The notes below the pieces were generated by a model that saw only the letters and a program-made list of their open reading frames with translations, was not told where the DNA came from and did no database searches. From Nitrospira sp. (GTDB lineage: Bacteria > Nitrospirota > Nitrospiria > Nitrospirales > Nitrospiraceae), in NCBI GenBank assembly GCA_005116745.1, contig SWDS01000001.1, forward strand, positions 186,001 through 250,000: DNA of 64,000 nt, read 5' to 3'. Below, in pieces: positions 1 to 64,000 of this stretch. Numbering within the stretch: the stretch's first letter is position 1; the number at the start of each line of letters is the position of its first letter. The translations under genes were made by a program, and so were the position numbers.

Positions 1-1434
1 CACAACCTGGACAATCTCTTCCCTGGTTTGGACGTTGTCGCATCCTATCCATTCCGTGTGACGCGAGATGCCGATGTTGCGATTGAGGTAGACGAAGCAT
101 CGGATCTTATCGAGGCGGTGGAAGCACAGCTCGATCAGCGACAGTACACGTCAGCCGTTCGCTTGGAATTGGATGTGGCGACACCCAGTCCCATCCGCGA
201 AATCCTGACAAGAAACCTTCAGCTCCCATCGTACCTTGTCTATGCAGGACACAGCCCGATCGGGATGGCTGGGATTCGTGAACTGCATGCACTTGAGCGT
301 CCTGACCTAAAAGATCAGCCGTTTGTTCCGGCCGTCCCTCCCTGCGTGAGTAAATCAGGCAGTCTTTTGGCTGCCATTCGTCAGCAGGACGTGCTGTTGT
401 ATCATCCGTATGACAGCTTCATGCCGGTTGTGGAGTTTCTGCGAGAAGCCGCAAACGACCCAGACGTCCTCGCCATTAAACAGACCCTCTATCGCGTCAA
501 TCCAAAATCACCCATTGTCGATGCGCTGCTGGAAGCTCGCGTCAACGGTAAACAAGTTGCGGTCTTGGTTGAGCTCAAGGCCCGATTCGACGAAGAAAAT
601 AACATTGAATGGGCCCGGAAGCTTGAAGACGAAGGTGTGCACGTTGTGTACGGTGTGCGCGGGCTCAAGACGCATGCGAAGGTCTGTCTCATCGTCCGGC
701 GCGAACCGGAGGGGATCCGCCGCTATGTCCATCTCGGCACCGGAAATTATAACGTGGTCACCAGTCGTATCTATACCGATGCGAGCTACTTTACGTGTGA
801 TCCTGCCATTAGCCACGATGTATCCAATCTGTTCAACTCACTGACTGGGTACTCCCGCAAAAACATGTATTCCAAGTTGCTCGTTGCACCGACAACACTC
901 AGGCAGCAACTACTCGATCGGATCGAGCGAGAGACCTGCCGCCACCGGCAGTATAGTGATGGGTATATCGCCTTCAAGATGAATGCATTGGTCGATGCGC
1001 AGTGTATCCAGGCTCTGTACCTTGCATCGCAAGCCGGAGTCAAAATTGACCTTCAGGTGCGGGGTATTTGTTGCCTAAAGCCGGGTCTTCAAGGGATCAG
1101 TGAGACCATCACCGTCACGTCAGTAGTTGGGCGTTTTCTGGAACACGCGCGGATCTACTATTTTCGCAACGGCGGGCACGACGATATGTTGATGGGGAGC
1201 GCCGATCTGATGCCTCGAAATCTGGACCACAGAGTGGAAGTGCTGTTTCCTGTAGAAGATCCTCAGTGGCGCGAGGTCATCATCAATGACATCCTCGGTG
1301 TTGGGCTACGAGACAATGTGCAGGCAAGGCGGTTGCTTCCCGACGGGACGTATGAGCGTAAGCAGCCGGCAAACGGTGAAGCTGCATTTAATTCTCAGCA
1401 ATGGATTTTGGAGCACTGGAAACCTAGATTATAA
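1..1434 (+). CDS. ppk1: Polyphosphate kinase 1, 5' end cut off by window edge
   Basis: This gene makes inorganic polyphosphate from ATP in a reversible reaction. The frame is open from base 1, so the N-terminal part lies outside the window and the TTG at 28 is not a real start. The visible part covers the two phospholipase-D-like catalytic domains. The block YHPYDSF is followed by the KTHAK motif, whose His codon (673-675) is the phosphorylated histidine of the family, and by HLGTGNYN with the second conserved histidine. The C-terminus ends normally at a TAA. The next gene is co-directional after about 115 bp. Together with the PhoX and PhoB-like genes it suggests a phosphate cluster. Confidence 0.97.
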   Translation, partial: HNLDNLFPGLDVVASYPFRVTRDADVAIEVDEASDLIEAVEAQLDQRQYTSAVRLELDVATPSPIREILTRNLQLPSYLVYAGHSPIGMAGIRELHALERPDLKDQPFVPAVPPCVSKSGSLLAAIRQQDVLLYHPYDSFMPVVEFLREAANDPDVLAIKQTLYRVNPKSPIVDALLEARVNGKQVAVLVELKARFDEENNIEWARKLEDEGVHVVYGVRGLKTHAKVCLIVRREPEGIRRYVHLGTGNYNVVTSRIYTDASYFTCDPAISHDVSNLFNSLTGYSRKNMYSKLLVAPTTLRQQLLDRIERETCRHRQYSDGYIAFKMNALVDAQCIQALYLASQAGVKIDLQVRGICCLKPGLQGISETITVTSVVGRFLEHARIYYFRNGGHDDMLMGSADLMPRNLDHRVEVLFPVEDPQWREVIINDILGVGLRDNVQARRLLPDGTYERKQPANGEAAFNSQQWILEHWKPRL

Positions 1435-1549
1435 AGAGCCGTATGGAAGGCAATGATGACGGTCCTCGTCATCCATGAGGAGCGGCGCATAACATCAAGT
1501 CTTCACGAGCATCTGCCTCACGCGACATCGCCTAATTGCCAGGCAGCCT

Positions 1550-3244
1550 ATGGAACCATCGACATCATCTACCACGAGTGACGTATGCGAGGAGACTGCG
1601 CTCGACCGCAGCCTTGTTGTTAGGCATTTCCGACAGATAGTACTCTGGCCACTCCAGCTAATGCCGATACGCGACGATCTGCCGATCCAGAAACACTGCG
1701 ACTTTATTCAGACGCAGGGGTTCAATAATCTCTGGCGAGAGGTGGAAGATGAGTTTACCGGCGACCCATCTCAGTTTCAGGAACGGCACTACGGCGAATT
1801 CATCACCTTCCTCCCCTCCATCCAGCGATTTCTCTACGGTGAGGGTACAGGGCGGGGACCTGGCATTAATCAGGAATCACCGATTCGTGTGTTCCGTCGC
1901 ACCGATATCGCGCGGGTGCGGATGACCTACCTCGATCCAAAGTCTGTGCCGGTCATATTCGAGGTCGCACATATTGATTTGTACTTTTTCTATGACATTG
2001 ACATCGTCATCTTGGCCATGGAGATCTTTGCCGATGACCTCTCTTTGGCTTGTGTCGAGGACACCATGCTTCGTTTTGCCAGAGGATATCCCACGTATTG
2101 GGAATCTGAGGGACAGGGTGGCCATTGCCTGAAAAAGGCCGAATGGCTGGCCAGGGATGGCACGGTGCTGGCATCCTCGGACTACGAACACAAGGAGAAG
2201 TACTTGTCATTTGTGTGTCAGTACCGGGCGCCGTGCATCGCCTCGCACTGGGAGTTTCTGCTCGAACCGTTGGTGCTCCACCATTCTGGTAAGACGGGCC
2301 TCATCCGCTATCGGCAGATCGAATCTCACCTCTTGCCGCTGATGGCCTATTTGACGATTGATAATCCGGCAGCGCTGACCCGGGGGAACTTCATACGGCT
2401 GGGGCTAGCCGCCGCGCCTGATCCATCGGACTCTCTGCCCTATTCCGAACGGCACTTATGCGACTTTGAAGACCGGTACTTCTATGATCGCTACTGGAGC
2501 GAACAAGACCCCAAGCGCCCGGGAACCCGCTTCATCTGCAGCGGACGCGTGTTGACGCAAGTGAGTGACTGTAGCGACCGGTTTTTAGCCATCCGAAAAA
2601 CTGGTCTTGAGCAGTTCCGGCACGAGTATTTTGTCCTCTTTTTGATCGCCCATTTTCATAAGGCCGCCATGCTCATGCTGTCCGACCGTCTGGTTGATGC
2701 CCTCAACCGGCTGGAACCAGGAAATCTAGAATCGGTCAGGAATTTCCGGCACATGATTCAGCAGATCCTCGGCATGTTCCTGCGTTTTACTCATCGGTAC
2801 TGGTTCCAGGACGTCTCGGAACATACCCAGGTGAAGGAATTGTTTCGGATGACGAATAGGCATCTCGGAACAGCCCAGCTCTACACCGAGGTTCGAGAAG
2901 CGATTGAAGATATGAGTCAGTATCTGGATAGTGAGGTGCTGCGCCGACAGGGAGAAACGATGGTGCGTCTGACCGTCGTGACTACGGTTGGGTTGATCGG
3001 CATGGCAACGACGGGCTTTCTGGGCATGAATTTAATCGCCGAGGCTGATAGCCCATTCATAAGAAAGCTCTTCATATTTCTGTGCGTCCTGATCCCAACG
3101 ACAGCTGTGACCGTGTACACGGTGCTGAAATCCCGGCGTCTGTCAGAATTCCTGGAGAAGGTCTCCGATGAGCGCGCCTTGGTGAGAGTCAAGTTCGCAG
3201 CATTCCTTAACGTATGGAGAACCAAGCATGACCGGTTACATTGA
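1550..3244 (+). CDS. CorA-like membrane protein with a divergent soluble domain
   Basis: The protein has 564 residues. The first ~460 form a soluble region that I do not recognise. The end carries two predicted membrane helices (about 472-491 and 507-527). The first helix ends in Gly-Met-Asn at 492-494, the signature that forms the pore mouth of CorA magnesium channels, and the helix preceding it is long and charged as in CorA. The length exceeds the usual 310-370 residues of CorA. The order (large cytosolic domain, two C-terminal helices, GMN) points to a divergent member of the CorA superfamily, so divalent-metal transport is possible but inferred. It is co-directional with ppk1. Confidence 0.75.
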   Translation: MEPSTSSTTSDVCEETALDRSLVVRHFRQIVLWPLQLMPIRDDLPIQKHCDFIQTQGFNNLWREVEDEFTGDPSQFQERHYGEFITFLPSIQRFLYGEGTGRGPGINQESPIRVFRRTDIARVRMTYLDPKSVPVIFEVAHIDLYFFYDIDIVILAMEIFADDLSLACVEDTMLRFARGYPTYWESEGQGGHCLKKAEWLARDGTVLASSDYEHKEKYLSFVCQYRAPCIASHWEFLLEPLVLHHSGKTGLIRYRQIESHLLPLMAYLTIDNPAALTRGNFIRLGLAAAPDPSDSLPYSERHLCDFEDRYFYDRYWSEQDPKRPGTRFICSGRVLTQVSDCSDRFLAIRKTGLEQFRHEYFVLFLIAHFHKAAMLMLSDRLVDALNRLEPGNLESVRNFRHMIQQILGMFLRFTHRYWFQDVSEHTQVKELFRMTNRHLGTAQLYTEVREAIEDMSQYLDSEVLRRQGETMVRLTVVTTVGLIGMATTGFLGMNLIAEADSPFIRKLFIFLCVLIPTTAVTVYTVLKSRRLSEFLEKVSDERALVRVKFAAFLNVWRTKHDRLH

Positions 3245-3429
3245 AACGGTGACGTGCAAGGTAGATGAGATATCAAGAATGAGGGATGGATGTAATCTCT
3301 GTGCATCTAGTGGGCACGGAGGCTAAGGCAGCGAGGCTTCCCCGCATATCTTTTCAGTGCTGGCCAGCCGAGAACAACGATACTGCATACTGATCCCCTA
3401 ACAGCGATCTGCCGTTCCGCGACGATCAG

Positions 3430-3450
3430 GGTGATGGACTGTCCATCACC
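3430..3450. promoter_or_regulatory. Perfect 21-bp palindrome upstream of the PhoX-like gene
   Basis: Ten bases (ggtgatggac) are repeated as a perfect inverted copy around a single central T. The site lies about 210 bp before the PhoX start, in a 418-bp gap with no convincing gene. The lack of a loop and of a T tract speaks against a terminator and for a protein-binding site, though no factor can be named. Confidence 0.4.
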
Positions 3451-3662
3451 ATTTTAACATTCCAGCTCTTAGTCACTGAGAGCTAGCAGGTTAGCAGACA
3501 CAAACGCCACATCTCTGGACCTCCGCAACAATCTTTAACGGGGCCTTTACCAGTTGTTGATCGATTTGTAATGGTCCGATGCGACAGTCATCACCAGTAA
3601 AGGGCCGTTGCAGGTGAGATGTCAACGATACATTCATCCACGCTCAGGCAGGAGGGAATTCT

Positions 3663-4856
3663 ATGTCGATCATCGATGATGAGGGTGTAAGCAATACGTC
3701 TGGTAATGAACATTTCCAAGACATTGTGGACACGCGCCTATCGCGACGCAACTTCTTGACAGGTGGTCTCGCGACGGCCGCAGCGGTCTCGCTGAGTGGT
3801 GTCGAAGCGCTGCTGAACGCTGTCCCTGCCGCAGCTCAGGAGATCGAAGAGGCAGAAGACACGGATGTGAGGGGAGAAGGACGTGGGGGTCAGCGGCCGA
3901 TGCTTGGATTTGAAAGTGTGGCGGTTTCTTCTGCCGATGAGATCGTGGTACCGAAAGGGTACACAGCCGAAGTACTCATCGCCTGGGGCGACCCTGTCTC
4001 GAATGGGCCAGCGTTCAAACAGGATGCCAGCAACACGGCAGAGGAACAAGCCCGTCAGTGGGGTATGCATAATGATGGGATCGTGTATTTCCCAATTGTC
4101 AGGTCGCAGCGTGGCTTGATTGTTCAGAACAATGAATATACAGACGATGGTCTCCTCTTTCCGGACGGTGTGAACAATTGGACGGCGGAGAAGACCAAGA
4201 AATCCCTGAATGCTCATGGTGTATCGATTATCGAAGTAGCCAAGCGGATCGGTTTCCACTTTGACTTAGGACGTCGTCGAGGTAAGTGGGATGTCGTGCG
4301 ACCGTCTCGCTTTGCACGTCGCATTACGGGTATGACCCCGATCGACATCGGTGGCCCTGCAGCCGGCGATTCCCGGTTGGTGACCAGCGACGATCCGACC
4401 GGCACGCGTGTGCGCGGCACCCTCAACAACTGTGCTATGGGCTATACCCCCTGGGGGACCTATTTGGCCTGTGAGGAGAATTTCAACGGCTATTTCCGAA
4501 AGAACGGCCCGCAAACGACAATGGAAAAGCGCTACGGTATTACGGCGGCAGGGTTCGGCTATCTCTGGCACACAACCGACAAGCGATTTCGTGTCGATGA
4601 AGAACCCAATGAGCCCAATCGGTTCGGCTGGGTGGTGGAGATTGATCCATTCAAGCCGCATTCGACCCCGGTGAAACGCACGGCGTTAGGCCGGCTCAAG
4701 CACGAAGGGGCCTGGGTGCAGGAGGCGCGGAACGGTCGTGTCGTGGTCTACATGGGTGACGACGAACGAAACGAGTACATCTATGGGGCTGTTGAAAAAA
4801 GCGGTGTGCGGCCTCCGGTGAGAGGAGGATGGTCCAAACGACAAGGCGCAGTATAA
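3663..4856 (+). CDS. PhoX family (DUF839) phosphatase, N-terminal part, frameshifted
   Basis: PhoX enzymes are calcium/iron-dependent periplasmic alkaline phosphatases. A twin-arginine signal is clear (SRRNFLTGG, residues 27-35, then a hydrophobic stretch ending near AAAQE). A GGGAA-type ribosome site precedes the ATG. The family blocks run up to GDDERNEYIY, after which the frame leaves the family pattern and stops at 4854-4856. The missing half continues in frame 1 (next entry), so a one-base shift between about 4820 and 4854 has split the gene. The run gaggaggatgg is the likely site. Either this is a pseudogene, a sequencing error, or two pieces are made. Confidence 0.85.
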   Translation: MSIIDDEGVSNTSGNEHFQDIVDTRLSRRNFLTGGLATAAAVSLSGVEALLNAVPAAAQEIEEAEDTDVRGEGRGGQRPMLGFESVAVSSADEIVVPKGYTAEVLIAWGDPVSNGPAFKQDASNTAEEQARQWGMHNDGIVYFPIVRSQRGLIVQNNEYTDDGLLFPDGVNNWTAEKTKKSLNAHGVSIIEVAKRIGFHFDLGRRRGKWDVVRPSRFARRITGMTPIDIGGPAAGDSRLVTSDDPTGTRVRGTLNNCAMGYTPWGTYLACEENFNGYFRKNGPQTTMEKRYGITAAGFGYLWHTTDKRFRVDEEPNEPNRFGWVVEIDPFKPHSTPVKRTALGRLKHEGAWVQEARNGRVVVYMGDDERNEYIYGAVEKSGVRPPVRGGWSKRQGAV

Positions 4857-5793
4857 CAACAATTCAAGCACCGCCCCCTTTATTCAACAGTCCCTCTATC
4901 GCTATGTCTCCAACCTGCCTTGGCGTCAGGCTCGCCATCAGGGGATCAATCCCCTCGACGATGGCATACTCTACGCCGCCAAGTTCCATGCAGATGGAAC
5001 CGGAGAATGGTTGCCGCTCGTTCCAGACAATCCGCGTCTCGCCGGATGGTCGTTGAACGACATTCTGATCAATACCCGCGGGGCCGCCGATGCCGCCGGT
5101 GCGACCATGATGGATCGCCCCGAATGGATCGATACATTTCCGAAAGATCTGACGGCCATCGCGACGTTGACGAATAACAACCGGCGTGGCTCGACCCCAC
5201 CGTCGGTCAATAATCCAGATGGGTCTACCGCAGCTGGCTCCGCCCGTCCGCCGGTGGACGTGGCTAATCCGCGCGCCATCAACAACTACGGCCACATCAT
5301 ACGCTGGTACTATCGCCAGGATTGGACGGAACCGACCTTCGGCTGGGATATCTTCGCGCTCTGCGGCGATCCTGCCAACCCGGCTCACGGCTCCACGATC
5401 TTCGGGGACAAGTATGGCTCACCAGACGGCATTTATGTCGATCCCAGCGGCTTGCTCTGGGTCCAGACCGATGTGTCAACCTCCACGATCAACGCCGGTG
5501 CCTATATCGGTTTCGGCAACAACCAGATGCTCGCGGCGCATCCTGAAACCAGAGAGACCCGACGATTCCTCGTCGGTCCGAGTCAGTGCGAAATTACCGG
5601 TGTGTTCATGACGCCGGATCGGCGCACGATGTTCGTCGGGATTCAGCATCCGGGCGAACGACCGGACGACTTGCCGGGTGATCCACTCAATCCCAAGCAG
5701 TTTAGCTCCTGGCCTGACGGCCCGAACGGTGGGCGACCCCGGTCGTCCCTGATCGTGGTGACCAAAGACGACGGTGGGAAGATCGGCAGCTGA
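4822..5793 (+). CDS. PhoX family phosphatase, C-terminal part in a shifted frame
   Basis: The frame is open from 4822. Its translation picks up the PhoX pattern left by the upstream frame: LYRYVSN, then DDGILYAAKF, GEWLPL, and the last blocks SPDGIYVDPSG and TPDRRTMFVGIQHPGE, ending VVTKDDGGKIGS. No ATG lies in the first part and the first usable start would be the TTG at 5011, without a ribosome site, so it is best read as the second half of the gene at 3663 and not as an independent protein. The two halves together give about 710 residues, within the range of PhoX. Confidence 0.8.
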   Translation, partial: EEDGPNDKAQYNNNSSTAPFIQQSLYRYVSNLPWRQARHQGINPLDDGILYAAKFHADGTGEWLPLVPDNPRLAGWSLNDILINTRGAADAAGATMMDRPEWIDTFPKDLTAIATLTNNNRRGSTPPSVNNPDGSTAAGSARPPVDVANPRAINNYGHIIRWYYRQDWTEPTFGWDIFALCGDPANPAHGSTIFGDKYGSPDGIYVDPSGLLWVQTDVSTSTINAGAYIGFGNNQMLAAHPETRETRRFLVGPSQCEITGVFMTPDRRTMFVGIQHPGERPDDLPGDPLNPKQFSSWPDGPNGGRPRSSLIVVTKDDGGKIGS

Positions 5794-5812
5794 GATTTCT
5801 ACACCTGTGGTG

Positions 5813-5840
5813 GGCCCTTGGACCAAAAGGTCTGAGGGCC
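5813..5840 (+). terminator. Hairpin after the PhoX gene
   Basis: A 12-bp stem (ggcccttggacc with its complement, two G-U pairs) closes an AAAA loop 20 bp after the PhoX stop. No T tract follows, so intrinsic termination is uncertain. Confidence 0.5.
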
Positions 5841-5861
5841 TCATCTCCAAGGACGGATGAG

Positions 5862-6284
5862 ATGCAGTCTCGACAACGTATTTCAATGCTACAGTGGGAG
5901 GGAGAGGAGTTCGGATATCAGTGCATTGCCAGGCCACAATTCCGTTTAGCGCACATGCCGGTGTCTCCGCTGCCCCGCCCTCCAATAGCCATGCGTCGGC
6001 AGATCCTGGTGCGCAATCTATTCAAGTACGTGAAGGAAATTCAGAAGCTCAATGATGGGTATGCTTTGCAGTTTCACCGGTCGGAGAATCTGGAGGATCT
6101 GATCGGGATCATGGCGGACTACATTGTGTTTGAAAGCCTGAATTCACCGCAACTCACATTTGCGATCGTTGAAGAACCGCCCACCAAGGCCTTCTGGTTG
6201 CAGGTGCGCGGGCTGGAAACTGATGACCACGATGTCACATCGCCGTTGATCTCATCCGATTCTGCTGTGTCTCCTTTGGTCTGA
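5862..6284 (+). CDS. Hypothetical protein, 140 residues
   Basis: I do not recognise a named family. The C-terminal two thirds look like a compact alpha/beta domain (pattern FHRSENLEDLIGIMADYI, then FAIVEEPPTKAFWLQVRG), while the first 40 residues look untidy, so translation may start at the inner ATG at 5991. A GGATGAG run precedes the first ATG. It stands alone between the PhoX terminator and convergent genes. There is no signal peptide or membrane segment. Confidence 0.6.
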   Translation: MQSRQRISMLQWEGEEFGYQCIARPQFRLAHMPVSPLPRPPIAMRRQILVRNLFKYVKEIQKLNDGYALQFHRSENLEDLIGIMADYIVFESLNSPQLTFAIVEEPPTKAFWLQVRGLETDDHDVTSPLISSDSAVSPLV

Positions 6285-6311
6285 GGCTCAGCACAGCGGG
6301 GCACTCCTCGG

Positions 6312-6539
6312 TCAGCTCTCCTCTATGAGTACTGCGGATCTATTCCAGGTAGACTGATGACGCCCATAGATTGAAGTTCGTGGGCGCCCGGGCCGTACAG
6401 ATCGTTGGCGTCGGCGGTTCATCAGGATGACATGATCGATGACGTCCCCACAGTGAATACAACGCATCACAGAGAGTTTCGCCCCTCCTTCAACAATAAC
6501 CTCGAGTACGTTCATGCCGGCACAGCGTGCGCATTGCAT
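6312..6539 (-). CDS. Small zinc-ribbon protein
   Basis: The 75-residue protein starts with MQCARC and carries a second pair, CIHC, 25 residues on: a classic four-cysteine zinc ribbon, followed by a basic tail. The start at 6539 is chosen because AAGGAGG lies six bases before it; a longer reading frame upstream has no ribosome site. A second protein of the same design sits at 58086 in this window (CLKC / CLNC), so the genome has a small family of them. The function is unknown; binding to nucleic acid or a protein partner is possible. Confidence 0.7.
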   Translation of the reverse strand: MQCARCAGMNVLEVIVEGGAKLSVMRCIHCGDVIDHVILMNRRRQRSVRPGRPRTSIYGRHQSTWNRSAVLIEES

Positions 6540-6580
6540 AGCCACCTCCTTCATCGAAAGTTGACCTTCCATGTAAGTCG

Positions 6581-6614
6581 CGCTTGCCCCTTCTGTTGAA
6601 AGAAAGGGCAAGCG
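6581..6614 (-). terminator. Hairpin between the DksA-like and zinc-ribbon genes
   Basis: A 9-bp stem (cgcttgccc with its complement) with a further A-T-rich extension lies 65 bp after the stop of the DksA-like gene and 40 bp before the zinc-ribbon start. It could end the first transcript or reduce read-through. No T tract is present. Confidence 0.45.
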
Positions 6615-6679
6615 TGGAGGAGCCAGGCACTGGCTTGGGAGGGCAGGTCGGCTCCCCCGGGGCGTCGTGCGATCCGTCG

Positions 6680-7027
6680 TCAATGTCCGTAGTGTTGACG
6701 CTCCATGCGTGCAAGGCAAGATACGCAAAAGAGCGCATCTGGCTGAACCGTCAGCCGAGCATAAGGAATCGCCTTCCGGCACTGCCGACAGCATCCATAG
6801 CTCTTGGTCTGCGTCAATTGCAGAGCGCGCTCAATCCGCTTGAGCCTCGCGATCATTCTCGTCCTTACCTGTATGGCCAGATCTTGCTCGAAATCGTTCG
6901 ATGCCTGATCGGCAGGGTCTGCATAACATGCTCGTTCGGACGGCGGAACAAGCGAGAAGTTCCACTTGGATAACAGTGAGGTGCGTTGCCGGCTGAGTTC
7001 CTCTCTCAATCGTACGCGCTTGGTCAT
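6680..7027 (-). CDS. DksA/TraR family zinc-finger protein
   Basis: DksA-type proteins bind RNA polymerase in its secondary channel and change promoter choice with ppGpp. The 115-residue protein has a predicted helical, charged first half and a C-terminal C4 zinc finger: CRQC, then CVSC 17 residues later. The ATG at 7027 has GGGAG eight bases upstream; a longer frame lacks this. It lacks the DxxDxA tip of true DksA as far as I can see, so a TraR-like or unrelated adaptor role is as likely. It is transcribed towards the zinc-ribbon gene. Confidence 0.8.
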   Translation of the reverse strand: MTKRVRLREELSRQRTSLLSKWNFSLVPPSERACYADPADQASNDFEQDLAIQVRTRMIARLKRIERALQLTQTKSYGCCRQCRKAIPYARLTVQPDALFCVSCLARMERQHYGH

Positions 7028-7163
7028 GTGGTTCACTCCCGTGAGCGCGGGCAGTTTGCTGTCTGCGCTCACTCGACTGCCATTTGGTTGTGCAGGAGGG
7101 GCCTCCCCATAATCTCTTGAGGCCAGTGATACAGCATGGATGGCAACGTTTGGTTACAGAGAG

Positions 7164-7179
7164 TTTACACCTATGTAAA
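7164..7179. promoter_or_regulatory. 16-bp dyad in a divergent promoter region
   Basis: TTTACA and TGTAAA are perfect inverted halves separated by four bases. The site lies in the 190-bp gap between the divergent DksA-like gene and the arsenate-reductase remnant. This is the usual form of an operator for a dimeric repressor. No regulator can be assigned. Confidence 0.4.
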
Positions 7180-7219
7180 AAGTTTCGACGTGGTCTTGTG
7201 GAGGCCGTGTTATGGTTGA

Positions 7220-7645
7220 CCACGAGTTGTTGAGGTGATGGGGGAGGTGGAAATCGATATCTCTCGCCATCGCTCGAAGCACGTTGCCGAATTCCAAGGA
7301 CGACATCTCCACTACGTCATGACGGTCTGTGATCACGCCCACGCATCGTGCCCGACGGATCTCAGAGGGGATGTTCAGTTACATTGGAGGTTTGATGATC
7401 CGGCCGATGCACAAGGCTCCGATTCTGATCGCTTACAGGTCTTCCGCCGAGTACGTGATGAGATTGCCGAGCAGGTCAAAAAGTGGTTGCGACCGGTGGA
7501 TCAATCATCGGAATCTGGTTCAATGTCCTCCCCCAAGGCTCATAACCAGAGGAGACGGAGAAAAGGCGGAGGGATGAGTGAGGTTCGTTATGTCCTTCGC
7601 ATGTTATCGCCATCGCGACAATGCAGGCGAATTGACTATACTTGA
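7220..7645 (+). pseudogene. Arsenate reductase (low-MW phosphatase fold) remnant, 5' end missing
   Basis: The translation matches the second half of thioredoxin-type ArsC: EIDISRHRSKHV, then VMTVCDHAHASCP with two conserved cysteines, then LHWRFDDPADAQGS and FRRVRDEIAEQVKKWL. The whole first part, about 45 residues including the catalytic CX5R loop, is absent: the frame is closed by TGA at 7217-7219 and no matching coding sequence lies before it. The last ~45 residues are a low-complexity run-on past the domain. It therefore cannot act as a reductase. It overlaps the end of the convergent regulator gene by 10 bp. Confidence 0.75.
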
Positions 7646-8343
7646 GGTTGATCCAATAATTTGTATCCAAGCGTCTTGACCGAGACAATCGAGTCATTGA
7701 GGATGGGCACTTTCAGTTTCAATCGCCGAACATGGACGTCAACGGTTCGCGTCGTTCCATAATAGTCGTAACCCCACACTTCATTAAGCAGTACCTCCCG
7801 CGTCAATACCCGTCCAGGGTGACGTAAGAGATGCGCCAGCAGTCCAAACTCCTTCGCTGTGAGCAGCACTTCTTTACCTCTGACCGTCACTTCATGTCGC
7901 GTCAGATCCATTTGGAGAAAGCCGTACACTAAGGACGTTGGTTTGTGATCGTTTGTTCGTTCCAGCCGACGGAAGAGGGATTTGACCCGAGCCACCAATG
8001 CCTTGGGGCTGAAGGGTTTGGTGACGTAGTCATCGGCTCCGAGCTCCAGTCCGACAACGGTATCGGACTCTTCGTTCTTTGCTGTGAGCATGATGATCGG
8101 CAACAGGGCGGTCTCAGGCTTGTATCGGAGTGTTTTACATACCTCCAATCCGTTCAGGTGAGGCAACATGAGATCGAGAATCACCAGATCAGGATGCTCA
8201 GATGACACGAGCTTCAACGCTTCAAGACCGGTTGTGGCGAGGCAGGCGTGAAATCCTTCCTTTTCAAGATAATGCTTGACCAACTGTGCAATATCCTGTT
8301 CGTCTTCGACGATGAGAATTTTCTTGGGACGTGGTGAACTCAC
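7636..8343 (-). CDS. PhoB/OmpR family response regulator
   Basis: The protein has an N-terminal receiver domain (acidic pair ED near residues 13-14, phosphorylated Asp57 in VILDLML, Lys in VTKPF) and a C-terminal winged helix with the OmpR/PhoB pattern (LTAKEFGLLAHLL, VDVHVRRLK). The GTG at 8343 is chosen as start because GGGGAG lies five bases upstream; a TTG further up has no such site. No histidine kinase gene is adjacent. Its place beside ppk1 and a PhoX gene suggests PhoB itself, but an orphan regulator of the same family cannot be excluded. A direct-repeat site lies in its promoter. Confidence 0.88.
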   Translation of the reverse strand: MSSPRPKKILIVEDEQDIAQLVKHYLEKEGFHACLATTGLEALKLVSSEHPDLVILDLMLPHLNGLEVCKTLRYKPETALLPIIMLTAKNEESDTVVGLELGADDYVTKPFSPKALVARVKSLFRRLERTNDHKPTSLVYGFLQMDLTRHEVTVRGKEVLLTAKEFGLLAHLLRHPGRVLTREVLLNEVWGYDYYGTTRTVDVHVRRLKLKVPILNDSIVSVKTLGYKLLDQPQV

Positions 8344-8398
8344 GGAATCTCCCCAATCATTCTTCTTTAGCTTGCACAAGCCACCATACGCTTTCTAC

Positions 8399-8416
8399 GT
8401 TACAGGCTTGTTACAA
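8399..8416 (-). promoter_or_regulatory. Pho-box-like direct repeat upstream of the response regulator
   Basis: On the minus strand, TTGTAAC and CTGTAAC are direct 7-base repeats separated by four bases. This 7+4+7 layout with an 11-base period is that of sites bound by PhoB-type dimers, though the bases differ from the Escherichia coli consensus CTGTCAT. It lies about 55 bp before the regulator start, fitting autoregulation. Confidence 0.5.
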
Positions 8417-8464
8417 ATGGAAGAGATGGGAAGGTGAGGGTGAGAGGGGTGTGAAGCGACCGTT

Positions 8465-10195
8465 TCAGGCGATCGGTTCATTCAAACGAATGGTATAGAG
8501 GTAGTGGTACAGACCCTTACGCGCGAGAAGCTCTGCGTGAGTGCCTTCCTCGACCAATTTCCCCTTATCCAGGACCAGAATTCGGTCGGCCCTCTGGATG
8601 GTTGACAGTCGGTGGGCAACGACGAAGGTCGTGCGACCTGCCATGAGGCGATGGAGCGCTTCCTGCACCAGCCGTTCGGATTCGGTGTCCAGCGATGAGG
8701 TGGCTTCGTCCAAGAGTAAAATACGAGGATTTTTTATGATGGCCCGAGCGATCGCAATGCGTTGGCGTTGTCCGCCTGACAGGTTGACGCCCTTCTCGCC
8801 GACCAGGGTTTGGTATCCATCAGGTAAGCCAAGAATGAAGTCGTGTGCATGCGCGGCTTTGCTGGCTTCCGATACTGCGGCTTCATCCGCGTCCCTTTTT
8901 CCGTAGCGAATGTTATCAAGGATGGTTCCTCCAAACAGGATGGTTTCCTGTGGGACCAGTGCAATCTGTTGGTACCAACTGTCAAGGGTCACATCACGCA
9001 GATCGTTGCCGTCGATAGTGAGGCGCCCTTCGATCGGATCGTAGAACCGGTGAAGCAGGTTCATCATCGTGGTTTTCCCGGCGCCGGTTGGGCCAACGAA
9101 AGCGACCAATTCGCCAGGCTTGGCTTCAAACGACAGGTCGAATAACACCGGATGTTGAGGGCCGTAACCGAAGCTGACTCTCTCGACTCGGACGTGTCCT
9201 TCGACGGTGGAGAGACGCTGCGCCGTGGGTTGATCCGCAATTTCTGGTTGTGCATCCAGAATCTCAAAGACCCGTTGCATGGCTCCCTGCGCCTCTTTGA
9301 GCTGCGTAAAGATGCGAGCGCCTGCGCTAAATGGGCCGATGAGGATGCCAGCAAAGAGGACGAAGGCGAACAGCTCCCCTGGCGTGACAGTCCCATCGAT
9401 GACCTGTTGACCGCCGTACCACAGCACCGCTGCTGCCGCGGAAAAGGTGACCAGGCTGATCACGGGAATGAACACGGCCATGATGCCAGCCCGATGCAGC
9501 GTAAGGCGAAGCATTTCGCTCACCTGGATGGAGAAGCGGGTTTCCTCTCGCCGTATCTGCACGAATGATTTGACGATTCGAATGCCGGAAATCACTTCTT
9601 CGATGAGGGTGCTGAGCGCGGCTGTGTGATCTTGAATCGAGGTGGACAGGGATTTCAGTCTGCGGCCGAATACTTTAGCGACCAGGACCAGCAAGGGGAG
9701 CAGGATCAGGATCAGGAGGCAGAGGCGCCAATTCATCATCAATAGAAATGTCATGCCGCCGATGAAGGTCACGAGTTGCTTGACCGTGTCGATCGGGGTT
9801 TCTGTGACGATAGATTGAATGACCGCGACGTCGTTCATGACTCGCGACAGCAACTCCCCGGTGCGGCGTCGTGAGAAAAAACTGACCGTCAACGTCTGCA
9901 GGTGGGCAAAGAGATGTTGACGAAAGTCGGCGACAATGTGTTGAGAAACCCAGGCCGTCAGGTAGCTGTGGCCCATCGAACAGAGCCCCTGCAGAATCAC
10001 CAGGCTCAGGAACAGGCCAATCGACCTAGTCATCTGGTCAGCATCGTGCTGAACCGTAATGACATCCCAAAGGGTGCCGGCCAGCCGAACTAAGGCGAGA
10101 TTGATGAGCGCAACCCCGCTCACTAAGAGCCCGGCCAGCATCAGCCGTGGCACATATGGGCGTATGAACGGCAGGAATCGCTTGAAGATCGACAT
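8465..10195 (-). CDS. msbA: ABC transporter, MsbA-type fused permease and ATPase
   Basis: The protein has about six membrane helices in the first ~320 residues and an ATPase domain with Walker A (GPTGAGKTT), Q loop, signature LSGGQRQRIAIARA and Walker B (ILLLDEATSSLD). This arrangement and the length of 576 residues match MsbA, the flippase that moves lipid A across the inner membrane. Export of another lipid or drug is possible, because the subfamilies are close. The start is placed at 10195 (MSIFKRF); a GTG 24 bases upstream is an alternative. An outer-membrane organism with lptE elsewhere in the window fits the role. Confidence 0.85.
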   Translation of the reverse strand: MSIFKRFLPFIRPYVPRLMLAGLLVSGVALINLALVRLAGTLWDVITVQHDADQMTRSIGLFLSLVILQGLCSMGHSYLTAWVSQHIVADFRQHLFAHLQTLTVSFFSRRRTGELLSRVMNDVAVIQSIVTETPIDTVKQLVTFIGGMTFLLMMNWRLCLLILILLPLLVLVAKVFGRRLKSLSTSIQDHTAALSTLIEEVISGIRIVKSFVQIRREETRFSIQVSEMLRLTLHRAGIMAVFIPVISLVTFSAAAAVLWYGGQQVIDGTVTPGELFAFVLFAGILIGPFSAGARIFTQLKEAQGAMQRVFEILDAQPEIADQPTAQRLSTVEGHVRVERVSFGYGPQHPVLFDLSFEAKPGELVAFVGPTGAGKTTMMNLLHRFYDPIEGRLTIDGNDLRDVTLDSWYQQIALVPQETILFGGTILDNIRYGKRDADEAAVSEASKAAHAHDFILGLPDGYQTLVGEKGVNLSGGQRQRIAIARAIIKNPRILLLDEATSSLDTESERLVQEALHRLMAGRTTFVVAHRLSTIQRADRILVLDKGKLVEEGTHAELLARKGLYHYLYTIRLNEPIA

Positions 10196-10282
10196 CGTGA
10201 TCAGGCGGTGTGTCGGCACGAAATCGTGCCCTCGCTCACGGCAACGCTGAACGAGTACGCTGACGAGGGTGAGAGGAAACGA

Positions 10283-10501
10283 CTAGAGTTGAGCGATCGA
10301 CTCGATTAGATTCTTATTGATCGCAATGAAATCCGCTCGCTCCTTATCGTCGACAACCACGTCGGTCAGGCTGATAAAGAGACGGGCTTCTTCGTTGATC
10401 GCATCGGAGACGCGATGCCGCATCGGAGGGACGAGGAAGTCGCCCACGTAGGTACAATTGACCGTTCGTACGCGGATACGGACTTTCTTCCCTTCGGCCA
10501 C
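10283..10501 (-). CDS. Conserved hypothetical protein, 72 residues
   Basis: The short protein starts VAEGKKVRIRVR and seems to form a small beta-rich domain (GDFLVPPMRHRVSD, then LFISLTDVVVDD). The GTG start at 10501 is supported by GGAGGAGG just upstream. It resembles small proteins of unknown function that are widespread in Nitrospirota, but I cannot name a function. It lies between the MsbA-like gene and a very small basic gene, all in the same direction, and may be co-transcribed. Confidence 0.7.
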   Translation of the reverse strand: MAEGKKVRIRVRTVNCTYVGDFLVPPMRHRVSDAINEEARLFISLTDVVVDDKERADFIAINKNLIESIAQL

Positions 10502-10531
10502 GGTTCCCTCCTCCGGCCACAACGGTAGAAC

Positions 10532-10627
10532 TTAGCTTTTTCGGCGAAGAAACTTCTGGCGCTGGCGCAGCTTCTTATACTTGTGCTTGCGCATCTTCTT
10601 TCGCCGTTTCTTCAGGACGCTTGACAT
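10532..10627 (-). CDS. 31-residue AURKAIP1/COX24-like basic protein
   Basis: The ATG at 10627, with AGGAG nine bases upstream, opens a 31-residue frame that begins MSSVLKKRRKKMRKHKYKKL and ends with KFLRRKS and TAA. More than half of the residues are Lys or Arg. This is the pattern of the small bacterial family with the AURKAIP1/COX24 domain, related to the mitochondrial ribosomal protein mS38, which suggests binding to ribosomal RNA. The role in bacteria is inferred from the relative. Confidence 0.85.
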   Translation of the reverse strand: MSSVLKKRRKKMRKHKYKKLRQRQKFLRRKS

Positions 10628-10706
10628 GTTCTGTATCTCCTAAGGAGGGGGAGTCTAAAAGCTTTCCGCTCAAAATGCAAGGTCACGGCGTCTTTTCCCC
10701 TTATGC

Positions 10707-10712
10707 TATACT
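10707..10712 (+). promoter_or_regulatory. Extended -10 promoter element (TGC-TATACT)
   Basis: TATACT preceded by TGC is an extended -10 element. It lies only eight bases before the ATG at 10721, so a transcript from it would have almost no leader. No good -35 is visible. Confidence 0.45.
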
Positions 10713-10720
10713 GCACCACC

Positions 10721-11236
10721 ATGTACCTTGGAAGGATTGAGTTTTTACGGCCTCCAACTATTGTGTGGCTGATCGTGCTTACTGTCGCGATCGTTGGGTG
10801 CCCGTCGAAGACCATCCGATACCCAGCAGAGCATGAGCGACTCCTCCGTATCGATCAAGCGGTGGAATCCTTGCGGAGTGCCTATCAACACAAGAATCGG
10901 TCCGAGTTCCATGCCCTGCTGTTGCCGATGGATCAGCTGGACGAACTGAAACGGCAGGTCGAAATGGACTTCACAGCCTTTTCCGCCATCTCCCTCGAGT
11001 TCAAGATCGAACGCGTCACGCTTGAAAAGGACGATGTCAACGTCCTCATTCATTGGCAAGGAACGTGGAAACGAGACGCTACTGATATGGGGGTCCGACA
11101 ACGAGGCCTCGCACGGCTGCAATGGGTCGGTACGCACTCGATTCTCCTGCGCGGTGCGCAAGGAGATGTGCCCTTCGGAATGAAGACAAAGCAGCTGTTG
11201 GCGGAACCTCCCACATCGCAGACCCTTCCACGATAA
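10721..11236 (+). CDS. Putative lipoprotein, 171 residues
   Basis: The N-terminus has a hydrophobic stretch ending in VAIVGC, a lipobox that would place a lipidated Cys at about residue 27. The remaining ~145 residues look like a soluble alpha/beta domain of the type used by small nuclear-transport-factor-like proteins (hydrophobic strands VNVLIHWQGTW and LQWVGTHSILL), but I do not recognise a family. The ATG at 10721 lies right behind a -10 element and has no ribosome site, pointing to a leaderless transcript. The nadB ATG follows two bases after the stop, so the two are probably co-transcribed. Confidence 0.75.
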   Translation: MYLGRIEFLRPPTIVWLIVLTVAIVGCPSKTIRYPAEHERLLRIDQAVESLRSAYQHKNRSEFHALLLPMDQLDELKRQVEMDFTAFSAISLEFKIERVTLEKDDVNVLIHWQGTWKRDATDMGVRQRGLARLQWVGTHSILLRGAQGDVPFGMKTKQLLAEPPTSQTLPR

Positions 11237-11238
11237 CG

Positions 11239-12873
11239 ATGCCACGAAGCGCACTGGAAGCAGATTTTCTCGTCATCGGCAGCGGAGTCGCTGGGCTTCG
11301 AGCCGCCCTGGACCTCAGTCGAATCGGTCGAGTGATCGTGCTCACCAAGGGCCATCCCTTACAAAGTAATTCCATCTTTGCGCAAGGCGGGGTGGCCGTG
11401 GCTTTGAGTGAGGAGGATGATGTCGCCATCCATTTGACCGATACCGTGAAGGCTGGACACGGCCTGTGTCGTCGTGAAGCGGTGCGTGTTTTGGTGGAGG
11501 AGGGACCGGATCGGATTCAAGAGCTCATCCGCTGGGGCGCGAAATTCGATAAAACGGGTGGGAAGTTTGCCTTTGCACGTGAAGCGGCCCACAGCCGCAG
11601 CCGAATCCTCCGTGCGAGAGGCGATGCGACAGGGAACGAAATGGTGAGGGTGTTGATAGCGCAGGCTATGCGACACAAGCGGATCGTCCGGCTGGATTAC
11701 CATTTCACCGTTGATCTCGTGGTTGAGGAAGGCCGATGTTGTGGAGCGGTGGTGCTTGATGAGCATTCAGGGGAACAATTCATTATTCCTGCAAAAGCCG
11801 TCGTCCTGTCGACAGGGGGGGCGGGACAGATTTTTGCTCGCACCACCAATCCGCCGAATGCGACCGGCGATGGCATGGCCATGGCATTTCGTGCAGGAGC
11901 GCAACTCCAGGACATGGAATTCGTCCAGTTTCACCCGACCTCGCTGTATCTGCCCTCAAGCCCGCCTTTTTTGTTATCAGAAGCCATGCGAGGAGAGGGC
12001 GGTCAGCTGCGCAGCAATAAGGGAGAGACCTTTATGTCGCGGTATCACCCGCTCGGCGCCTTGGCTCCGAGGGATATCGTTGCACGGGCGATCTGGGCGG
12101 AAATGGCGGCGACGCGTGCGCGGCATGTCTACCTTGATGTGACTCACTTGGGGGCGAGTTTTGTCAAACAGCGATTTCCGACGATCTATGCGACCTGTCT
12201 CCGTCACGATATCGATATCACGGAAGAATGGATCCCGGTCTCCCCGAGCGCCCATTACATGATGGGGGGGGTAGCGACCGATCTCAACGGGGCGACGACC
12301 TTGCCGGGTCTTTTTGCGGCGGGCGAGGTTGCCTGTAGTGGTGTGCATGGCGCCAACAGACTGGCCAGCAATTCCTTGCTGGAGGGATTGGTGTTTGGGA
12401 TGCGGGCCGGCGTGGCCGCTGTCGCCTGGGCCTCACGCCGTTCGATGCCTGATGTGACTCACCATGTAGAGGGTCTGAGGAGCGGTCGGTTGGAACGATT
12501 GGAGGATGCCGAAAAAGTGCGCAGTTCGCTTCGGCGGATCATGTGGGGACAAGTAGGGCTTATCCGTTCTCGGGAGTCTCTCGTTCGTGCCACGGCCCAG
12601 CTTGCGCGGTGGGGGCAGATGGTGTCCCGATCCTTTATGGGGAGGGCCGATCTGGAGGTCAAGAATATGGTACAAGTGGCGCATTGCGTGGCCGAAGCTG
12701 CGCTCTGGAGAGAAAATAGTGTGGGCGCCCATTACCGATCCGATTTTCCAGGACCAAAACGACCGGGCTGGAAACAGCATAGTCAAGTATATCGGGGGGG
12801 CCGAACTACTGGCCGGACTGAATCGAAGACACGGGGGCGGGTTGTGGCAGTGCGTACTCCGAAGAGGGGATGA
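11239..12873 (+). CDS. nadB: L-aspartate oxidase
   Basis: NadB oxidises L-aspartate to iminoaspartate, the first step of de novo NAD synthesis; electrons go to oxygen or fumarate. The FAD-binding motif VIGSGVAGLRAALDL is near the N-terminus. The succinate-dehydrogenase-like core follows (SNSIFAQGGVAVAL, GRTTNP-type block ARTTNPPNATGDG, QFHPT, HYMMGGVATD, GEVACSGVHGANRL). A helical C-terminal domain ends with HYRSDFP. The start at 11239, immediately behind the lipoprotein stop, gives 544 residues, normal for NadB. The last 68 bp overlap the end of a convergent gene. nadA and nadC are not in the window. Confidence 0.95.
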   Translation: MPRSALEADFLVIGSGVAGLRAALDLSRIGRVIVLTKGHPLQSNSIFAQGGVAVALSEEDDVAIHLTDTVKAGHGLCRREAVRVLVEEGPDRIQELIRWGAKFDKTGGKFAFAREAAHSRSRILRARGDATGNEMVRVLIAQAMRHKRIVRLDYHFTVDLVVEEGRCCGAVVLDEHSGEQFIIPAKAVVLSTGGAGQIFARTTNPPNATGDGMAMAFRAGAQLQDMEFVQFHPTSLYLPSSPPFLLSEAMRGEGGQLRSNKGETFMSRYHPLGALAPRDIVARAIWAEMAATRARHVYLDVTHLGASFVKQRFPTIYATCLRHDIDITEEWIPVSPSAHYMMGGVATDLNGATTLPGLFAAGEVACSGVHGANRLASNSLLEGLVFGMRAGVAAVAWASRRSMPDVTHHVEGLRSGRLERLEDAEKVRSSLRRIMWGQVGLIRSRESLVRATAQLARWGQMVSRSFMGRADLEVKNMVQVAHCVAEAALWRENSVGAHYRSDFPGPKRPGWKQHSQVYRGGRTTGRTESKTRGRVVAVRTPKRG

Positions 12874-13507
12874 CGTGTCCGGTCACGGCAAGGTCACGGG
12901 CGAGGAAGAGTCGATAGTATCGCAAGACCTTGCGGACATAGAGGCGGGTTTCAGTAATTGGCGGAAGAGCTCGGTAACGATCGACGACATGCTCCCCGGC
13001 GTTATAGGCAGCGAGCGCCAGTGGAAGGTTGCCACGGAATCGGTCGAGCAACTGGCGTAAGTACTTCGTCCCTCCTCCAATATTGTCTTCGGGATCATAG
13101 AGGTCACGGACCTCCAATCTCACTGCCGTTTGCGGCATCAATTGCATCAATCCGATGGCTCCGGCTCGTGAGACCGCACGAGGGTCGAAATCCGATTCAG
13201 CCTTAATGATAGCGCGGATAAGCGCAGGGTGTAGTTGATGCTGCTGGGAGAATCGACGGATCACCGGTTCCAATTCCGCCTCTGAGAGAACGGGATGGAG
13301 CCGATTCGGGTGGAGGTCGATCCGGCGGTATCGAGTGTCGGAGGGAACGTTGGTGAGCGATATTGTCCCCTTAGCATCGACATATTGGTACATCTCTGCA
13401 CGACTATCACTTGGAACAGCCAGCAGGATGCTGCTGCTCAATGCGACGAGAATAGTCATGACAGGCCGGTACGTTGAGGAGTGATGGAGTGTGTTTGGTT
13501 TTGGCAT
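12806..13507 (-). CDS. Lytic transglycosylase with DUF4124 and SLT domains
   Basis: This enzyme cleaves peptidoglycan glycan strands in the periplasm. A signal peptide ends near residue 37 (SRAEMYQYVD). A short DUF4124-like part follows (YVDAKGTISLTNVP), then an SLT catalytic domain with the glutamate in IIKAESDFDPRAVSRAGAIGLMQ-type order: KAESDF, GAIGLMQLMP, and ALAAYNAGE. The total of 233 residues is typical of small secreted SLT proteins. It is convergent with nadB and shares 68 bp with its 3' end in another frame. A second, larger SLT enzyme lies at 22911. Confidence 0.9.
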   Translation of the reverse strand: MPKPNTLHHSSTYRPVMTILVALSSSILLAVPSDSRAEMYQYVDAKGTISLTNVPSDTRYRRIDLHPNRLHPVLSEAELEPVIRRFSQQHQLHPALIRAIIKAESDFDPRAVSRAGAIGLMQLMPQTAVRLEVRDLYDPEDNIGGGTKYLRQLLDRFRGNLPLALAAYNAGEHVVDRYRALPPITETRLYVRKVLRYYRLFLARDLAVTGHVIPSSEYALPQPAPVSSIQSGQ

Positions 13508-13603
13508 GGTCACACGATAGCAGTCTGTCACTGCCTGTCAAGGAAATGCAGATCTTGTGTGTGGGGGCAGAAGAATGATGAGAGAAAATAGGAAGATGAG
13601 GGC

Positions 13604-14491
13604 TTATCGAGTATGAAGCCTATTCCCGTATCGGCCTCGCATCGCTGGGAATTGCTCCCGTAGCTTCAGGGTCAGTGGACCTGGTTTTCCGTCGCCGACA
13701 GCTCGACGGTCGACGGAAGTCACCGGCATGATTTCCATGCTAGTGTTCGTGAGGAAGCATTCGTCGGCCTTGAACAAGTCGTCAACGGTATAGCGACCTT
13801 CGTCGGTGTGGATGTCGAGCTCTCTGGCCAACTGAATCACGATCATTCTGGTGATGCCATCGAGCAAGCCGCATTCCAGAGCTGGTGTTCTCAATGTGCC
13901 GTCCAGGACGAGGAACACATTGCTGATGGTGCATTCAGTCAGATGCTGCTCCCAATTAAGGAGGATACTGTCGAATGCGCCTGCTGCGAGGGCTTCACGT
14001 TTAGCCTGAATGTTGTTCAGAAAGTTTGTGGACTTGATCTGCGGCGACAACGCGCTTGGCAAATTCCGTTTCGTGGACGCCACGATTAGCTTCACGCCCG
14101 TTTCATAGAGATGGGACGCTAGGGGCACGAGACGCTTGGCCATCACGACAACGGTCGGTGACGAACAGAGTGCCGGGTCCAATCCGATGTCTCCCGCCCC
14201 TCGCGAAACGGTGATTCTTAGATAGGCATCCCGCTGATCGGTTCCTACCTCGTTGCGGATCATGGCTTCCTGCAGAATGTCCGCCAAGCGCTTCATGGAA
14301 ATCGGGATCGTCAGCCCGATTGCTTCTGCGGAACGGAACAACCGTGACAGATGCTGGTCTTGCATAAAGATATGAGGGCCATAGGAGCGCAGCGTTTCAT
14401 ACACTCCATCTCCGTAGAGAAACCCATGGTCGAAGACGGAGATCACGGCGTCTTCGTCTTTGACGAACTTGGTATTCAAATAAATCCACAT
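13604..14491 (-). CDS. pabC: Class IV aminotransferase, probable aminodeoxychorismate lyase
   Basis: The PLP-dependent fold type IV pattern is clear: SVFDHGFLYGDGVYETLR at the N-terminus, KSTNFLNNIQAKREA with the lysine region, and LTECTISNVFLV. The family includes branched-chain and D-amino-acid aminotransferases and PabC. The gene follows pabB with a gap of four bases in the same direction, so PabC, which releases pyruvate from aminodeoxychorismate to give 4-aminobenzoate for folate, is the most likely role. The ATG at 14491 starts directly at MWIYLN; longer versions would run into pabB. Confidence 0.85.
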   Translation of the reverse strand: MWIYLNTKFVKDEDAVISVFDHGFLYGDGVYETLRSYGPHIFMQDQHLSRLFRSAEAIGLTIPISMKRLADILQEAMIRNEVGTDQRDAYLRITVSRGAGDIGLDPALCSSPTVVVMAKRLVPLASHLYETGVKLIVASTKRNLPSALSPQIKSTNFLNNIQAKREALAAGAFDSILLNWEQHLTECTISNVFLVLDGTLRTPALECGLLDGITRMIVIQLARELDIHTDEGRYTVDDLFKADECFLTNTSMEIMPVTSVDRRAVGDGKPGPLTLKLREQFPAMRGRYGNRLHTR

Positions 14492-14495
14492 GGGG

Positions 14496-15974
14496 CTATG
14501 AAAAGGCGCTGAAGAACGCCTGGGCTTTATGGATGGTTTCTTCATATTCGCGTGTGGGGTCGGAATCGGCCACAATTCCTGCTCCGACCTGGAGATAGCC
14601 CTGGCCGTTCTTCATGACAAGCGTACGTATCAGAATATTGAAATCGAGGTCCCCACTCCAGCTGAGGTAACCCATCGAACCGGTGTAAGGACCGCGGCGT
14701 ACCGGCTCCAACTCCTCAATGATCTCCATGCAGCGGACCTTGGGTACCCCGGTAATCGTCCCACCTGGAAACATGGCTTTCAACAGATCAAAACCAGTCG
14801 CGTGATCGTTGAGGGTGCCGGCCACATGGGAGACCAGATGGGTGACATGGGAATATTGCTCCAAGGTCATCAATTCATCCACCTGGACGCTCCCGAAATG
14901 ACAAACTCGCCCGAGGTCATTCCGCTCAAGGTCAACCAACATGACATGTTCCGCGCATTCCTTTTCATTAGCCCGTAACTCATGGATCAGTCGCTGATCG
15001 TCGTCGGTGTTTTTCCCACGAGGCCGTGTTCCCGCGATCGGCCTCGTATCGGCTCGATGTCCTTCCAGTCGAACGAGCCGTTCCGGTGAGGAGCTGATGA
15101 GGCGAATTGCGTCAAACCGGAGTATTCCCGAGAAGGGGGAAGGGTTCAACGTGCGTAAGCGACTATAGGCAGACAGATCGGTTTGAAGGTCCCCGAGAGA
15201 GGAGAATGCCGAACCGGTCACGTTGAACCGATGGGAGAGGTTGGCTTGATAGATGTCACCGGCTGAGATGTATTCCTGGCAACGGCGCACGTTCCGACTA
15301 TAGATCGCCTGATCCTGTTCCGGTGTAAATGTCAGGCGACCGAGATGACTCCCGTGCGCGTCTGCCATATCAGGCCTGGTCAATCGAGCTTCAAATTCGG
15401 CTAGTCGATCCCTTCCCTCGCGAAATAGCCTTTCACGAGGCTCGCTCAAAAATCGGTCAAGCGGCGGACAAAACATGAGCACCAGGCGGTTCAGTGCATG
15501 ATCGATTGCCCCGACAAGATCGAAAAATGCGAACTCCAGTTCAGGGCAGGCCAGGTCATCTAAAGCGAAAGACGGCAACCTCTCAAACTGGCGTACGAGA
15601 TCATAACTCAAGTAGCCGACCGCGCCACCGAAAAATGGCGGAGCCTCAGGAGGACGAACGATCCGCTGACGGTTTAGGAGATGCGTCACATATTGAAACG
15701 GAGATGTGCCTGGACCTATGCGGCCTTGAATCAATCGGCCTACGCAGATATCTCCATTCCCATGCAGTGTTTGATAGGGATCAACGCCAAAGTATGAATA
15801 CCGTCCCATGGTGCCATCACCGGTACCGCTCTCAAAGAGAAACGAAGGGCATCGAGCTGATGCGATCTTCGAGTACAGTTCAAACGGGCTTGCCGAGGGA
15901 GCGGGGCGTGTCACAATAAGAGGCGAAGGAGAGCTGTGCAGGAATGGGATCAATGAGGGGAAGATTGTGGGCAT
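14496..15974 (-). CDS. pabB: Aminodeoxychorismate synthase component I
   Basis: This is a 492-residue member of the chorismate-binding family (TrpE/PabB). An N-terminal domain (GGAVGYLSYDLVR) precedes the catalytic domain, with SAGDIYQANLSHRF, SPERLVRL, PIAGTRPRG (312-320), VDLERNDLGRVC and GAGIVADSDPTREYEET. In the Escherichia coli enzyme the fourth motif has Lys (PIKGT); here it is Ala, as in TrpE and in some PabB proteins. The tandem pabC gene decides for folate synthesis over tryptophan, but anthranilate synthase cannot be fully excluded. The glutaminase partner is not nearby. Confidence 0.87.
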   Translation of the reverse strand: MPTIFPSLIPFLHSSPSPLIVTRPAPSASPFELYSKIASARCPSFLFESGTGDGTMGRYSYFGVDPYQTLHGNGDICVGRLIQGRIGPGTSPFQYVTHLLNRQRIVRPPEAPPFFGGAVGYLSYDLVRQFERLPSFALDDLACPELEFAFFDLVGAIDHALNRLVLMFCPPLDRFLSEPRERLFREGRDRLAEFEARLTRPDMADAHGSHLGRLTFTPEQDQAIYSRNVRRCQEYISAGDIYQANLSHRFNVTGSAFSSLGDLQTDLSAYSRLRTLNPSPFSGILRFDAIRLISSSPERLVRLEGHRADTRPIAGTRPRGKNTDDDQRLIHELRANEKECAEHVMLVDLERNDLGRVCHFGSVQVDELMTLEQYSHVTHLVSHVAGTLNDHATGFDLLKAMFPGGTITGVPKVRCMEIIEELEPVRRGPYTGSMGYLSWSGDLDFNILIRTLVMKNGQGYLQVGAGIVADSDPTREYEETIHKAQAFFSAFS

Positions 15975-16057
15975 AGGTGACGTATTCTCAGCACGAACGG
16001 GAGATCACTATACCGTATATACCGAAGCAATTTCTGCGCGCAGGGCCCTCTAACCGC

Positions 16058-16087
16058 TTGACATTGCGAGCATGGTTTTGCTTAAAT
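16058..16087 (+). promoter_or_regulatory. Sigma-70 promoter of the atp genes
   Basis: A perfect -35 (TTGACA, 16058-16063) is followed after 18 bp by TTAAAT (16082-16087). It lies 60 bp before the first atp gene, points in the right direction, and is the best promoter seen in the window. Confidence 0.7.
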
Positions 16088-16146
16088 TGCGAACCCCATC
16101 ACGGGCAGAGTTCTGCTCACGTACTCTCGCCTTCCGTGGGTTTTGG

Positions 16147-16392
16147 ATGGCCCCTTCACAAGATCCTCTATACGCGGGGCTTGGTCAAGCCGTTCGAATT
16201 GGAACGGAACTGCTGGCTGCGCTAATCGTTGGCGGTGGGCTTGGATGGGCGATTGATGCCTATCTGCTAGGGTCGGATCCGTGGGGGCTTCTTGTGGGGT
16301 TGGTCTTTGGGTTGGCGGCAGGTATCAGAAGCGTCTACCGATCCGTACAACGATGGCAAGTGGCGGTAGACAACTCAAATAACAGGGAATAG
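16147..16392 (+). CDS. AtpZ/AtpI family protein of the ATP synthase operon
   Basis: The 81-residue protein has two membrane helices (about residues 18-36 and 44-62), with GLGQAVRIGTELLAALIVGGG before the first and GLLVGLVFGLAAGI in the second. This pattern and the place directly before atpB identify it as the small accessory protein that helps assemble the c ring or moves Mg2+/Ca2+. The ATG at 16147 is preferred because the better -10 element would sit behind the upstream alternatives. It leads the atp operon. Confidence 0.8.
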   Translation: MAPSQDPLYAGLGQAVRIGTELLAALIVGGGLGWAIDAYLLGSDPWGLLVGLVFGLAAGIRSVYRSVQRWQVAVDNSNNRE

Positions 16393-16405
16393 CCTAAGGA
16401 TCGTC

Positions 16406-17155
16406 ATGGAAGAAAGTCCGCTTCATCAATTTGAACTTCAACGCTGGATCCCGATTTCGATCGGTGGATTGGATCTTTCCATCAATAAAGCTGTGGTGTT
16501 TATGTGGGTTGTCATTGCCGTGGCAGCAGTGCTGATGGTCATGGCTGGATCATCGCGCAAGCTCGTCCCAGGCAAGCTCCAGAGCTTGGCGGAGATGATG
16601 GTGGATTTCATTCGCACCATGATCATGGAAACCATGGGCAAAGATGGCATGCGATTTTTCCCCCTCGTCGCCACGCTCTTTGTGTTTATCCTCTTCTCCA
16701 ACTACATCGGGCTCATTCCTGGGGCTTATACCGTGACGAGCCAGATCATTGTGACGGCGGCCTTTTCCTTCCTGGTGTATGGGATTAGCTTGGTCGTGGG
16801 CTTCTCACTACACGGGGTGAAGTTTCTGGGCATTCTTATTCCGCCTGGTACGCCAGGATGGCTGGTGCCTCTCATGGTCCCGATCGAGATCATCAGCCAG
16901 ATCGCACGGCCCATTTCCTTGGCGGTGCGGCTCTTTGCCAATATGACGGCTGGCCACGTCATGCTCGCGGTTCTGTTCGGTCTCACAATCAGTGGGGGAG
17001 TGCTGATCGGGTGGTTACCCTTTGTGTTTACGGTGGCGATCTATTTATTGGAATTTGGTATTGCGTTCATCCAAGCCTATATTTTCACGATCTTGACGTG
17101 CGTCTACTTGGGAGATGCATTTCATTTACATGGCCATGAAGAGCATGCGCATTAG
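16406..17155 (+). CDS. atpB: F-type ATP synthase subunit a
   Basis: Subunit a forms the two proton half-channels against the c ring in the membrane. The protein has 249 residues with five to six hydrophobic helices. The essential arginine is seen in the fourth conserved block as Arg175 (SLAVRLFANMTAGH), and the end is FIQAYIFTILTCVYLGDAFH. It follows the AtpZ-like gene by 13 bp and precedes atpE by 35 bp with a GGGAGGAG-type ribosome site in between. Confidence 0.97.
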   Translation: MEESPLHQFELQRWIPISIGGLDLSINKAVVFMWVVIAVAAVLMVMAGSSRKLVPGKLQSLAEMMVDFIRTMIMETMGKDGMRFFPLVATLFVFILFSNYIGLIPGAYTVTSQIIVTAAFSFLVYGISLVVGFSLHGVKFLGILIPPGTPGWLVPLMVPIEIISQIARPISLAVRLFANMTAGHVMLAVLFGLTISGGVLIGWLPFVFTVAIYLLEFGIAFIQAYIFTILTCVYLGDAFHLHGHEEHAH

Positions 17156-17190
17156 CACATGCGGTATAGCCAAGGGAGGAGTAAGACATA

Positions 17191-17421
17191 ATGGATTCAG
17201 CAGCAGCAGGGTTGATCGGTATGGGATGTGCCGCGGCAGGATTTGCCGGGGCCGGTGTGGGAATCGGCTACATTTTCGGAAAGATGATTGAAGTGGTGGC
17301 ACGTCAGCCTGAAGCAGAGGCTCGCGTCACCAAGTATATGTGGATCGGGTTCGCGCTGGTCGAAGCCATTGCGTTATATGGCTTGGTCATCGCCTTCATC
17401 ATCATGGGTTTTCGGAAGTAG
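17191..17421 (+). CDS. atpE: F-type ATP synthase subunit c
   Basis: This is the proteolipid that forms the rotor ring. Its 76 residues make a helical hairpin: a glycine-rich first helix (GMGCAAAGFAGAGVGIGY), the polar loop ARQPEAE, and a second helix with the ion-binding Glu58 in GFALVEAIALYG. Glu58 is followed by Ala, not Ser or Thr, so the sodium-binding set is missing and proton coupling is inferred. An AAGGGAGGAG site precedes the ATG. Confidence 0.97.
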   Translation: MDSAAAGLIGMGCAAAGFAGAGVGIGYIFGKMIEVVARQPEAEARVTKYMWIGFALVEAIALYGLVIAFIIMGFRK

Positions 17422-17506
17422 GGAGCGTTAACCGTTATTTGTGAACCGTTCGTCGAGAGATCTTTCTCGTGTAGCGATTCACGTTTAACGTTTCACGAAC
17501 ACGCAC

Positions 17507-18013
17507 ATGCCACAGTTTGAACCTGATTTTTTTTCTTCGTTGATTTTCTGGGAAGTCATTTCGTTTGGGATTCTTCTGTTCGTGCTCTACAAGTATGCCT
17601 TCCCCGGTATCTTGAGCGCCTTGGAAGAGCGCGAAAAGAAGATCAAAGACAGCCTCGATCAGGCTGAGCAGCACCGGTCTGAGGCCGAGCGACGGCTCAA
17701 GGAATATGAAGCCAAGCTCAATACGGCGGGGAAGGAGGCTGAGGCCATCCTCGCGACGGCAAAGGAGCGGGCTCAACGGTTGCTCGATGAGAATGAACAG
17801 CGGTTGACCGCAGAAGCGGAGCGTATCAAAGGTGATGCGACGCGTCAGATCGACCAAGAGCGCCGTAAGGCGTTGCAAGATATCCGAGCCCAGACGACAG
17901 AACTCGCTTTGATGGTGGCGGAGAAAGTGGTTCAGCGGAGCTTAGTAGAGGCTGATCACAAAAAATATGCAGACGAGGCGCTTGAGGCGCTTTCGAAATC
18001 ACAGCCCCGTTAA
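17507..18013 (+). CDS. atpF: F-type ATP synthase subunit b
   Basis: Subunit b is the peripheral stalk. One membrane helix (FWEVISFGILLFVLYKYAFP) at the N-terminus is followed by ~130 residues of long charged helix (LEEREKKIKDSLDQAEQHR onward) and the end LMVAEKVVQRSLVEADH. Its 168 residues are normal. The 85-bp gap before it holds several copies of a short GTTTAACG/TTCACG-like motif. No atpH, atpA, atpG, atpD or atpC follows: the next gene is larE on the other strand, so the F1 genes must lie elsewhere. Confidence 0.95.
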   Translation: MPQFEPDFFSSLIFWEVISFGILLFVLYKYAFPGILSALEEREKKIKDSLDQAEQHRSEAERRLKEYEAKLNTAGKEAEAILATAKERAQRLLDENEQRLTAEAERIKGDATRQIDQERRKALQDIRAQTTELALMVAEKVVQRSLVEADHKKYADEALEALSKSQPR

Positions 18014-18028
18014 GTTGCCGTGCTCTTC

Positions 18029-18058
18029 GGGTGGAGTCAGCTTAGGGTGACTCCACCC
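18029..18058. terminator. Two-way hairpin between atpF and larE
   Basis: A perfect 11-bp stem (gggtggagtca with its complement) with an 8-base loop lies between the convergent genes; its left arm includes the larE stop codon. There is no T tract on either side, so Rho-independent action is uncertain, but the position suits a shared terminator. Confidence 0.6.
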
Positions 18059-18846
18059 GGTCGGTAGCCTTCCAGATCCACCGTTACGAATTTAAACCCC
18101 AGCTTTTTCAGCCTGGCACTAATTTCTGTACAGCGATTTGATTCCATGAGTCGTGGGATTTCGTCCTGTGCCAATTCAATCCGCGCAATCTCACCGTGAT
18201 TTCGCACTCGAAAATGACGGAATCCTTCATGATGGAGCACAGCTTCTGCTCCTTCGACGCGGCTTAATTGTGCGCTGGTGATTACGATTCCACGCGGGAT
18301 TCGTGATGAAAGGCAGGCAGCGGCTGGCTTGTCCCAATTTGAAAGTCCCAGCTCTTTGGCAAGGATGCGGATATCGGCTTTCGACAGTTCAGCCTCAACG
18401 AGCGGGCTTCGCACACCCCATTCCCGAGCCGCTTTGATGCCGGGACGGTCATCACCCAGATCGTCCAGGTTGGTTCCATCGACCACATACGCGACAGCCC
18501 GTGATTGCCGCACATTCCCAAGAAGTTGGTACAGGTCGGTCTTACAATGAAAACAGCGATTCGCGTCATTCCTCACGAAGTCATCAATGGTCAGCTGATC
18601 CGTCTGTACGGTTTCATAGCGGGCGCCAATCTCCTGAGCGACCTGTTCGGCAGCTTCCAACTCAAGAGATGGAAACGTCGGTGAGATGGCCGTGATGCCG
18701 ACCGCCTTCTCGTGGAGTTGGTCGTGCGCGACTTTCAGAACGAAGGTGCTGTCGATTCCACCGGAATAGGCCACCACGACCGAGCCCATCTCCGTTAGGA
18801 GGGTTCGGAGCTGATCGAGCTTCTGTTGCAAAATGGGTGGTTGCAT
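18037..18846 (-). CDS. larE: ATP-dependent sacrificial sulfur transferase LarE
   Basis: LarE adenylates and then thiolates the carboxylate of the pyridinium cofactor used by lactate racemase, losing a cysteine sulfur. The PP-loop is seen as AYSGGIDST near the N-terminus, with CFHCKTD and DGTNLDDLGDDRPG next. The sacrificial cysteine region is KPAAACLSSRIP (Cys178 in this frame). The ATG at 18846 is chosen; a TTG 18 bases upstream would touch the preceding peptidase gene. larB, larC and larA are not seen, so it may serve another nickel-pincer racemase. Confidence 0.88.
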   Translation of the reverse strand: MQPPILQQKLDQLRTLLTEMGSVVVAYSGGIDSTFVLKVAHDQLHEKAVGITAISPTFPSLELEAAEQVAQEIGARYETVQTDQLTIDDFVRNDANRCFHCKTDLYQLLGNVRQSRAVAYVVDGTNLDDLGDDRPGIKAAREWGVRSPLVEAELSKADIRILAKELGLSNWDKPAAACLSSRIPRGIVITSAQLSRVEGAEAVLHHEGFRHFRVRNHGEIARIELAQDEIPRLMESNRCTEISARLKKLGFKFVTVDLEGYRPGGVTLS

Positions 18847-18866
18847 ACGGTGTGCTTTACTCAAGC

Positions 18867-20264
18867 CTAGTGGCGAACTTTTGCCTTCGCGATATTGCCA
18901 ACTACGACGAGGGCGTAGTGCTGAGGGTCCAGGTACTGTTTGGCCACGCGCTGCACGTCTTCTTTCGTCACTCGCTCAATCCATTTTGGGTACTGACTAA
19001 AATAGTCGAACCCCAATCCGAAAAACTCCACTTGCGCCAAGACTTGCGCCAGCTTCGACGTAGAATCCAGCCGTAGGGGGAAGCTGCCCATCAAAAATGC
19101 TTTGGCCTCAGCCAATTCCTGATCGCTGACCGGGGCCTCACGAATCGCCTTCATTTCGATTAAGACGCCGCTGATGGCTTGATTGGTGGTTTCTGTCCGA
19201 GTCTGGAGGTTGATCCAGAACGAGCCCGGCATCACCCGTGCATCGTAATGACTCATAATCCCGTATGCCAACCCCTGTTTATCCCGGATGGTATCCATAA
19301 GGCGAGACGAAAATCCTCCAGCACCCAGGATATGATTCATGACGGTCACGGCGTAAAAATCAGGATTGGTTCGACTGATCCCATGGTGACCGATCACAAT
19401 GGTGGATTGTGTGAGATCCTTCTCGACGAGCTGCACGGTCTTCTTGTCGATGGCCGTCGGCTTCTTAACCGCTCTGGACGGCACAGCCCCTTTCTTCCAC
19501 GATCCGAAATGCGTCTGTACGAGCGTCGTCGCTTGTTCCGCCGTGACGTCACCGACGATGGTCAGGATCACTTGGTTGGGTAGATACTCCTTGGTATAGA
19601 AGCTTTGAACCTCAGCCAAGGTGATCTTACTCAGTGTCTCTTCTGTGCCATTCACTGGCCAACGATAGGGATGGTTCTGGAAGACTAACTGATTAAAGGC
19701 CTTCATGGCGACATGTCCGGGATCGTCATTGTCGCTAGAAATTTCCCCAAGGATCTGAGATCGGACCCGTTCAAATTCTTGCTTGGGGAAAGCTGGGTGC
19801 TGAAGAATATCAGCCAACAGGGTGAACCCGAGATCGATATCTTTTTTGAGCGTGCGTGCAGATGCGGTTGTGTAATCTTCACCTGCATGGACCGTCAGCG
19901 AGCCACCGACAAAGTCAATCTGTTCGGCCAGTTGCCTCGAGGATCTAGTTGTTGTCCCTTCATCTAAGAGGCTGGCCACCAAATTTGCGACACCCGCTTT
20001 TTCTGGAGGATCCTGCGCAGCGCCGGCCTTGATCAGGGCATGGATTTCAACGATGGGAAGGAAATGTTGTTCCAGGACGAGTACCGTCATACCGTTGGGA
20101 GCGATGTATCTCGTCGGTGCGATGTCGGCGGCAAGCCCTGTCGTCGTGATACACATCACGAGTACGGCACACTGGACTAGTCCCATCAAGGAAGGCACTG
20201 ACCTTCGTTGGATGGATCGTGGGTCAAGCCTCTGGCCTCTCGTGTTTCTGGATTCCTTACCCAT
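18867..20264 (-). CDS. M16 family peptidase, non-catalytic partner
   Basis: The protein has an N-terminal hydrophobic export signal, then the two-lobed M16 fold. The zinc motif HxxEH of the family is replaced by the sequence GVANLVASLLDEG, so it cannot bind zinc in the usual way. Instead it keeps the Arg/Tyr pair of the partner lobe (FSSRLMDTIRDKQGLAYG). This is the pattern of the inactive subunit of two-component M16 peptidases. It starts eight bases after the stop of the active subunit. The pair probably acts in the periplasm on exported peptides. Confidence 0.88.
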   Translation of the reverse strand: MGKESRNTRGQRLDPRSIQRRSVPSLMGLVQCAVLVMCITTTGLAADIAPTRYIAPNGMTVLVLEQHFLPIVEIHALIKAGAAQDPPEKAGVANLVASLLDEGTTTRSSRQLAEQIDFVGGSLTVHAGEDYTTASARTLKKDIDLGFTLLADILQHPAFPKQEFERVRSQILGEISSDNDDPGHVAMKAFNQLVFQNHPYRWPVNGTEETLSKITLAEVQSFYTKEYLPNQVILTIVGDVTAEQATTLVQTHFGSWKKGAVPSRAVKKPTAIDKKTVQLVEKDLTQSTIVIGHHGISRTNPDFYAVTVMNHILGAGGFSSRLMDTIRDKQGLAYGIMSHYDARVMPGSFWINLQTRTETTNQAISGVLIEMKAIREAPVSDQELAEAKAFLMGSFPLRLDSTSKLAQVLAQVEFFGLGFDYFSQYPKWIERVTKEDVQRVAKQYLDPQHYALVVVGNIAKAKVRH

Positions 20265-20272
20265 GATCGTCT

Positions 20273-21652
20273 TTATAACTTTCCTTCTTGAGCTGTTGCG
20301 GGGCTTGATTCTAGGGGCTTCGTAGGTAAAGGAATAAGAATGCCGATGGTCCGATTATCTTGGGTCAGGTACTGTTTAGCGACGCGTTGGATATCTTTCG
20401 CTGTGATTGCGCGGATCCGTTCTATGTATTGATCGAGGCGTCGCCAGCCGGCACCGACCGATTCCAACTGTCCCAACAGCATGGCATGACGAAAATTCGA
20501 ATCCTGCTCAAAGACGCGTGAGGCTTCTACCTGATTTTTGGCCCGCTGAAGTTCCTGCTCGGACGGCGGCTCATTCTGAAGCCGTTGAATCTCGCGGTGT
20601 AGAGCCTCCTCGACCGCTTCTACCTTCGCGGTGGGATTGACCAGCGCGTAGAAATAAAAGAGACCGGGATCCGCCTGGATCAGACTGTACTCTGCCCCAA
20701 CCGATAAAGAATTCTTCTGCTCATAGACCAAGTTCTGGTAGAGCCGAGAACTTTTCCCGTGCGAGAGGACTGATTCGAGAATGTCGAGCGCATAGGAGTC
20801 CTCGCTCGAATAGTTAGGTACGCGAAATCCCATCATGACAAACGGCACCTGCGCTTCGCGTTTCAAGAGAAAACGGCGCTCGCCTCGCTGTTCCGGTTCC
20901 GGCGCCAGGGTTTGTTTTGGGGAGGGGCCTCTGGGAATCGGTTCAAACAGACGCTTGATCGTCGGCAGGAGAGCGTCGGCCTTGATATCGCCCACAACCA
21001 CCAGGGTTGCATTGTTGGGAGAGTAAAACGTGTCGTAGTGGCGTTGCAAGTCTTCGAGAGACATCGCATCGAGATCCGCAAACCATCCAATGACCGGCCA
21101 ATGGTAGGGATGACTGAGGAAGGCTTGGGCAAAGAGCGCTTCAACCAGCGCACCCTGCGGGTCATCTTCGGATCTGAGGCGGCGTTCTTCTTTCACGACG
21201 TCGCGCTCGGTCTGAAATTCGCTGTGATCGAGAAGGAGGCCCTGCATCCGATCGGCCTCCAACTCAAGAGCCAGTCCGACACGATCCGCTGCCACGTTTT
21301 CAAAATAGGCGGTAAAGTCTTGTCCTGTAAATGCGTTGTCGATGCCGCCGTTCTTTCTGACGATTCTAGAAAATGAACCTTTCGGATACCGTGCCGTGCC
21401 CTTGAACATCATGTGCTCAAGCATGTGTGAGAGTCCGGCCCGTCCCATGACCTCGTTTCGAGAACCGACTTTGTACCAGACCTGCACTGTGGCGACCGGA
21501 GCCTTGGGAACTTCAACCAGCAGCACTTTCATGCCGTTTGAGAGGATGTATTCACTCGGCTCTGCTCCCAGCACGATCGAGATCGAGCCGAAGACGAGCA
21601 ACGCCGTGAGGAGGTGGATGCGCCAATGAAAGTGGATAGTCTGCATGATCAT
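20273..21652 (-). CDS. M16 family zinc peptidase, catalytic subunit
   Basis: The inverted zinc motif is present as HMLEH (in AGLSHMLEHMMFKGT), with the distant second glutamate in the family region LALELEADRM. A signal peptide with a strongly hydrophobic core (LLTALLVFGSISIVLG) sends it to the periplasm. The length of ~459 residues matches one-domain-pair M16B enzymes. The downstream partner (previous entry) lacks this motif. The ATG at 21652 is preferred to a TTG upstream. The gene lies ten bases before rlmN's end. Confidence 0.92.
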   Translation of the reverse strand: MIMQTIHFHWRIHLLTALLVFGSISIVLGAEPSEYILSNGMKVLLVEVPKAPVATVQVWYKVGSRNEVMGRAGLSHMLEHMMFKGTARYPKGSFSRIVRKNGGIDNAFTGQDFTAYFENVAADRVGLALELEADRMQGLLLDHSEFQTERDVVKEERRLRSEDDPQGALVEALFAQAFLSHPYHWPVIGWFADLDAMSLEDLQRHYDTFYSPNNATLVVVGDIKADALLPTIKRLFEPIPRGPSPKQTLAPEPEQRGERRFLLKREAQVPFVMMGFRVPNYSSEDSYALDILESVLSHGKSSRLYQNLVYEQKNSLSVGAEYSLIQADPGLFYFYALVNPTAKVEAVEEALHREIQRLQNEPPSEQELQRAKNQVEASRVFEQDSNFRHAMLLGQLESVGAGWRRLDQYIERIRAITAKDIQRVAKQYLTQDNRTIGILIPLPTKPLESSPATAQEGKL

Positions 21653-21673
21653 GATGGGGTACAAATTTCTATG

Positions 21674-22774
21674 CTAGCAACGAGTTTCAATAGGTGTCAA
21701 GGTAAGGGAAGGTCGGTTGCTGGGGAGCTCACCAAGTTGTCCGCAGGCGCCGAGAACGTCCCGTCCGCGGCTCTTTCGAACAAATGCATCGAGGCCGGCG
21801 TCGCGGAGGATGGATTGGAAACGAAGTACTGCCTGTTCGGAAGGGCGACGAAAAGGGCTGCCTGGAAATTCATTGAATGGAATCAAGTTGACCATGCATC
21901 GCATGGCTCTGAGCAATTGTATCAGTCGGCGGGCATCAGCGGCATGATCGTTGACGTCTGCGAGCAGCACATATTCGAAGGTCAGTCGTTGGTGAGGGGC
22001 GAGCGGATAGCGGCGACAGGCAGCCAGGAGTGATTTCAGTGAAGCGATCTCGCTGGCGGCAGGCATTAGCGCTCGTCGCTGCTCTTCAGTGGTGGCATTG
22101 AGGGAGATGGCGAGGTTCACGCCGAGCGCTGCGACCTCCGGAAGGCGAGATGCCAGCCCCGCTGTGGACACCGTCAGGCGTCTACGCGACCACCCAAGAC
22201 CCCACGGTTTGTTGGTCAACGCAGTCACGGCCGCCTTGAGACTCTCCACATTGGCCAGCGGTTCTCCCATCCCCATGAACACGAGATTGGTAATGTGTTC
22301 ATCGGAGCTTAGTAGGTCTTGCGCGGTCAGGACCTGATCGATGATTTCATGAAGCTTGAGGTTGCGTTTCAGTCCCATTCTCCCAGTCAGGCAGAATCCA
22401 CAATCCAACATGCACCCAACCTGAGTTGACACGCAGAGCGTCAGCCGATCCTCATCCGGAATCAGGACGGCCTCGATCGTCAGGCCATCGTCGAGCATCA
22501 AGAGCAGTTTGCGGGTTCCATCCTGGGACGATAAGATCGTGGTCTGTGCCGAGCGCCCGACCTTCGTGGATGGAGAGAGCGTCATGCGATCATGCATGGG
22601 GAGATCCGTCATGTCGGTGAGAGTCCGCGCGCGCTGTTGATAGAGCCATCGCAAGATTTGCTGTGCACGATAGTCCGGCCAGTGTTGCGCACGGACAAAC
22701 TTCACCATCTGGGGTTCGGTGAGACCTAAGAGCGTTGTCACGGCACCGGAAGCGATTATCTGAGAGTCGGCCAT
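21674..22774 (-). CDS. rlmN: Dual-specificity 23S rRNA/tRNA adenine-C2 methyltransferase RlmN
   Basis: RlmN is a radical-SAM enzyme that methylates A2503 of 23S rRNA and A37 of some tRNAs. The 4Fe-4S binding cysteines are CMLDCGFC (Cys121, 125, 128). The second catalytic cysteine is in the C-terminal block RDVLGACGQL, and VFMGMGEPLAN and SLNATTEEQR are typical. The protein has 366 residues, and GAGGAT precedes the ATG. The gene is followed closely by the M16 peptidase pair and may be co-transcribed with it. Confidence 0.96.
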   Translation of the reverse strand: MADSQIIASGAVTTLLGLTEPQMVKFVRAQHWPDYRAQQILRWLYQQRARTLTDMTDLPMHDRMTLSPSTKVGRSAQTTILSSQDGTRKLLLMLDDGLTIEAVLIPDEDRLTLCVSTQVGCMLDCGFCLTGRMGLKRNLKLHEIIDQVLTAQDLLSSDEHITNLVFMGMGEPLANVESLKAAVTALTNKPWGLGWSRRRLTVSTAGLASRLPEVAALGVNLAISLNATTEEQRRALMPAASEIASLKSLLAACRRYPLAPHQRLTFEYVLLADVNDHAADARRLIQLLRAMRCMVNLIPFNEFPGSPFRRPSEQAVLRFQSILRDAGLDAFVRKSRGRDVLGACGQLGELPSNRPSLTLTPIETRC

Positions 22775-22876
22775 ATCATCCTCAACGCTAGGAGCCTACC
22801 ATAGCGGAAGTCATGCCGCATACGGCCAGACCCATCATCGGGTCCGGAAACTTCTTTCATTGCAGACGGCTCTGTA

Positions 22877-22882
22877 TATAAT
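22877..22882 (+). promoter_or_regulatory. -10 element of slt (TATAAT)
   Basis: A perfect TATAAT lies 29 bp before the chosen slt start. A weak -35 (CTTTCA) is 17 bp upstream. It rules against starts at 22860 and 22881, which would precede the transcription start. Confidence 0.5.
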
Positions 22883-22910
22883 GAACTCGGATGAGTGTCG
22901 TCAGGCCATC

Positions 22911-25217
22911 ATGATGAAGATTGCTACCAAGTATCGTTCTATCCATGGCTGCGGCCTGGTGGTCGCGCCCATCCTGGTGCTCGCCCTCGGAGGGGGGTTC
23001 TCATACGACGGGTATGCGGCACAGGTTGAGCCCTCCGAACAATCGACGGTCACTGGCTGTACGACAGCGGAGGAGTGTTTTGTGGCGGCGGCCTGGCCGA
23101 AAGAGCGACTCGGTCAGGCGTTGACGAAAGATCAAGTGGTGGCGCTCAAGCTAGAACGTCTCCGAAAGGTGATGGAAGGATTTCCCGGGACGCAGTGGGC
23201 CAAGCGTGCCGGGTTGTTGTCCGGGGTGATCTTGATCGATCGAAGTCCCGCTGCCAGTCTGCCATACCTTCGGGCAGCCCAGCGGGATTTTCTTGTGCTC
23301 GATGATTACATTCGATTCTGGATCGGAGAGGCCTTGCTGCGTCTTGGGGAGGCCAAGGAGGCGGCCAGTATGTTTGAGGGGGTGCCACAAGCGGTCCCCG
23401 ATTCTAATCTTCTCAATCAGGTTGCGCTCCGTGCTGGGGAAGCGTGGTATCAGGCGTCCAGCTGTCCCGAGGCCGTGTCCTGGTTCGCGAAGGCCCTCAA
23501 TGTCAATGACAAGGATCCTCAGGTCGCTCAGGCTTGGTTACGGTCAGCGTCTTGTTCGCTCCGAGAGAATAAATTGGCGGAAGGACAAGAAACGCTGAAG
23601 CAGCTGTGGTTGAAGTTTCCGCACACGAAAGAGGCTAAGGAAGCCGAGACTTTGCTTGGGGGCAATATTGGCGGGGTACCGTGGACCGCGGCGCCCGACA
23701 CGTATTATGAACGCGCTCAGGCTTTTCTAGGGCAGTCGCTCCACGCGGAGGCCATCGAGGAGTTGAAAAAGTTCCTGGCGCGAGATCCGACCTCCTCTCA
23801 CCGTGGGGAGGCCAGGCTGAAATTGGGTATCGCCCAAGTTCGTTTAAAGCTGTACGACCAGGCACGTGAGACCTTTCATGCGTTGACGGCTGAGCGAGAG
23901 TCTCGCGCGGATGAGGCCACTGTCTGGCTGGCGAGGGTCTATCTCAGGCAGGGATTTGGGGAGAAGCTCTTGGATCTTTGCCGGACACTCCCGAAGCGGA
24001 TGGTCACTCCAGAGCAGAAAGGGCAGATTAATCTATTCGCCGGGATCTGGCTGGAGGATGAGGCACGGTTCGATGAGGCAATCGCGAGGTATCGGCAGGT
24101 GGCCAAGTTGGGAGAACCGGCCTCTCAACGAACTGAAGCACAATGGCGGGAAGGGTGGGTGCTGTACCGAACGGCTCGTTATCAGGAGGCGATCAGCGTG
24201 TGGCAGCAGATCGTCGATCAGAAGGACAGCGATCTAGAGCCACAAGCCCTCTATTGGATTGCACGTTCCTACGGTCATGTGGACAGTGTGAAGTCAACGG
24301 AGATATTTGCGCTGCTCTGTCAGCGGTTTCCGCACACCTACTACTGCCAGTTGGCGCGCGAACAGAGTGACCTGTCGGTTCCAGGGCAGACGAAGCAGGA
24401 AGGCTCAGTCGTCGCGATCTCGTCTACTCCGTCTGCTGTTGAAGTCACGCAGGCGCCGGTCCAGGACAGTCAGGCCAGTAGCCGGATGCAGATTGAGCTC
24501 CACCCGGCGTACCGGCGGGCGGTAGAACTCAGAACGCTCGGTCTTGAGCAAGATGCCGCGAGAGAGCTTGGCGCGTTGACGGATCGATATAGCCGCGACT
24601 CCGAGGTGTTGGCAGCATTATCCATCATGTTGAATGAGGTCGGTGCCTACCATCATGCCTTGCGTCTGGTGCGGTCTCGATTCCGTGAAAAGTTAGAGCG
24701 AACCGGTGGAGTGGTCGCAGATGGATTGTGGAGCGTGGCCTATCCCACGGGATTGATTCCTACGATCAAAATGTCGGGAGCGAACGGGGTTGATCCGTTT
24801 CTTGTTGCGGCCATCATTCGGGAAGAGAGTCAATATGATCGGAGAGCCGTCTCTCGCGTCGGAGCGATCGGATTGATGCAGGTCATGCCCGCCACCGCCA
24901 ATGCCGTGGCTCAACAGCACCGTCTTCCAAGCCTCTCCCGAGAAGATTTGTTTGATCAGGAGACAAATATCCGGATCGGGGCTCGGTATGTCGAGCAACT
25001 GTTTACACAGTTTTCTGGCAATGTTGTGCAGGTGATTGCTGCCTATAATGCCGGTCCCATCGTCGTAGGCACTTGGGCGGCGACCTATCGGGGGCGGAGT
25101 GAGGATGAATTTGTGGAGCTGATCCATTATCAGGAGACCAGGCAATACGTCAAACGGGTTTTGCGGAGTTATAAAGAATATCTGCGTCTGGCGGGGACTC
25201 AAAAAGTCGTTTCTTGA
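22911..25217 (+). CDS. slt: Soluble lytic murein transglycosylase with TPR-like repeats
   Basis: The protein starts with a signal peptide (cleavage near YAAQVE). A long helical superstructure of TPR-like pairs follows (ALYWIARSYG, EAIARYRQVAKLG and similar). The C-terminal SLT domain has the glutamate in IREESQYDRRAVSRVGAIG, then GLMQVMPATAN and IAAYNAGP. This is the layout of Slt70, which releases anhydro-muropeptides from the cell wall. The length of 768 residues is slightly above that of Escherichia coli. The start 22911 is taken from the -10 element; the neighbouring ATG at 22914 is equally possible. Confidence 0.9.
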   Translation: MMKIATKYRSIHGCGLVVAPILVLALGGGFSYDGYAAQVEPSEQSTVTGCTTAEECFVAAAWPKERLGQALTKDQVVALKLERLRKVMEGFPGTQWAKRAGLLSGVILIDRSPAASLPYLRAAQRDFLVLDDYIRFWIGEALLRLGEAKEAASMFEGVPQAVPDSNLLNQVALRAGEAWYQASSCPEAVSWFAKALNVNDKDPQVAQAWLRSASCSLRENKLAEGQETLKQLWLKFPHTKEAKEAETLLGGNIGGVPWTAAPDTYYERAQAFLGQSLHAEAIEELKKFLARDPTSSHRGEARLKLGIAQVRLKLYDQARETFHALTAERESRADEATVWLARVYLRQGFGEKLLDLCRTLPKRMVTPEQKGQINLFAGIWLEDEARFDEAIARYRQVAKLGEPASQRTEAQWREGWVLYRTARYQEAISVWQQIVDQKDSDLEPQALYWIARSYGHVDSVKSTEIFALLCQRFPHTYYCQLAREQSDLSVPGQTKQEGSVVAISSTPSAVEVTQAPVQDSQASSRMQIELHPAYRRAVELRTLGLEQDAARELGALTDRYSRDSEVLAALSIMLNEVGAYHHALRLVRSRFREKLERTGGVVADGLWSVAYPTGLIPTIKMSGANGVDPFLVAAIIREESQYDRRAVSRVGAIGLMQVMPATANAVAQQHRLPSLSREDLFDQETNIRIGARYVEQLFTQFSGNVVQVIAAYNAGPIVVGTWAATYRGRSEDEFVELIHYQETRQYVKRVLRSYKEYLRLAGTQKVVS

Positions 25218-25283
25218 CAAGATCTTGTGAACTTTTTATAGTGCGCCACAATCCGTAGGGTCCATAACGAAGAGGGGCTGATT

Positions 25284-25538
25284 ATGTCATTGGATCGACT
25301 TGATGCATTGGAAACTCGCATTCGTGATCTGGTGAAGCTTGTCCAAGAGTTTAAACGAAAGAATGCGCTCTTAGAGGAAGAGCTCAAGGCGGCTCGCCAG
25401 CGGTTGGCTTCGCAGGATGATACGAATCGCCAATGGGAAAAGGAACGGATGGACATCAAGACCAGGATCGAAAAGGTCATGAATGAGATGGAGTTGCTCG
25501 AATGTGTCGAGGATCCTAAGGAGGTGGCCATTGACTAA
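25284..25538 (+). CDS. Coiled-coil protein, ZapB-like
   Basis: The 84-residue protein is almost all heptad helix (LVKLVQEFKRKNALLEEELK). It lies directly before zapA and overlaps it by 8 bp. In several groups a short coiled-coil cell-division protein of the ZapB kind occupies this place, where it would bridge ZapA and the divisome. Sequence alone does not prove ZapB. A moderate ribosome site (GAGGGG) precedes the ATG. Confidence 0.7.
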   Translation: MSLDRLDALETRIRDLVKLVQEFKRKNALLEEELKAARQRLASQDDTNRQWEKERMDIKTRIEKVMNEMELLECVEDPKEVAID

Positions 25539-25827
25539 GACCATTGATGTAGAAATTTATGGTCAGCGGTACGCGATCACGGGAGGCGGCGATGATGCCT
25601 ATGTCCGGCGGCTGGCCAATTTTGTCGACGATCATATGAAGCATCTGGCGGAAGGAATGAAGACAACGACCCCATCGAAGTTGGCGGTGCTGACGGCGAT
25701 CAATCTTGCTCATCAGCTGTTTGAGTCCGAGAAGAAGCGAGTCCAAGGAGAGGCTGATGTCGAACGGCGGATGGTGACGTTGATGGAATCGATCGATGAG
25801 CAGATGCCGACTTCGCTCTTTCGATAG
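25531..25827 (+). CDS. zapA: Cell division protein ZapA
   Basis: ZapA binds FtsZ and bundles its filaments at mid-cell. The 98-residue frame has the globular head (VEIYGQRYAITGG, VRRLANFVDDHMK) and the C-terminal coiled coil (NLAHQLFESEKKRVQGE). The start is the TTG at 25531: AGGAGG lies six bases before it, while an upstream ATG at 25483 would add 16 residues foreign to the family. The 8-bp overlap with the coiled-coil gene indicates translational coupling. Confidence 0.9.
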   Translation: MTKTIDVEIYGQRYAITGGGDDAYVRRLANFVDDHMKHLAEGMKTTTPSKLAVLTAINLAHQLFESEKKRVQGEADVERRMVTLMESIDEQMPTSLFR

Positions 25828-25876
25828 CGGAGATTCGCCTTGCTTTCAAAGAGTCCCTTTGTTAACATATAGATAG

Positions 25877-26281
25877 GTGAGTGTGCGGATGAGTAGGGAA
25901 GAGTGATATCGCCGATTGTTGATCGCCTGGAAACGAGTGCTAAGAAAACCACAAGAGAACGTTTGTTTGATAGGATACGAAGTGTTCATTCGGTGGATGC
26001 TCAAGCTATGGGTCGTGCGTGGGCGGCGTCACATGGGCGCCCAGCGGCCAGTTTCTGAAATTGAAGCGATCCGGCGAATACCTGTCGGATGGAACGAGTA
26101 TCTACCCTCCATGCCTGTTTCGATCGCTGACTCTTTCCAATGGCTGATGTCTGGAAACAGACGCCTAAGGAAGGGCAGAGAGAGAAACTTTCTGAGTATG
26201 GCATCGTATCCTGGCAATCTCTTGCGGCTCCAGGCGAGTCGACTCGCGGTCTCCTAAGACTCTTCCATCTCTTCACCTCAC
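25877..26281 (+). ncRNA. Candidate ~400-nt structured RNA between zapA and rny
   Basis: The 507-bp gap between zapA and rny has no convincing protein frame. Its two ends can pair: bases 25897-25904 with 26259-26266 (8 bp), flanked by shorter helices 25891-25893/26269-26271 and 25877-25881/26277-26281. Inside are a stem closed by GAAA (26149-26162), a 7-bp hairpin (26176-26194), a 14-base palindrome (26234-26247) and a 7-bp helix 26065-26071/26122-26128. A TATAGA element at about 25869 could start it. Many bacteria have 6S RNA after zapA, but I do not see the 6S consensus and the length is double. RNase P, tmRNA and SRP RNA signatures are absent. Confidence 0.4.
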
Positions 26282-26334
26282 ATTAGTTATTCGCGTTCAT
26301 TCCGCTCAGTCTGAGGCGGGGGCTCCGCATCAGG

Positions 26335-27951
26335 TTGAGCCTATTGGATCTGATTGTTTTCAAGAAGGGGGTGACTCCCATTTCTACATCAACTGTCGTG
26401 TACATAATCCTTTCGTTGATCTTCGGAGCTGTGGCTGGTGCTGGAGTATTTGATTTCCTGCGACGACGGATGACAGGTGCCAAGCAGGCTGAGGCAGAAG
26501 ACTTGGCTAAGCAGGTTGTGCAGAACGCACAGCGAGAGGCCGAGAATGTTGTCAAAGAAGCCAGGTTTGAAGCTAAGGATCTGGTCTTCAAGGCAAAGTC
26601 CGAATTCGAGCAAGAGGAGAAAGCCAAACTTGCTGAACTCTCGACGGTGGAGAAGCGTCTGATCCAACGAGAGGGAGGACTTGACGGGAAAGTTGCCGCT
26701 CTGGAAAAGAGAGAAACTGAGTCACGCAAGCGCGAGGCAGATTTCGCGAAGCGAGAAGAGGGGCTGGCGGTCAAAGAGTCTGCCTGCGCCAAGGCTGAAC
26801 GCGAACATCGAGACGCGCTGGAACGGGTCGCCGGGATGACGGCCGATGAAGCCAAGAAACAATTGATCCTCGAAATGGAATCGCAAGCGAAACTCGAGGC
26901 CGTAGGCCTTGCCAAGCGCACGATCGAAGAGGCTCGTGAGAACGCCGAGCGTGAGGCGCGGGAAATCATCACCAGCTCGATTCAACGTGTCGTTCGTGAT
27001 TATGTCGCGGAATCCACGATCTCGGTGGTTCCCATTGCCAACGATGCCATGAAAGGTCGAATCATCGGTCGGGAAGGGCGCAATATCCGTGCGCTTGAAG
27101 CGGCGACGGGTATTGATCTGATCATCGACGAAACTCCTGAAGCCGTGATTATCTCTGGGTTCGATCCGTTGCGGCGCGAGATTGCCAAAGTGTCGCTGGA
27201 GCGCCTGATGCACGACGGGCGTATCCATCCCACGCGCATTGAGGAGATTGTCGAAAAGGTCAAGGTCGACATCGACAAGCTAATGTATGAAGAAGCAGAG
27301 AAAATTATTTTCGAACTGGGGCTTTCGGACTTTCATCCTGAGTTGATCAAGGTCTTGGGGCGACTCAAGTATCGCACGAGCTACGGGCAAAATAACCTCT
27401 ATCATGCCCGTGAGGCCTCGTACATTTGCGGCATCATGGCGTCGGAATTGGGTCTCGATGTCCGACTAGCTCGGCGCGGCGCCTTGCTGCATGATATCGG
27501 TAAGGCGGTCAGCCATGAAGAAGAGGGACCGCATGCCATGCTCGGGGCCGAGATCGCCAAGAAATACGGCGAATCTCCAAAGATCGTTAACGCGATCGCC
27601 GCGCATCATGAGCAGGTGGAGCCGATTTGCCCGGAGAGTGTGTTGGTGGCGGCGGCCGAGGCGTTGTCGGCGGCGCGTCCAGGTGCGCGGCGGGAAGCGC
27701 TGGAGTCGTATGTGAAGCGGTTGGAAAAGCTGGAATCGCTCGCGACTGGGCATAAGGGCGTGCAGAAAGCCTACGCGATCCAAGCCGGACGTGAAATTCG
27801 CGTCATTGTGAGGCAAGAGGACATCACCGATGCCGAGTCGTTTCAGCTGTCTCGTGAATTGGCGAAGAAGATCGAGCAAGAGTTGACCTATCCGGGACAG
27901 ATCAAGGTCACCGTCATTCGAGAAAGCCGCTACGTGGAATACGCCAAATGA
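26335..27951 (+). CDS. rny: Ribonuclease Y
   Basis: RNase Y is a membrane-anchored endonuclease that starts mRNA decay. The N-terminus holds one membrane helix (VVYIILSLIFGAVAGAGVF), followed by ~150 residues of charged coiled coil. A KH domain (MKGRIIGREGRNIRALE) and an HD domain (ARRGALLHDIGKAV, then HHEQVEP) follow. The length is the family norm. The start is uncertain between the TTG at 26335 and a GTG at 26371 that begins nearer the helix. The ymdB ATG overlaps the stop. Confidence 0.93.
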   Translation: MSLLDLIVFKKGVTPISTSTVVYIILSLIFGAVAGAGVFDFLRRRMTGAKQAEAEDLAKQVVQNAQREAENVVKEARFEAKDLVFKAKSEFEQEEKAKLAELSTVEKRLIQREGGLDGKVAALEKRETESRKREADFAKREEGLAVKESACAKAEREHRDALERVAGMTADEAKKQLILEMESQAKLEAVGLAKRTIEEARENAEREAREIITSSIQRVVRDYVAESTISVVPIANDAMKGRIIGREGRNIRALEAATGIDLIIDETPEAVIISGFDPLRREIAKVSLERLMHDGRIHPTRIEEIVEKVKVDIDKLMYEEAEKIIFELGLSDFHPELIKVLGRLKYRTSYGQNNLYHAREASYICGIMASELGLDVRLARRGALLHDIGKAVSHEEEGPHAMLGAEIAKKYGESPKIVNAIAAHHEQVEPICPESVLVAAAEALSAARPGARREALESYVKRLEKLESLATGHKGVQKAYAIQAGREIRVIVRQEDITDAESFQLSRELAKKIEQELTYPGQIKVTVIRESRYVEYAK

Positions 27952-28727
27952 AAGTCCTTTGTCTCGGGGACATCATGGGGGAGCCGGGCCGCCGGGCTGT
28001 CGCTCGGGCCGTACCTCGGCTGGTCGCGCAGCATCATATTGATGCGGTCATTGCCAATGGTGAAAATCTGGCAGGAGGCTTCGGGGTGACGCCGGAGTTG
28101 GCCGAGGAACTGTTCGACACCGGCATCTCGGTGATCACTACCGGAAATCATGCCTGGGATAAAAAAGAGGCGATCGATTATTTTGATCGTGAGCCCCGCT
28201 TGTTGCGGCCGGCGAATTATCCGGCGGGCGTCCCTGGAAATGGGAGTGTTGTCATCGAGACCGCAGGCGGTGAGCGGCTGGCCGTCTTACAGTTGATGGG
28301 CCGGGTGTATATGCCGACGATCGATTGCCCATTTCAGACGGCAAAACGTGAGCTATCACGGCTGAAGCGCGAGACGTCCGCGATCATCGTTGAGATGCAT
28401 GCGGAAGCCACGTCTGAAAAGATGGCCATGGGGCATTTCCTGGATGGAGAGGTGGTCGCTGTCGTCGGGACGCATACGCACGTGCAGACGGCCGATGAAC
28501 AAATCCTGCCGAAGGGCACTGCGTACATCACGGATATCGGCATGACGGGACCGCTCCATTCGGTGATCGGAGTCAAGAAGGAATTGGCGATCGAAAAGTT
28601 TTTGACCGCGATGCCGAGGCGGTTTGAAGTCGCATCAGGACCTTCCGTATTTTGCGCGGTTCTGCTTGAGCTCGATCCCCGCCTGGGCAAGGTGATCAGG
28701 TTTGAACGCATTCGCAGCATCGATTAG
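27948..28727 (+). CDS. ymdB: Metallophosphoesterase of the YmdB family
   Basis: YmdB proteins hydrolyse cyclic nucleotides and lie next to rny in many bacteria. The metal-binding motifs are in order: GDIMGEPGR, ANGENLAGG, TGNHAWD, VEMHAEATSEK and VVGTHTHVQTAD. The protein has 259 residues. Its ATG overlaps the rny stop in ATGA, so the two are translated together. The stop codon lies inside an inverted-repeat element (28726-28851), showing that the element touches the gene end without destroying it. Confidence 0.93.
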   Translation: MKVLCLGDIMGEPGRRAVARAVPRLVAQHHIDAVIANGENLAGGFGVTPELAEELFDTGISVITTGNHAWDKKEAIDYFDREPRLLRPANYPAGVPGNGSVVIETAGGERLAVLQLMGRVYMPTIDCPFQTAKRELSRLKRETSAIIVEMHAEATSEKMAMGHFLDGEVVAVVGTHTHVQTADEQILPKGTAYITDIGMTGPLHSVIGVKKELAIEKFLTAMPRRFEVASGPSVFCAVLLELDPRLGKVIRFERIRSID

Positions 28728-28851
28728 CAGGCTGTGAAAAAGTCCACCAGCGGCATTCTCGCACCGCGCAAGGTCTCAACGTATCAACCGCGAACGCGTC
28801 GGTCTGTCGCGTACTACGGCCTTGCTGCACAGACTTTGTGAACAGCCTGCT
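28726..28851. repeat. Imperfect inverted-repeat element, 126 bp
   Basis: The ends agcaggctgtg...aaagtc and gactttgtga...acagcctgct form a nearly perfect 20-bp inverted repeat with a less ordered ~85-bp centre. The element begins at the ymdB stop codon and reaches the possible start of xseA. It has the layout of a REP- or MITE-like sequence. I cannot count other copies: a second one is not visible in this window. Confidence 0.6.
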
Positions 28852-28914
28852 GGTGAGCTTCAAAGGAGAGGACTCACGACTACGTACTCTCGCCCGCCCC
28901 TTTTCGCGTCCGAG

Positions 28915-30258
28915 TTGACCTCGAGACATGTCCTCACCGTCTCGGAACTGACTGCCATGGTTCGGGCTTCCCTCGAAACGGACTTTGCCGAGGTCTGGCT
29001 TGAAGGGGAAATTTCGAACCTGCGCGCACCAGGGTCCGGGCATCTCTACTGTACCCTCAAGGACCAGACGAGTCAGATTCGGGCGGTGATCTTCCGTTCG
29101 GCGGCCGTTCGGTTGCGGTTCGGCCTGGAGGAGGGTCTTCAAGTCGTCGTGAAAGGGCGACTCTCCGTCTACGAGCCTCGTGGAGAGTACCAGGTCATAC
29201 TTGATCATCTCGAACCCAAGGGGCGAGGCGCTCTCCAGTTGGCGTTTGAGCAGCTCAAGCGTCGCCTTGAAGCCGAGGGGCTCTTCGATGTGGACGGCAA
29301 ACAATCGCTACCTGCATTCCCTCGGACGGTCGGAATCGTGACCTCGCCGACCGGGGCAGCGGTTCAAGATCTGATCACCGTATTGCACCGTCGCTGTCCT
29401 ATCTTGAGTATCATCATCGCGCCCGTACCGGTGCAGGGGGTGGGATCGGCTGAACAGATTGCAGCCGCCATTCAGGCATTGAACCGGCTCGGAGTTGTCG
29501 ACGTCATCATCGTTGGGCGGGGCGGCGGTTCATTGGAAGATCTGTGGAGTTTTAACGAAGAAATTGTCGTGCGAGCCATTGCTGCGTCACAGGTGCCCAT
29601 TGTATCTGCCGTTGGGCATGAGACAGATGTGACACTGGCAGACTTTGCGGCGGACGTACGGGCTGCAACTCCGTCCGCTGCCGCCGAACTGGTTGCCCCG
29701 GTGTTAACGGAGATCGTTGAGCGGCTGGGCATGCTTACCGCCCGCTGTCAGCAAGCCATGACCGCACAATGCCTGGAACAGCATCAGCGACTTGATCTTC
29801 TACTTGCCCATATGGGCAACATCAGGTTTAGAATTCTCAAAGAAGCTCAGCGGGTGGATGGCCTAGTGGCAGGCATGCGAGAAACAGTCCGCGCCCATCT
29901 CAAACACGCGATGGTGAATGCGCAAACATGGACGCACGCGCTACGATCGAAGAGTCCGGTGCTCCACGTGCGTCAGGATTTGCTGATCGTTCCACAGTTG
30001 CGATCGCGTGTGATCGCTGCCATGAACCATAGCCTCAAACGGAAGACCCAGCATACCCATGCGTATCTGGACCGATTGAAGGGGCTGAACCCGCTCGCGA
30101 TTCTGGATCGGGGATACGGGATTCTCGAGACGGTGCCTGGTGGCCAGATCATTCACGATGCCGGACAGGTGTTTGTTGGGGAGAAGATCTTGGCACGTTT
30201 GGCCAGGGGTCAGATCCGATGTACGGTGGAGGAGGTTAGGTTGGATCCGTCAGTTTAA
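28915..30258 (+). CDS. xseA: Exodeoxyribonuclease VII large subunit
   Basis: XseA with XseB degrades single-stranded DNA into oligonucleotides. The N-terminal OB fold is seen (VWLEGEISNLRAPGSGHLYC), then the conserved block RTVGIVTSPTGAAVQDL, and GRGGGSLEDLWSFNEE and SAVGHETDVTLADFAADVRAATPS in the catalytic domain. The start is unsure. A TTG at 28822 lies within the repeat element and gives extra residues, a TTG at 28915 (used here) starts ten residues before the VSELT block, and an AGGAGAGG site lies between them without a standard start codon behind it. Confidence 0.92.
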   Translation: MTSRHVLTVSELTAMVRASLETDFAEVWLEGEISNLRAPGSGHLYCTLKDQTSQIRAVIFRSAAVRLRFGLEEGLQVVVKGRLSVYEPRGEYQVILDHLEPKGRGALQLAFEQLKRRLEAEGLFDVDGKQSLPAFPRTVGIVTSPTGAAVQDLITVLHRRCPILSIIIAPVPVQGVGSAEQIAAAIQALNRLGVVDVIIVGRGGGSLEDLWSFNEEIVVRAIAASQVPIVSAVGHETDVTLADFAADVRAATPSAAAELVAPVLTEIVERLGMLTARCQQAMTAQCLEQHQRLDLLLAHMGNIRFRILKEAQRVDGLVAGMRETVRAHLKHAMVNAQTWTHALRSKSPVLHVRQDLLIVPQLRSRVIAAMNHSLKRKTQHTHAYLDRLKGLNPLAILDRGYGILETVPGGQIIHDAGQVFVGEKILARLARGQIRCTVEEVRLDPSV

Positions 30259-30315
30259 AAGCTGGTTGGGACTTCGTTATAATGGGCGGCGGGTTGGCGT
30301 GAAAGGAGAATGGTT

Positions 30316-30573
30316 GTGGCTGGGGTGAAGTTTGAACAAGCGATGGCCAGATTGGAAGCCATTGTGGGTGAATTAGAGAATGGAGATCTGCCCCTGGATG
30401 AATCGTTGAAGATTTTCGAGGAGGGCATTCGGCTGTCGAGGAATTGCTTAAAGGTATTGGAAGACGCTGAACGGAAAGTCGAAGTGCTCGTCCAGGATAC
30501 GAATGGAAAAAAGCAACTACGCGCCTTCACCTCCGATGACATTGATGTCCAGGGTTCCGCTGAAGACTCATAA
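30316..30573 (+). CDS. xseB: Exodeoxyribonuclease VII small subunit
   Basis: The small helical subunit binds the C-terminal part of XseA. The pattern KFEQAMARLEAIVGELENGDLPLDESLKIFEEG is diagnostic (shown here as FEQAMARLEAIV and LPLDESLKIFEEG). The GTG at 30316 is six bases after AAGGAGA; an ATG at 30310 sits too near to that site. The frame gives 85 residues. It lies 57 bp after xseA. Confidence 0.93.
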   Translation: MAGVKFEQAMARLEAIVGELENGDLPLDESLKIFEEGIRLSRNCLKVLEDAERKVEVLVQDTNGKKQLRAFTSDDIDVQGSAEDS

Positions 30574-30628
30574 CAGGTCGCTCTTCTGAGTCTCGTTCTT
30601 TTCTCATCTTTCCCACTTTGCGATTCTC

Positions 30629-31399
30629 ATGAGTATGAACAGACAACGCGATAAGGATCGTTGTGACCTTGTACTGACGGCTCGGGGATTGGTGCAGAGT
30701 CGAGACGCCGCAGTCCGGATGGTGCTTGCGGGAAAGGTCCGAAGTAACGGAGTGATCGTCGACAAACCCTCCAGAGTGATTCCCGTCGATGCGGTCATCG
30801 AGATGATCGGTGAGACCCAGCCGTTCGTCAGCCGAGGGGGCGAAAAACTGGAGGCAGCGCTAGACGCCTATTCGATCGCCCCCCAAGGATTGATTTGTCT
30901 CGACGTGGGGTGCTCGACCGGAGGGTTCACCGATTGTTTGCTCAAACGAGGGGCTGCGAAGGTCTACGCGGTTGACGTGGGCTACGGGCAATTTGATTGG
31001 CGGCTCCGACAAGACCCACGCGTCGTGCTGAGTGAGCGGACCAACATTCGCTATCTGCCTCCGTCTGCCATCCCGGATCTGGTTGATTTAGTCGTCATCG
31101 ATGTATCGTTTATTTCATTGACGAAGGTGCTTCCACCCATCCTGCCGTTTCTCCGTGCTCCAGCCCGCGTCATTGCCTTGATCAAACCGCAGTTTGAAGT
31201 CGGCAAGGGCCAAGTAGGTCGGGGTGGCATCGTGCGTGATGACGCACAGCGAGCAGAGGTTGTTCAGAGAATCGTCCAATTCGCGGCGGACAAGGGGTTG
31301 AAGACCATGGGGACGGTCGCCTCTCCCATCAAAGGGAAAAAAGGCAACCAGGAAATATTAGCAATCTTTGAGTACGAGACCCCATTTCATGGTATGTAA
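30629..31399 (+). CDS. tlyA: TlyA family rRNA 2'-O-methyltransferase
   Basis: TlyA modifies 16S and 23S rRNA at cytidine 2'-hydroxyls. An N-terminal S4 RNA-binding domain (CDLVLTARGLVQSRDAAVRM) is followed by an FtsJ-like methyltransferase domain with the SAM loop DVGCSTGGFTDCLL, the catalytic block VVIDVSFISL and the typical LIKPQFEVGKG. Its 256 residues are normal. It is downstream of xseB in the same order as in many genomes. Confidence 0.93.
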   Translation: MSMNRQRDKDRCDLVLTARGLVQSRDAAVRMVLAGKVRSNGVIVDKPSRVIPVDAVIEMIGETQPFVSRGGEKLEAALDAYSIAPQGLICLDVGCSTGGFTDCLLKRGAAKVYAVDVGYGQFDWRLRQDPRVVLSERTNIRYLPPSAIPDLVDLVVIDVSFISLTKVLPPILPFLRAPARVIALIKPQFEVGKGQVGRGGIVRDDAQRAEVVQRIVQFAADKGLKTMGTVASPIKGKKGNQEILAIFEYETPFHGM

Positions 31400-31438
31400 A
31401 GTCTGTCGTAATTGCTGAGCGTTCATTCAGGAGGGCCA

Positions 31439-32362
31439 ATGAAAGTACTCGTCACGGGCGGTGCAGGGTTTATCGGGTCTCATGTGGTGGACCGACTCGT
31501 TGAAGAGGGGCATCAAGTTGTCATCGTGGACAATCTGGCCACTGGCAAGCGGAAGAATGTCAATCGTGCGGCGAGTCTCTACAAGACTGACATTACCAGC
31601 TGGCGTCTTGAACGGGTGTTTCGCAATGAACGGCCTAATATTGTCCTCCACATTGCGGCTCAGATCAATGTCCCTCGTTCGATAGCCGATCCGGTGTTCG
31701 ATGCGCAGGTCAATGTCTTGGGAACCATGAACGTGTTGCAGCAAGCGGTTCGGTATGGATGCCGAAAGGTTGTGTTCTCCTCATCCGGTGGAGCGATCTA
31801 TGGTGAACAGGAGACACTTCTAGCGACTGAATCTCACGCAGCCAAGCCACTCTCACCCTATGGCATCAGTAAACTGTGCGGCGAACATTACTTGTCCTAT
31901 TTCCAACGGGTGAGCGGGATTCCAGTCGTCAGCCTCCGGTATGCTAACGTCTATGGGCCGAGGCAGGATCCCGATGGAGAAGCCGGAGTCATTGCCATCT
32001 TCATTCAAAAGATGTTGAACAACGAGCAGCCCATCATTCATGGAAACGGCCGTCAAACACGTGATTTCGTATTCGTCGACGACGTGGCCGAAGCAAACTT
32101 GGCCGCCATGGGGCAGGATGCACATGGAGTGTATAACGTCGGAACAGGGGCTGAGACATCCGTCAATGAGTTGTTCCGGATGCTTGCCGGGCTGACAGCT
32201 TCGAGCGTCAAGGAATTGCATGGCCCGGCCAAAGCTGGCGAGCAGATTCGCAGTGTGGTTGACCCGTCACGGATCAAACAAGAACTTGGGTGGGAGGTCA
32301 AGGTGGACCTCGCCGAGGGTCTGAAGCAGACGGTGGAATTTTTTCAAGGGAAAAGCCGCTAG
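31439..32362 (+). CDS. NAD-dependent epimerase, UDP-glucose 4-epimerase type
   Basis: The short-chain dehydrogenase-type fold is shown by VTGGAGFIGSHVVDRL at the N-terminus and the catalytic Ser/Tyr-X3-Lys pattern (FSSSGGAIYGE, SPYGISK). The substrate-binding end ERPDFV... is replaced by RQTRDFVFVDDVAEANL. The ATG at 31439 is preceded by GGAGGG. The protein of 307 residues probably interconverts UDP-sugars for polysaccharides. GalE, a uronate epimerase or a dehydratase cannot be separated by sight. Confidence 0.88.
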   Translation: MKVLVTGGAGFIGSHVVDRLVEEGHQVVIVDNLATGKRKNVNRAASLYKTDITSWRLERVFRNERPNIVLHIAAQINVPRSIADPVFDAQVNVLGTMNVLQQAVRYGCRKVVFSSSGGAIYGEQETLLATESHAAKPLSPYGISKLCGEHYLSYFQRVSGIPVVSLRYANVYGPRQDPDGEAGVIAIFIQKMLNNEQPIIHGNGRQTRDFVFVDDVAEANLAAMGQDAHGVYNVGTGAETSVNELFRMLAGLTASSVKELHGPAKAGEQIRSVVDPSRIKQELGWEVKVDLAEGLKQTVEFFQGKSR

Positions 32363-32455
32363 CCTGCCGGCTACAGTCTGCAGGCAGGCCGACTAGTACG
32401 CCCTCAGACGAACCTGACGACTCGCGACTGTCAGTGTCTTACAGAGCGTATCCGA

Positions 32456-32776
32456 TCAGTATCGAGCGACGCTCCCATCAACTTGGATTGACCAGGCATC
32501 GATTCCACCGATCAAATTCTTCACGTTCGAGAATCCCTGCTGGAGGAGAAAGCCTGTGGCATCTCCGCTCCGCATCCCGTGATGGCAGTAGGCGATAATT
32601 TCAGTATTTTTGTCCAACTGGGACAGTGAGTTGGGTAAGGTGCCAAGCGGGATGAGGAGAGAGTTGTCCAGCTTGGCAAGCTGATTTTCCCAAGGCTCCC
32701 GTACATCCAACAGCACCAGTTTATCCCCTTTATCGAGTCTCGACTTCAATTCTTTCGGTGTGATGACAAAGCTCAT
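32456..32776 (-). CDS. Single-domain rhodanese-like protein
   Basis: The 106-residue protein has the rhodanese pattern: VLLDVREPWE, then the active-site loop CHHGMRS with Cys64, and GFSNVKNLIGGIDAWS at the end. Small proteins like this carry sulfur as a persulfide or act as sulfur relays. It is alone on the minus strand between galE-like and aat genes. GGAGGAG precedes the ATG. Confidence 0.9.
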   Translation of the reverse strand: MSFVITPKELKSRLDKGDKLVLLDVREPWENQLAKLDNSLLIPLGTLPNSLSQLDKNTEIIAYCHHGMRSGDATGFLLQQGFSNVKNLIGGIDAWSIQVDGSVARY

Positions 32777-32885
32777 ATGGTCTCCTCCTCGTACATGAAG
32801 ACAAGATCATAAGCGACGGGAGAAAAATCTGTCAAATGCCGTTCTTCTTGTAGGTGACGGCAGGCCAGCGAGTTACTTCAGAAGC

Positions 32886-33575
32886 TCACACTGTTTCGAA
32901 TGTCCATCGTCCCCGCCGGTCGGGAAGGGTGAGTGCCTGGTGTAGATGTGTGATGAAGGTTGATCGTGGAAGCTCTTCCGCGCCGAACCGACTAACATGG
33001 GGAGAGAACTGTTGGCAGTCGATGAGGCGAAAGTTCCAGGCCCGAAGCTGCGTGACGAGCTTCACAAGCGCCACCTTGGATGCGTCATCGACTCGCGTAA
33101 ACATCGATTCGGCAAAGAAGGCGCTACCAAGCGAGACACCATAGAGTCCTCCGATCAGGCGATCATCCTGCCATGTTTCCACCGAATGGGCGTAACCGAG
33201 TTCGTGCAAGTGGGTATAGGCATCCAGCATGTCCCCCGTGATCCAGGTGCCTCCTTCTGGATATTGCGGGCGCGGTCCTGCGCATTGTGCCATGACCTCT
33301 CGGAAACACGTGTCAAGGGTGAGGGTAAACACGTTTGAACGAAGGCTTCGTTTAAGGCTGCGCGAGACATGGAGTTTGTCAGGAAACAACACGGCGCGAG
33401 GATCCGGCGACCACCAGAGAATCGGTTGATCGTCGTTGTACCAAGGGAAGATCCCGTGCCGATAGGCTTCGAGCAGCCGTTCCGGACGGAGGTCGCCTCC
33501 TACGGCGAGTAGCCCTTCTGGCGATGCCCGATCAACCGAGGGGAAACGGAAATCGTGCGGTCTTAAGCGGAACAT
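32886..33575 (-). CDS. aat: Leucyl/phenylalanyl-tRNA-protein transferase
   Basis: Aat adds leucine or phenylalanine to N-terminal Lys or Arg, marking proteins for ClpS/ClpAP. Conserved blocks are FPWYNDDQPILWWSPDPRAV, EGGTWITGDMLDAY, LIGGLYGVSLGSAFFAESMF and LIDCQQFSPHVSRFGAE. The ATG at 33575 follows a GTG two codons upstream. The first 22 codons and ~50 bp of leader are duplicated 1 kb away (34508-34620), with a toxin-antitoxin cassette in between. Confidence 0.95.
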   Translation of the reverse strand: MFRLRPHDFRFPSVDRASPEGLLAVGGDLRPERLLEAYRHGIFPWYNDDQPILWWSPDPRAVLFPDKLHVSRSLKRSLRSNVFTLTLDTCFREVMAQCAGPRPQYPEGGTWITGDMLDAYTHLHELGYAHSVETWQDDRLIGGLYGVSLGSAFFAESMFTRVDDASKVALVKLVTQLRAWNFRLIDCQQFSPHVSRFGAEELPRSTFITHLHQALTLPDRRGRWTFETV

Positions 33576-33623
33576 TGCCACGTACGATACGTGAAGCGAA
33601 GGGAAAAGACTATGTCAGGAGAA
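33511..33623. repeat. Direct repeat, left copy (5' end of aat)
   Basis: The 113 bp cover the first 22 aat codons and the leader. They match 34508-34620 in the same orientation at about 88% by eye. A palindrome CACGTA-cga-TACGTG (33579-33593) is identical in both copies. Confidence 0.85.
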
Positions 33624-33696
33624 GACTGCGGGTTTCTAGCATGCCCAAGAACGTGCTAAACTGCATCAATAGTATGAATATATCGGAGGTCGCACC

Positions 33697-33951
33697 ATGG
33701 GAACTACACGCAAGACGATCACCGTCACGGAGCAACAGGATCAATGGATCAAGGCCCAGATCGAACGTGGCAAGTTCACGAACGACAGCGAATATATCCG
33801 CGATTTGATCCGACGCGATCAGGACAGCGCCAAGTTTCAGACGTTGAAGGACGCCATTCAGGAGGGGTTGGATAGCGGCGTCAGTGACCGCACTGTGCCG
33901 CAGATTATGGAGGGGGTCGAAACGCGGCTGAAGGCGAATGGCCAGTTATAG
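33697..33951 (+). CDS. ParD-like antitoxin
   Basis: The 84-residue protein opens with a ribbon-helix-helix segment (KTITVTEQQDQWIKAQI, NDSEYIRDLIRRD) and ends in a charged tail that would wrap the toxin, as in CopG/ParD-family antitoxins. It neutralises the toxin encoded next and represses the shared promoter. GGAGGT precedes the ATG. It overlaps the toxin gene by 14 bp. The cassette lies between the two aat repeats. Confidence 0.88.
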   Translation: MGTTRKTITVTEQQDQWIKAQIERGKFTNDSEYIRDLIRRDQDSAKFQTLKDAIQEGLDSGVSDRTVPQIMEGVETRLKANGQL

Positions 33952-34228
33952 TCTCTCGTCGAAGGCCGCCACCGATCTCGAGGGCATCTACGAATACACG
34001 ATCCTTCATTTTGGACTGGAACAGGCTCGGGTCTATCTCCTCGGTTTGCACGCGCGGTTCCAGATGCTGGCGGAGCAGCCGACGCAGGGGCGGAAGGCTG
34101 ATGAACTGGCACCGGGATTGCGGCGGGTTGAGTATCAATCCCACGTAGTCTTTTACATCCCGAAGGACCACGGTATTCGGATCGTGCGTGTGCTGCACCA
34201 ACGCATGGACGTCACGAGGCATGTGTAG
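33938..34228 (+). CDS. ParE/RelE family toxin
   Basis: The 96 residues show the RelE/ParE fold: SLSSKAATDLEGIYEYT, ARVYLLGLHARFQMLAEQP, GRKADELAPGLRRVEYQSHVVFYIP and VRVLHQRMDVTRHV at the end. ParE-type members poison DNA gyrase and RelE-type members cut mRNA; sequence alone does not settle which. The overlap with the antitoxin gene ensures coupled translation. Confidence 0.88.
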   Translation: MASYSLSSKAATDLEGIYEYTILHFGLEQARVYLLGLHARFQMLAEQPTQGRKADELAPGLRRVEYQSHVVFYIPKDHGIRIVRVLHQRMDVTRHV

Positions 34229-34260
34229 CCACAGGTGAGTGAAGCGTCGGCACGCCAAGC

Positions 34261-34455
34261 ATGGACATACACTACCCTTCGAGGAGCAACCCTCAGGGTT
34301 TGCAACAGGTCCTTCCGCAGCTCACCCGCGATCAGGTTCAGACGCTGATGCGTGAACTCAAGGATGATGGGAAAGTGTCTATTCCTGGCACGACTCAATC
34401 CTCCAGATGGTTTCCATGTCCCCTTGAGACCGTAATTGCGCCTAAAGCGACATAA
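34261..34455 (+). pseudogene. Possible winged-helix fragment
   Basis: A 64-residue frame contains a helix-turn-helix-like stretch (LTRDQVQTLMRELKDDGKV then TQSSRWFP) that resembles the C-terminal DNA-binding end of larger regulators or helicases. No larger gene surrounds it. It lies within the repeat-flanked cassette after the toxin, so a broken remnant seems more likely than a working gene. Confidence 0.3.
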
Positions 34456-34507
34456 ACTAAAATCGGCGTAATCCTGGGCAATTCAGTGTAAGGCGGTATC
34501 TGTGAGA

Positions 34508-34572
34508 AGCCCTTCTGGCGATGCCCGATCAACCGAGGGGAAACGAAAATCGTGTGGTTTCAAACGGGACAT
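34508..34572 (-). pseudogene. aat 5' fragment, 22 codons
   Basis: The minus-strand frame starts MSRLKPHDFRFPSVD and continues to SPEGLL, like the beginning of aat with three conservative changes, then loses the match. It is the coding part of the right direct repeat. Conservative changes suggest that it was once part of a working gene. Confidence 0.75.
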
Positions 34573-34620
34573 CGCCACGTACGATACGTGAAGCGCGGCA
34601 AAAAGACTATGCCAGGAGAA
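34508..34620. repeat. Direct repeat, right copy (5' end of aat)
   Basis: Mate of 33511-33623. The outer boundaries are sharp: identity begins at agcccttctgg and ends at caggagaa in both copies. Confidence 0.85.
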
Positions 34621-34755
34621 AGATGAAAGAGGCGTCGTCGCTCAGACTCAATCTTCGAGTCAGAGTCAGCTATCGATCCGTTCCGGTAGTACACGACTGC
34701 TCTCGGATAGCGCGGCCATCAGGGATTCTCCTGAACGCTTAAGCCATTGTCGCCC

Positions 34756-35016
34756 TCACTGATAGACCATCCAATACGAGCGCATCCCGTCACGCTCAGC
34801 AAGCGTCTGGCAGTGTACCTCAGTCTGGCATGGCCGCTCGCGTGAACCCTGGGCTGTCATATCGTTACCGCGCGTATAATCCACAACGTATTCCGTGCGG
34901 GGCGCGGAGCAGCCACTTAGCGACAGGATCAGCCACAGCAACGCGCCGAGTGCGAGAGCACCTTTGCACCCATTATGAAGCCCATGACCCTCTTGGGATT
35001 GCATGAATGTGAACAT
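34756..35016 (-). CDS. Small lipoprotein, 86 residues
   Basis: A signal with the hydrophobic core LALGALLWLILSLSG ends in a lipobox (LSGC), followed by a 50-residue polar tail with two cysteines. The ATG at 35016 has AGGAGG six bases before it. I do not recognise the family. It is transcribed towards the aat repeat copy and has no neighbour in the same unit. Confidence 0.7.
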   Translation of the reverse strand: MFTFMQSQEGHGLHNGCKGALALGALLWLILSLSGCSAPRTEYVVDYTRGNDMTAQGSRERPCQTEVHCQTLAERDGMRSYWMVYQ

Positions 35017-35487
35017 CGTTGCCTCCTTTCCGAGCGAGTAAATAACAATAGATATTGACCAATAAGCCGGTGCGGCAGACTTCCATCCTGCCCTAATCTT
35101 CACGAGATCCAAACCCGCATTTGGAGTGGCTCTACCCCCCTTCTAGTGAGTGCCGTGAGCCCCTCCAGCAAGCGGCTCAGAGGCTTCCTCCCTTGGTGGA
35201 GGTGGTAGCTCCATTGCCTACTCGTCGAGTTGTTGCGCCATCTGCTCCCGCGTCCGCTCAAGAATCGATACAGTGCGTACAAAAACGAGTTCTATTCCAT
35301 TAATGAGAGGCCAGCTCTGTCTTGTACGAACCAGGCAGGTCTCATGGAGACTGGCAGGCCTGTGCAGTCGGCTAGAGATGTGGATCTTCTCAGGGGAGAG
35401 GGCTTACGCTGATCCGGATAAGAATCTGCGATCAAGGGATATGGCTGAACCGGCAGAAAACTGGAAAGCACCGTCAGGACAAAGATG

Positions 35488-35513
35488 CCGGAGCCGTTTG
35501 GACACGGCTCCGG
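35488..35513 (-). terminator. Strong hairpin after the small membrane gene
   Basis: A perfect 10-bp stem (ccggagccgt and its complement) closes a six-base loop, 74 bp after the stop of the minus-strand gene at 35587. The following minus-strand bases are only moderately T-rich. Confidence 0.5.
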
Positions 35514-35586
35514 TCGGTCTTCCCGTCCTGGCGGCAGGCACTCACTTCATCACACTATATAGTTGCGGCAATTCGCTACTAACGGC

Positions 35587-35715
35587 TCATCCCATGAAAC
35601 CGGCGGACAGGAGCGCAAATACAATAATCCCGATAAACAGCGCGGCATACAAATAGACCCATCCTGGCTCATGAGTTAGGTCGTCCTTTATATCCTTTAA
35701 GTGTAGATCATTCAT
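35587..35715 (-). CDS. 42-residue single-pass membrane protein
   Basis: The ATG at 35715 is preceded by AAGGAGGT with ideal spacing. The product starts MNDLHLKDIKDDL, then one membrane helix (WVYLYAALFIGIIVFALLSAG), and ends FMG. The strong ribosome site, a clean helix and a following hairpin make a genuine small gene likely. Such small helices often sit in larger membrane complexes, but the partner is unknown. Confidence 0.65.
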   Translation of the reverse strand: MNDLHLKDIKDDLTHEPGWVYLYAALFIGIIVFALLSAGFMG

Positions 35716-36236
35716 AGAACACCTCCTTGTGTGAAACCTCCTATGTTCCGTAGAAGAGTGTTTGGATCATCCTCTTATGTTGAGTACATGCTAATAAACG
35801 GAAGGTTCTTTCGCTATCGCTCAGAAGAGTGAATTTTCGGCTACACCGAATGGGTGAGGGGATCGGTAAGCACAAGAAGGATCAATGGGACTTGAGGTAT
35901 GTAAAAATAGCCTCCATGGGACGCAAACCGGTCGATCGCCGAATTGAAAAGCAGCCATTCAACGTCTGCGTTCTTATGGTAGGAGGTCGAGGTTATGACC
36001 AGAGTAGTGCTCTGCTGCTGCATGCATTTCCCTGTCGTAGGCTTGTCTTAGCTCTGCGTGCATTCTCCTGCCCCTGACAATCAACCAGACCTGTATACCG
36101 AAAGAACTTCGACCATGTTACGGCCTATGCTGAATTGGAGATGCACGAAAACCCTCCGACTCATTGACGAGCCGACCTCGAGACGTACTCCGACTTGGAA
36201 GCGGTCAAAACATGGTTCAGAAACATCTGTTTTGAA
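35716..36236. other. 521-bp gap without a supported gene
   Basis: Short frames exist on both strands but none has a ribosome site together with protein-like composition. The left end must hold the promoter of the 42-residue gene. Confidence 0.5.
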
Positions 36237-36686
36237 TCATTGTGTCGCATCTGATGCCTGATGTTTTACGGGTCGGATAAGATTCGGCTTTCCCTCTTCA
36301 CCGACGAAGACCACCAATAATCTCAACGGTATCTCACCTAAATTCTTTGCGCTATGCACGGTGTTCACAACTTCCAGAAACCCGCTCCCAGCGTTAAATG
36401 TCTGTCGAGCGCCATCCTCAAATTCCACCGTCATAGTTCCCTCAAGGACGTGGACGTAGCTGGGCACGGCATGCATGTGACGACCATTCTCCTTCCCCGG
36501 TTGGATTTCGACCAGGACCGAGGCCATTTCCGCCTTGTCGGTTTTGGGATATTCGATCTTCTGGCCACTGATCGTCGTGGAACCTTTCATCACCGCTGTC
36601 ACTGTGAAATCTTGTGGCTCTGCACGCACTGAGACGGTCGTCTGGACCAACCCCAGAATCAAGAGGACTGAGAAAATGATTCTCAT
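36237..36686 (-). CDS. Exported cupin-domain protein
   Basis: An N-terminal signal (MRIIFSVLLILGLVQTTVSV) is followed by one cupin barrel: the first motif is PGKENGRHMHAVPSYVHVLEG with two histidines, and the second is NAGSGFLEVVNTVHSAKN. Small exported cupins bind a metal or a ligand, often without known activity. The start is at 36686, with GGGGG upstream. The length is 149 residues. Confidence 0.85.
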   Translation of the reverse strand: MRIIFSVLLILGLVQTTVSVRAEPQDFTVTAVMKGSTTISGQKIEYPKTDKAEMASVLVEIQPGKENGRHMHAVPSYVHVLEGTMTVEFEDGARQTFNAGSGFLEVVNTVHSAKNLGEIPLRLLVVFVGEEGKPNLIRPVKHQASDATQ

Positions 36687-37635
36687 CGTCGTACCCCCAT
36701 GAGCATGTGTTGTTGAACCGAAGAACGCGCATGCCCCACACCCTTGGAAGCCGTAGTAAGCCATCGCGCACCAGCACCATCCCATTGAGTCGGGCATCCA
36801 CTTCAACAACGGGGATGGTACCACAGTGACAGTTCGTCATTGTTATTATGAGTAGCTGGACCGGAGCGGGCTCTATCTGTCCTCTTGGCCGTCAAGGTGT
36901 ACCGAGGCGGCTGGCAGGGGTTTCGGGCTCGGATCGCCACCGAGAACTAGAGGCCACACCAGCACTCACGAATGTGGAACGGAGTAAGCCCACACTCCTC
37001 TTTGCAGCGCGTGGCGGTTCGCTTTGCGGAAAGTGTTTGAAGGGCATGCGAACGTCTCAAATTGGCCGTTCTGCGACCGTCGGTGGCCGACCCAAAGCAT
37101 AAGTACACGACTGACTGCTACCAGCAAGTCAAATTGAATGACGTGATCAAGACCGAAGCGACTTTTGGAAGCATCCTTCACATCTCACTCCCAAATCCCA
37201 TCGGCTGAGATCATGGTGATGGTCGTAGTTCAGACTTGGCGCTAACCGTGGTATGTCGTCCGATTCCCTGATTTTTATTTGTCTCGCCTTTCGAAACGAC
37301 CTGTCCGAATGAGGCAAACAGCCAGGTCACAACGGTGCTGAACCACTCTCTTAGTACCGAATTGGATTCACCTCATGAATCTCTTTCGATACACACCCTT
37401 GGAATCAGGAGATGTGCGGAGTACGAGCACTCTTACTCAGCAATACGTAGAACGTTGAAAGCATTGAGATTACGGATGCCATCAAGTGACTCGATGCTCC
37501 TGTTCCCATAGTGGCATCTAGCTTGCTATGACGAATGTGGAATCGAACACGAGGCACGATACTCACTGGTCTGTGAAGCGCAGCCCGATCAGACGCTGAG
37601 GCGTTACCAGACAACCAACATAAGGAGCTAAAATT
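36687..37635. other. 949-bp gap without a supported gene
   Basis: Frames here are short, arginine-rich or lack ribosome sites on both strands. The end near 37600 supplies the ribosome site (AAGGAG) of the next gene. It may be decayed DNA next to the accessory cluster. Confidence 0.5.
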
Positions 37636-37911
37636 ATGGCTAAGGGCGATCAAATTAATCTCAAACCTCATTTCAAGGAAGAAAAGCTCCCGTGCGAAGG
37701 AACAGTTGGCGACCTGTTTGTGTTCACCCCTTTGGGCGAGGGTGACGTGGACAGCAGAAAACAAGGCAGTGCAAGCTTGTGGTTTTGCACCAAGGGAGAT
37801 GAGGGAAACAACAAAGCGATTTGGCTACGGGTTAAATTCGACGGCCAAATGACCTGCTCGGTGCCTCCACCCATACCGCCGCAAGATCATCCAGATCTCC
37901 AGCAGAGGTAG
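37636..37911 (+). CDS. Hypothetical protein of the repeat-protein cluster, 91 residues
   Basis: The protein begins MAKGDQINLKPHFKEEKLP and has a short beta-rich domain (VGDLFVFTPLGEGDVD, ASLWFCTKGDE, AIWLRVKFDGQMTC) with a proline-rich tail. AAGGAG lies eight bases before the ATG. I do not recognise a family. It is 49 bp before the next gene in the same direction and is probably co-transcribed with it. No signal peptide is seen. Confidence 0.7.
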   Translation: MAKGDQINLKPHFKEEKLPCEGTVGDLFVFTPLGEGDVDSRKQGSASLWFCTKGDEGNNKAIWLRVKFDGQMTCSVPPPIPPQDHPDLQQR

Positions 37912-37960
37912 GTCGATTCCGTTCGGAAGTGGATAATTTAAATGGAAAGGATGTCTCAGA

Positions 37961-38965
37961 ATGAAACCATACAAGGGAAAATTCACTAGCGAAACACAAA
38001 CCTCAGAACCAGCTATCTTCGCTTCTTCTGATGGGGAAGGGGTGCATGGAGAATCTACATCAGTCGGAGTTGCCGCCATCGCGGGCGTTCAACTGAACAC
38101 GACTTCCACCAGCAATGGCGCTGGCATCTATGGTGAGTGTCGTGGTGGCGGTGCCGGCGTCGTTGGTGTGAATGATGTAGTCACGTCCGGTGGCCCAAGC
38201 GGTCGAGGCGGTTATTTTAGGAGCCAACAGAAAGAGGGTATCCTTGCCGAAACAAAGTCGCCCACGGATGCCGCCATCGCGGGCCTTCAAAATAACCCTA
38301 GCGGCACGGGTGCGGCAATCTACGGTCAATGCATAAGTGGCCCAGGCGGACTTTTCAAGAGCGAACAGCAAGAGGGTATCCATGCTGAAACAAAGTCGCT
38401 CACGCATGCCGCCATCGCGGGCTTTCAGAATAACCCGAACAGCACGGGTGCTGCAATCTACGGTGAATGCATAACGGGTGTAGACGGCAAGCCTGGAACC
38501 GCTGGATTCTTCGTAGGCAATGTCGTGGTCACTGGTGACATCTCACTCCCGGGCGCAGACTTCGCGGAAGATTTCACTATCAAGGATGAGGTGTTCGCCG
38601 AACCTGGTACAGTCATGGCGTTGAATAGCACTGGTGAATTGGTGCCGTGCGTTGACCCATATGAAAAGAGAGTTGTCGGGGTCGTTGCCGGTGCCGGCTC
38701 CCACCGCACTGGAATCATCATGGACAAGCAGGAGAAGAGCGCTGTCCGCCGCCAGCCAATCGCGCTTGTGGGAAAGGTCTTCTGCAAAGTCGATGCAAGT
38801 TATGGATCAATAGAGGTTGGTGATCTGCTGACGAGCTCGGCGACACACGGCCATGCAATGAAAGTCAGTAATCCAAATCGTGCATTCGGCTCCGTCCTTG
38901 GCAAGGCGATGGCCCCGCAGGGCAAGGGCCTCGGACTCATTCCAATATTGATTTCGCTACAATGA
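37961..38965 (+). CDS. Repeat protein with a phage-tail-like C-terminal domain
   Basis: The first ~190 residues carry about three copies of a ~45-residue unit with the core AAIAG...GAAIYGECISG...GLF. The repeat is visible in DNA too (tgccgccatcgcgggc three times). The C-terminal half (DFAEDFTIKDE, GTVMALNSTGELVPC, VGVVAGAG, ALVGKVFCKVDASYG, GDLLTSSATHGHAMK) resembles the self-cleaving peptidase-G2-like or chaperone domains found at the end of phage tail proteins. AAGGA precedes the ATG. There is no signal peptide, so export would need another route or a contractile system. Confidence 0.75.
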   Translation: MKPYKGKFTSETQTSEPAIFASSDGEGVHGESTSVGVAAIAGVQLNTTSTSNGAGIYGECRGGGAGVVGVNDVVTSGGPSGRGGYFRSQQKEGILAETKSPTDAAIAGLQNNPSGTGAAIYGQCISGPGGLFKSEQQEGIHAETKSLTHAAIAGFQNNPNSTGAAIYGECITGVDGKPGTAGFFVGNVVVTGDISLPGADFAEDFTIKDEVFAEPGTVMALNSTGELVPCVDPYEKRVVGVVAGAGSHRTGIIMDKQEKSAVRRQPIALVGKVFCKVDASYGSIEVGDLLTSSATHGHAMKVSNPNRAFGSVLGKAMAPQGKGLGLIPILISLQ

Positions 38966-38993
38966 CACCACTGGCAAGATGGAGTACTAGATT

Positions 38994-40325
38994 ATGGAAA
39001 ACGTGAAGCACCATGTGAGGGCGAGCGGCCACAGCAGCCTTCGCGGCTTCTTCGGTTCTGACAGCGTTGCATTCGATCCCTCCAGCCCCAGCCTGCGAGA
39101 AAACATCGCAAAGGCGAAGGCACAAGTGATTTATAATCTCGCCACCGGTGCCACTGGCGATGACCAGGAAGACGCGATCAAGGATCATATGGTTAGATCA
39201 GAGAATAGTTACGAACTCATCAAAATGCTTCGTGCCATTGATGGGTGGGCGGGGCTTGATGACGAACTGCCTGAAGGACACCTTGATCCTATCGCTAAGA
39301 CGATCGCTCAGGTGCTCGACCAGCGAGACTATGAAGTGTACAAGTTGATTCGACGCTACCTCAGCCTGCTCGACTATGAAGCAAGCCCCAATCTTGGAGA
39401 CTGCTTTGTGCGGCTACTGCTCTGGCCCAGAGAGTTTCAAAACAATGAATTTGACTTCCTCCTCGACCGCAAGGCGGAGCTTTTAAAAACAATCACCACC
39501 GCCAGCATGCGTGAACGATCCAATATGGTAGCTGCAGCGAAAATCGATCCAGCCGCCGTAATCGGGCAGTACATCGTGGCGACACCCCATCGTTCTACCG
39601 ATCTGGTCGCCTTGATGCACGAAGTCAACTATACAACACGCATTTGTTCCTTCCTGGTGAGGCTGGATTACCAACCACTCTATAATGTGATCGCAGAGAT
39701 GGTCGACCCTGCCAAGACAAATTCTGAGCGCACCGCCTGCTGGGACACGTGCAGGCGCCTACGACTAAAAGAATTCCCAGCCGCAGCAAAGGCGGTCGAA
39801 GTAGTGGGTAGCAACGAAGCGAAGTCTACCGTCAACCGATTCATGGGAGCACTTGACGCGGCGATTGCCAATTTTCCACCGACACTGCCGGCACCGACCG
39901 CTGTGGGAGCGATAGTGGCGGCGCTGGGTAATGCAGGTAACACCCTGAGTGACCTCCGTACCGCAATTACCAATCTGCCGGATGCATTGGCCGGTGCTAT
40001 CACCATATCAAACATCTTTGGCGCAGACCGTGATGACAAAGCACGACAACTCATAGGAGAACTTGACACTCAGGGGTGGCTCTCAAGCCTAGCGTTCACA
40101 ATCAAACTCGAGATGGTGAACTGGCTGCTGTCCTCTCCTGGCCTGGTAGACGTTACCACCGATGATGAGGAAAATGCGATCAACAGCGTTATGCAGGCTG
40201 CTAAAGACTATGACCAAGCCGAACTCTACCAACTGGCACGAGCCGCAGGCTGGGAGTCGCTCTACTCAAACGTTAATGGTGATCAGTACGATACGCTGGA
40301 AAACATCTTAAATCAGCCGGTGTAG
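38994..40325 (+). CDS. Helical protein with twin GDD-type motifs, 443 residues
   Basis: I do not know this family. The N-terminal part has AKAQVIYNLATGATGDDQEDAI and the C-terminal part has the comparable WLLSSPGLVDVTTDDEENAI, each followed by helices ending in a GW motif (IDGWAGL and AAGWESL): an internal duplication. The middle is helical with an alanine-rich segment. The ATG has GGAG nine bases upstream and lies 28 bp after the repeat protein, so it belongs to the same unit. No signal peptide or membrane helix is seen. Confidence 0.75.
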   Translation: MENVKHHVRASGHSSLRGFFGSDSVAFDPSSPSLRENIAKAKAQVIYNLATGATGDDQEDAIKDHMVRSENSYELIKMLRAIDGWAGLDDELPEGHLDPIAKTIAQVLDQRDYEVYKLIRRYLSLLDYEASPNLGDCFVRLLLWPREFQNNEFDFLLDRKAELLKTITTASMRERSNMVAAAKIDPAAVIGQYIVATPHRSTDLVALMHEVNYTTRICSFLVRLDYQPLYNVIAEMVDPAKTNSERTACWDTCRRLRLKEFPAAAKAVEVVGSNEAKSTVNRFMGALDAAIANFPPTLPAPTAVGAIVAALGNAGNTLSDLRTAITNLPDALAGAITISNIFGADRDDKARQLIGELDTQGWLSSLAFTIKLEMVNWLLSSPGLVDVTTDDEENAINSVMQAAKDYDQAELYQLARAAGWESLYSNVNGDQYDTLENILNQPV

Positions 40326-40347
40326 CGATTGCAGTGCTGCCTGGGGC

Positions 40348-40599
40348 ATGTTGCTCTTCACGGAGGAAGATTCTGAGGCAGGATTCACTACCACATCTTG
40401 GCGCAACATCGTGGTTGAGGAAGGTCCAAACAATTTCGGGGCGTATGTTGCCGATCTCCCCGGATGCGTTGCCGTAGGGAGATCCGAAGAAGAAGTCTTA
40501 CACCTGATTCACGAAGCTATCGAGTTTCATCTTGAGGACACCGACGACCTGAAGGGGTCAGGTCTATCATTTAGACAGCTTCCTGCTCGCCGCGCTTGA
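40348..40599 (+). CDS. HicB-like antitoxin, no HicA partner
   Basis: The centre of the 83 residues fits HicB: VVEEGPNNFGAYVADLPGCVAVGRSEEEVLHLIHEAIEFHLED. It appears here as NNFGAYVADLPGC and EVLHLIHEAIEFHLE. The start is poorly supported and the first ~20 residues are not family-like; the real start may be near 40411. The final ~9 codons run into a transposase remnant on the other strand. No hicA frame lies beside it, so it may be an orphan or a relic. Confidence 0.65.
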   Translation: MLLFTEEDSEAGFTTTSWRNIVVEEGPNNFGAYVADLPGCVAVGRSEEEVLHLIHEAIEFHLEDTDDLKGSGLSFRQLPARRA

Positions 40600-40720
40600 G
40601 CCGCCGACTCACCGTCACCTCATGGATGCCCAGGTACTCCGCAATCTCCCGCAAGCGCTACCCATACTGGCGATAGGCCACCGCGATCAGGTGTGCCTCG
40701 GGCCCTCCTCGGTCGCCCGT
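40571..40720 (-). pseudogene. Transposase remnant (REP-associated type), C-terminal end
   Basis: On the minus strand the translation reads AVAYRQYG, a stop, then RLREIAEYLGIHEVTVSRRLKR, and ends at TAA at 40571-40573. This helix-turn-helix end (EIAEYLGIHEVTVSR) closes many REP-associated tyrosine transposases. An internal TAG and the missing catalytic part make it a scar. Confidence 0.55.
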
Positions 40721-40877
40721 TATTGGCGGCGTTAGTACGACAGGGCTGAGGACCGCTTTATGGCCGTACGATCTCAGCGGCGAACTTCCGCTTCTGGCCG
40801 GAAGCGGACTTTAGCGAGACTCGAGTTCATCTGACATGGTCTGTCCGATGAAGTGACGATGAATACAAATGAGGTGA

Positions 40878-42584
40878 CTACTCCTTGGATTTCTCAGTCG
40901 CGGCTAGGATGGGCTGGAACATCGGATCGGCGTCGAGCACGGCCTTCAATCCCTCACTCGCGAGGAAATACCGCCAGACCTCATCATCTTTTCCTGGTAT
41001 GTCGTCAAACCAGCGTTTGGCCTCAGTCAAGTGCTGTAGCATCTTCCCTTTATCCCCGTAGCCCGGCATGAAAATCATGCTGTAAGCCATGGTGTATTCC
41101 GCGAGAAACTTGTCGAGCGGCAACTCGGCGAGGGCCGATGAGGCCTGAGCATCCTCGTACGCTCGGACGCTGTCGGGGTCGTGCAAGATCCGATTCCAGG
41201 CCACTTTGTTGATGCGGGACCAAGCCAGCTGTAGGAGCGCTTCAGCCTTGGGTGTCTTTCGGTCAGCTGGAATGTCTTTGACCAACGCTTCGAACGTCTC
41301 GATCATCGGAATCTGGTCATTGTTCCAGCGATAGGCCATGCCGAGCCGGAAGCGGGCATCCAACTGCTCAGGATGGGTGTTCGCAAGGGTTTCCAACGCA
41401 GGCAACAGCCGGTACAGGAAGTCTGCCGGGGTCGGTTGTGAGAATCCGCCCATCTCCATGCCGTTTGCGAGGTCGAGGCGACCGGCAGTCGCATAGGTGT
41501 TCCAATAGAACTCATTGACGGTCAGCGATAACGCCGGATCCTTGACGGTCAGTTTGTGGCTCTGGGCGGCTTCTCGAAGCAGGACCGCATAGAGATGTCT
41601 GCTCAGAACTGTCAGCGCATCGACCTGATGCGGATCGATGATCAGGATGCGATTGAGCAGGGCGACGCGATCGCGTAATTCAGGAAACGCGGCGGCGCGA
41701 GCAGCAGCGGCGGTCAGCGTTCCTGGCTGAGCTTCAGGACCCCACCGGACAATAGAGTCCGGAAGGGCGCGACTGATCTCCGTCGTGAACGGTAGCTTGT
41801 CGGCCACCATGCCCGCTGCTTCAGGTGTGGTGGCAACAGGGAGGTGGAAGACAGCCGTGTCGCGTGGGAACCCATGGGCTCTGAGTCCGGTGAAGATCAC
41901 CCATTGTGTGGTGATGGATTTCATGGCGCGTCGCTCGCGTGTGATCGTGTTCGTCCACTGGACCGTGCCCGGACGGTACATCACCGGCGAGGTGAGAGGG
42001 TCATGATAGTGGACGGTCAGCGCGACCAGCGTGGTCGGGACTCCGATGACTTTCCCGTTCGGCTTCAGTCGGAAGGACCCGTTGGGGATCGGATGGACGT
42101 CGCTCACCGTAAGATGAAGGCCTGTTCCGGGCGGCGAGATTCCCAGCGCATCCATCACAAAGGCGGAGGCAGGAGCGCGGGACAGGTTATCTCCATAAAA
42201 TACGAGCGGACCGGTACTGGGCCAGAGGACATTCATCCCAATATCCGACCGTTTCATAAACGGGGCATGAGCTGCGGTCAGCTCTTGCCAACAAGCCTCA
42301 TGGGAGGTGTCCGTTGCCGGAGGGTTTGGAGAGCTGGCCGACAGCACCTTCAGGAGCTTGTATTGACACGCGAAGTCCAGTTGCCCTGTCGTGATTTTGT
42401 CGCCTTGAGCGATCGCTTCGGCATAGCGAACGGCTGTATCGACGGCGGCCTTGTGGGCGGTCTTGTGTTGAGTTGCCTTGTGAGGAGGTTTGGACGCCGC
42501 AGTCACAAGGTCAGGCAGGGTCGTCTCAACGGCCGTCAGTAGTCCTAACAGGAGTAGCATTCGAAGTAAGAGGTTTTTAGTCAT
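40878..42584 (-). CDS. Exported protein with helical repeats, downstream of an ECF sigma operon
   Basis: A signal peptide (MTKNLLLRMLLLLGLLTAV) precedes ~545 residues of unknown family. The first half includes NVLWPSTGPLVFYGDNLSR and PNGKVIGVPTTLVALTVHYHD. The second half holds TPR-like helices (DARFRLGMAYRWN, AEALLQLAWSRIN). It is the last gene of the sigma / anti-sigma unit, 27 bp behind the anti-sigma gene, so it is likely made under control of that sigma factor and acts in the periplasm. Confidence 0.75.
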   Translation of the reverse strand: MTKNLLLRMLLLLGLLTAVETTLPDLVTAASKPPHKATQHKTAHKAAVDTAVRYAEAIAQGDKITTGQLDFACQYKLLKVLSASSPNPPATDTSHEACWQELTAAHAPFMKRSDIGMNVLWPSTGPLVFYGDNLSRAPASAFVMDALGISPPGTGLHLTVSDVHPIPNGSFRLKPNGKVIGVPTTLVALTVHYHDPLTSPVMYRPGTVQWTNTITRERRAMKSITTQWVIFTGLRAHGFPRDTAVFHLPVATTPEAAGMVADKLPFTTEISRALPDSIVRWGPEAQPGTLTAAAARAAAFPELRDRVALLNRILIIDPHQVDALTVLSRHLYAVLLREAAQSHKLTVKDPALSLTVNEFYWNTYATAGRLDLANGMEMGGFSQPTPADFLYRLLPALETLANTHPEQLDARFRLGMAYRWNNDQIPMIETFEALVKDIPADRKTPKAEALLQLAWSRINKVAWNRILHDPDSVRAYEDAQASSALAELPLDKFLAEYTMAYSMIFMPGYGDKGKMLQHLTEAKRWFDDIPGKDDEVWRYFLASEGLKAVLDADPMFQPILAATEKSKE

Positions 42585-42611
42585 GATAAAAAAGAGTCAC
42601 GCTGTTGTGGG

Positions 42612-42917
42612 TTATCGAGACGAGGCGGTTTTCAGAATTTTCTCACGCATCGACGCCCGGTCGGCTGTCGATAGCGTCGGGGCCGGACTGTGGCGACAGA
42701 GCGATACGGTTTGGCGCAACGACATCACGAAGGTTTCACAATTAGGACAAGCACCCAGATGTTGACGAATTTCTTGGCAAATATTCGTGGACAGTTCGTC
42801 ATCGATATAGGCGGACAACTGGCGCAGGATGCGCAGACATCGGCTTTTCCCATGCGTGTGTGGCTGCCCAGTCGTGGAAGCCTGCCGCTTCGGTTTGGAC
42901 GCGCTACGCTGTGCCAT
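42612..42917 (-). CDS. Anti-sigma factor with zinc-finger (zf-HC2) domain
   Basis: The pattern CLRILRQLSAYIDDEL followed by HLGACPNC is the zinc-binding anti-sigma domain (H-x3-C-x2-C). Proteins like this bind and hold an ECF sigma factor. There is no membrane helix in the 101 residues, so it is soluble and may sense the redox state or metal in the cytoplasm. It lies 17 bp behind the sigma gene. Confidence 0.88.
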   Translation of the reverse strand: MAQRSASKPKRQASTTGQPHTHGKSRCLRILRQLSAYIDDELSTNICQEIRQHLGACPNCETFVMSLRQTVSLCRHSPAPTLSTADRASMREKILKTASSR

Positions 42918-42934
42918 ATGGAGCAGTCCCTCCG

Positions 42935-43564
42935 TTACCCACGTGGGTCGTGGTTGTGATCAGTGAGTGGTTCACCGAGGCCTCGCGCACTGAGTTGACG
43001 GCGTACAAACAGTCGAGCCCGGTGCAAGCGCGATTTCACCGCGCGCTCGTTCAAGCCCATGATGGCTCCGACTTCCTTGGCGCTGACCTCTTCCATGTCG
43101 CGAAGCACCAAGACGGTTTTGTACTTCTTCGGTAACTGGTTGATCGCAGCATCGAGCGCGGCTCGCAATTGCTTATTGTGGAGCGCGGCTTCAGGGCTGA
43201 GTCCATCGATCGGAATTTGCAAACGGAACTCGCCATCAGATGTCGGGATGAATTCCTCGAGGGATAACTCTCGTTCCGGGGCACCTTTCCGTCTGCGCCG
43301 CATGCGCAGGCATGCCCGTGAGGCGATGGTATAGAGCCACGTCGAAATCTTGGCGTCACCACGGAACTTGTCGAAGCCTCGATAGGCATTCAAAAAGGTC
43401 TCTTGTACCAGATCTTTCGCCGCTTCCGGTTCGCCGCACAAACGATGGGCGAAGCGATAGATGAGGTCTGCATGATCCTTGTACAGCGTATCAAAGTTCT
43501 TCACGGATTGAGGATCCATGGAGGACGAGGCCCGCGAGCGGCGAATTGTGGATGCGGCATTCAT
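42935..43564 (-). CDS. ECF-type RNA polymerase sigma factor
   Basis: Region 2 is seen as LYKDHADLIYRFAHRLCG, DLVQETFLNAYRGFDKFRG and STWLYTIASRACLRMRRRR. Region 4 follows as INQLPKKYKTVLVLRDMEEVSAKEVGAIMGL then KSRLHRARLFVR. It would direct transcription of stress or envelope genes. The start is either 43564 or the inner ATG at 43519, neither with a good ribosome site. The anti-sigma gene follows directly. Confidence 0.92.
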   Translation of the reverse strand: MNAASTIRRSRASSSMDPQSVKNFDTLYKDHADLIYRFAHRLCGEPEAAKDLVQETFLNAYRGFDKFRGDAKISTWLYTIASRACLRMRRRRKGAPERELSLEEFIPTSDGEFRLQIPIDGLSPEAALHNKQLRAALDAAINQLPKKYKTVLVLRDMEEVSAKEVGAIMGLNERAVKSRLHRARLFVRRQLSARGLGEPLTDHNHDPRG

Positions 43565-43622
43565 ATGCAGCGAAGTCTACGAGGGGATTAAAAAGAGAGT
43601 CAAGACGAAGCCTCGACGGTGA

Positions 43623-44861
43623 TCACTTCATCCGGTGAAATTCAAGGACGTCGCTCTGCCCGTTGAGTTCCACCGTAATAGGGGTCCCTTCCCGTGCCCC
43701 GTTCAGCGCGGATCTCCCAAGCTCTGCCGGGTAGGTCTGTTCTCCCTCCGGGGTCCAGAGCCGGATGCTGGCTCGATCTGGAGTGGCAAATTCCAACGGT
43801 CCTGTGATGAAACGGCGGATAAGAATCGAATCACGAGATGCGGCAAGATCGGCTACGACGGAGTCGTTATGCATATGCAAGGTCATGGTCTGCCCGATCT
43901 TGGCATTCTTGATGCCGATCTTGGTGTTGACGTTGACGATGCCGATGGGCGTCTTGAAGAAGATAAAATTAGACTTCATTTTGGAGATCGTGCCGGTGAG
44001 CAACAGATGTGTCTTGCTTCCCGGGGTGGCGACCTGGCCGATTTGAAGATCGAACTGGAGGTCATGCACGCCGATGATGCTACCCGTGCCGTCCACTTCC
44101 ACCGTGACAGACTCGCCGTTCTTGGGGGCTGCGAGGACAGGTTCATAGGCTCCCATGCGGAAGGCTCTCAATCCATCATTTGGCGTCCAAAGCAGCAACT
44201 TTGTGCCGTCTCCGTTGTCTCGCTTGAACGGTCCGGTTAGGTAGCGGTGGACGAAAGTCCCATCAGTTCGCCTCACGATATCAATGACCGTATAGTCTTC
44301 GTGGACCATGAAGGACACCTCTTGCGAGGCAGGGAGGGTTTTGAGCGTGGTCTTCGAACTGAGCGACATGAGCCCGATCGGTGTCTTCAGGAAGACGATC
44401 CCTGGCTTGGCCCGCCAGACCCGTCCGGTCAGTCTGATGGAGGGGTTCACCTCGGTGCGGATGGGAGCAGCTTCAACGGTCTCCTGCTGAGCAGTGGGAG
44501 GACTTTCCACTTGTGGTGGAGCGGCTGGAGAACTATCGGTGGACTCAGCCGATGGAGTCTCGCTGCTCTGGGGCTCGACGGCAGCGGGGACTTCACTCTG
44601 AGGGGGAGTCGGTGCAACCTCGTCGATCTCCAATGGCTTGGGCGCTGCCTCATCGGTCTGGGGCTGATTGGTCTGAACCTGCGCCGTTATAGAGGGATCG
44701 AGTAAAGAGGAATCGAGCTGAGATTCCAAAGGGATAGACTCAGAGGGTGGCGCCTGAGTTTTCTCTCCGTCTGGAGGACCTGCTGTGGCGCATCCAGCAT
44801 GGATGAGTCCGAACAGAAACACCGCCAGAAAGAATTGTCGAGAATGTTCCGATCGATCCAT
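43623..44861 (-). CDS. Lipoprotein with twin ~100-residue repeats
   Basis: The signal ends in a lipobox (LIHAGC). A ~100-residue acidic, proline/serine/glutamine-rich linker follows. Two related units come next: TGRVWRAKPGIVFLKTPIGL...YLTGPF and TGTISKMKSNFIFFKTPIGI...FITGPL. The linker may bridge the outer membrane or cell wall. The family is unknown. It ends 59 bp before the sigma gene on the same strand, so it may belong to the same regulon. Confidence 0.75.
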   Translation of the reverse strand: MDRSEHSRQFFLAVFLFGLIHAGCATAGPPDGEKTQAPPSESIPLESQLDSSLLDPSITAQVQTNQPQTDEAAPKPLEIDEVAPTPPQSEVPAAVEPQSSETPSAESTDSSPAAPPQVESPPTAQQETVEAAPIRTEVNPSIRLTGRVWRAKPGIVFLKTPIGLMSLSSKTTLKTLPASQEVSFMVHEDYTVIDIVRRTDGTFVHRYLTGPFKRDNGDGTKLLLWTPNDGLRAFRMGAYEPVLAAPKNGESVTVEVDGTGSIIGVHDLQFDLQIGQVATPGSKTHLLLTGTISKMKSNFIFFKTPIGIVNVNTKIGIKNAKIGQTMTLHMHNDSVVADLAASRDSILIRRFITGPLEFATPDRASIRLWTPEGEQTYPAELGRSALNGAREGTPITVELNGQSDVLEFHRMK

Positions 44862-45199
44862 GGAGAAGGTGTTCAGTATGGAAGTGTGAATGTGTTGTTC
44901 TGTCTAGGCGGAAACCCCGCGATCTTCAAGGTCATGGTGCCGTCACCAATCTCAACCTCTCATGCGAATAACATGAGTTCAGAATCAGAGTCAACCCGAA
45001 AGAGGGTGTGCCTGAACAGCCTCGAGTACGCTCGTGGCTCCTGTCCATACCCTGAGGGTCCTGTGTCCTATGATGAATACGTAAGGGAGTGAGGGTGACA
45101 CGGTCACTGCCTGCGACGTGAAAAATACTTGGTCTTTGCACAGACACATCGTGTGTGAGTGGGAGAGGGCAAGACGGGGATTTTCGAAGAAGGGTATGC
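44862..45199. other. 338-bp gap without a gene
   Basis: It lies between the lipoprotein gene and der, both on the minus strand. It must hold the lipoprotein promoter and the der terminator region. An 11-base palindrome (accctgagggt) is the only ordered sequence I see. Confidence 0.5.
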
Positions 45200-46579
45200 T
45201 TACTTCTTCCTGACCATGAGGCGGAGCGGGGTGCCGGTGAAGTGGTAGGTCTCGCGCAGTTGATTCTCCAAATACTTCAAGTACGAAGGCGTGAGGTCTT
45301 CCGGGTGGCCGACAAATAAGGCAAAGACCGGCGGTTTGGTGGCCACCTGGGTGATATAGGCGGACTTCGTGACAGCCGACGGCTTGTGCTTGCGGGCCGG
45401 CAACGGATGGGTGTCGAGAATTTTCTGTAGCCAGGTATTCAGCGCGCCAGTGGGGACACGCTTGGTGAACATAGCGTGCACGTCCTTGAGGAGCGGGAAA
45501 AGACGGTGGACGGAGTCCGGCTTGAGAGCTGATCCATACAGGATTGGAGCCCAGGTCAGAAAGGAAAGCCGTCGGCGGAGTTCCAGCTCATATTCTTGTC
45601 GGGCCTGAGTATCTCCGTCTCGTAAGTCCCATTTGTTGATCAGGAGAATGCAGGCGCGGCCTTGCTTGAGAATGGATCCAGCGATCTTGGTGTCTTGTTC
45701 CGTGACTCCTTCCACCCCATCCAGGAGAAGGACCCCGATGTCGGACCGACCGATGGCTCTGAGTGATCGGAGGACGCTGTAGCCTTCCACTCCACGGTCG
45801 ATCTTGCCGCGTCGCCTGATGCCTGCTGTGTCAGTGAACACGTAGCGTTGATCCTGGTGTGTGACCAACGAGTCGATGGGATCGCGCGTCGTTCCTGGCA
45901 CATTGCTGACGACGACCCGTTCTTCTCCCAGCAACGCATTTACGAGGGTGGACTTGCCAACGTTCGGGCGTCCCACCACGGCCACGCGAGGCAGTGGTGG
46001 CACGTCTGCTTCGTCAACCGATGGAAGGAGCGGATAGATGTCATCCAGTAATTCAGCGACACCCAGGCCATGTTCGGCGGAGATGGGATAGAGCTCGTCG
46101 GCACCCAATTTGTAGAAGTCGGCGAGGAGGGGCTCTGATTTCGGAGTGTCGATCTTGTTGATCACATAGAACAGAGGTTTGGTCACTCCGCGTAGTAGCC
46201 GCACCACTTCATGATCCGGCGGGGTCAATCCCGATCGACCGTCCAACAGAACGATGAGGATATCCGCTTCGGTGATCGCCAGTTCCGACTGCCGTCGAAT
46301 CAGGGTCAACATGCTATCTGATGAAGAGAGATCAAGCCCTCCCGTGTCGACCAACCGAAACTTTCGATTACGGTAGGTGGCATCCGCATAGTTCCGGTCG
46401 CGGGTCACGCCGGGGATGTCGTCCACAATAGCGATCTTTGCGCCTAAGATCTTGTTGAACAGCGTCGACTTTCCCACGTTCGGTCGGCCGATGATGGCCA
46501 CAAGCGGCGGTGGTCCCCCTTCTGTTGGGGGCAACGGCAGCGTCGGTTCTTGTGTGGGAGCGGATTTCTTGCGCGGCAT
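45200..46579 (-). CDS. der: Ribosome-assembly GTPase Der (EngA)
   Basis: Der helps mature the 50S subunit. Two tandem GTPase domains are plain, each with GRPNVGKST (the first with LFNKIL, the second with LVNALL), DTGGL and DTAGI, NKID and NKWD. A KH-like C-terminal domain ends LRLMVRKK. Its 459 residues are the family norm. The gene is divergent from the HAD gene. Confidence 0.97.
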   Translation of the reverse strand: MPRKKSAPTQEPTLPLPPTEGGPPPLVAIIGRPNVGKSTLFNKILGAKIAIVDDIPGVTRDRNYADATYRNRKFRLVDTGGLDLSSSDSMLTLIRRQSELAITEADILIVLLDGRSGLTPPDHEVVRLLRGVTKPLFYVINKIDTPKSEPLLADFYKLGADELYPISAEHGLGVAELLDDIYPLLPSVDEADVPPLPRVAVVGRPNVGKSTLVNALLGEERVVVSNVPGTTRDPIDSLVTHQDQRYVFTDTAGIRRRGKIDRGVEGYSVLRSLRAIGRSDIGVLLLDGVEGVTEQDTKIAGSILKQGRACILLINKWDLRDGDTQARQEYELELRRRLSFLTWAPILYGSALKPDSVHRLFPLLKDVHAMFTKRVPTGALNTWLQKILDTHPLPARKHKPSAVTKSAYITQVATKPPVFALFVGHPEDLTPSYLKYLENQLRETYHFTGTPLRLMVRKK

Positions 46580-46649
46580 GAGATCTTCGACCGTAACACA
46601 GGGTTTTTCTCAAAGACAACCAGCCTCGTTTTCTCGTCAGCCGTTCGGC

Positions 46650-46655
46650 TATACT
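46650..46655 (+). promoter_or_regulatory. -10 element right before the HAD gene
   Basis: TATACT ends seven bases before the ATG at 46663, with no ribosome site between. If used, the mRNA would be leaderless. No clear -35 is visible. Confidence 0.4.
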
Positions 46656-46662
46656 TTGGGTT

Positions 46663-47352
46663 ATGACTCAGCAGGCAGCATCCAGTGCACAGCACGTTGT
46701 CGACTGGACTCACATTGACGACGTGCTGCTCGATATGGACGGCACGTTGCTCGATCGCCATTTCGATAACTTCTTTTTCGAGGAGGAGCTGCCGCGTCGG
46801 TACGCCACGCTCCACGCCATCCCGTTTGAGGAGGCTTGTGATCGCCTGATGGCGATGTACCGGTCAGTCGAAGGCGAACTGGCGTGGACGGACCTCGATT
46901 ACTGGACGAAGCGGGTCGGTCTCGACGTGGTGGCGATGCACAAGGAACTCGATCACATGATCGGTTTTCTGCCCGGTGCCGAGGAATTTTTGCGCCATCT
47001 TCGGCAACTCGGGAAGCCTGTGACCATCGTGACGAACGCCCATTCTACCGGTGTATCGGTTAAAGTCGCCAAGACTGGGTTGGATCGGTACGTCAACCGC
47101 ATTGTAGACGCGTTTGAGGTTGGCTATCTCAAGATGCGGCCGGAGTATTGGCCGAACTGTCAACGCTTGTTGGGGTTCGATCCGTCGAGATCTTTGTTTA
47201 TGGATGACGATGAGGGCTGTCTGATGGCCGCGAAAGCATTCGGGGTGGCCCACTTGGTTCACAGCGCCAAGTCGAGTTCGCAATTACCGCCGGCGCCGCT
47301 TCCCCAGTTTCTCTCCATTGCCGGATTTGCACCGCTGTTCAATGGCCGCTAA
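46663..47352 (+). CDS. HAD-superfamily hydrolase
   Basis: The DxDGT nucleophile motif is seen as LLDMDGTLLDR, with motif II in TIVTNAHSTG and the acidic motif in FMDDDEGCL. The cap is small and helical. The family hydrolyses phosphate esters of metabolites. The layout resembles GMP/IMP nucleotidase YrfG, but I would not assign the substrate. Its stop overlaps the convergent methyltransferase end by 4 bp. Confidence 0.85.
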   Translation: MTQQAASSAQHVVDWTHIDDVLLDMDGTLLDRHFDNFFFEEELPRRYATLHAIPFEEACDRLMAMYRSVEGELAWTDLDYWTKRVGLDVVAMHKELDHMIGFLPGAEEFLRHLRQLGKPVTIVTNAHSTGVSVKVAKTGLDRYVNRIVDAFEVGYLKMRPEYWPNCQRLLGFDPSRSLFMDDDEGCLMAAKAFGVAHLVHSAKSSSQLPPAPLPQFLSIAGFAPLFNGR

Positions 47353-47969
47353 TGCTGTCTGGTTGCCGTGCCTCGGTACATCTCACCAGCCAATCTTGGC
47401 ACACTCTGCATGCTGAATCGATCAAGGTGAGCGATTGATAGGCCGGATTGGGTAATCAGTCGATCAATCTGCCGGTTCAGGTGACATCCACAGCCCACTA
47501 CATTTTGAATTGGATTCAACCGGTCCTGCCACGCGGCAATCTTCTGGTCCTCGCTGCGCCCATGTTCCAGGAATAGAAAATGTCCTCCCGGCTTCAGCAC
47601 CCGCGCCACTTCCTGTAACGCTTGCACCGGATTGGGAATCGTACAGAGCGTCCAGGTGCTGACGACATAATCGAAATATTGATTGGCGTGAGTCATCGCC
47701 TCAGCGGCGCCCTGCTCGATGTGGACGGGAAAGGGCAGAGAGGCGCTCCGTGCGAGAACCGTCTTCGGGAGAAGAACGGTCGGATCGACGGCGTACAGAT
47801 TTCTGACAGTCTCGGGATAGTGGAGGAGATTGAGCCCAGTCCCTATGCCGAGCTCCAGGACCTCTCCCTGGGTTACGGCCAGGAGCCTCTGACGCAAGCG
47901 TTGAAATTCCTCACCCGCCATCACCCACTCCATGAGGCGAGGAAAAATATGATCGCCGTAGAATCCCAT
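47349..47969 (-). CDS. Class I SAM-dependent methyltransferase
   Basis: The SAM-binding motif VLELGIGTGLNLLHYP lies near residue 34, followed by DYVVSTWTLCTIPNP and LKPGGHFLFLEHG. This is the UbiE/PmtA-like group that methylates quinones, lipids or small molecules. The start at 47969 (MGFYGDH) fits relatives; the frame is open further but with no family match. A -10 element lies nine bases before it. The gene is divergent from leuS. Confidence 0.85.
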   Translation of the reverse strand: MGFYGDHIFPRLMEWVMAGEEFQRLRQRLLAVTQGEVLELGIGTGLNLLHYPETVRNLYAVDPTVLLPKTVLARSASLPFPVHIEQGAAEAMTHANQYFDYVVSTWTLCTIPNPVQALQEVARVLKPGGHFLFLEHGRSEDQKIAAWQDRLNPIQNVVGCGCHLNRQIDRLITQSGLSIAHLDRFSMQSVPRLAGEMYRGTATRQH

Positions 47970-47978
47970 TGCGCCGGT

Positions 47979-47984
47979 AGTATA
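47979..47984 (-). promoter_or_regulatory. Extended -10 element before the methyltransferase
   Basis: On the minus strand TGT-TATACT lies nine bases before the ATG at 47969. No ribosome site is present, which suggests a leaderless transcript as for the genes at 10721 and 46663. Confidence 0.45.
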
Positions 47985-48064
47985 ACAGGGGCTTTGGCTG
48001 ACCGAGTTGGGAACTTGTGACCCCCCTGGGGCTATGTTAGAGTCCTCCGTTATTTTCATGTGGA

Positions 48065-50506
48065 ATGAGGATGAGTAAAGGATACGATCATCACGCCATC
48101 GAAACGAAGTGGCAGCAATACTGGGAGGAGCACCGGACGTTTCGCGTCACAGAAGATTCCAGTAAGCCAAAATTTTATTGTCTCGACATGTTTCCCTATC
48201 CGTCCGGAGCCGGACTCCATGTCGGCCATCTCGAAGGGTATACCGCGACCGATATTGTCTCGCGCTATAAGCGGATGAAGGGCTTCAACGTTCTGCATCC
48301 GATGGGCTGGGATGCCTTTGGGTTGCCGGCGGAACAGTACGCCGTCAAAACTGGGATCCACCCCGCTCTTACCACCGCTCAAAACATTGCCACGTTCAAA
48401 CGCCAGATGAAGCGTGTGGGGCTCTCGTATGACTGGGAGCGAGAACTCAGCACCACCGATCCGCAGTACTATCGGTGGACGCAATGGATTTTCCTGAAGC
48501 TCTTCGAACGGGGATTGGCCTACGTGGCGGAAGTTCCTGTGAACTGGTGTCCGGCGCTCGGCACCGTGCTGGCCAATGAAGAAATCGTCGACGGCAAGAG
48601 TGAAGTGGGTGGCTTCGATGTGATTCGCAAGCCGATGCGCCAATGGGTGCTCAAGATTACGGCTTACGCCGATCGACTGCTTGAAGACTTACCACTCGTC
48701 GACTGGCCTTCCAGTACGCTGGAGATGCAAAAGAATTGGATTGGCCGTTCGATCGGCGCGGAGGTCGATTTTGTCCTGGCAGATCAGAACGGCGCGATTC
48801 GCGTGTTCACGACCAGACCGGACACGCTGTTCGGCGCGACCTATATGGTTCTGGCGCCTGAACATCCGCTGGTAGATGTGATCACGAGGGTGGAACAGAA
48901 AGAGCCTGTTGCAGCCTATCGGGCGGCGGCGGCGAAAAAGAGTGATCTCCAACGGCAAGAGCTCGAAAAAGAAAAGGCCGGCGTCTTCACCGGCGGCTAC
49001 GCGATCAATCCGGCAAACCAGGAACGGTTGCCGATTTGGATCGCCGACTATGTACTGATGAGTTATGGAACCGGGGCCATCATGGCGGTGCCGGCGCATG
49101 ACGAGCGAGACTGGGCGTTCGCGCAACAATACGCGTTGTCGATTCGCGAGGTCATTTCCGGCGGGAATGTTCAGAACGCGGCCTTCACTGATACGGATCG
49201 CGGGAAGGTCGTGAATTCGTCCACTGGCGATGGCACGTTCTCACTCAACGGCCTCACGCCTTCCGAGGCGATTCCGAAGATCACCGATTGGTTGGTGAAG
49301 CAAGGACAGGGCACGCGAGCGGTCAACTACAAACTCCGGGACTGGCTCTTTGCCCGCCAGCGCTATTGGGGGGAGCCGTTTCCCATTGTGTGGGTGGACG
49401 GAGAAGCGCGTCCGCTTCCGGAAGAGCAGCTTCCCCTCGTGTTGCCGGATTCCAACAACTTTAAGCCGTCCGGCACAGGAGAGAGTCCATTGGCGAACTT
49501 GGACCAGTGGCTCGTCACCACCGATCCCACTACCAATAAACCGGCTCGGCGCGAGACCAACACCATGCCGCAGTGGGCCGGATCTTGCTGGTACTACCTG
49601 CGATTCATCGATCCTAAGAACGCAACACAGCTCGTTGATCCTGAAAAAGAGCGCTATTGGATGCCCGTAGACCTGTACATCGGGGGCAGCGAACATGCCG
49701 TCCTGCATCTTCTGTATGCTCGGTTCTGGCATAAAGTTCTGTTCGATATCGGCGTCGTGAGCACTCCTGAGCCATTCAAGAAATTAGTCCATCAGGGTAT
49801 CGTCTTGGGAGAAGACAATCAGAAGATGTCGAAGTCCCGGGGAAACGTGGTGAACCCGGACGACATGATCGATCAGTTCGGCGCAGATGCCGTACGCCTC
49901 TATGAGATGTTCATGGGACCGCTCGAAGCGATGAAACCCTGGAGTATCAGAGGGGTGGAAGGCGTGACCCGTTTCTTGGAACGAGTCTGGCGGCTGATGG
50001 TCGATGAACAAGGCCGGCTCTCACACGCCGTCGTCTTAGCTGAACCGAGCCTTGATCACCAACGGTTGCTTCATCAAACCATCAAGAAGGTGACTGAGGA
50101 CATCGAGGCCCTCCGGTTCAACACGGCGATCTCACAGATGATGATTTTCACGAATGAGATGACGAAGGCGCAGCAACGGTCTCGATTGGTGATCGAGCCG
50201 TTCGTCTTGCTGCTCTCGCCGTTCGCGCCGCATGTTGCCGAGGAACTCTGGGACGTGCTGGGGCACCAACCTAGTGTGTCACAACAGCCTTGGCCGATCT
50301 TCGATCCAGCGATGACGATGAGCGAGCGCATGATCATCCCGGTTCAGGTCAATGGTCGGCTTCGGGCGAAGATCGATGTTCCCGTAGGCACGTCGCGTGA
50401 TGAGCTCGAACGACTGGCTCGCGCAGAGGCGGCGGAGTGGATCCAAGGTAAAGAATCAAAAAAGGTGATCTACGTCGAAAAGAAGTTGCTTAACTTCGTG
50501 GTGTGA
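48065..50506 (+). CDS. leuS: Leucyl-tRNA synthetase
   Basis: A class I aminoacyl-tRNA synthetase that charges tRNA-Leu. The HIGH motif is in [10 protein letters not shown], the KMSKS loop in [16 protein letters not shown], and the editing domain ([20 protein letters not shown]) lies in the usual place. Its 813 residues are normal for bacteria. The start is at 48065 or the next ATG at 48071. lptE begins five bases after the stop. Confidence 0.97.
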
Positions 50507-50510
50507 GGAC

Positions 50511-51137
50511 ATGTGTGGTTCGCGCACTCGACACGCAGGACTCCGTACACCGCTCTCGGCCATCGGGTGCCTCACGGTGATGACTCTGTTGACCGCCTGT
50601 GGGTACCAGTTTCGAGTGGAGGGAGCTGGCCCAACTATCGGAGGAGCCTCTGCGACCGCTTCCCAAGAGTCTCCGCCGCGCCTCATCATCCGGACATTGC
50701 TCAACAACAGTTTTGAGCCGAATGTGGAAATGCGATACACGAACTACCTCCGCGAGGAGTTTTCAGCCGGCAGCGGGGCGCAGGTTGTGTCTGATTCTGA
50801 AGCGGCAGATCTTGTGTTGACCGGGCAAATCCTGTCGGTGATCGTGCCAACGCTCAGTTTTTCGTCGACAGCAACGTTGGAAAGCAGGACTGAGGTGGTT
50901 GTCCAGGCTCGGGTTGAAGACGTCCGGTCAAGAAAAGTGGTCTGGAGCCAAGTCGTCAAAGGGGCGTCGGAGTTTTTCGTGACACCCGATCTCCAGTTTA
51001 ATCGCGCGCTGCAGAATCGCGCGATTGAGCAGGCGGGTCGCTTTGTGGCGGCTGATCTGGCGGCACGTTTCTTGTTGCAGCTCGAGACCGGGGCGCTCAT
51101 GAAGCAAGCGTCTGCGCCGGCTCCTGTGTCTCACTAA
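50511..51137 (+). CDS. lptE: LPS-assembly lipoprotein LptE
   Basis: LptE plugs the LptD barrel that inserts LPS into the outer membrane. The signal ends in LLTACGYQFR, the usual lipobox and first residues of LptE. The rest fits a small alpha/beta protein (PPRLIIRTLLNNSFEPNVE, ADLVLTGQIL). Position between leuS and holA is the classic order leuS-lptE-holA, which strengthens the call. The product has 208 residues. Confidence 0.9.
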   Translation: MCGSRTRHAGLRTPLSAIGCLTVMTLLTACGYQFRVEGAGPTIGGASATASQESPPRLIIRTLLNNSFEPNVEMRYTNYLREEFSAGSGAQVVSDSEAADLVLTGQILSVIVPTLSFSSTATLESRTEVVVQARVEDVRSRKVVWSQVVKGASEFFVTPDLQFNRALQNRAIEQAGRFVAADLAARFLLQLETGALMKQASAPAPVSH

Positions 51138-51155
51138 GATCGAGGGTCTGGACCA

Positions 51156-52262
51156 ATGGCATCCACCGTGAGCCCTGTGCAACTAGAGGTGGCGCTGAAA
51201 CAGCAGGCGCCCGGGTCTCTGTACCTCATTGTGGGGGAAGAAGACCTTCTGCGGGATTCCGCGCTTGCTGCCATCAAGCGCGCGGCTCTTGGCAGCGAAG
51301 GAGATGAATTCAATTATGAACTATTTTATGGAGATGACGCGAGCGGAACCGATATTCGGAACAGTGTGGCGGTTGTGCCAGTCTTCGCGGAGCGTCGCGT
51401 CGTTGTGGTGAAGGCGGCGGAAAAACTGACTGCTCGAGAAAGCGAGCCGCTGCTCGACAGTGTGAACAATCCGGTGGACTCCACGACGCTGGTGTTCGTG
51501 AGCCCGAAGCTGGATGGTCGGCTGAAATTTTCACAAGCTCTGGCGCGCGCGGCATGTATGGTCGATTGCTCGCCCCTCCGCGAGGCGCAGCTGCCTTCTT
51601 GGATTGCCCGTGAAGCGGAACGGGTCGGGCTTCGCTTAGAGGACGCAGCGGCCTACGTACTGCAGGAGGCTTGCGGCGCATCGCTCTATGGATTACGGAG
51701 AGAACTGGAGAAGCTGGCTTCCTATGTGCCGGCCAATCAGGCGGTGACCGCCGCCGATGTGCATCTGTTGCGTGGGATGGAGCCGGGGGCCTCTGTGTTC
51801 GACTTGACGTTGGCTATCGCGGAGGGTCGCCGTGGACAGGCGCTTTCCATTGTGGCGCGGAATCTAGAAGCAGGAGAAGCCCCGCTTCGGATCCTTGGCT
51901 CGCTTGCGTGGCAGTATCGCCGTCTCTGGAAGATCAAAGAGCTGCTGGCCAATGGCGGTCGTGAAAATGAGGCAGCGAGGAGCTTGCGCATGGACCCGTT
52001 GAAGGTCCGCTCCTTTCTCGATCGGTTTTCCGAGCGACATCTTCAAGCCGCGCTCGGGCTCTTTCTGGAAACCGATGGGAGGCTGAAAGGGGGCAGCGGC
52101 AGTCGGCCAAGAATGGTGCTGGAGCGACTGCTGCTGAAGCTGTGCGAAGGTACCGCAAGTACACACGGTGAACAGCCGAACCGTCCTCCGGCGTCACCGA
52201 AGCGGGTTCCTGGACAGGTACTGTCGAACGTCCGGACGATTAAGAGCCGGACAGCCCGTTGA
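51156..52262 (+). CDS. holA: DNA polymerase III delta subunit
   Basis: The delta subunit opens the beta clamp as part of the clamp loader. The N-terminal AAA-like fold (GSLYLIVGEEDLLRDSA) lacks a proper Walker motif, as usual for delta. The C-terminal helical domain contains DLTLAIAEGRRGQAL and PLRILGSLAWQYRRLWKIKEL. The length of 368 residues is normal. Its last 23 bp overlap the convergent rpsT. Confidence 0.92.
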   Translation: MASTVSPVQLEVALKQQAPGSLYLIVGEEDLLRDSALAAIKRAALGSEGDEFNYELFYGDDASGTDIRNSVAVVPVFAERRVVVVKAAEKLTARESEPLLDSVNNPVDSTTLVFVSPKLDGRLKFSQALARAACMVDCSPLREAQLPSWIAREAERVGLRLEDAAAYVLQEACGASLYGLRRELEKLASYVPANQAVTAADVHLLRGMEPGASVFDLTLAIAEGRRGQALSIVARNLEAGEAPLRILGSLAWQYRRLWKIKELLANGGRENEAARSLRMDPLKVRSFLDRFSERHLQAALGLFLETDGRLKGGSGSRPRMVLERLLLKLCEGTASTHGEQPNRPPASPKRVPGQVLSNVRTIKSRTAR

Positions 52263-52512
52263 CGTGCAACGCCAGGCGAGAAATTCGGCGAGATGCGGTA
52301 TTGGGATGAAGCGCACCTTTCGAAACGGCTTTCCCGATCGCCGAGGTGGCTTCCAGCAAGGTGGTTTTGGCCTCGTCAGCCTTTTTCCCGGCTACGGCGG
52401 ACTGAACCTTCTTGATGATCGTCTTCACCGCGTTCATCGTGGCCCGGTTCCGATCATGTCGTCGCTCAGCTTGACGCGCACGTCGAATCGTCGATTTATG
52501 AATCTGAGGCAT
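52240..52512 (-). CDS. rpsT: 30S ribosomal protein S20
   Basis: This 90-residue basic protein has the S20 pattern: HKSTIRRARQAERRHDRNRA, then VKTIIKKV and the end KGALHPNTASRRISRLALHV. S20 binds 16S rRNA early in 30S assembly. It sits alone on the minus strand between holA and pyrF. AGGAG precedes the ATG. Confidence 0.96.
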   Translation of the reverse strand: MPQIHKSTIRRARQAERRHDRNRATMNAVKTIIKKVQSAVAGKKADEAKTTLLEATSAIGKAVSKGALHPNTASRRISRLALHVNGLSGS

Positions 52513-52595
52513 CGATCACTCCTATGAAAAAAAATGACTAGTATCATAATATCTCGCCGGTCGTCAAGGATCGGCATTCAAGAAGGAGTATGAGT

Positions 52596-53309
52596 ATGGT
52601 GAAGACTACGGCACGTGACCGACTCATCTTTGCATTGGATGTGCCCTCAGCGGCGGAAGCAGACCGGCTCTTAGACCGGCTCCAGGGGCATATTTCGTTC
52701 GTCAAGGTCGGCCTTGAGCTCTACACCGCAGCAGGCCCCGAGATGGTGAAGCGGATTGTGGAGCGGGGCATGCGGGTGTTTCTCGACCTTAAATTTCTCG
52801 ACATCGAAGAGACAGTTCGCCGCGCGACAAGTCGGGTTGCGGACATGGGAGTGGAGTTTTTAACCATCCACGCGAACCGCAAGGCGCTGATAGCGGCTGT
52901 GCAAGGGCGAGAGGGTTCGGCACTGAAGCTGCTCGCCGTGACCGTGCTGACAAATTTCGACAGTCAGGACCTCCGGGAAATGGGGATACAGCGGACGGTT
53001 CAAGATCTGGTCACAGCCCGGGCAGCGCTCGCTTCAGAAGTTGGCTGCGACGGGGTGGTGGCCTCCGGTGAAGAAGCAGCGGCCATCCGGCAGAAAGTCG
53101 GGCGAGACTTTGTGGTTGTCACGCCGGGAGTCCGGCCAGCCGGCAAGGGAGTCGACGACCATGCACGGGCCACGACGCCTACGCAGACGATCGCGTCCGG
53201 TGCAGATTATCTTGTGATCGGCCGACCTATTCGTGATGCGGAAGACCCAGCAGCAACAGTGGCGGCCATCACTGCAGAGATGCAGGCGGCCTTTGATGCA
53301 CGAGGGTAG
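52596..53309 (+). CDS. pyrF: Orotidine 5'-phosphate decarboxylase
   Basis: PyrF makes UMP from OMP. Motifs are FALDVPSAAEAD, the catalytic DLKFLDIEETVRRA and VTPGVRPAG; the end holds YLVIGRPIRDAEDP. The ATG at 52596 lies seven bases after AAGGAG; the ATG at 52590 is too near to it. The product has 237 residues and the gene stands alone. Confidence 0.96.
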   Translation: MVKTTARDRLIFALDVPSAAEADRLLDRLQGHISFVKVGLELYTAAGPEMVKRIVERGMRVFLDLKFLDIEETVRRATSRVADMGVEFLTIHANRKALIAAVQGREGSALKLLAVTVLTNFDSQDLREMGIQRTVQDLVTARAALASEVGCDGVVASGEEAAAIRQKVGRDFVVVTPGVRPAGKGVDDHARATTPTQTIASGADYLVIGRPIRDAEDPAATVAAITAEMQAAFDARG

Positions 53310-53479
53310 GCATCATCGGTCAATCGTCGACGGTGGGAGGTACTGTGGAGCTTCAACCGTCGATCACCGCGTGACTCTTGACGGTTGGTGACATGCCCTA
53401 GCGGGTTGCGGCCACTCCAGTGTCTTTGCTAAGATCGCCCTTTACCGTATCGGTTGCATTCTGCGCATTTCCCTTCATG

Positions 53480-53553
53480 GTGGGTGTAGCTCAGTTGGTT
53501 AGAGCGCCGGATTGTGGATCCGGAGGTCGCGGGTTCGAAACCCGTCATCCACC
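53480..53553 (+). tRNA. tRNA-His (anticodon GTG)
   Basis: All arms pair: acceptor GTGGGTG/CATCCAC, D arm, anticodon stem CCGGA/TCCGG with loop TTGTGGA, variable loop AGGTC, and T arm GCGGG/CCCGT with TTCGAAA. The extra G at 53479 can pair with discriminator C53553, as is special for tRNA-His. CCA is not encoded. A tyrosine integrase remnant follows 116 bp downstream. Confidence 0.97.
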
Positions 53554-53668
53554 CCATACCCCTTCCTGATAACCTCTTGGGGCATCAGCAGATCTGAAGA
53601 TTTTGGTCCGGCGAACCTCGCCGCTGGTTGCGCCGAGGTTGCAGAATTTGGCTGTAGCACCGGCGTAT

Positions 53669-53794
53669 TTATCGGTCGACGGCTTGCTTATTCCCACCAG
53701 GAATTAGATGGCCGTACAGGTCCACCGTGACCTGAATGGAGCTGTGGCCCATCTGATCCTTCACATAGATCACACTGTTGAAGGAACAGTCGGT
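53669..53794 (-). pseudogene. Tyrosine integrase remnant, C-terminal end
   Basis: The minus-strand frame reads SVIYVKDQMGHSSIQVT then DLYGHLIPGGNKQAVDR and stops at TAA. This is the C-terminal end of phage-type integrases, with the GH motif and the catalytic tyrosine of DLYGH. The rest of the gene is absent; the PilZ gene begins at once. The location beside tRNA-His suggests a former integration at that tRNA. Confidence 0.75.
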
Positions 53795-53815
53795 TAGGCT
53801 TCTGCTCCCGAAGGG

Positions 53816-54466
53816 CTAATTGCCCACAATCAGATTTCTGCCGGTTCTGACACGATCCGCTTTGAGAGCAACCATGCGCCGAAGGATGTGGCGTGCTTCG
53901 CGCAAGATCTTCCCGGGCTGGCGGTTGCAGAGGGTATGTGTCTCGGTCTCCTGAAATTCCGAGTCACTGTACCACCGCGGTTTGGCAGGCATATCAGCCG
54001 AACCGGTTTTAATTGCAAGGAATCGACGCAGAACCTCCTCCATGGATGGAATGGAATGTTGTGATAGGGCGGTCTCACCATGGGGTGTCTTTTCTCTGGC
54101 CTGAGGTGAGGTCTCATGATCGGCGGTTCGTGACATCCAGATGAGCCCGAGTTTGTGCCGGAGAAATTCGGTAACCCAGGCTTGATCGATCGGTGCCATC
54201 TCCCGGGCTTCAATCGCAAACTCATGATCTTTTACCCACAGCACGGTCGCATGATGGATACACAGTGGTGCGGATCGTTCGGGGACGGATACCTGCAGAG
54301 TTAATCGCATACCGGGTATCACCGATATTGATCCCACCACTCGCCAGCCTCGAGAGGTTAGATCTAGAATGGTCCCTTCTGCGAGAAGTGCGTCATTTCC
54401 GTATACCACGGGCCAGCTGACCGGAAATCGACTATGGTGCCGCATGGGATTCGTTCTGTTCGTCAT
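53816..54466 (-). CDS. PilZ-domain protein
   Basis: The first ~110 residues fit a PilZ fold: RHHSRFPVSWPVVYG opens the domain, then the D-x-S-x-x-G block as DLTSRGWRV. These are the elements that bind cyclic di-GMP, although the first motif is not the full RxxxR. A ~100-residue charged tail without known domain follows. The ATG at 54466 has AGGAG before it. It may control motility or surface polymers. Confidence 0.8.
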   Translation of the reverse strand: MTNRTNPMRHHSRFPVSWPVVYGNDALLAEGTILDLTSRGWRVVGSISVIPGMRLTLQVSVPERSAPLCIHHATVLWVKDHEFAIEAREMAPIDQAWVTEFLRHKLGLIWMSRTADHETSPQAREKTPHGETALSQHSIPSMEEVLRRFLAIKTGSADMPAKPRWYSDSEFQETETHTLCNRQPGKILREARHILRRMVALKADRVRTGRNLIVGN

Positions 54467-54957
54467 GAGTTCTCCTTCCGCTTGTGTCCATTGGCCTGAT
54501 AGATCAAGCGTAGCGGAGAGAGTAGGCGAGCGCATCCCTCGAAACATCTACCACAAAAGAGGGGGGCTCATTCTAAGTGCATAGCCCACGTTACGTACCT
54601 TGGGGGGGCCTGGGCTTTGGGCGACACAGGGGGAATGACGCACCTTCTATCTATAGGGATCAGTGAAAAGACCACGATGATGAATTGGCCAGGACTCGTC
54701 ACTCTGATCGGGCAGGGGGACAAGCGTGTCTAAAAGTCTATTATGGGATCGCGTGAGCGCTGGAGCCATCGCGACGGTTAGAGAAGAGAGTTACGCGTGT
54801 TGCGAGTCAATGTGCTTCTTGCTTAATCGTCGTATGCCAAGGTGACAGGCATCCTGATACAATGACGGAAGGCCGGTCAGTGCCGGGAATCCCTACTGGC
54901 CACCATGATGCGGCCACGGAGACTGACCGTCCCCACATGTGGAAAGGAAATGTCGCG
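54467..54957. other. 491-bp gap without a supported gene
   Basis: It lies between the divergent PilZ gene and a small exported protein. No frame has both a start signal and protein-like composition. A ribosome site for the next gene (AAGGAA) lies at its end. Confidence 0.45.
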
Positions 54958-55248
54958 ATGCATCGGCTTATCATCAGCGCACTGAACGGTTTCCTGCTTC
55001 TGGCCATCACCATAGTCAGTCTGCCAAATTCCGCCTTCGCCCTTCCGCCCGTTCAAGGAGAAGTTGTCTCCATAACGGTCGGTATTCCTGGAACGATGGT
55101 CATTCGAGATGAAAAAGGGCAGCTCCATATTCTGAACCTCACGCAACAGACCCAACTCGGCGGCCAGTTTAAGGTGGGCGACAAGGTGCTGGCCTTCTTG
55201 AGCCAGTATGGCGTGAGTGCAGTTCAGCCCCAGACGGGAAGTCGGTAG
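54958..55248 (+). CDS. Small exported protein, 96 residues
   Basis: A signal peptide with core LIISALNGFLLLAITIVSL ends at about AFA-LPP. The mature part is a short beta domain (GEVVSITVGIPGTMVIRDE, GGQFKVGDKVLAFL) of the OB or SH3 kind. The start at 54958 has AAGGAA eight bases before it. No family is recognised. Confidence 0.7.
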   Translation: MHRLIISALNGFLLLAITIVSLPNSAFALPPVQGEVVSITVGIPGTMVIRDEKGQLHILNLTQQTQLGGQFKVGDKVLAFLSQYGVSAVQPQTGSR

Positions 55249-55308
55249 TCCGGTCCGATCTCCCAATAGATCCATAGACGCAGAGGATGCCTCTCCGTAT
55301 CTACGCGT

Positions 55309-55530
55309 CTACTTTCCCCGAAGTATAGTCAGGAGTCCAACCGCACCGAGGAGCCCACCGAGGATGATCAGGAACGAGGACGTGGTTGGTACGCCGGTTT
55401 CCTGCGGAGGGGGCCAATCGACAGAGAGCCCAAGCGCAATAAGGACGATGCTGAGTGCAAGCACCCCTTTCCAGCGGATGGTGATCCGCCGATCTGTCTC
55501 GTGAGCTTCTTGAGACTGCTTTTCCGACAT
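55309..55530 (-). CDS. Small membrane protein with two helices, 73 residues
   Basis: The helices are about residues 20-37 (WKGVLALSIVLIALGLSV) and 52-69 (FLIILGGLLGAVGLLTIL), joined by a proline-rich loop. AGAGGA precedes the ATG. It is convergent with the small exported protein. The function is unknown. Confidence 0.65.
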   Translation of the reverse strand: MSEKQSQEAHETDRRITIRWKGVLALSIVLIALGLSVDWPPPQETGVPTTSSFLIILGGLLGAVGLLTILRGK

Positions 55531-55669
55531 TGATCCTCTTGAGCTGATTCACGATCAGCATGGCGCCTTGGAACGGCGACAGTCAAGGACCAGTCTTGCT
55601 CTTGTCGGGAGTTCCTCTAAGGGCGTATGGTTAGCACATGCAAGACCCAGAACATCAGGCAAGGTTTTC

Positions 55670-56494
55670 ATGGCGTGGTTGACGAAGTGCTGGAACTGGT
55701 TCTGGCGGCAAAGCCTCCTCAGTAAGGTTGCCATTTTTGGCCTGTTTGCGGCCTTTATCCCCTTTGTCCTCCCGACGGTTGTGAACTGGTTCAGACCGAC
55801 GATGATTCATGTCGGCGTATCGTTCTATACGTATGAACGGGGCATTCAGCCACAGGGCATGAATACGCTCTATTTCTTTGAACGACGCAATCTGGTGTCT
55901 GATTGCAGCATCCGCCGAGAGGAACAATCGGTGCCGAATGGTCGGGCCAAAGCCCCCGATTCGCAAGCCTGGGTGCTCATCAAGCTGTTGCTTGAAAATG
56001 TGTCCGATCGCGACATCACAAATTTGCGGGTGGGTGTCCGGTCTCCCGCCATCAATCAGTTGACGCAGCTCCTGACGGCCCCAAATCGTATGGTCACCAT
56101 CCAGAAAGAGGCACCGCCTGATGTGAAGCCATTGTATGTCCTCTCGATCGCGACTCTTCCTGGGGAGAGTTCGGCGGTCGTCACCTTCAAGACGCCTATT
56201 GACGACAATCTGCGAGAATTTATTTACGCCAAGCGCCGCCCGGTGACCATCCAGGTTTCTTATGTTTCGGCGGACCAGTTCAGGCAATACCCACCAATCG
56301 TTTCGCGCACGAATGTGGTCAAGATATTGAATCGTGAAGGCGTCTTGCGGACCAACGATGAGGCATTCGCTGAAGAAAAGCTCCAGGTGACGATGTTGCC
56401 CCCCAATGAGCCGTCGATGAAGGAAGGAGCAGCTTCGTATCGGACTCTTCCTAGGGCCAAGGCTTGTACGGAGGCAGAGGCAGGCGTGTGGTGA
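55670..56494 (+). CDS. Membrane-anchored hypothetical protein, 274 residues
   Basis: One N-terminal helix (KVAIFGLFAAFIPFVLPTVV) anchors a soluble domain that looks all-beta (WVLIKLLLENVSDRDITNLRVGVR, SSAVVTFKTPIDDNL, RPVTIQVSYVSAD). The start at 55670 (MAWLTKC) is likely; a longer frame starts earlier. A long open frame on the other strand is a shadow. The gene stands alone and the family is unknown. Confidence 0.65.
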   Translation: MAWLTKCWNWFWRQSLLSKVAIFGLFAAFIPFVLPTVVNWFRPTMIHVGVSFYTYERGIQPQGMNTLYFFERRNLVSDCSIRREEQSVPNGRAKAPDSQAWVLIKLLLENVSDRDITNLRVGVRSPAINQLTQLLTAPNRMVTIQKEAPPDVKPLYVLSIATLPGESSAVVTFKTPIDDNLREFIYAKRRPVTIQVSYVSADQFRQYPPIVSRTNVVKILNREGVLRTNDEAFAEEKLQVTMLPPNEPSMKEGAASYRTLPRAKACTEAEAGVW

Positions 56495-56540
56495 TCTTGG
56501 TGTGGAAAGCTCGTGTCGAACGAGAAGGCGAGTCAACCTG

Positions 56541-57932
56541 TCAATTATGGGCTTCCTGATGCCGATTTCTCGTAAGAAGGCTCTTGGCTGCTGATCGCCC
56601 TGCCAGCCCGCCTGTCGTCCAAGCCCATTGAAAATTGAACCCCCCGATTCGGCCGTCGCAATCCAACAGTTCCCCGGCGAGATAAAGTCCAGGGAGCAGC
56701 TTTGATTCCATCGTGCGATAGTCGATTTCCTCCAAGGGCACGCCTCCGGCCGTGACTTCAGCAAAGTTCCACCCGCGGTCGCTCTCGATCGGAAATCGAA
56801 ACCTGGTCAGAGCGTTCAACAACCGATCTCGATCCGTGCGTGCGACCTGAGCCATGATGTGCTGCGGATCGCAAGAACTATGACGGCAGAGTGATTCGGC
56901 GAAGCGATCTGGAACCAGTAATGAGAGGGTTCGTACGACCGAGCGCTTCGGATGTTCAACGGTCTGTCTGATAAACCATTCTTTCAATGCCTCAGATGAT
57001 CGACCCGGCACGAAGTTGCCATAGAGATCCACACGTACGCCTTGATTCGTTGCAAGGGTCCAGAAGCGGCTGGCGTCCATGACGACGGGGCCGCTGATCC
57101 CGAAATGGGTCCAGAGCAGGCTTCCTGTTCGTCGATCAGCTTCTCGACCATCCACCTGAGTTGTCAGCACTACTTCCTGCGAGAGGCCTGAGAGCGTCGT
57201 GTGAAACATCGAGTGATGCAATAGGAGCGGGACTAATGCTGGAACCGTTGGTGTCACGTGATGGCCGAGAAAGCGGGCCAGCCGATACCCAAATCCATCG
57301 CTGCCTGTTTTCGGCAACGACTGACCACCGGTGGCGAGAATGAGTCGGGTGGCATGGAGCAGGCCATACCTATGCCGAACTTGAAAGCCGGATTCGGACC
57401 GCGTGACCTTGTTCACACGATGATCTGGGCATACCGTGACACCCGAATCCCGCGCACGCGCAAGCAGTGCATTGAGAACAGTGCGTGCCTTGTCGGTGGT
57501 GGGAAACATCTTGCCGGTGTCTTCGCGTTTCAATTCAATACCCAATGAGGTAAGCCATGCGATTGTCTGTTCAAGTGAACACGCTGCAAGAACGTTGCGG
57601 ATGATGTGTCGGTTGCCAAAAAAATCCTTCGATGTCACGCGATCATGCGTGACATTGCAACGTCCTCCGCCTGAGACCAGAATTTTGGCCCCCAATGACT
57701 TCGCCCCATCGAGCAGGTAAATCCTTGCGTCTTGGCTGTGTTCTCTAGCTGCGATGGCAGCGGCAAGGCCAGCCGCTCCTCCGCCAATAATGGCGACATC
57801 CGCCGTGGATGTTTCATGGGTGGATGGTGTTGGATTCTTCACGGAGTGTTTCTCAACCACTTTCTGTACAAGACTTCGCAGCTGAGTCCGTGACGTCCTC
57901 GCGGAGCGTTGAACGTTCACACCGATAGGCAC
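56541..57932 (-). CDS. BaiN/HI0933-family flavoprotein
   Basis: An FAD-binding motif (VAIIGGGAAGLAAAIAA) near residue 46 is followed by GAKILVSGGGRCNVTHDR and LATGGQSLPKTGSDGFG, and by TAGGVPLEEIDYRTMESK in the C-terminal part, ending GELLDCDGRIGGFNFQWAWTTG. The family reduces a carbon-carbon bond or has unknown substrates. A 40-residue N-terminal extension rich in serine and threonine may be a mis-called start. Confidence 0.88.
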   Translation of the reverse strand: MPIGVNVQRSARTSRTQLRSLVQKVVEKHSVKNPTPSTHETSTADVAIIGGGAAGLAAAIAAREHSQDARIYLLDGAKSLGAKILVSGGGRCNVTHDRVTSKDFFGNRHIIRNVLAACSLEQTIAWLTSLGIELKREDTGKMFPTTDKARTVLNALLARARDSGVTVCPDHRVNKVTRSESGFQVRHRYGLLHATRLILATGGQSLPKTGSDGFGYRLARFLGHHVTPTVPALVPLLLHHSMFHTTLSGLSQEVVLTTQVDGREADRRTGSLLWTHFGISGPVVMDASRFWTLATNQGVRVDLYGNFVPGRSSEALKEWFIRQTVEHPKRSVVRTLSLLVPDRFAESLCRHSSCDPQHIMAQVARTDRDRLLNALTRFRFPIESDRGWNFAEVTAGGVPLEEIDYRTMESKLLPGLYLAGELLDCDGRIGGFNFQWAWTTGGLAGRSAAKSLLTRNRHQEAHN

Positions 57933-58085
57933 GCGGCATAACGTGCTGAAAAGTTAGATGATGACCGAACGCGACATTAGAGTCTTTTAACTGGCTGTTA
58001 ACTCGGGGTTAATCTCACGATGCTACTGTACCCCTCGTGCATATGTGACGTGATTGTCATCATTCATCTCAGCAGGAGGGACGCC

Positions 58086-58241
58086 ATGACTTGTCTGAAA
58101 TGCAAAGGCCTAATGATCCAAGAGCGTCAACCAGCGGTCTCGTCTAGTACTGTTATTCTGCGCTGTCTCAATTGTGGGCTGATCATTGATCCCTTGATCG
58201 AGCAGAATCGCAGCAACCACATGCGAGCCAAGGCGGCTTAG
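58086..58241 (+). CDS. Small zinc-ribbon protein, 51 residues
   Basis: The protein starts MTCLKCKGLM and has a second pair CLNC about 25 residues later. The pattern is the same as in the gene at 6312-6539, where the second half also reads C-x2-C-G-x-x-I-D. AGGAGGG lies eight bases before the ATG. This second example supports that both are real genes of one family of unknown function. Confidence 0.75.
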   Translation: MTCLKCKGLMIQERQPAVSSSTVILRCLNCGLIIDPLIEQNRSNHMRAKAA

Positions 58242-58317
58242 GAGCAGAGTCCTATTCCGGTCATCCACAAGACTATGGGATTGATCGGCATGGTTGGAGT
58301 GGATGTCGCGCGCACGG

Positions 58318-59091
58318 TCAGACCGAAAACTCAGCCCACAAAAAAGTGTGGTCTGACGGTTCTTTCGCTCGCCGTGGCTCGACGTCCACATCCGCTCGCA
58401 CACATGTATTTGCGAGGGGCGCGGTGGCCATCATATGATCGATCCGCCACCCTTTGTTGGCCGCAAGTGAGCTCGGCGCACGGTAGTCCCAGAATGTATA
58501 TTGTTGACGTGTCGGATAGAGTTTCACAAAGACATCTTGAAATCCCCATGCCACCGTCTGTTCATAGGCCTTACGCGCGGCTTCGTGGTAACAGACATGG
58601 TTCAGATGTTTCTCTGGACCGTGCACGTCCATGGGGCGTGGGGCTACGTTCATATCTCCGCACCAGATCGCCGGGGCTTGCGGTGACAGGTGTGTGTTGA
58701 AGTAGTTCCGCAGTCGTTCGTACCAGGCGAGCTTGTAGGCATACTTCGGCGAGTCGATTTCGAACCCCTGCGGCACGTAGGTGTTCACGATGGGAATCCC
58801 ATCGATGATCACTCTCAGCAAACGAGCGTCTTCCGGGTCTCCTCCATCGTCGAATCCGTAGAACACTGCGTCCGGCTTCTTTCGGCTGAGAATCGCCACC
58901 CCGTTATACGATTTCATCCCTCGAAACGTGATCTCGTACCCGCTGGGTGCCAGCGCGAGCAAGGGAAACTCGCTATCCTGAACCTTGGTTTCCTGCAGAC
59001 ACAGCACATCCGGCTTGTGTTGATCGAGCCATTCCAGCACGATCGGCAAGCGTTTGCGCAATGAATTGACGTTGAACGTGGCGATTTTCAT
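58318..59091 (-). CDS. xthA: Exodeoxyribonuclease III
   Basis: This is an AP endonuclease of base-excision repair. Motifs are MKIATFNVNSLRKRLP, DVLCLQETKVQDSEFP, GDMNVAPRPMDVHGP with the catalytic Asp/Asn, and RIDHMMATAPLA plus SDHTFLWAEF at the end. The start at 59091 gives 257 residues, the normal size. It is convergent with the zinc-ribbon gene and co-directional with oxyR. Confidence 0.96.
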   Translation of the reverse strand: MKIATFNVNSLRKRLPIVLEWLDQHKPDVLCLQETKVQDSEFPLLALAPSGYEITFRGMKSYNGVAILSRKKPDAVFYGFDDGGDPEDARLLRVIIDGIPIVNTYVPQGFEIDSPKYAYKLAWYERLRNYFNTHLSPQAPAIWCGDMNVAPRPMDVHGPEKHLNHVCYHEAARKAYEQTVAWGFQDVFVKLYPTRQQYTFWDYRAPSSLAANKGWRIDHMMATAPLANTCVRADVDVEPRRAKEPSDHTFLWAEFSV

Positions 59092-59175
59092 GAAAGCCGT
59101 GCTTCTATTGAGTCGGCGGCATCCTAACAAAAGTCATCTGGCGCAACAAGCGCCCAGATGAAACGCTGAGAGGTG

Positions 59176-60099
59176 TCATGCCGACTGGTGTTTGCCCGGC
59201 ACCATGCTCAATCCTGGCATCTTCAGCCCATGGATTGCGTCCCGGATCACGTCGATCACCTGTGGTCGAGTAAACCCTCGGCGCCATGCGAGTCCGATTC
59301 GACGCCCCGGTACCGGTTTTGCCAGGTCGATGGCGATTAATCGCTTGTTTGCATACTTCTTCGTGAGAGCACTGCAGGGTAGGACGGTGACGCCTAACCC
59401 CGAGGCGACCATCTGGCGAATCGTTTCGAGAGAATTTCCCTGTAGGCCTTCTGTATCTGACCGGCTCAGTTCTGGGCAGGCATTCAACACCTGCTGGCGA
59501 AAACAGTGCCCAGCATGAAGCAGTAACACCTTTTCGGCATCGAGTTCACGCGCGTCGATCTGCTTTTTACGCTCCCACCGATGCCCAACTGGGACCACTG
59601 CTTTGAATGGCTCGTCATAGAGGGCGTGAGTGTGAATGCCCAGCTCTTCAAATGGCAGGGCTACCATGATCACATCTAATTTCCCATTCTTCAGCATCGC
59701 GGTCAGATTGGCCGTCAAACTTTCTTCGATCTCGAGCGGCATCGCCGGTGCGCGCTTGTGAAGAGTCGGAATGAGATCTGGCAGGATATAAGGCCCGACG
59801 GTGGCAATGACCCCGAACCGCAGCAGTCCATTCAGTTGATCTTTACCTTGCGCCGCAATGAGTTTGATGTGTTCCGCTTCTTCTAGCACACGCTGCGCTT
59901 GATGGACGATTTGCTCGCCGAGTGGAGTCAGTTCGATGTGGTTACGGCGTCGTTCGAAGATCATCGTACCCAATTCATCTTCCAACTTCTTGATCGCCAG
60001 GCTCAATGCCGGTTGGGTCACGAATACTCGTTCTGCAGCGCGGCTGAAATGCCGTTCCTGCGCCACGACCACGATGTACTGCAATTCCGTCAGTGTCAT
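59176..60099 (-). CDS. oxyR: OxyR-type LysR-family peroxide regulator
   Basis: The N-terminal winged helix (LTELQYIVVVAQERHFSRAA, QPALSLAIKKLEDELG) is followed by the sensor domain. The redox pair stands at Cys199 and Cys208 (AGHCFRQQVLNACPE), the same numbers as in Escherichia coli OxyR. That the sequence numbers fit so well supports a peroxide sensor that forms a disulfide on oxidation. The gene faces a c-type cytochrome peroxidase across an intergenic dyad. Confidence 0.92.
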   Translation of the reverse strand: MTLTELQYIVVVAQERHFSRAAERVFVTQPALSLAIKKLEDELGTMIFERRRNHIELTPLGEQIVHQAQRVLEEAEHIKLIAAQGKDQLNGLLRFGVIATVGPYILPDLIPTLHKRAPAMPLEIEESLTANLTAMLKNGKLDVIMVALPFEELGIHTHALYDEPFKAVVPVGHRWERKKQIDARELDAEKVLLLHAGHCFRQQVLNACPELSRSDTEGLQGNSLETIRQMVASGLGVTVLPCSALTKKYANKRLIAIDLAKPVPGRRIGLAWRRGFTRPQVIDVIRDAIHGLKMPGLSMVPGKHQSA

Positions 60100-60132
60100 C
60101 GTCGGCTCCTTTCATGAATAAGAAATACTAAT

Positions 60133-60151
60133 ATAGAGAATCTATATTCTC
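60133..60151. promoter_or_regulatory. Overlapping dyads before oxyR, candidate OxyR site
   Basis: ATAGA-gaa-TCTAT (60133-60145) and GAGAAT-ctat-ATTCTC (60136-60151) overlap 34 bp before the oxyR start. LysR regulators usually bind such dyads in divergent promoters. The half ATAG...CTAT recalls the OxyR consensus, though the spacing differs. Confidence 0.5.
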
Positions 60152-60241
60152 AATTGGACTTATTTTGTGAGACCGGTTATTTTATGCTCCATACAGACAA
60201 ACGAAGCATCGCGACATGTCGCCGGTCAGAAGGCGGAGGCC

Positions 60242-60568
60242 ATGAACATGAAAAGTTGGTTGATCGTCGTATGCAGGGCTGGCCTGGTTTCGGTTGGTGT
60301 GCTAGTTTGCTCCGTGAGACCGGCGATTGCCTGCGGATTGAGTCGGCAGCACGAGTCATGATATGACGAGGCGCTCGTCGGTACTACTATGATGGTCGAT
60401 GATATGATCCACCAGTTGGTCGATGGGCAAGAGGCGTTAGTGCAAACATCCCGGGACGTCTTTCCAACGGCTGAGAAGGCCTTGAGTCAGCTGACAAACG
60501 ATCTGCGGACCATGCGTATGCAGGTGTATGAAAAGATGACATGGATGATCCGAAGCCTGCCCGAGTAG
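60242..60568 (+). pseudogene. Exported small protein interrupted by one in-frame TGA
   Basis: An ATG at 60242 (or 60248) with GGAGG before it opens a signal peptide (MKSWLIVVCRAGLVSVGVLV, cleaved near AIACG). After 39 codons a TGA (60359-60361) occurs. The same frame goes on for 68 codons, with YDEALVGTTMMVDDM and helical amphipathic sequence, and stops at TAG 60566-60568. Reading through would give ~108 residues. A new ATG at 60389 could start the second piece. A nonsense mutation, an error or two proteins all remain possible. Confidence 0.5.
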
Positions 60569-60743
60569 GGGACATCTCACCCAGGACTTGAGCCAGCCGA
60601 ATGCATGGGGGCGCGGCGATTCATGCGATGGGTGCCAATGTGGGCGAGAGGCTGCAAGCCGCTCGAAGAGGAGCACATTTGGTTCACATGTATAACCAAA
60701 GCGCAATGACACTTCTGTCACTGCACGAAGGGAGGAGACGAAG

Positions 60744-61796
60744 ATGAAAAGGCGGACGCTGACTCATTCGATACCTGCGTGTGCGTTATTAATGTTGGGG
60801 TCGCTGTTGGGATTCTCGTTCGGCGACGCACAAGCAGAGGAGTACAAGCTCAAGATTCCATTCGGTCTCGAGGAGACTTCTGTGGTCATTCCGGCCGACA
60901 ACCCGTTGACGAAGGAGAAGGTCGAGTTAGGCCGGCTGCTGTTTTTTGACAAGCGGTTGTCGCAGGACAACACCATTGCCTGTGCGAATTGTCATATGGC
61001 GAAATTCGCGTTCACGGATGGCAGGCCGGTTTCTGCCGGCATCCGAGGCCAGAAGGGTGGCCGCAGTGCACCAGCGTCCTTCAACCGGGTGTTTAGCAGC
61101 ACACAATTTTGGGATGGTCGGGCTCCAACATTGGAAGCTCAATCGGTCGGTCCGTTTACGAATCCGATCGAGCACGGCTTTGCCAACTACGATGTGATGA
61201 ATGCGAAAATGATGAAAATCGCAGGCTACCGGAAACTCTTCAAGCAAGTCTTCGGGGATGACACCATCACAACGGAAAGGGTCGGCATGGCCATCGCCAG
61301 CTTCCAGCGCACCGTTCTGTCCGGCAACAGCCCTGCGGACCGGTTCGATCAGGGAGGGGAAGCCGGGGCCATTCCAGAAGCCGCGCAGAAGGGCCTCATC
61401 CTGTTCCGAGATAAGGCACGTTGCACCAAGTGCCACTCCGGGTTCAATTTCACCGACGAGAAATTTCACAACCTCGGCATTGGCTGGGACGACAATAAAG
61501 TGGATCTTGGTCGATACATGGTCACGCAGAATGCTGAGGAACTTGGCGCCTTTAAGACTCCGACCTTGCGGGAGATCGCGCGAAGCGCTCCGTACATGCA
61601 CGACGGGCGTTTCAAGACGCTTGCAGAAGTCGTCGATTTCTACAACAAGGGTGGTGTCAAGAATCCCCACCAAGACAATCTCGTTATTCCTCTTGAGCTA
61701 ACGGATCAGGAAAAGCATGACCTGGTGGAGTTTCTCGGTACACTCAACGGCGAAGGGTGGCAACAGGCCACGGCGCCCAAGGCATTTCCGAAGTAA
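60744..61796 (+). CDS. Di-heme cytochrome c peroxidase
   Basis: The enzyme reduces hydrogen peroxide to water in the periplasm with electrons from small c-type cytochromes. A signal peptide (ALLMLGSLLGFSFGDAQA) is followed by two heme motifs, CANCH (Cys80-His84) and CTKCH (Cys227-His231). The MauG/CcpA pattern SVGPFTNPIEHGF and TPTLREIARSAPYMHDGRF is also seen. Its 350 residues are typical. GGGAGGAG precedes the ATG. OxyR lies next door, so peroxide induction is likely. Confidence 0.94.
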   Translation: MKRRTLTHSIPACALLMLGSLLGFSFGDAQAEEYKLKIPFGLEETSVVIPADNPLTKEKVELGRLLFFDKRLSQDNTIACANCHMAKFAFTDGRPVSAGIRGQKGGRSAPASFNRVFSSTQFWDGRAPTLEAQSVGPFTNPIEHGFANYDVMNAKMMKIAGYRKLFKQVFGDDTITTERVGMAIASFQRTVLSGNSPADRFDQGGEAGAIPEAAQKGLILFRDKARCTKCHSGFNFTDEKFHNLGIGWDDNKVDLGRYMVTQNAEELGAFKTPTLREIARSAPYMHDGRFKTLAEVVDFYNKGGVKNPHQDNLVIPLELTDQEKHDLVEFLGTLNGEGWQQATAPKAFPK

Positions 61797-61824
61797 TTCG
61801 TTCATCTGAACGCGTGCGGTCATG

Positions 61825-61858
61825 AGAGGGCTTCCTTCGGCGACGAAGGAAGCCCTCT
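61825..61858. terminator. Bidirectional terminator after the peroxidase
   Basis: A perfect 15-bp stem (agagggcttccttcg and its complement) closes a GCGA tetraloop, 28 bp after the peroxidase stop and 33 bp before the end of the convergent MscS gene. A short T-rich stretch follows on the plus strand. This is the strongest hairpin in the window. Confidence 0.75.
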
Positions 61859-61890
61859 TCCTTTGTCGGGGCTGAAACTCTCTGTGCCGG

Positions 61891-62730
61891 TCAGTTGGAT
61901 GTGGTCGTTCCGATAAGATACCGACGCAGGATGGCTTGCTCAATGCGCGAGCGTCCTCGATCGGGAGCTGGAAATCGAAGCACAAGATGGAGCTTGCCGG
62001 ATTCCGGTAGTTGGATAGTGATGCGCGGGTCCGGCGAAGGCGCTTCCAACAGATTGGCCTGCTCCAGCAACTTCATTTGCCGGACGGCTTCTTCCATGAA
62101 CGGCGCACACTCGGCCTTGGCCGCCTCTACGAGGGTGCGTTCTGCCTTCTGCCAGTCGTCATCGATCTTGATCGGTACCACGAGTGTATAGAGGCCGTAC
62201 TCCTGGTCAGGATTCTCCTTGATCAAGGCATTCGTGAACAGCAGGCTGTTGGGAAAGACGGCGACCCGGCCGGTGTACAAGTGCGCGGATTGCCCGGGAC
62301 CGATCTCCAGTAGCTTCGTCGCAAAGGCATCGTGGTCCAGTACCACACCGCGGTGGCCCGCAATCTGAATTCGATCACCGACAGCATAGACCTTGCTGCT
62401 CACTCGCAGCGCCGCGCCACTCCAACAGAGAATCAGTTCCTTTGTCGCCAAGACCATCGCCGCCGCCACCGCGACGAGCGACACGGCAAACGCCTGGAGT
62501 TCATGGGCCCAGATGATCACCAGGCCGATGAGAAACGCAAAAACGACGGAATTTCTGGTCGTCACCACCCATCGACGTTTCGACTCCATCGAGAGCGTCT
62601 GATTGCCGGCGATCCATCGGACGGCCAGCGCTCTGACGCTGACCAAGACTATCAACAGGATCAGCGACTTGAGTCCATCCAATGCGACGGAGCTATCGAT
62701 GGAATACCACTCGCTTGGGGGCACGATCAT
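61891..62730 (-). CDS. MscS-family mechanosensitive channel or small-conductance channel
   Basis: Three predicted membrane helices (about 19-36, 60-77 and 80-105) are followed by an MscS-type beta domain (YAVGDRIQIAGHRGVVLDHDAFATKLLEI) and RVAVFPNSLLFTNALIK. The length of 279 residues equals the core MscS. The pore helix is more polar and less glycine-rich than in the Escherichia coli channel. It may relieve osmotic pressure in the inner membrane. It overlaps no neighbour. Confidence 0.85.
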   Translation of the reverse strand: MIVPPSEWYSIDSSVALDGLKSLILLIVLVSVRALAVRWIAGNQTLSMESKRRWVVTTRNSVVFAFLIGLVIIWAHELQAFAVSLVAVAAAMVLATKELILCWSGAALRVSSKVYAVGDRIQIAGHRGVVLDHDAFATKLLEIGPGQSAHLYTGRVAVFPNSLLFTNALIKENPDQEYGLYTLVVPIKIDDDWQKAERTLVEAAKAECAPFMEEAVRQMKLLEQANLLEAPSPDPRITIQLPESGKLHLVLRFPAPDRGRSRIEQAILRRYLIGTTTSN

Positions 62731-62733
62731 CCT

Positions 62734-63180
62734 CTATTTGGCGGTCAGTGTTTCGCGGGTACCTGGAACGCATTCCTCACGTTTCCAGTTCTTCAGGGTC
62801 TTGTCTTCAGAGAACGTCAACGTGTACCGATAGCAATACAACGTGGGTTTGGCGGTTTCTGCCCCCTTGCCCATCAAGCTGGTGACCGAGTGGGAAGCGT
62901 CGGCGACGAATGAGGCGTTCAACGTGGTGAGGTCTTGCTCGCTGAGTGCGAACCGATAGGTCCAGTGACTATCCCCACCGAGGGCTGGGGTCTTGGCCGT
63001 GTGCGGGGGGCCTAGTCGCTCTCGAATCTCCTCCTGTGTCAGCCGACTGACCCCTCTCTTGAAATAGGTATCTCGCCAAGGCCCACCACAGCCGGAAACG
63101 CCGATAACCAGCGCGACAAGCAGGGTACAGGTGACAAGAGGGAGACACTTCTGGATGGCGAACGCAATCGAGACCGGCAT
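62734..63180 (-). CDS. Small lipoprotein, SmpA/OmlA-like
   Basis: The signal ends in VIGVSGCGG, a lipobox. The next part reads FKRGVSRLTQEEIRERLGPPH, a helix and turn as in the SmpA/BamE fold, followed by strands SHWTYRFAL and LYCYRYTLTF. It lies three bases behind the MscS gene on the same strand and is therefore first in that unit. The start at 63180 is preceded by GTAGG. A role in the envelope is inferred from location alone. Confidence 0.7.
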   Translation of the reverse strand: MPVSIAFAIQKCLPLVTCTLLVALVIGVSGCGGPWRDTYFKRGVSRLTQEEIRERLGPPHTAKTPALGGDSHWTYRFALSEQDLTTLNASFVADASHSVTSLMGKGAETAKPTLYCYRYTLTFSEDKTLKNWKREECVPGTRETLTAK

Positions 63181-63348
63181 GCTGACGCCTACGCTACACT
63201 GGACGATCGGTAAGTGCAACTCTCGCACGCAATCATTGACTATCATGTTCAACGGGCTGCCGCCCTCGGACCATATGAGCGGCCAAATCGAGGTGGGCTG
63301 GATTTTGGCCTTGCGTTTTCGGTACCTTAGTATCAACTGAGGCCAACG

Positions 63349-64000
63349 TATGGATGTCCGACGAATTTTTACCGTGTGCATGACTAGTGCCCTGGCCCTC
63401 TTTCTACAGACAGGGCTTGCAGCGGCGACAGAAAGTCGGACCTCGAAGCCTGAGTCCGTCCCGTCAACGTCCCTTAAGCCGGATCTTCCTGCCATTTCAG
63501 CAAAACTTCCCGGCGCCACTGGCGATCACAAAGCTGGAGAGAGAAGCAAGTCGCCGACCAACGGTGGCGCTCTGCACCAGCTGGCTGCGCTGTCCACGGC
63601 TGCGCCTGAACTGATTGGGAAAGATGGGGCGCCGATGGTCTTGGTGTCGGCCGGTGAGTTTGTCATGGGAAGCGACAAAGGAGATGAAGACGAAGCCCCT
63701 ACGCACCGTGTCTACCTCAATGCCTTCTACATCGACAAATTTGAGGTGACGAACGAACGATTCGCCAAGTACGTCGAAGCGATTCAGAGCGAACCTCCAT
63801 GGGGATTCGCGGACAAGGAGACGCCTGTGATCCATGCTGAGCGTCCTGTCCGCTGGGTGAACTGGATGGATGCGATGGGCTATTGTCTCTGGCAGGGGAA
63901 ACGGCTGCCCGCAGAGGCGGAATGGGAAAAGGCGGCACGCGGGACTGATGAACGGACCTATCCGTGGGGAAACGATCCGCCGACTCCAGTCCACGCGGTC
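63349..64000 (+). CDS. Formylglycine-generating-enzyme-like (SUMF1/EgtB/PvdO) protein, 3' end cut off
   Basis: The frame is open from the ATG at 63349 to the window edge (217 codons seen). A signal peptide (FTVCMTSALALFLQTGLAAA) is followed by a ~70-residue low-complexity linker. The SUMF1 domain begins with GAPMVLVSAGEFVMGSDKGDEDEAPTHRVYL (in pieces: MVLVSAGEFVMGS, EAPTHRVYL). Next are DKFEVTNERFAKYV, PVRWVNWMDAMGYCLWQGKRLP and EAEWEKAARG. The full C-terminus and any catalytic cysteines lie beyond the window. Many members of this family are exported and their role is unknown. Confidence 0.88.

Follow-up and report, generated by a model that had tools for sequence, protein, structure and literature searches.

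The gap between zapA and rny in the window (the whole 64,000-nt stretch of Nitrospira DNA analyzed here; all features below are on its forward strand) holds a strongly folding region of ~410 nt and a small open reading frame (ORF) behind a conserved promoter-like block, and the RNA of this gap is not 6S RNA by any test made. Our reading is tentative, and we give it somewhat less than even chances: the gap would be a ~500-nt 5′ leader of rny, transcribed from the old 6S promoter and carrying an upstream ORF with a buried start, that controls the synthesis of RNase Y. What we observe is promoter conservation, the stable predicted fold, homologs of the ORF, the conserved ATT start of rny, and the absence of 6S from this place; the transcript, its co-transcription with rny, and a regulatory role are inferred. 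A housekeeping RNA locus has changed its content, with 6S in sister lineages and a folded stretch plus a small ORF in Nitrospira.

The zapA stop codon is at 25827 and the rny frame starts at 26335, leaving the 507-nt gap described in the initial annotation of this DNA. The order zapA, ~500-nt gap, rny was maintained in all loci examined across the genus, family, and order; our search for literature on this locus returned none. The promoter-like block (25840-25868) consists of a -35 box TTGCTT (25840-25845), a 17-nt spacer, and a -10 box TAACAT (25863-25868), the last being TATCGT in most relatives. It is the sole strongly conserved promoter-like block in the gap, sits 5′ of the fold, and is retained family-wide, with a column conservation of 0.97 around 25843-25862 (34 genomes) and a p-distance of 0.04-0.07 vs. 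0.2-0.3 in the remaining gap; a simple scan for the sigma-70 consensus did not flag it. The middle of the gap diverges near the synonymous rate (clade A: p-distance = 0.22 vs. pS = 0.28 in zapA), and the segment between the fold and rny is of low conservation, by column conservation and by p-distance, up to the rny ribosome site.

The folding z of 25877-26287 is -4.8 on the forward strand and -2.7 on the reverse strand, far more stable than chance; 60 segments of 410 nt taken elsewhere in the window have a mean z of -0.17 (SD = 1.2, minimum = -2.94). The mean fold z is -3.4 in 17 sequences from three subclades, and consensus folds in three subclades reach z of about -4 to -10 against column-shuffled and locally shuffled alignments. 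The predicted structure (25872-26287) is a rod made up of P1-P6 and topped by a pair of arms, P7 and P8. The closing stem P1 pairs 25872-25892 with 26270-26287, and 36 of its 43 double changes between subclades A1 and A2 still pair (all double-change counts given here compare sequences, not independent events), its exact register differing among clades. Next comes the 8-bp helix named in the initial annotation, GGAAGAGT at 25897-25904 with ACTCTTCC at 26259-26266, which is exact in the window and has more pairing outside it; its record among relatives is mixed, with 37/55 double and 90/197 single changes still pairing. P3/P4 (25905-25935 with 26225-26253) is in part common to the independently derived folds of clades A and C, as are P5 (25954-25963 with 26213-26222) and P6 (25972-25980 with 26204-26212), the last being 91-98% paired across clades A-C. 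The best-supported helix is in the P7 arm (25992-26106, closed by 25992-26002 with 26096-26106), where pairing survives 21/22, 21/21, and 32/35 double changes. The P8 arm (26109-26201) is poorly conserved in its inner part. It includes GTCTG-GAAA-CAGAC (26149-26162), followed by CCTAAG (26164-26169) and TATGG (26197-26201), all present as annotated, and had been taken to hold a GNRA tetraloop with its 11-nt receptor. We rejected that motif: neither receptor strand nor the GAAA stem is kept in relatives, and they are replaced in examples such as L007, L010, and L014, with GTCGAG and TGTGG in L007. What stands of the proposed ~400-nt structured RNA with a closing stem is a strongly folding region, closing stem included, in the window's own clades.

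The small ORF (25967-26257) has 96 codons from a TTG start at 25967 to a stop at 26257, and an in-frame TTG at 25916 would extend it to 113. Its start sits between P5 and P6, with the 5′ strand of P6 immediately 3′ of it, and its weak Shine-Dalgarno (SD) sequence AGAGAA (25954-25959) lies within the 5′ strand of P5, so the predicted fold would hinder its translation. Where close relatives have an ATG for this ORF the window has ATA (25970-25972), the in-frame TTG at 25967 being a possible start.

Covariation, to which the initial annotation had looked for confirmation, is weak. An R-scape-like test in our own implementation, with a tree-based null, returned zero significant pairs. Among positions changed on both sides in clade A, 55% still pair vs. 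36% in a partner-swap control, and most of the deeper between-clade comparisons showed no compensatory excess over control. Clades A and C, folded independently, have 31 pairs in common (part of P3, P4, P5, P6, and P7), but this core is mostly invariant or variable on one side only and therefore says little on covariation (covariation score 0.132 vs. 0.124 when shuffled, reached by 35/500 shuffles). A claim of strong covariation from the cross-clade figure (79.9% paired vs. ~42% when slid) was rejected as misleading, because a control swapping partners among equal pair types erased the excess between most clades; what covariation support remains after this control is within clades and in P7.

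The fold is also limited in its taxonomic reach. Mean single-sequence z is ordinary in genera g12 (-0.41) and g14 (-0.34), where the gap and the promoter are still present, and only modestly better than chance (-1.64) in the deep Nitrospira clades; one of the two g17 sequences is at -5.2, and alignment-level fold z in g12 and g14 is -3.8 and -5.2, respectively. The ordinary single-sequence values rule against a tight fold throughout the family, and together with the weak values of the deep clades they show that the tight fold is mainly confined to the window's nearer Nitrospira relatives. A new class of RNA, as had been suggested, is therefore unproven: the fold holds mainly in the nearer clades, covariation is weak, and the gap contains a partly conserved protein frame.

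Beyond the fold lies the ribosome-binding site of rny, GGGGGTG, with an ATT start codon (26367-26381, ATT at 26379-26381; conservation 0.97). The combination of the SD sequence AGGGGGTGACTCCC with an ATT start recurs in 100 of 128 loci, a few relatives having TTG or ATG. AUU starts are rare, E. coli infC and pcnB being examples, and they are sensitive to initiation factor IF3, so the translation of RNase Y in Nitrospirales may be specially controlled. Separately, the rny of one relative (L005 1988-3027, genome G019) seems to be without ~192 internal codons, aligned residues 1-23 being followed directly by 216-538, which is either a real deletion or an assembly error.

The leader is favored by the single conserved promoter 5′ of the fold, by the gap having no terminator-like site that we could find, by the kept zapA-gap-rny order, and by the ATT start behind a strong SD, which fits tight translational control of rny; it also gains from the stability of the fold, far above background, and from P5 and P6, the helices enclosing the small-ORF start, being common to independent folds, and it has precedents in the long rne leaders and in the autoregulation of rny in B. 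subtilis. Transcription would begin at the conserved promoter right after zapA, the apparent driver of 6S in sister lineages, and the initial ~410 nt would, in the Nitrospira clades of the window, fold into the tight rod and two arms. The rod would pair the 5′ part of the leader with the end of the small ORF, burying the weak SD and start of that ORF; beyond the fold would follow the ribosome site of rny and its rare start codon, AUU. The likeliest role is that the level of RNase Y is set in cis: RNase Y cleavage, the movement of ribosomes along the small ORF, or a switch in the folding of the rod may set how much intact rny mRNA is translated. Weak covariation counts against the leader. The missing intrinsic terminator is weak evidence for it, because rho-dependent termination or processing is possible, and a closing stem near the predicted transcription start would also fit a discrete RNA. 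Nor can a fold-based mechanism be general, since g12 and g14 have no strong fold despite the same gap and promoter.

The position of the gap is that of 6S RNA in sister lineages, which bears out the positional part of the initial suggestion of a 6S-like RNA. Canonical 6S was found in 12 of 20 stretches upstream of rny from other lineages of the class and phylum (62-114 bits), some copies lying immediately after zapA; of 20 gaps belonging to the genus, family, and order, none contained it. A covariance search of 25780-26420 against Rfam gave no RF00013 match, whether at the gathering score or with E relaxed to 10. The family has a divergent 6S located elsewhere, of which mostly the apical core alone matches Rfam (~23-46 bits); the Nitrospiraceae 6S (L002 and L141-L170) is well conserved over the ~157 nt aligned, with a terminal stem of the 6S type and a promoter of its own, TTGACT-17-TATCGT. 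The copy of the window's genome is on contig C9 at 169514-169670 (L002 1460-1616), and scores 29.9 bits vs. an Rfam cut-off of 46.4. A model built from Nitrospira 6S scores 164.9 bits on this copy and also recognizes the 6S that outgroups carry before rny, and it returned no match in any Nitrospirales gap searched. Many genomes have second 6S copies, mostly at ~43-85 bits with the genus model. With both models silent, with 6S of the genus elsewhere, and with the folded region at ~410 nt being about twice as long as 6S (about 150-210 nt; PMC4191392), we rejected 6S identity for the gap RNA, and no sequence or model test supports the "6S-like" label. RNase P was likewise rejected as the content of the gap, as it was found elsewhere (282.5 bits). 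In three other families of the same order (f2-f4; G036-G055 and others), neither Rfam nor the Nitrospira model found 6S, except in the f3 genomes G241 and G249; these families may have lost 6S or carry one that has diverged too far.

The Nitrospira promoter TTGCTT-17-TATCGT (TAACAT in the window) is placed like the TTGCTT-17-TAAAAT before the canonical 6S of two sister-lineage loci (L124 and L125), and we infer from position and likeness that the promoter after zapA is probably the old 6S promoter. The shared promoter position and -35 box, together with the canonical 6S at the same place in sister lineages, would also suit a discrete regulatory RNA of ~410 nt, descended from the ancestral 6S or replacing it and acting in trans, e.g., on RNA polymerase in the way of mycobacterial Ms1, an earlier example of a rod-like RNA that resembles 6S but is longer (PMC4191392). 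That the closing stem starts close to the predicted transcription start points the same way. We nevertheless consider such an RNA possible but doubtful, given that neither Rfam nor the Nitrospira model detects any 6S signal in the gap, that Nitrospira keeps its 6S elsewhere, that the tight fold is not family-wide, and that no terminator-like site was found to end the transcript.

The gap had been described as without a credible gene, and this was not confirmed, as a conserved same-strand ORF runs through most of the genus with a weak but repeated coding signal; the gap is not clearly gene-free. Homologs of the small ORF occur in 69 of 77 genus gaps, and its profile accepted no opposite-strand match. 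Homologous translations alone are not proof of coding, because the underlying DNA is itself homologous. Similarly sized frames whose N-terminus is hydrophobic occupy the same place in g12, g14, and g17. In a codon-substitution test against simulated histories, z was 2.6 in group A, 3.1 in C, 3.6 in E, 2.6 in g12, and 3.7 in g14; of the remaining four of nine groups, three small ones gave lower positive values, and clade B gave -0.7. The dN/dS of the small ORF is 0.47-0.74, shifted frames being higher in most groups, and its pN in clade A is 0.20 vs. 0.014 in zapA. The codon tests favor coding, but the constraint is weak. The conserved protein frame that the initial annotation had set against a structured RNA is accordingly there in part: it is widespread in the genus, weakly constrained, and split or stopped in clade B and also in L012.

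The small ORF could instead be the main product, a fast-evolving gene for a basic peptide of ~90-100 amino acids whose N-terminal helix is hydrophobic and which may partner RNase Y at the membrane; the fold would then merely restrain its translation. The same-strand homologs, the coding z of 2.6-3.7 even in genera without an unusual fold, the dN/dS below that of most shifted frames, and the hydrophobic N-terminus recurring in several genera all argue for such a gene. We judge it rather unlikely, however, since constraint is weak, the frame is broken in clade B and L012, and relatives have neither a conserved start codon nor a strong SD for it; AlphaFold models little beyond a single helix (pLDDT = 57), and the product matched no known protein family. 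A single-protein search, whose reach is limited to close relatives, matched it solely in Nitrospira/Nitrospirae records.

The leader, discrete-RNA, and small-protein readings are not fully exclusive of one another. It is quite unlikely, though conceivable, that the ancestral 6S position has become a new dual-purpose RNA, twice as long and tightly folded, that codes for a small membrane peptide as well as controlling RNase Y, with 6S moved elsewhere. Least probable of all is a mostly inert spacer or a remnant of the former 6S region, its promoter kept for rny and the rest drifting, with fold and frame incidental: the near-synonymous divergence of the gap middle and the ordinary folding energy of g12 and g14 speak for it, and the maintenance of gap length and promoter throughout the family, the mean fold z of -3.4 in three subclades, and the recurrence of coding bias in several groups speak against it.

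Among known systems, the gap region resembles 6S RNA (SsrS, RF00013) in chromosomal position and in the similarly placed promoter of sister lineages, in its rod-like predicted fold, and in its closing stem, and differs from it in being twice as long, in matching neither the Rfam nor the Nitrospira 6S model, and in that Nitrospira has its 6S elsewhere. Type I toxin mRNAs such as hok are a few hundred nucleotides long, with paired ends and the start of a small hydrophobic ORF buried. The gap element shares with them its length, its paired ends, and the buried start of a small hydrophobic ORF; unlike them, it is fixed before rny, and its peptide has a long nonhydrophobic tail. Ms1 RNA of mycobacteria (~300 nt) is longer than 6S and has a rod-like predicted fold (PMC4191392), as does the gap region, but M. 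smegmatis appears to be without 6S whereas Nitrospira keeps it, and the likeness is one of length and fold description, with polymerase binding only hypothetical here. In B. subtilis, RNase Y controls its own mRNA partly via cleavage in the 5′ UTR (PMC10303841). The enzyme is the same and the 5′ UTR is again the proposed site of control; the abstract of that work mentions neither an upstream ORF nor a folded region comparable to the ~410 nt found here, and cleavage in Nitrospira is putative. The rne 5′ UTR, which is involved in feedback control, has a length of 361 nt in E. coli and spans 458-622 nt in cyanobacteria (PMC10989929). It is likewise a very long leader before the gene of the main mRNA-decay endonuclease; the enzyme is different, the Nitrospira leader has an upstream ORF inside it, and the likeness is by description, regulation in Nitrospira being predicted. 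If rny indeed has such a leader, long self-controlling leaders on RNase genes would extend to Nitrospira.
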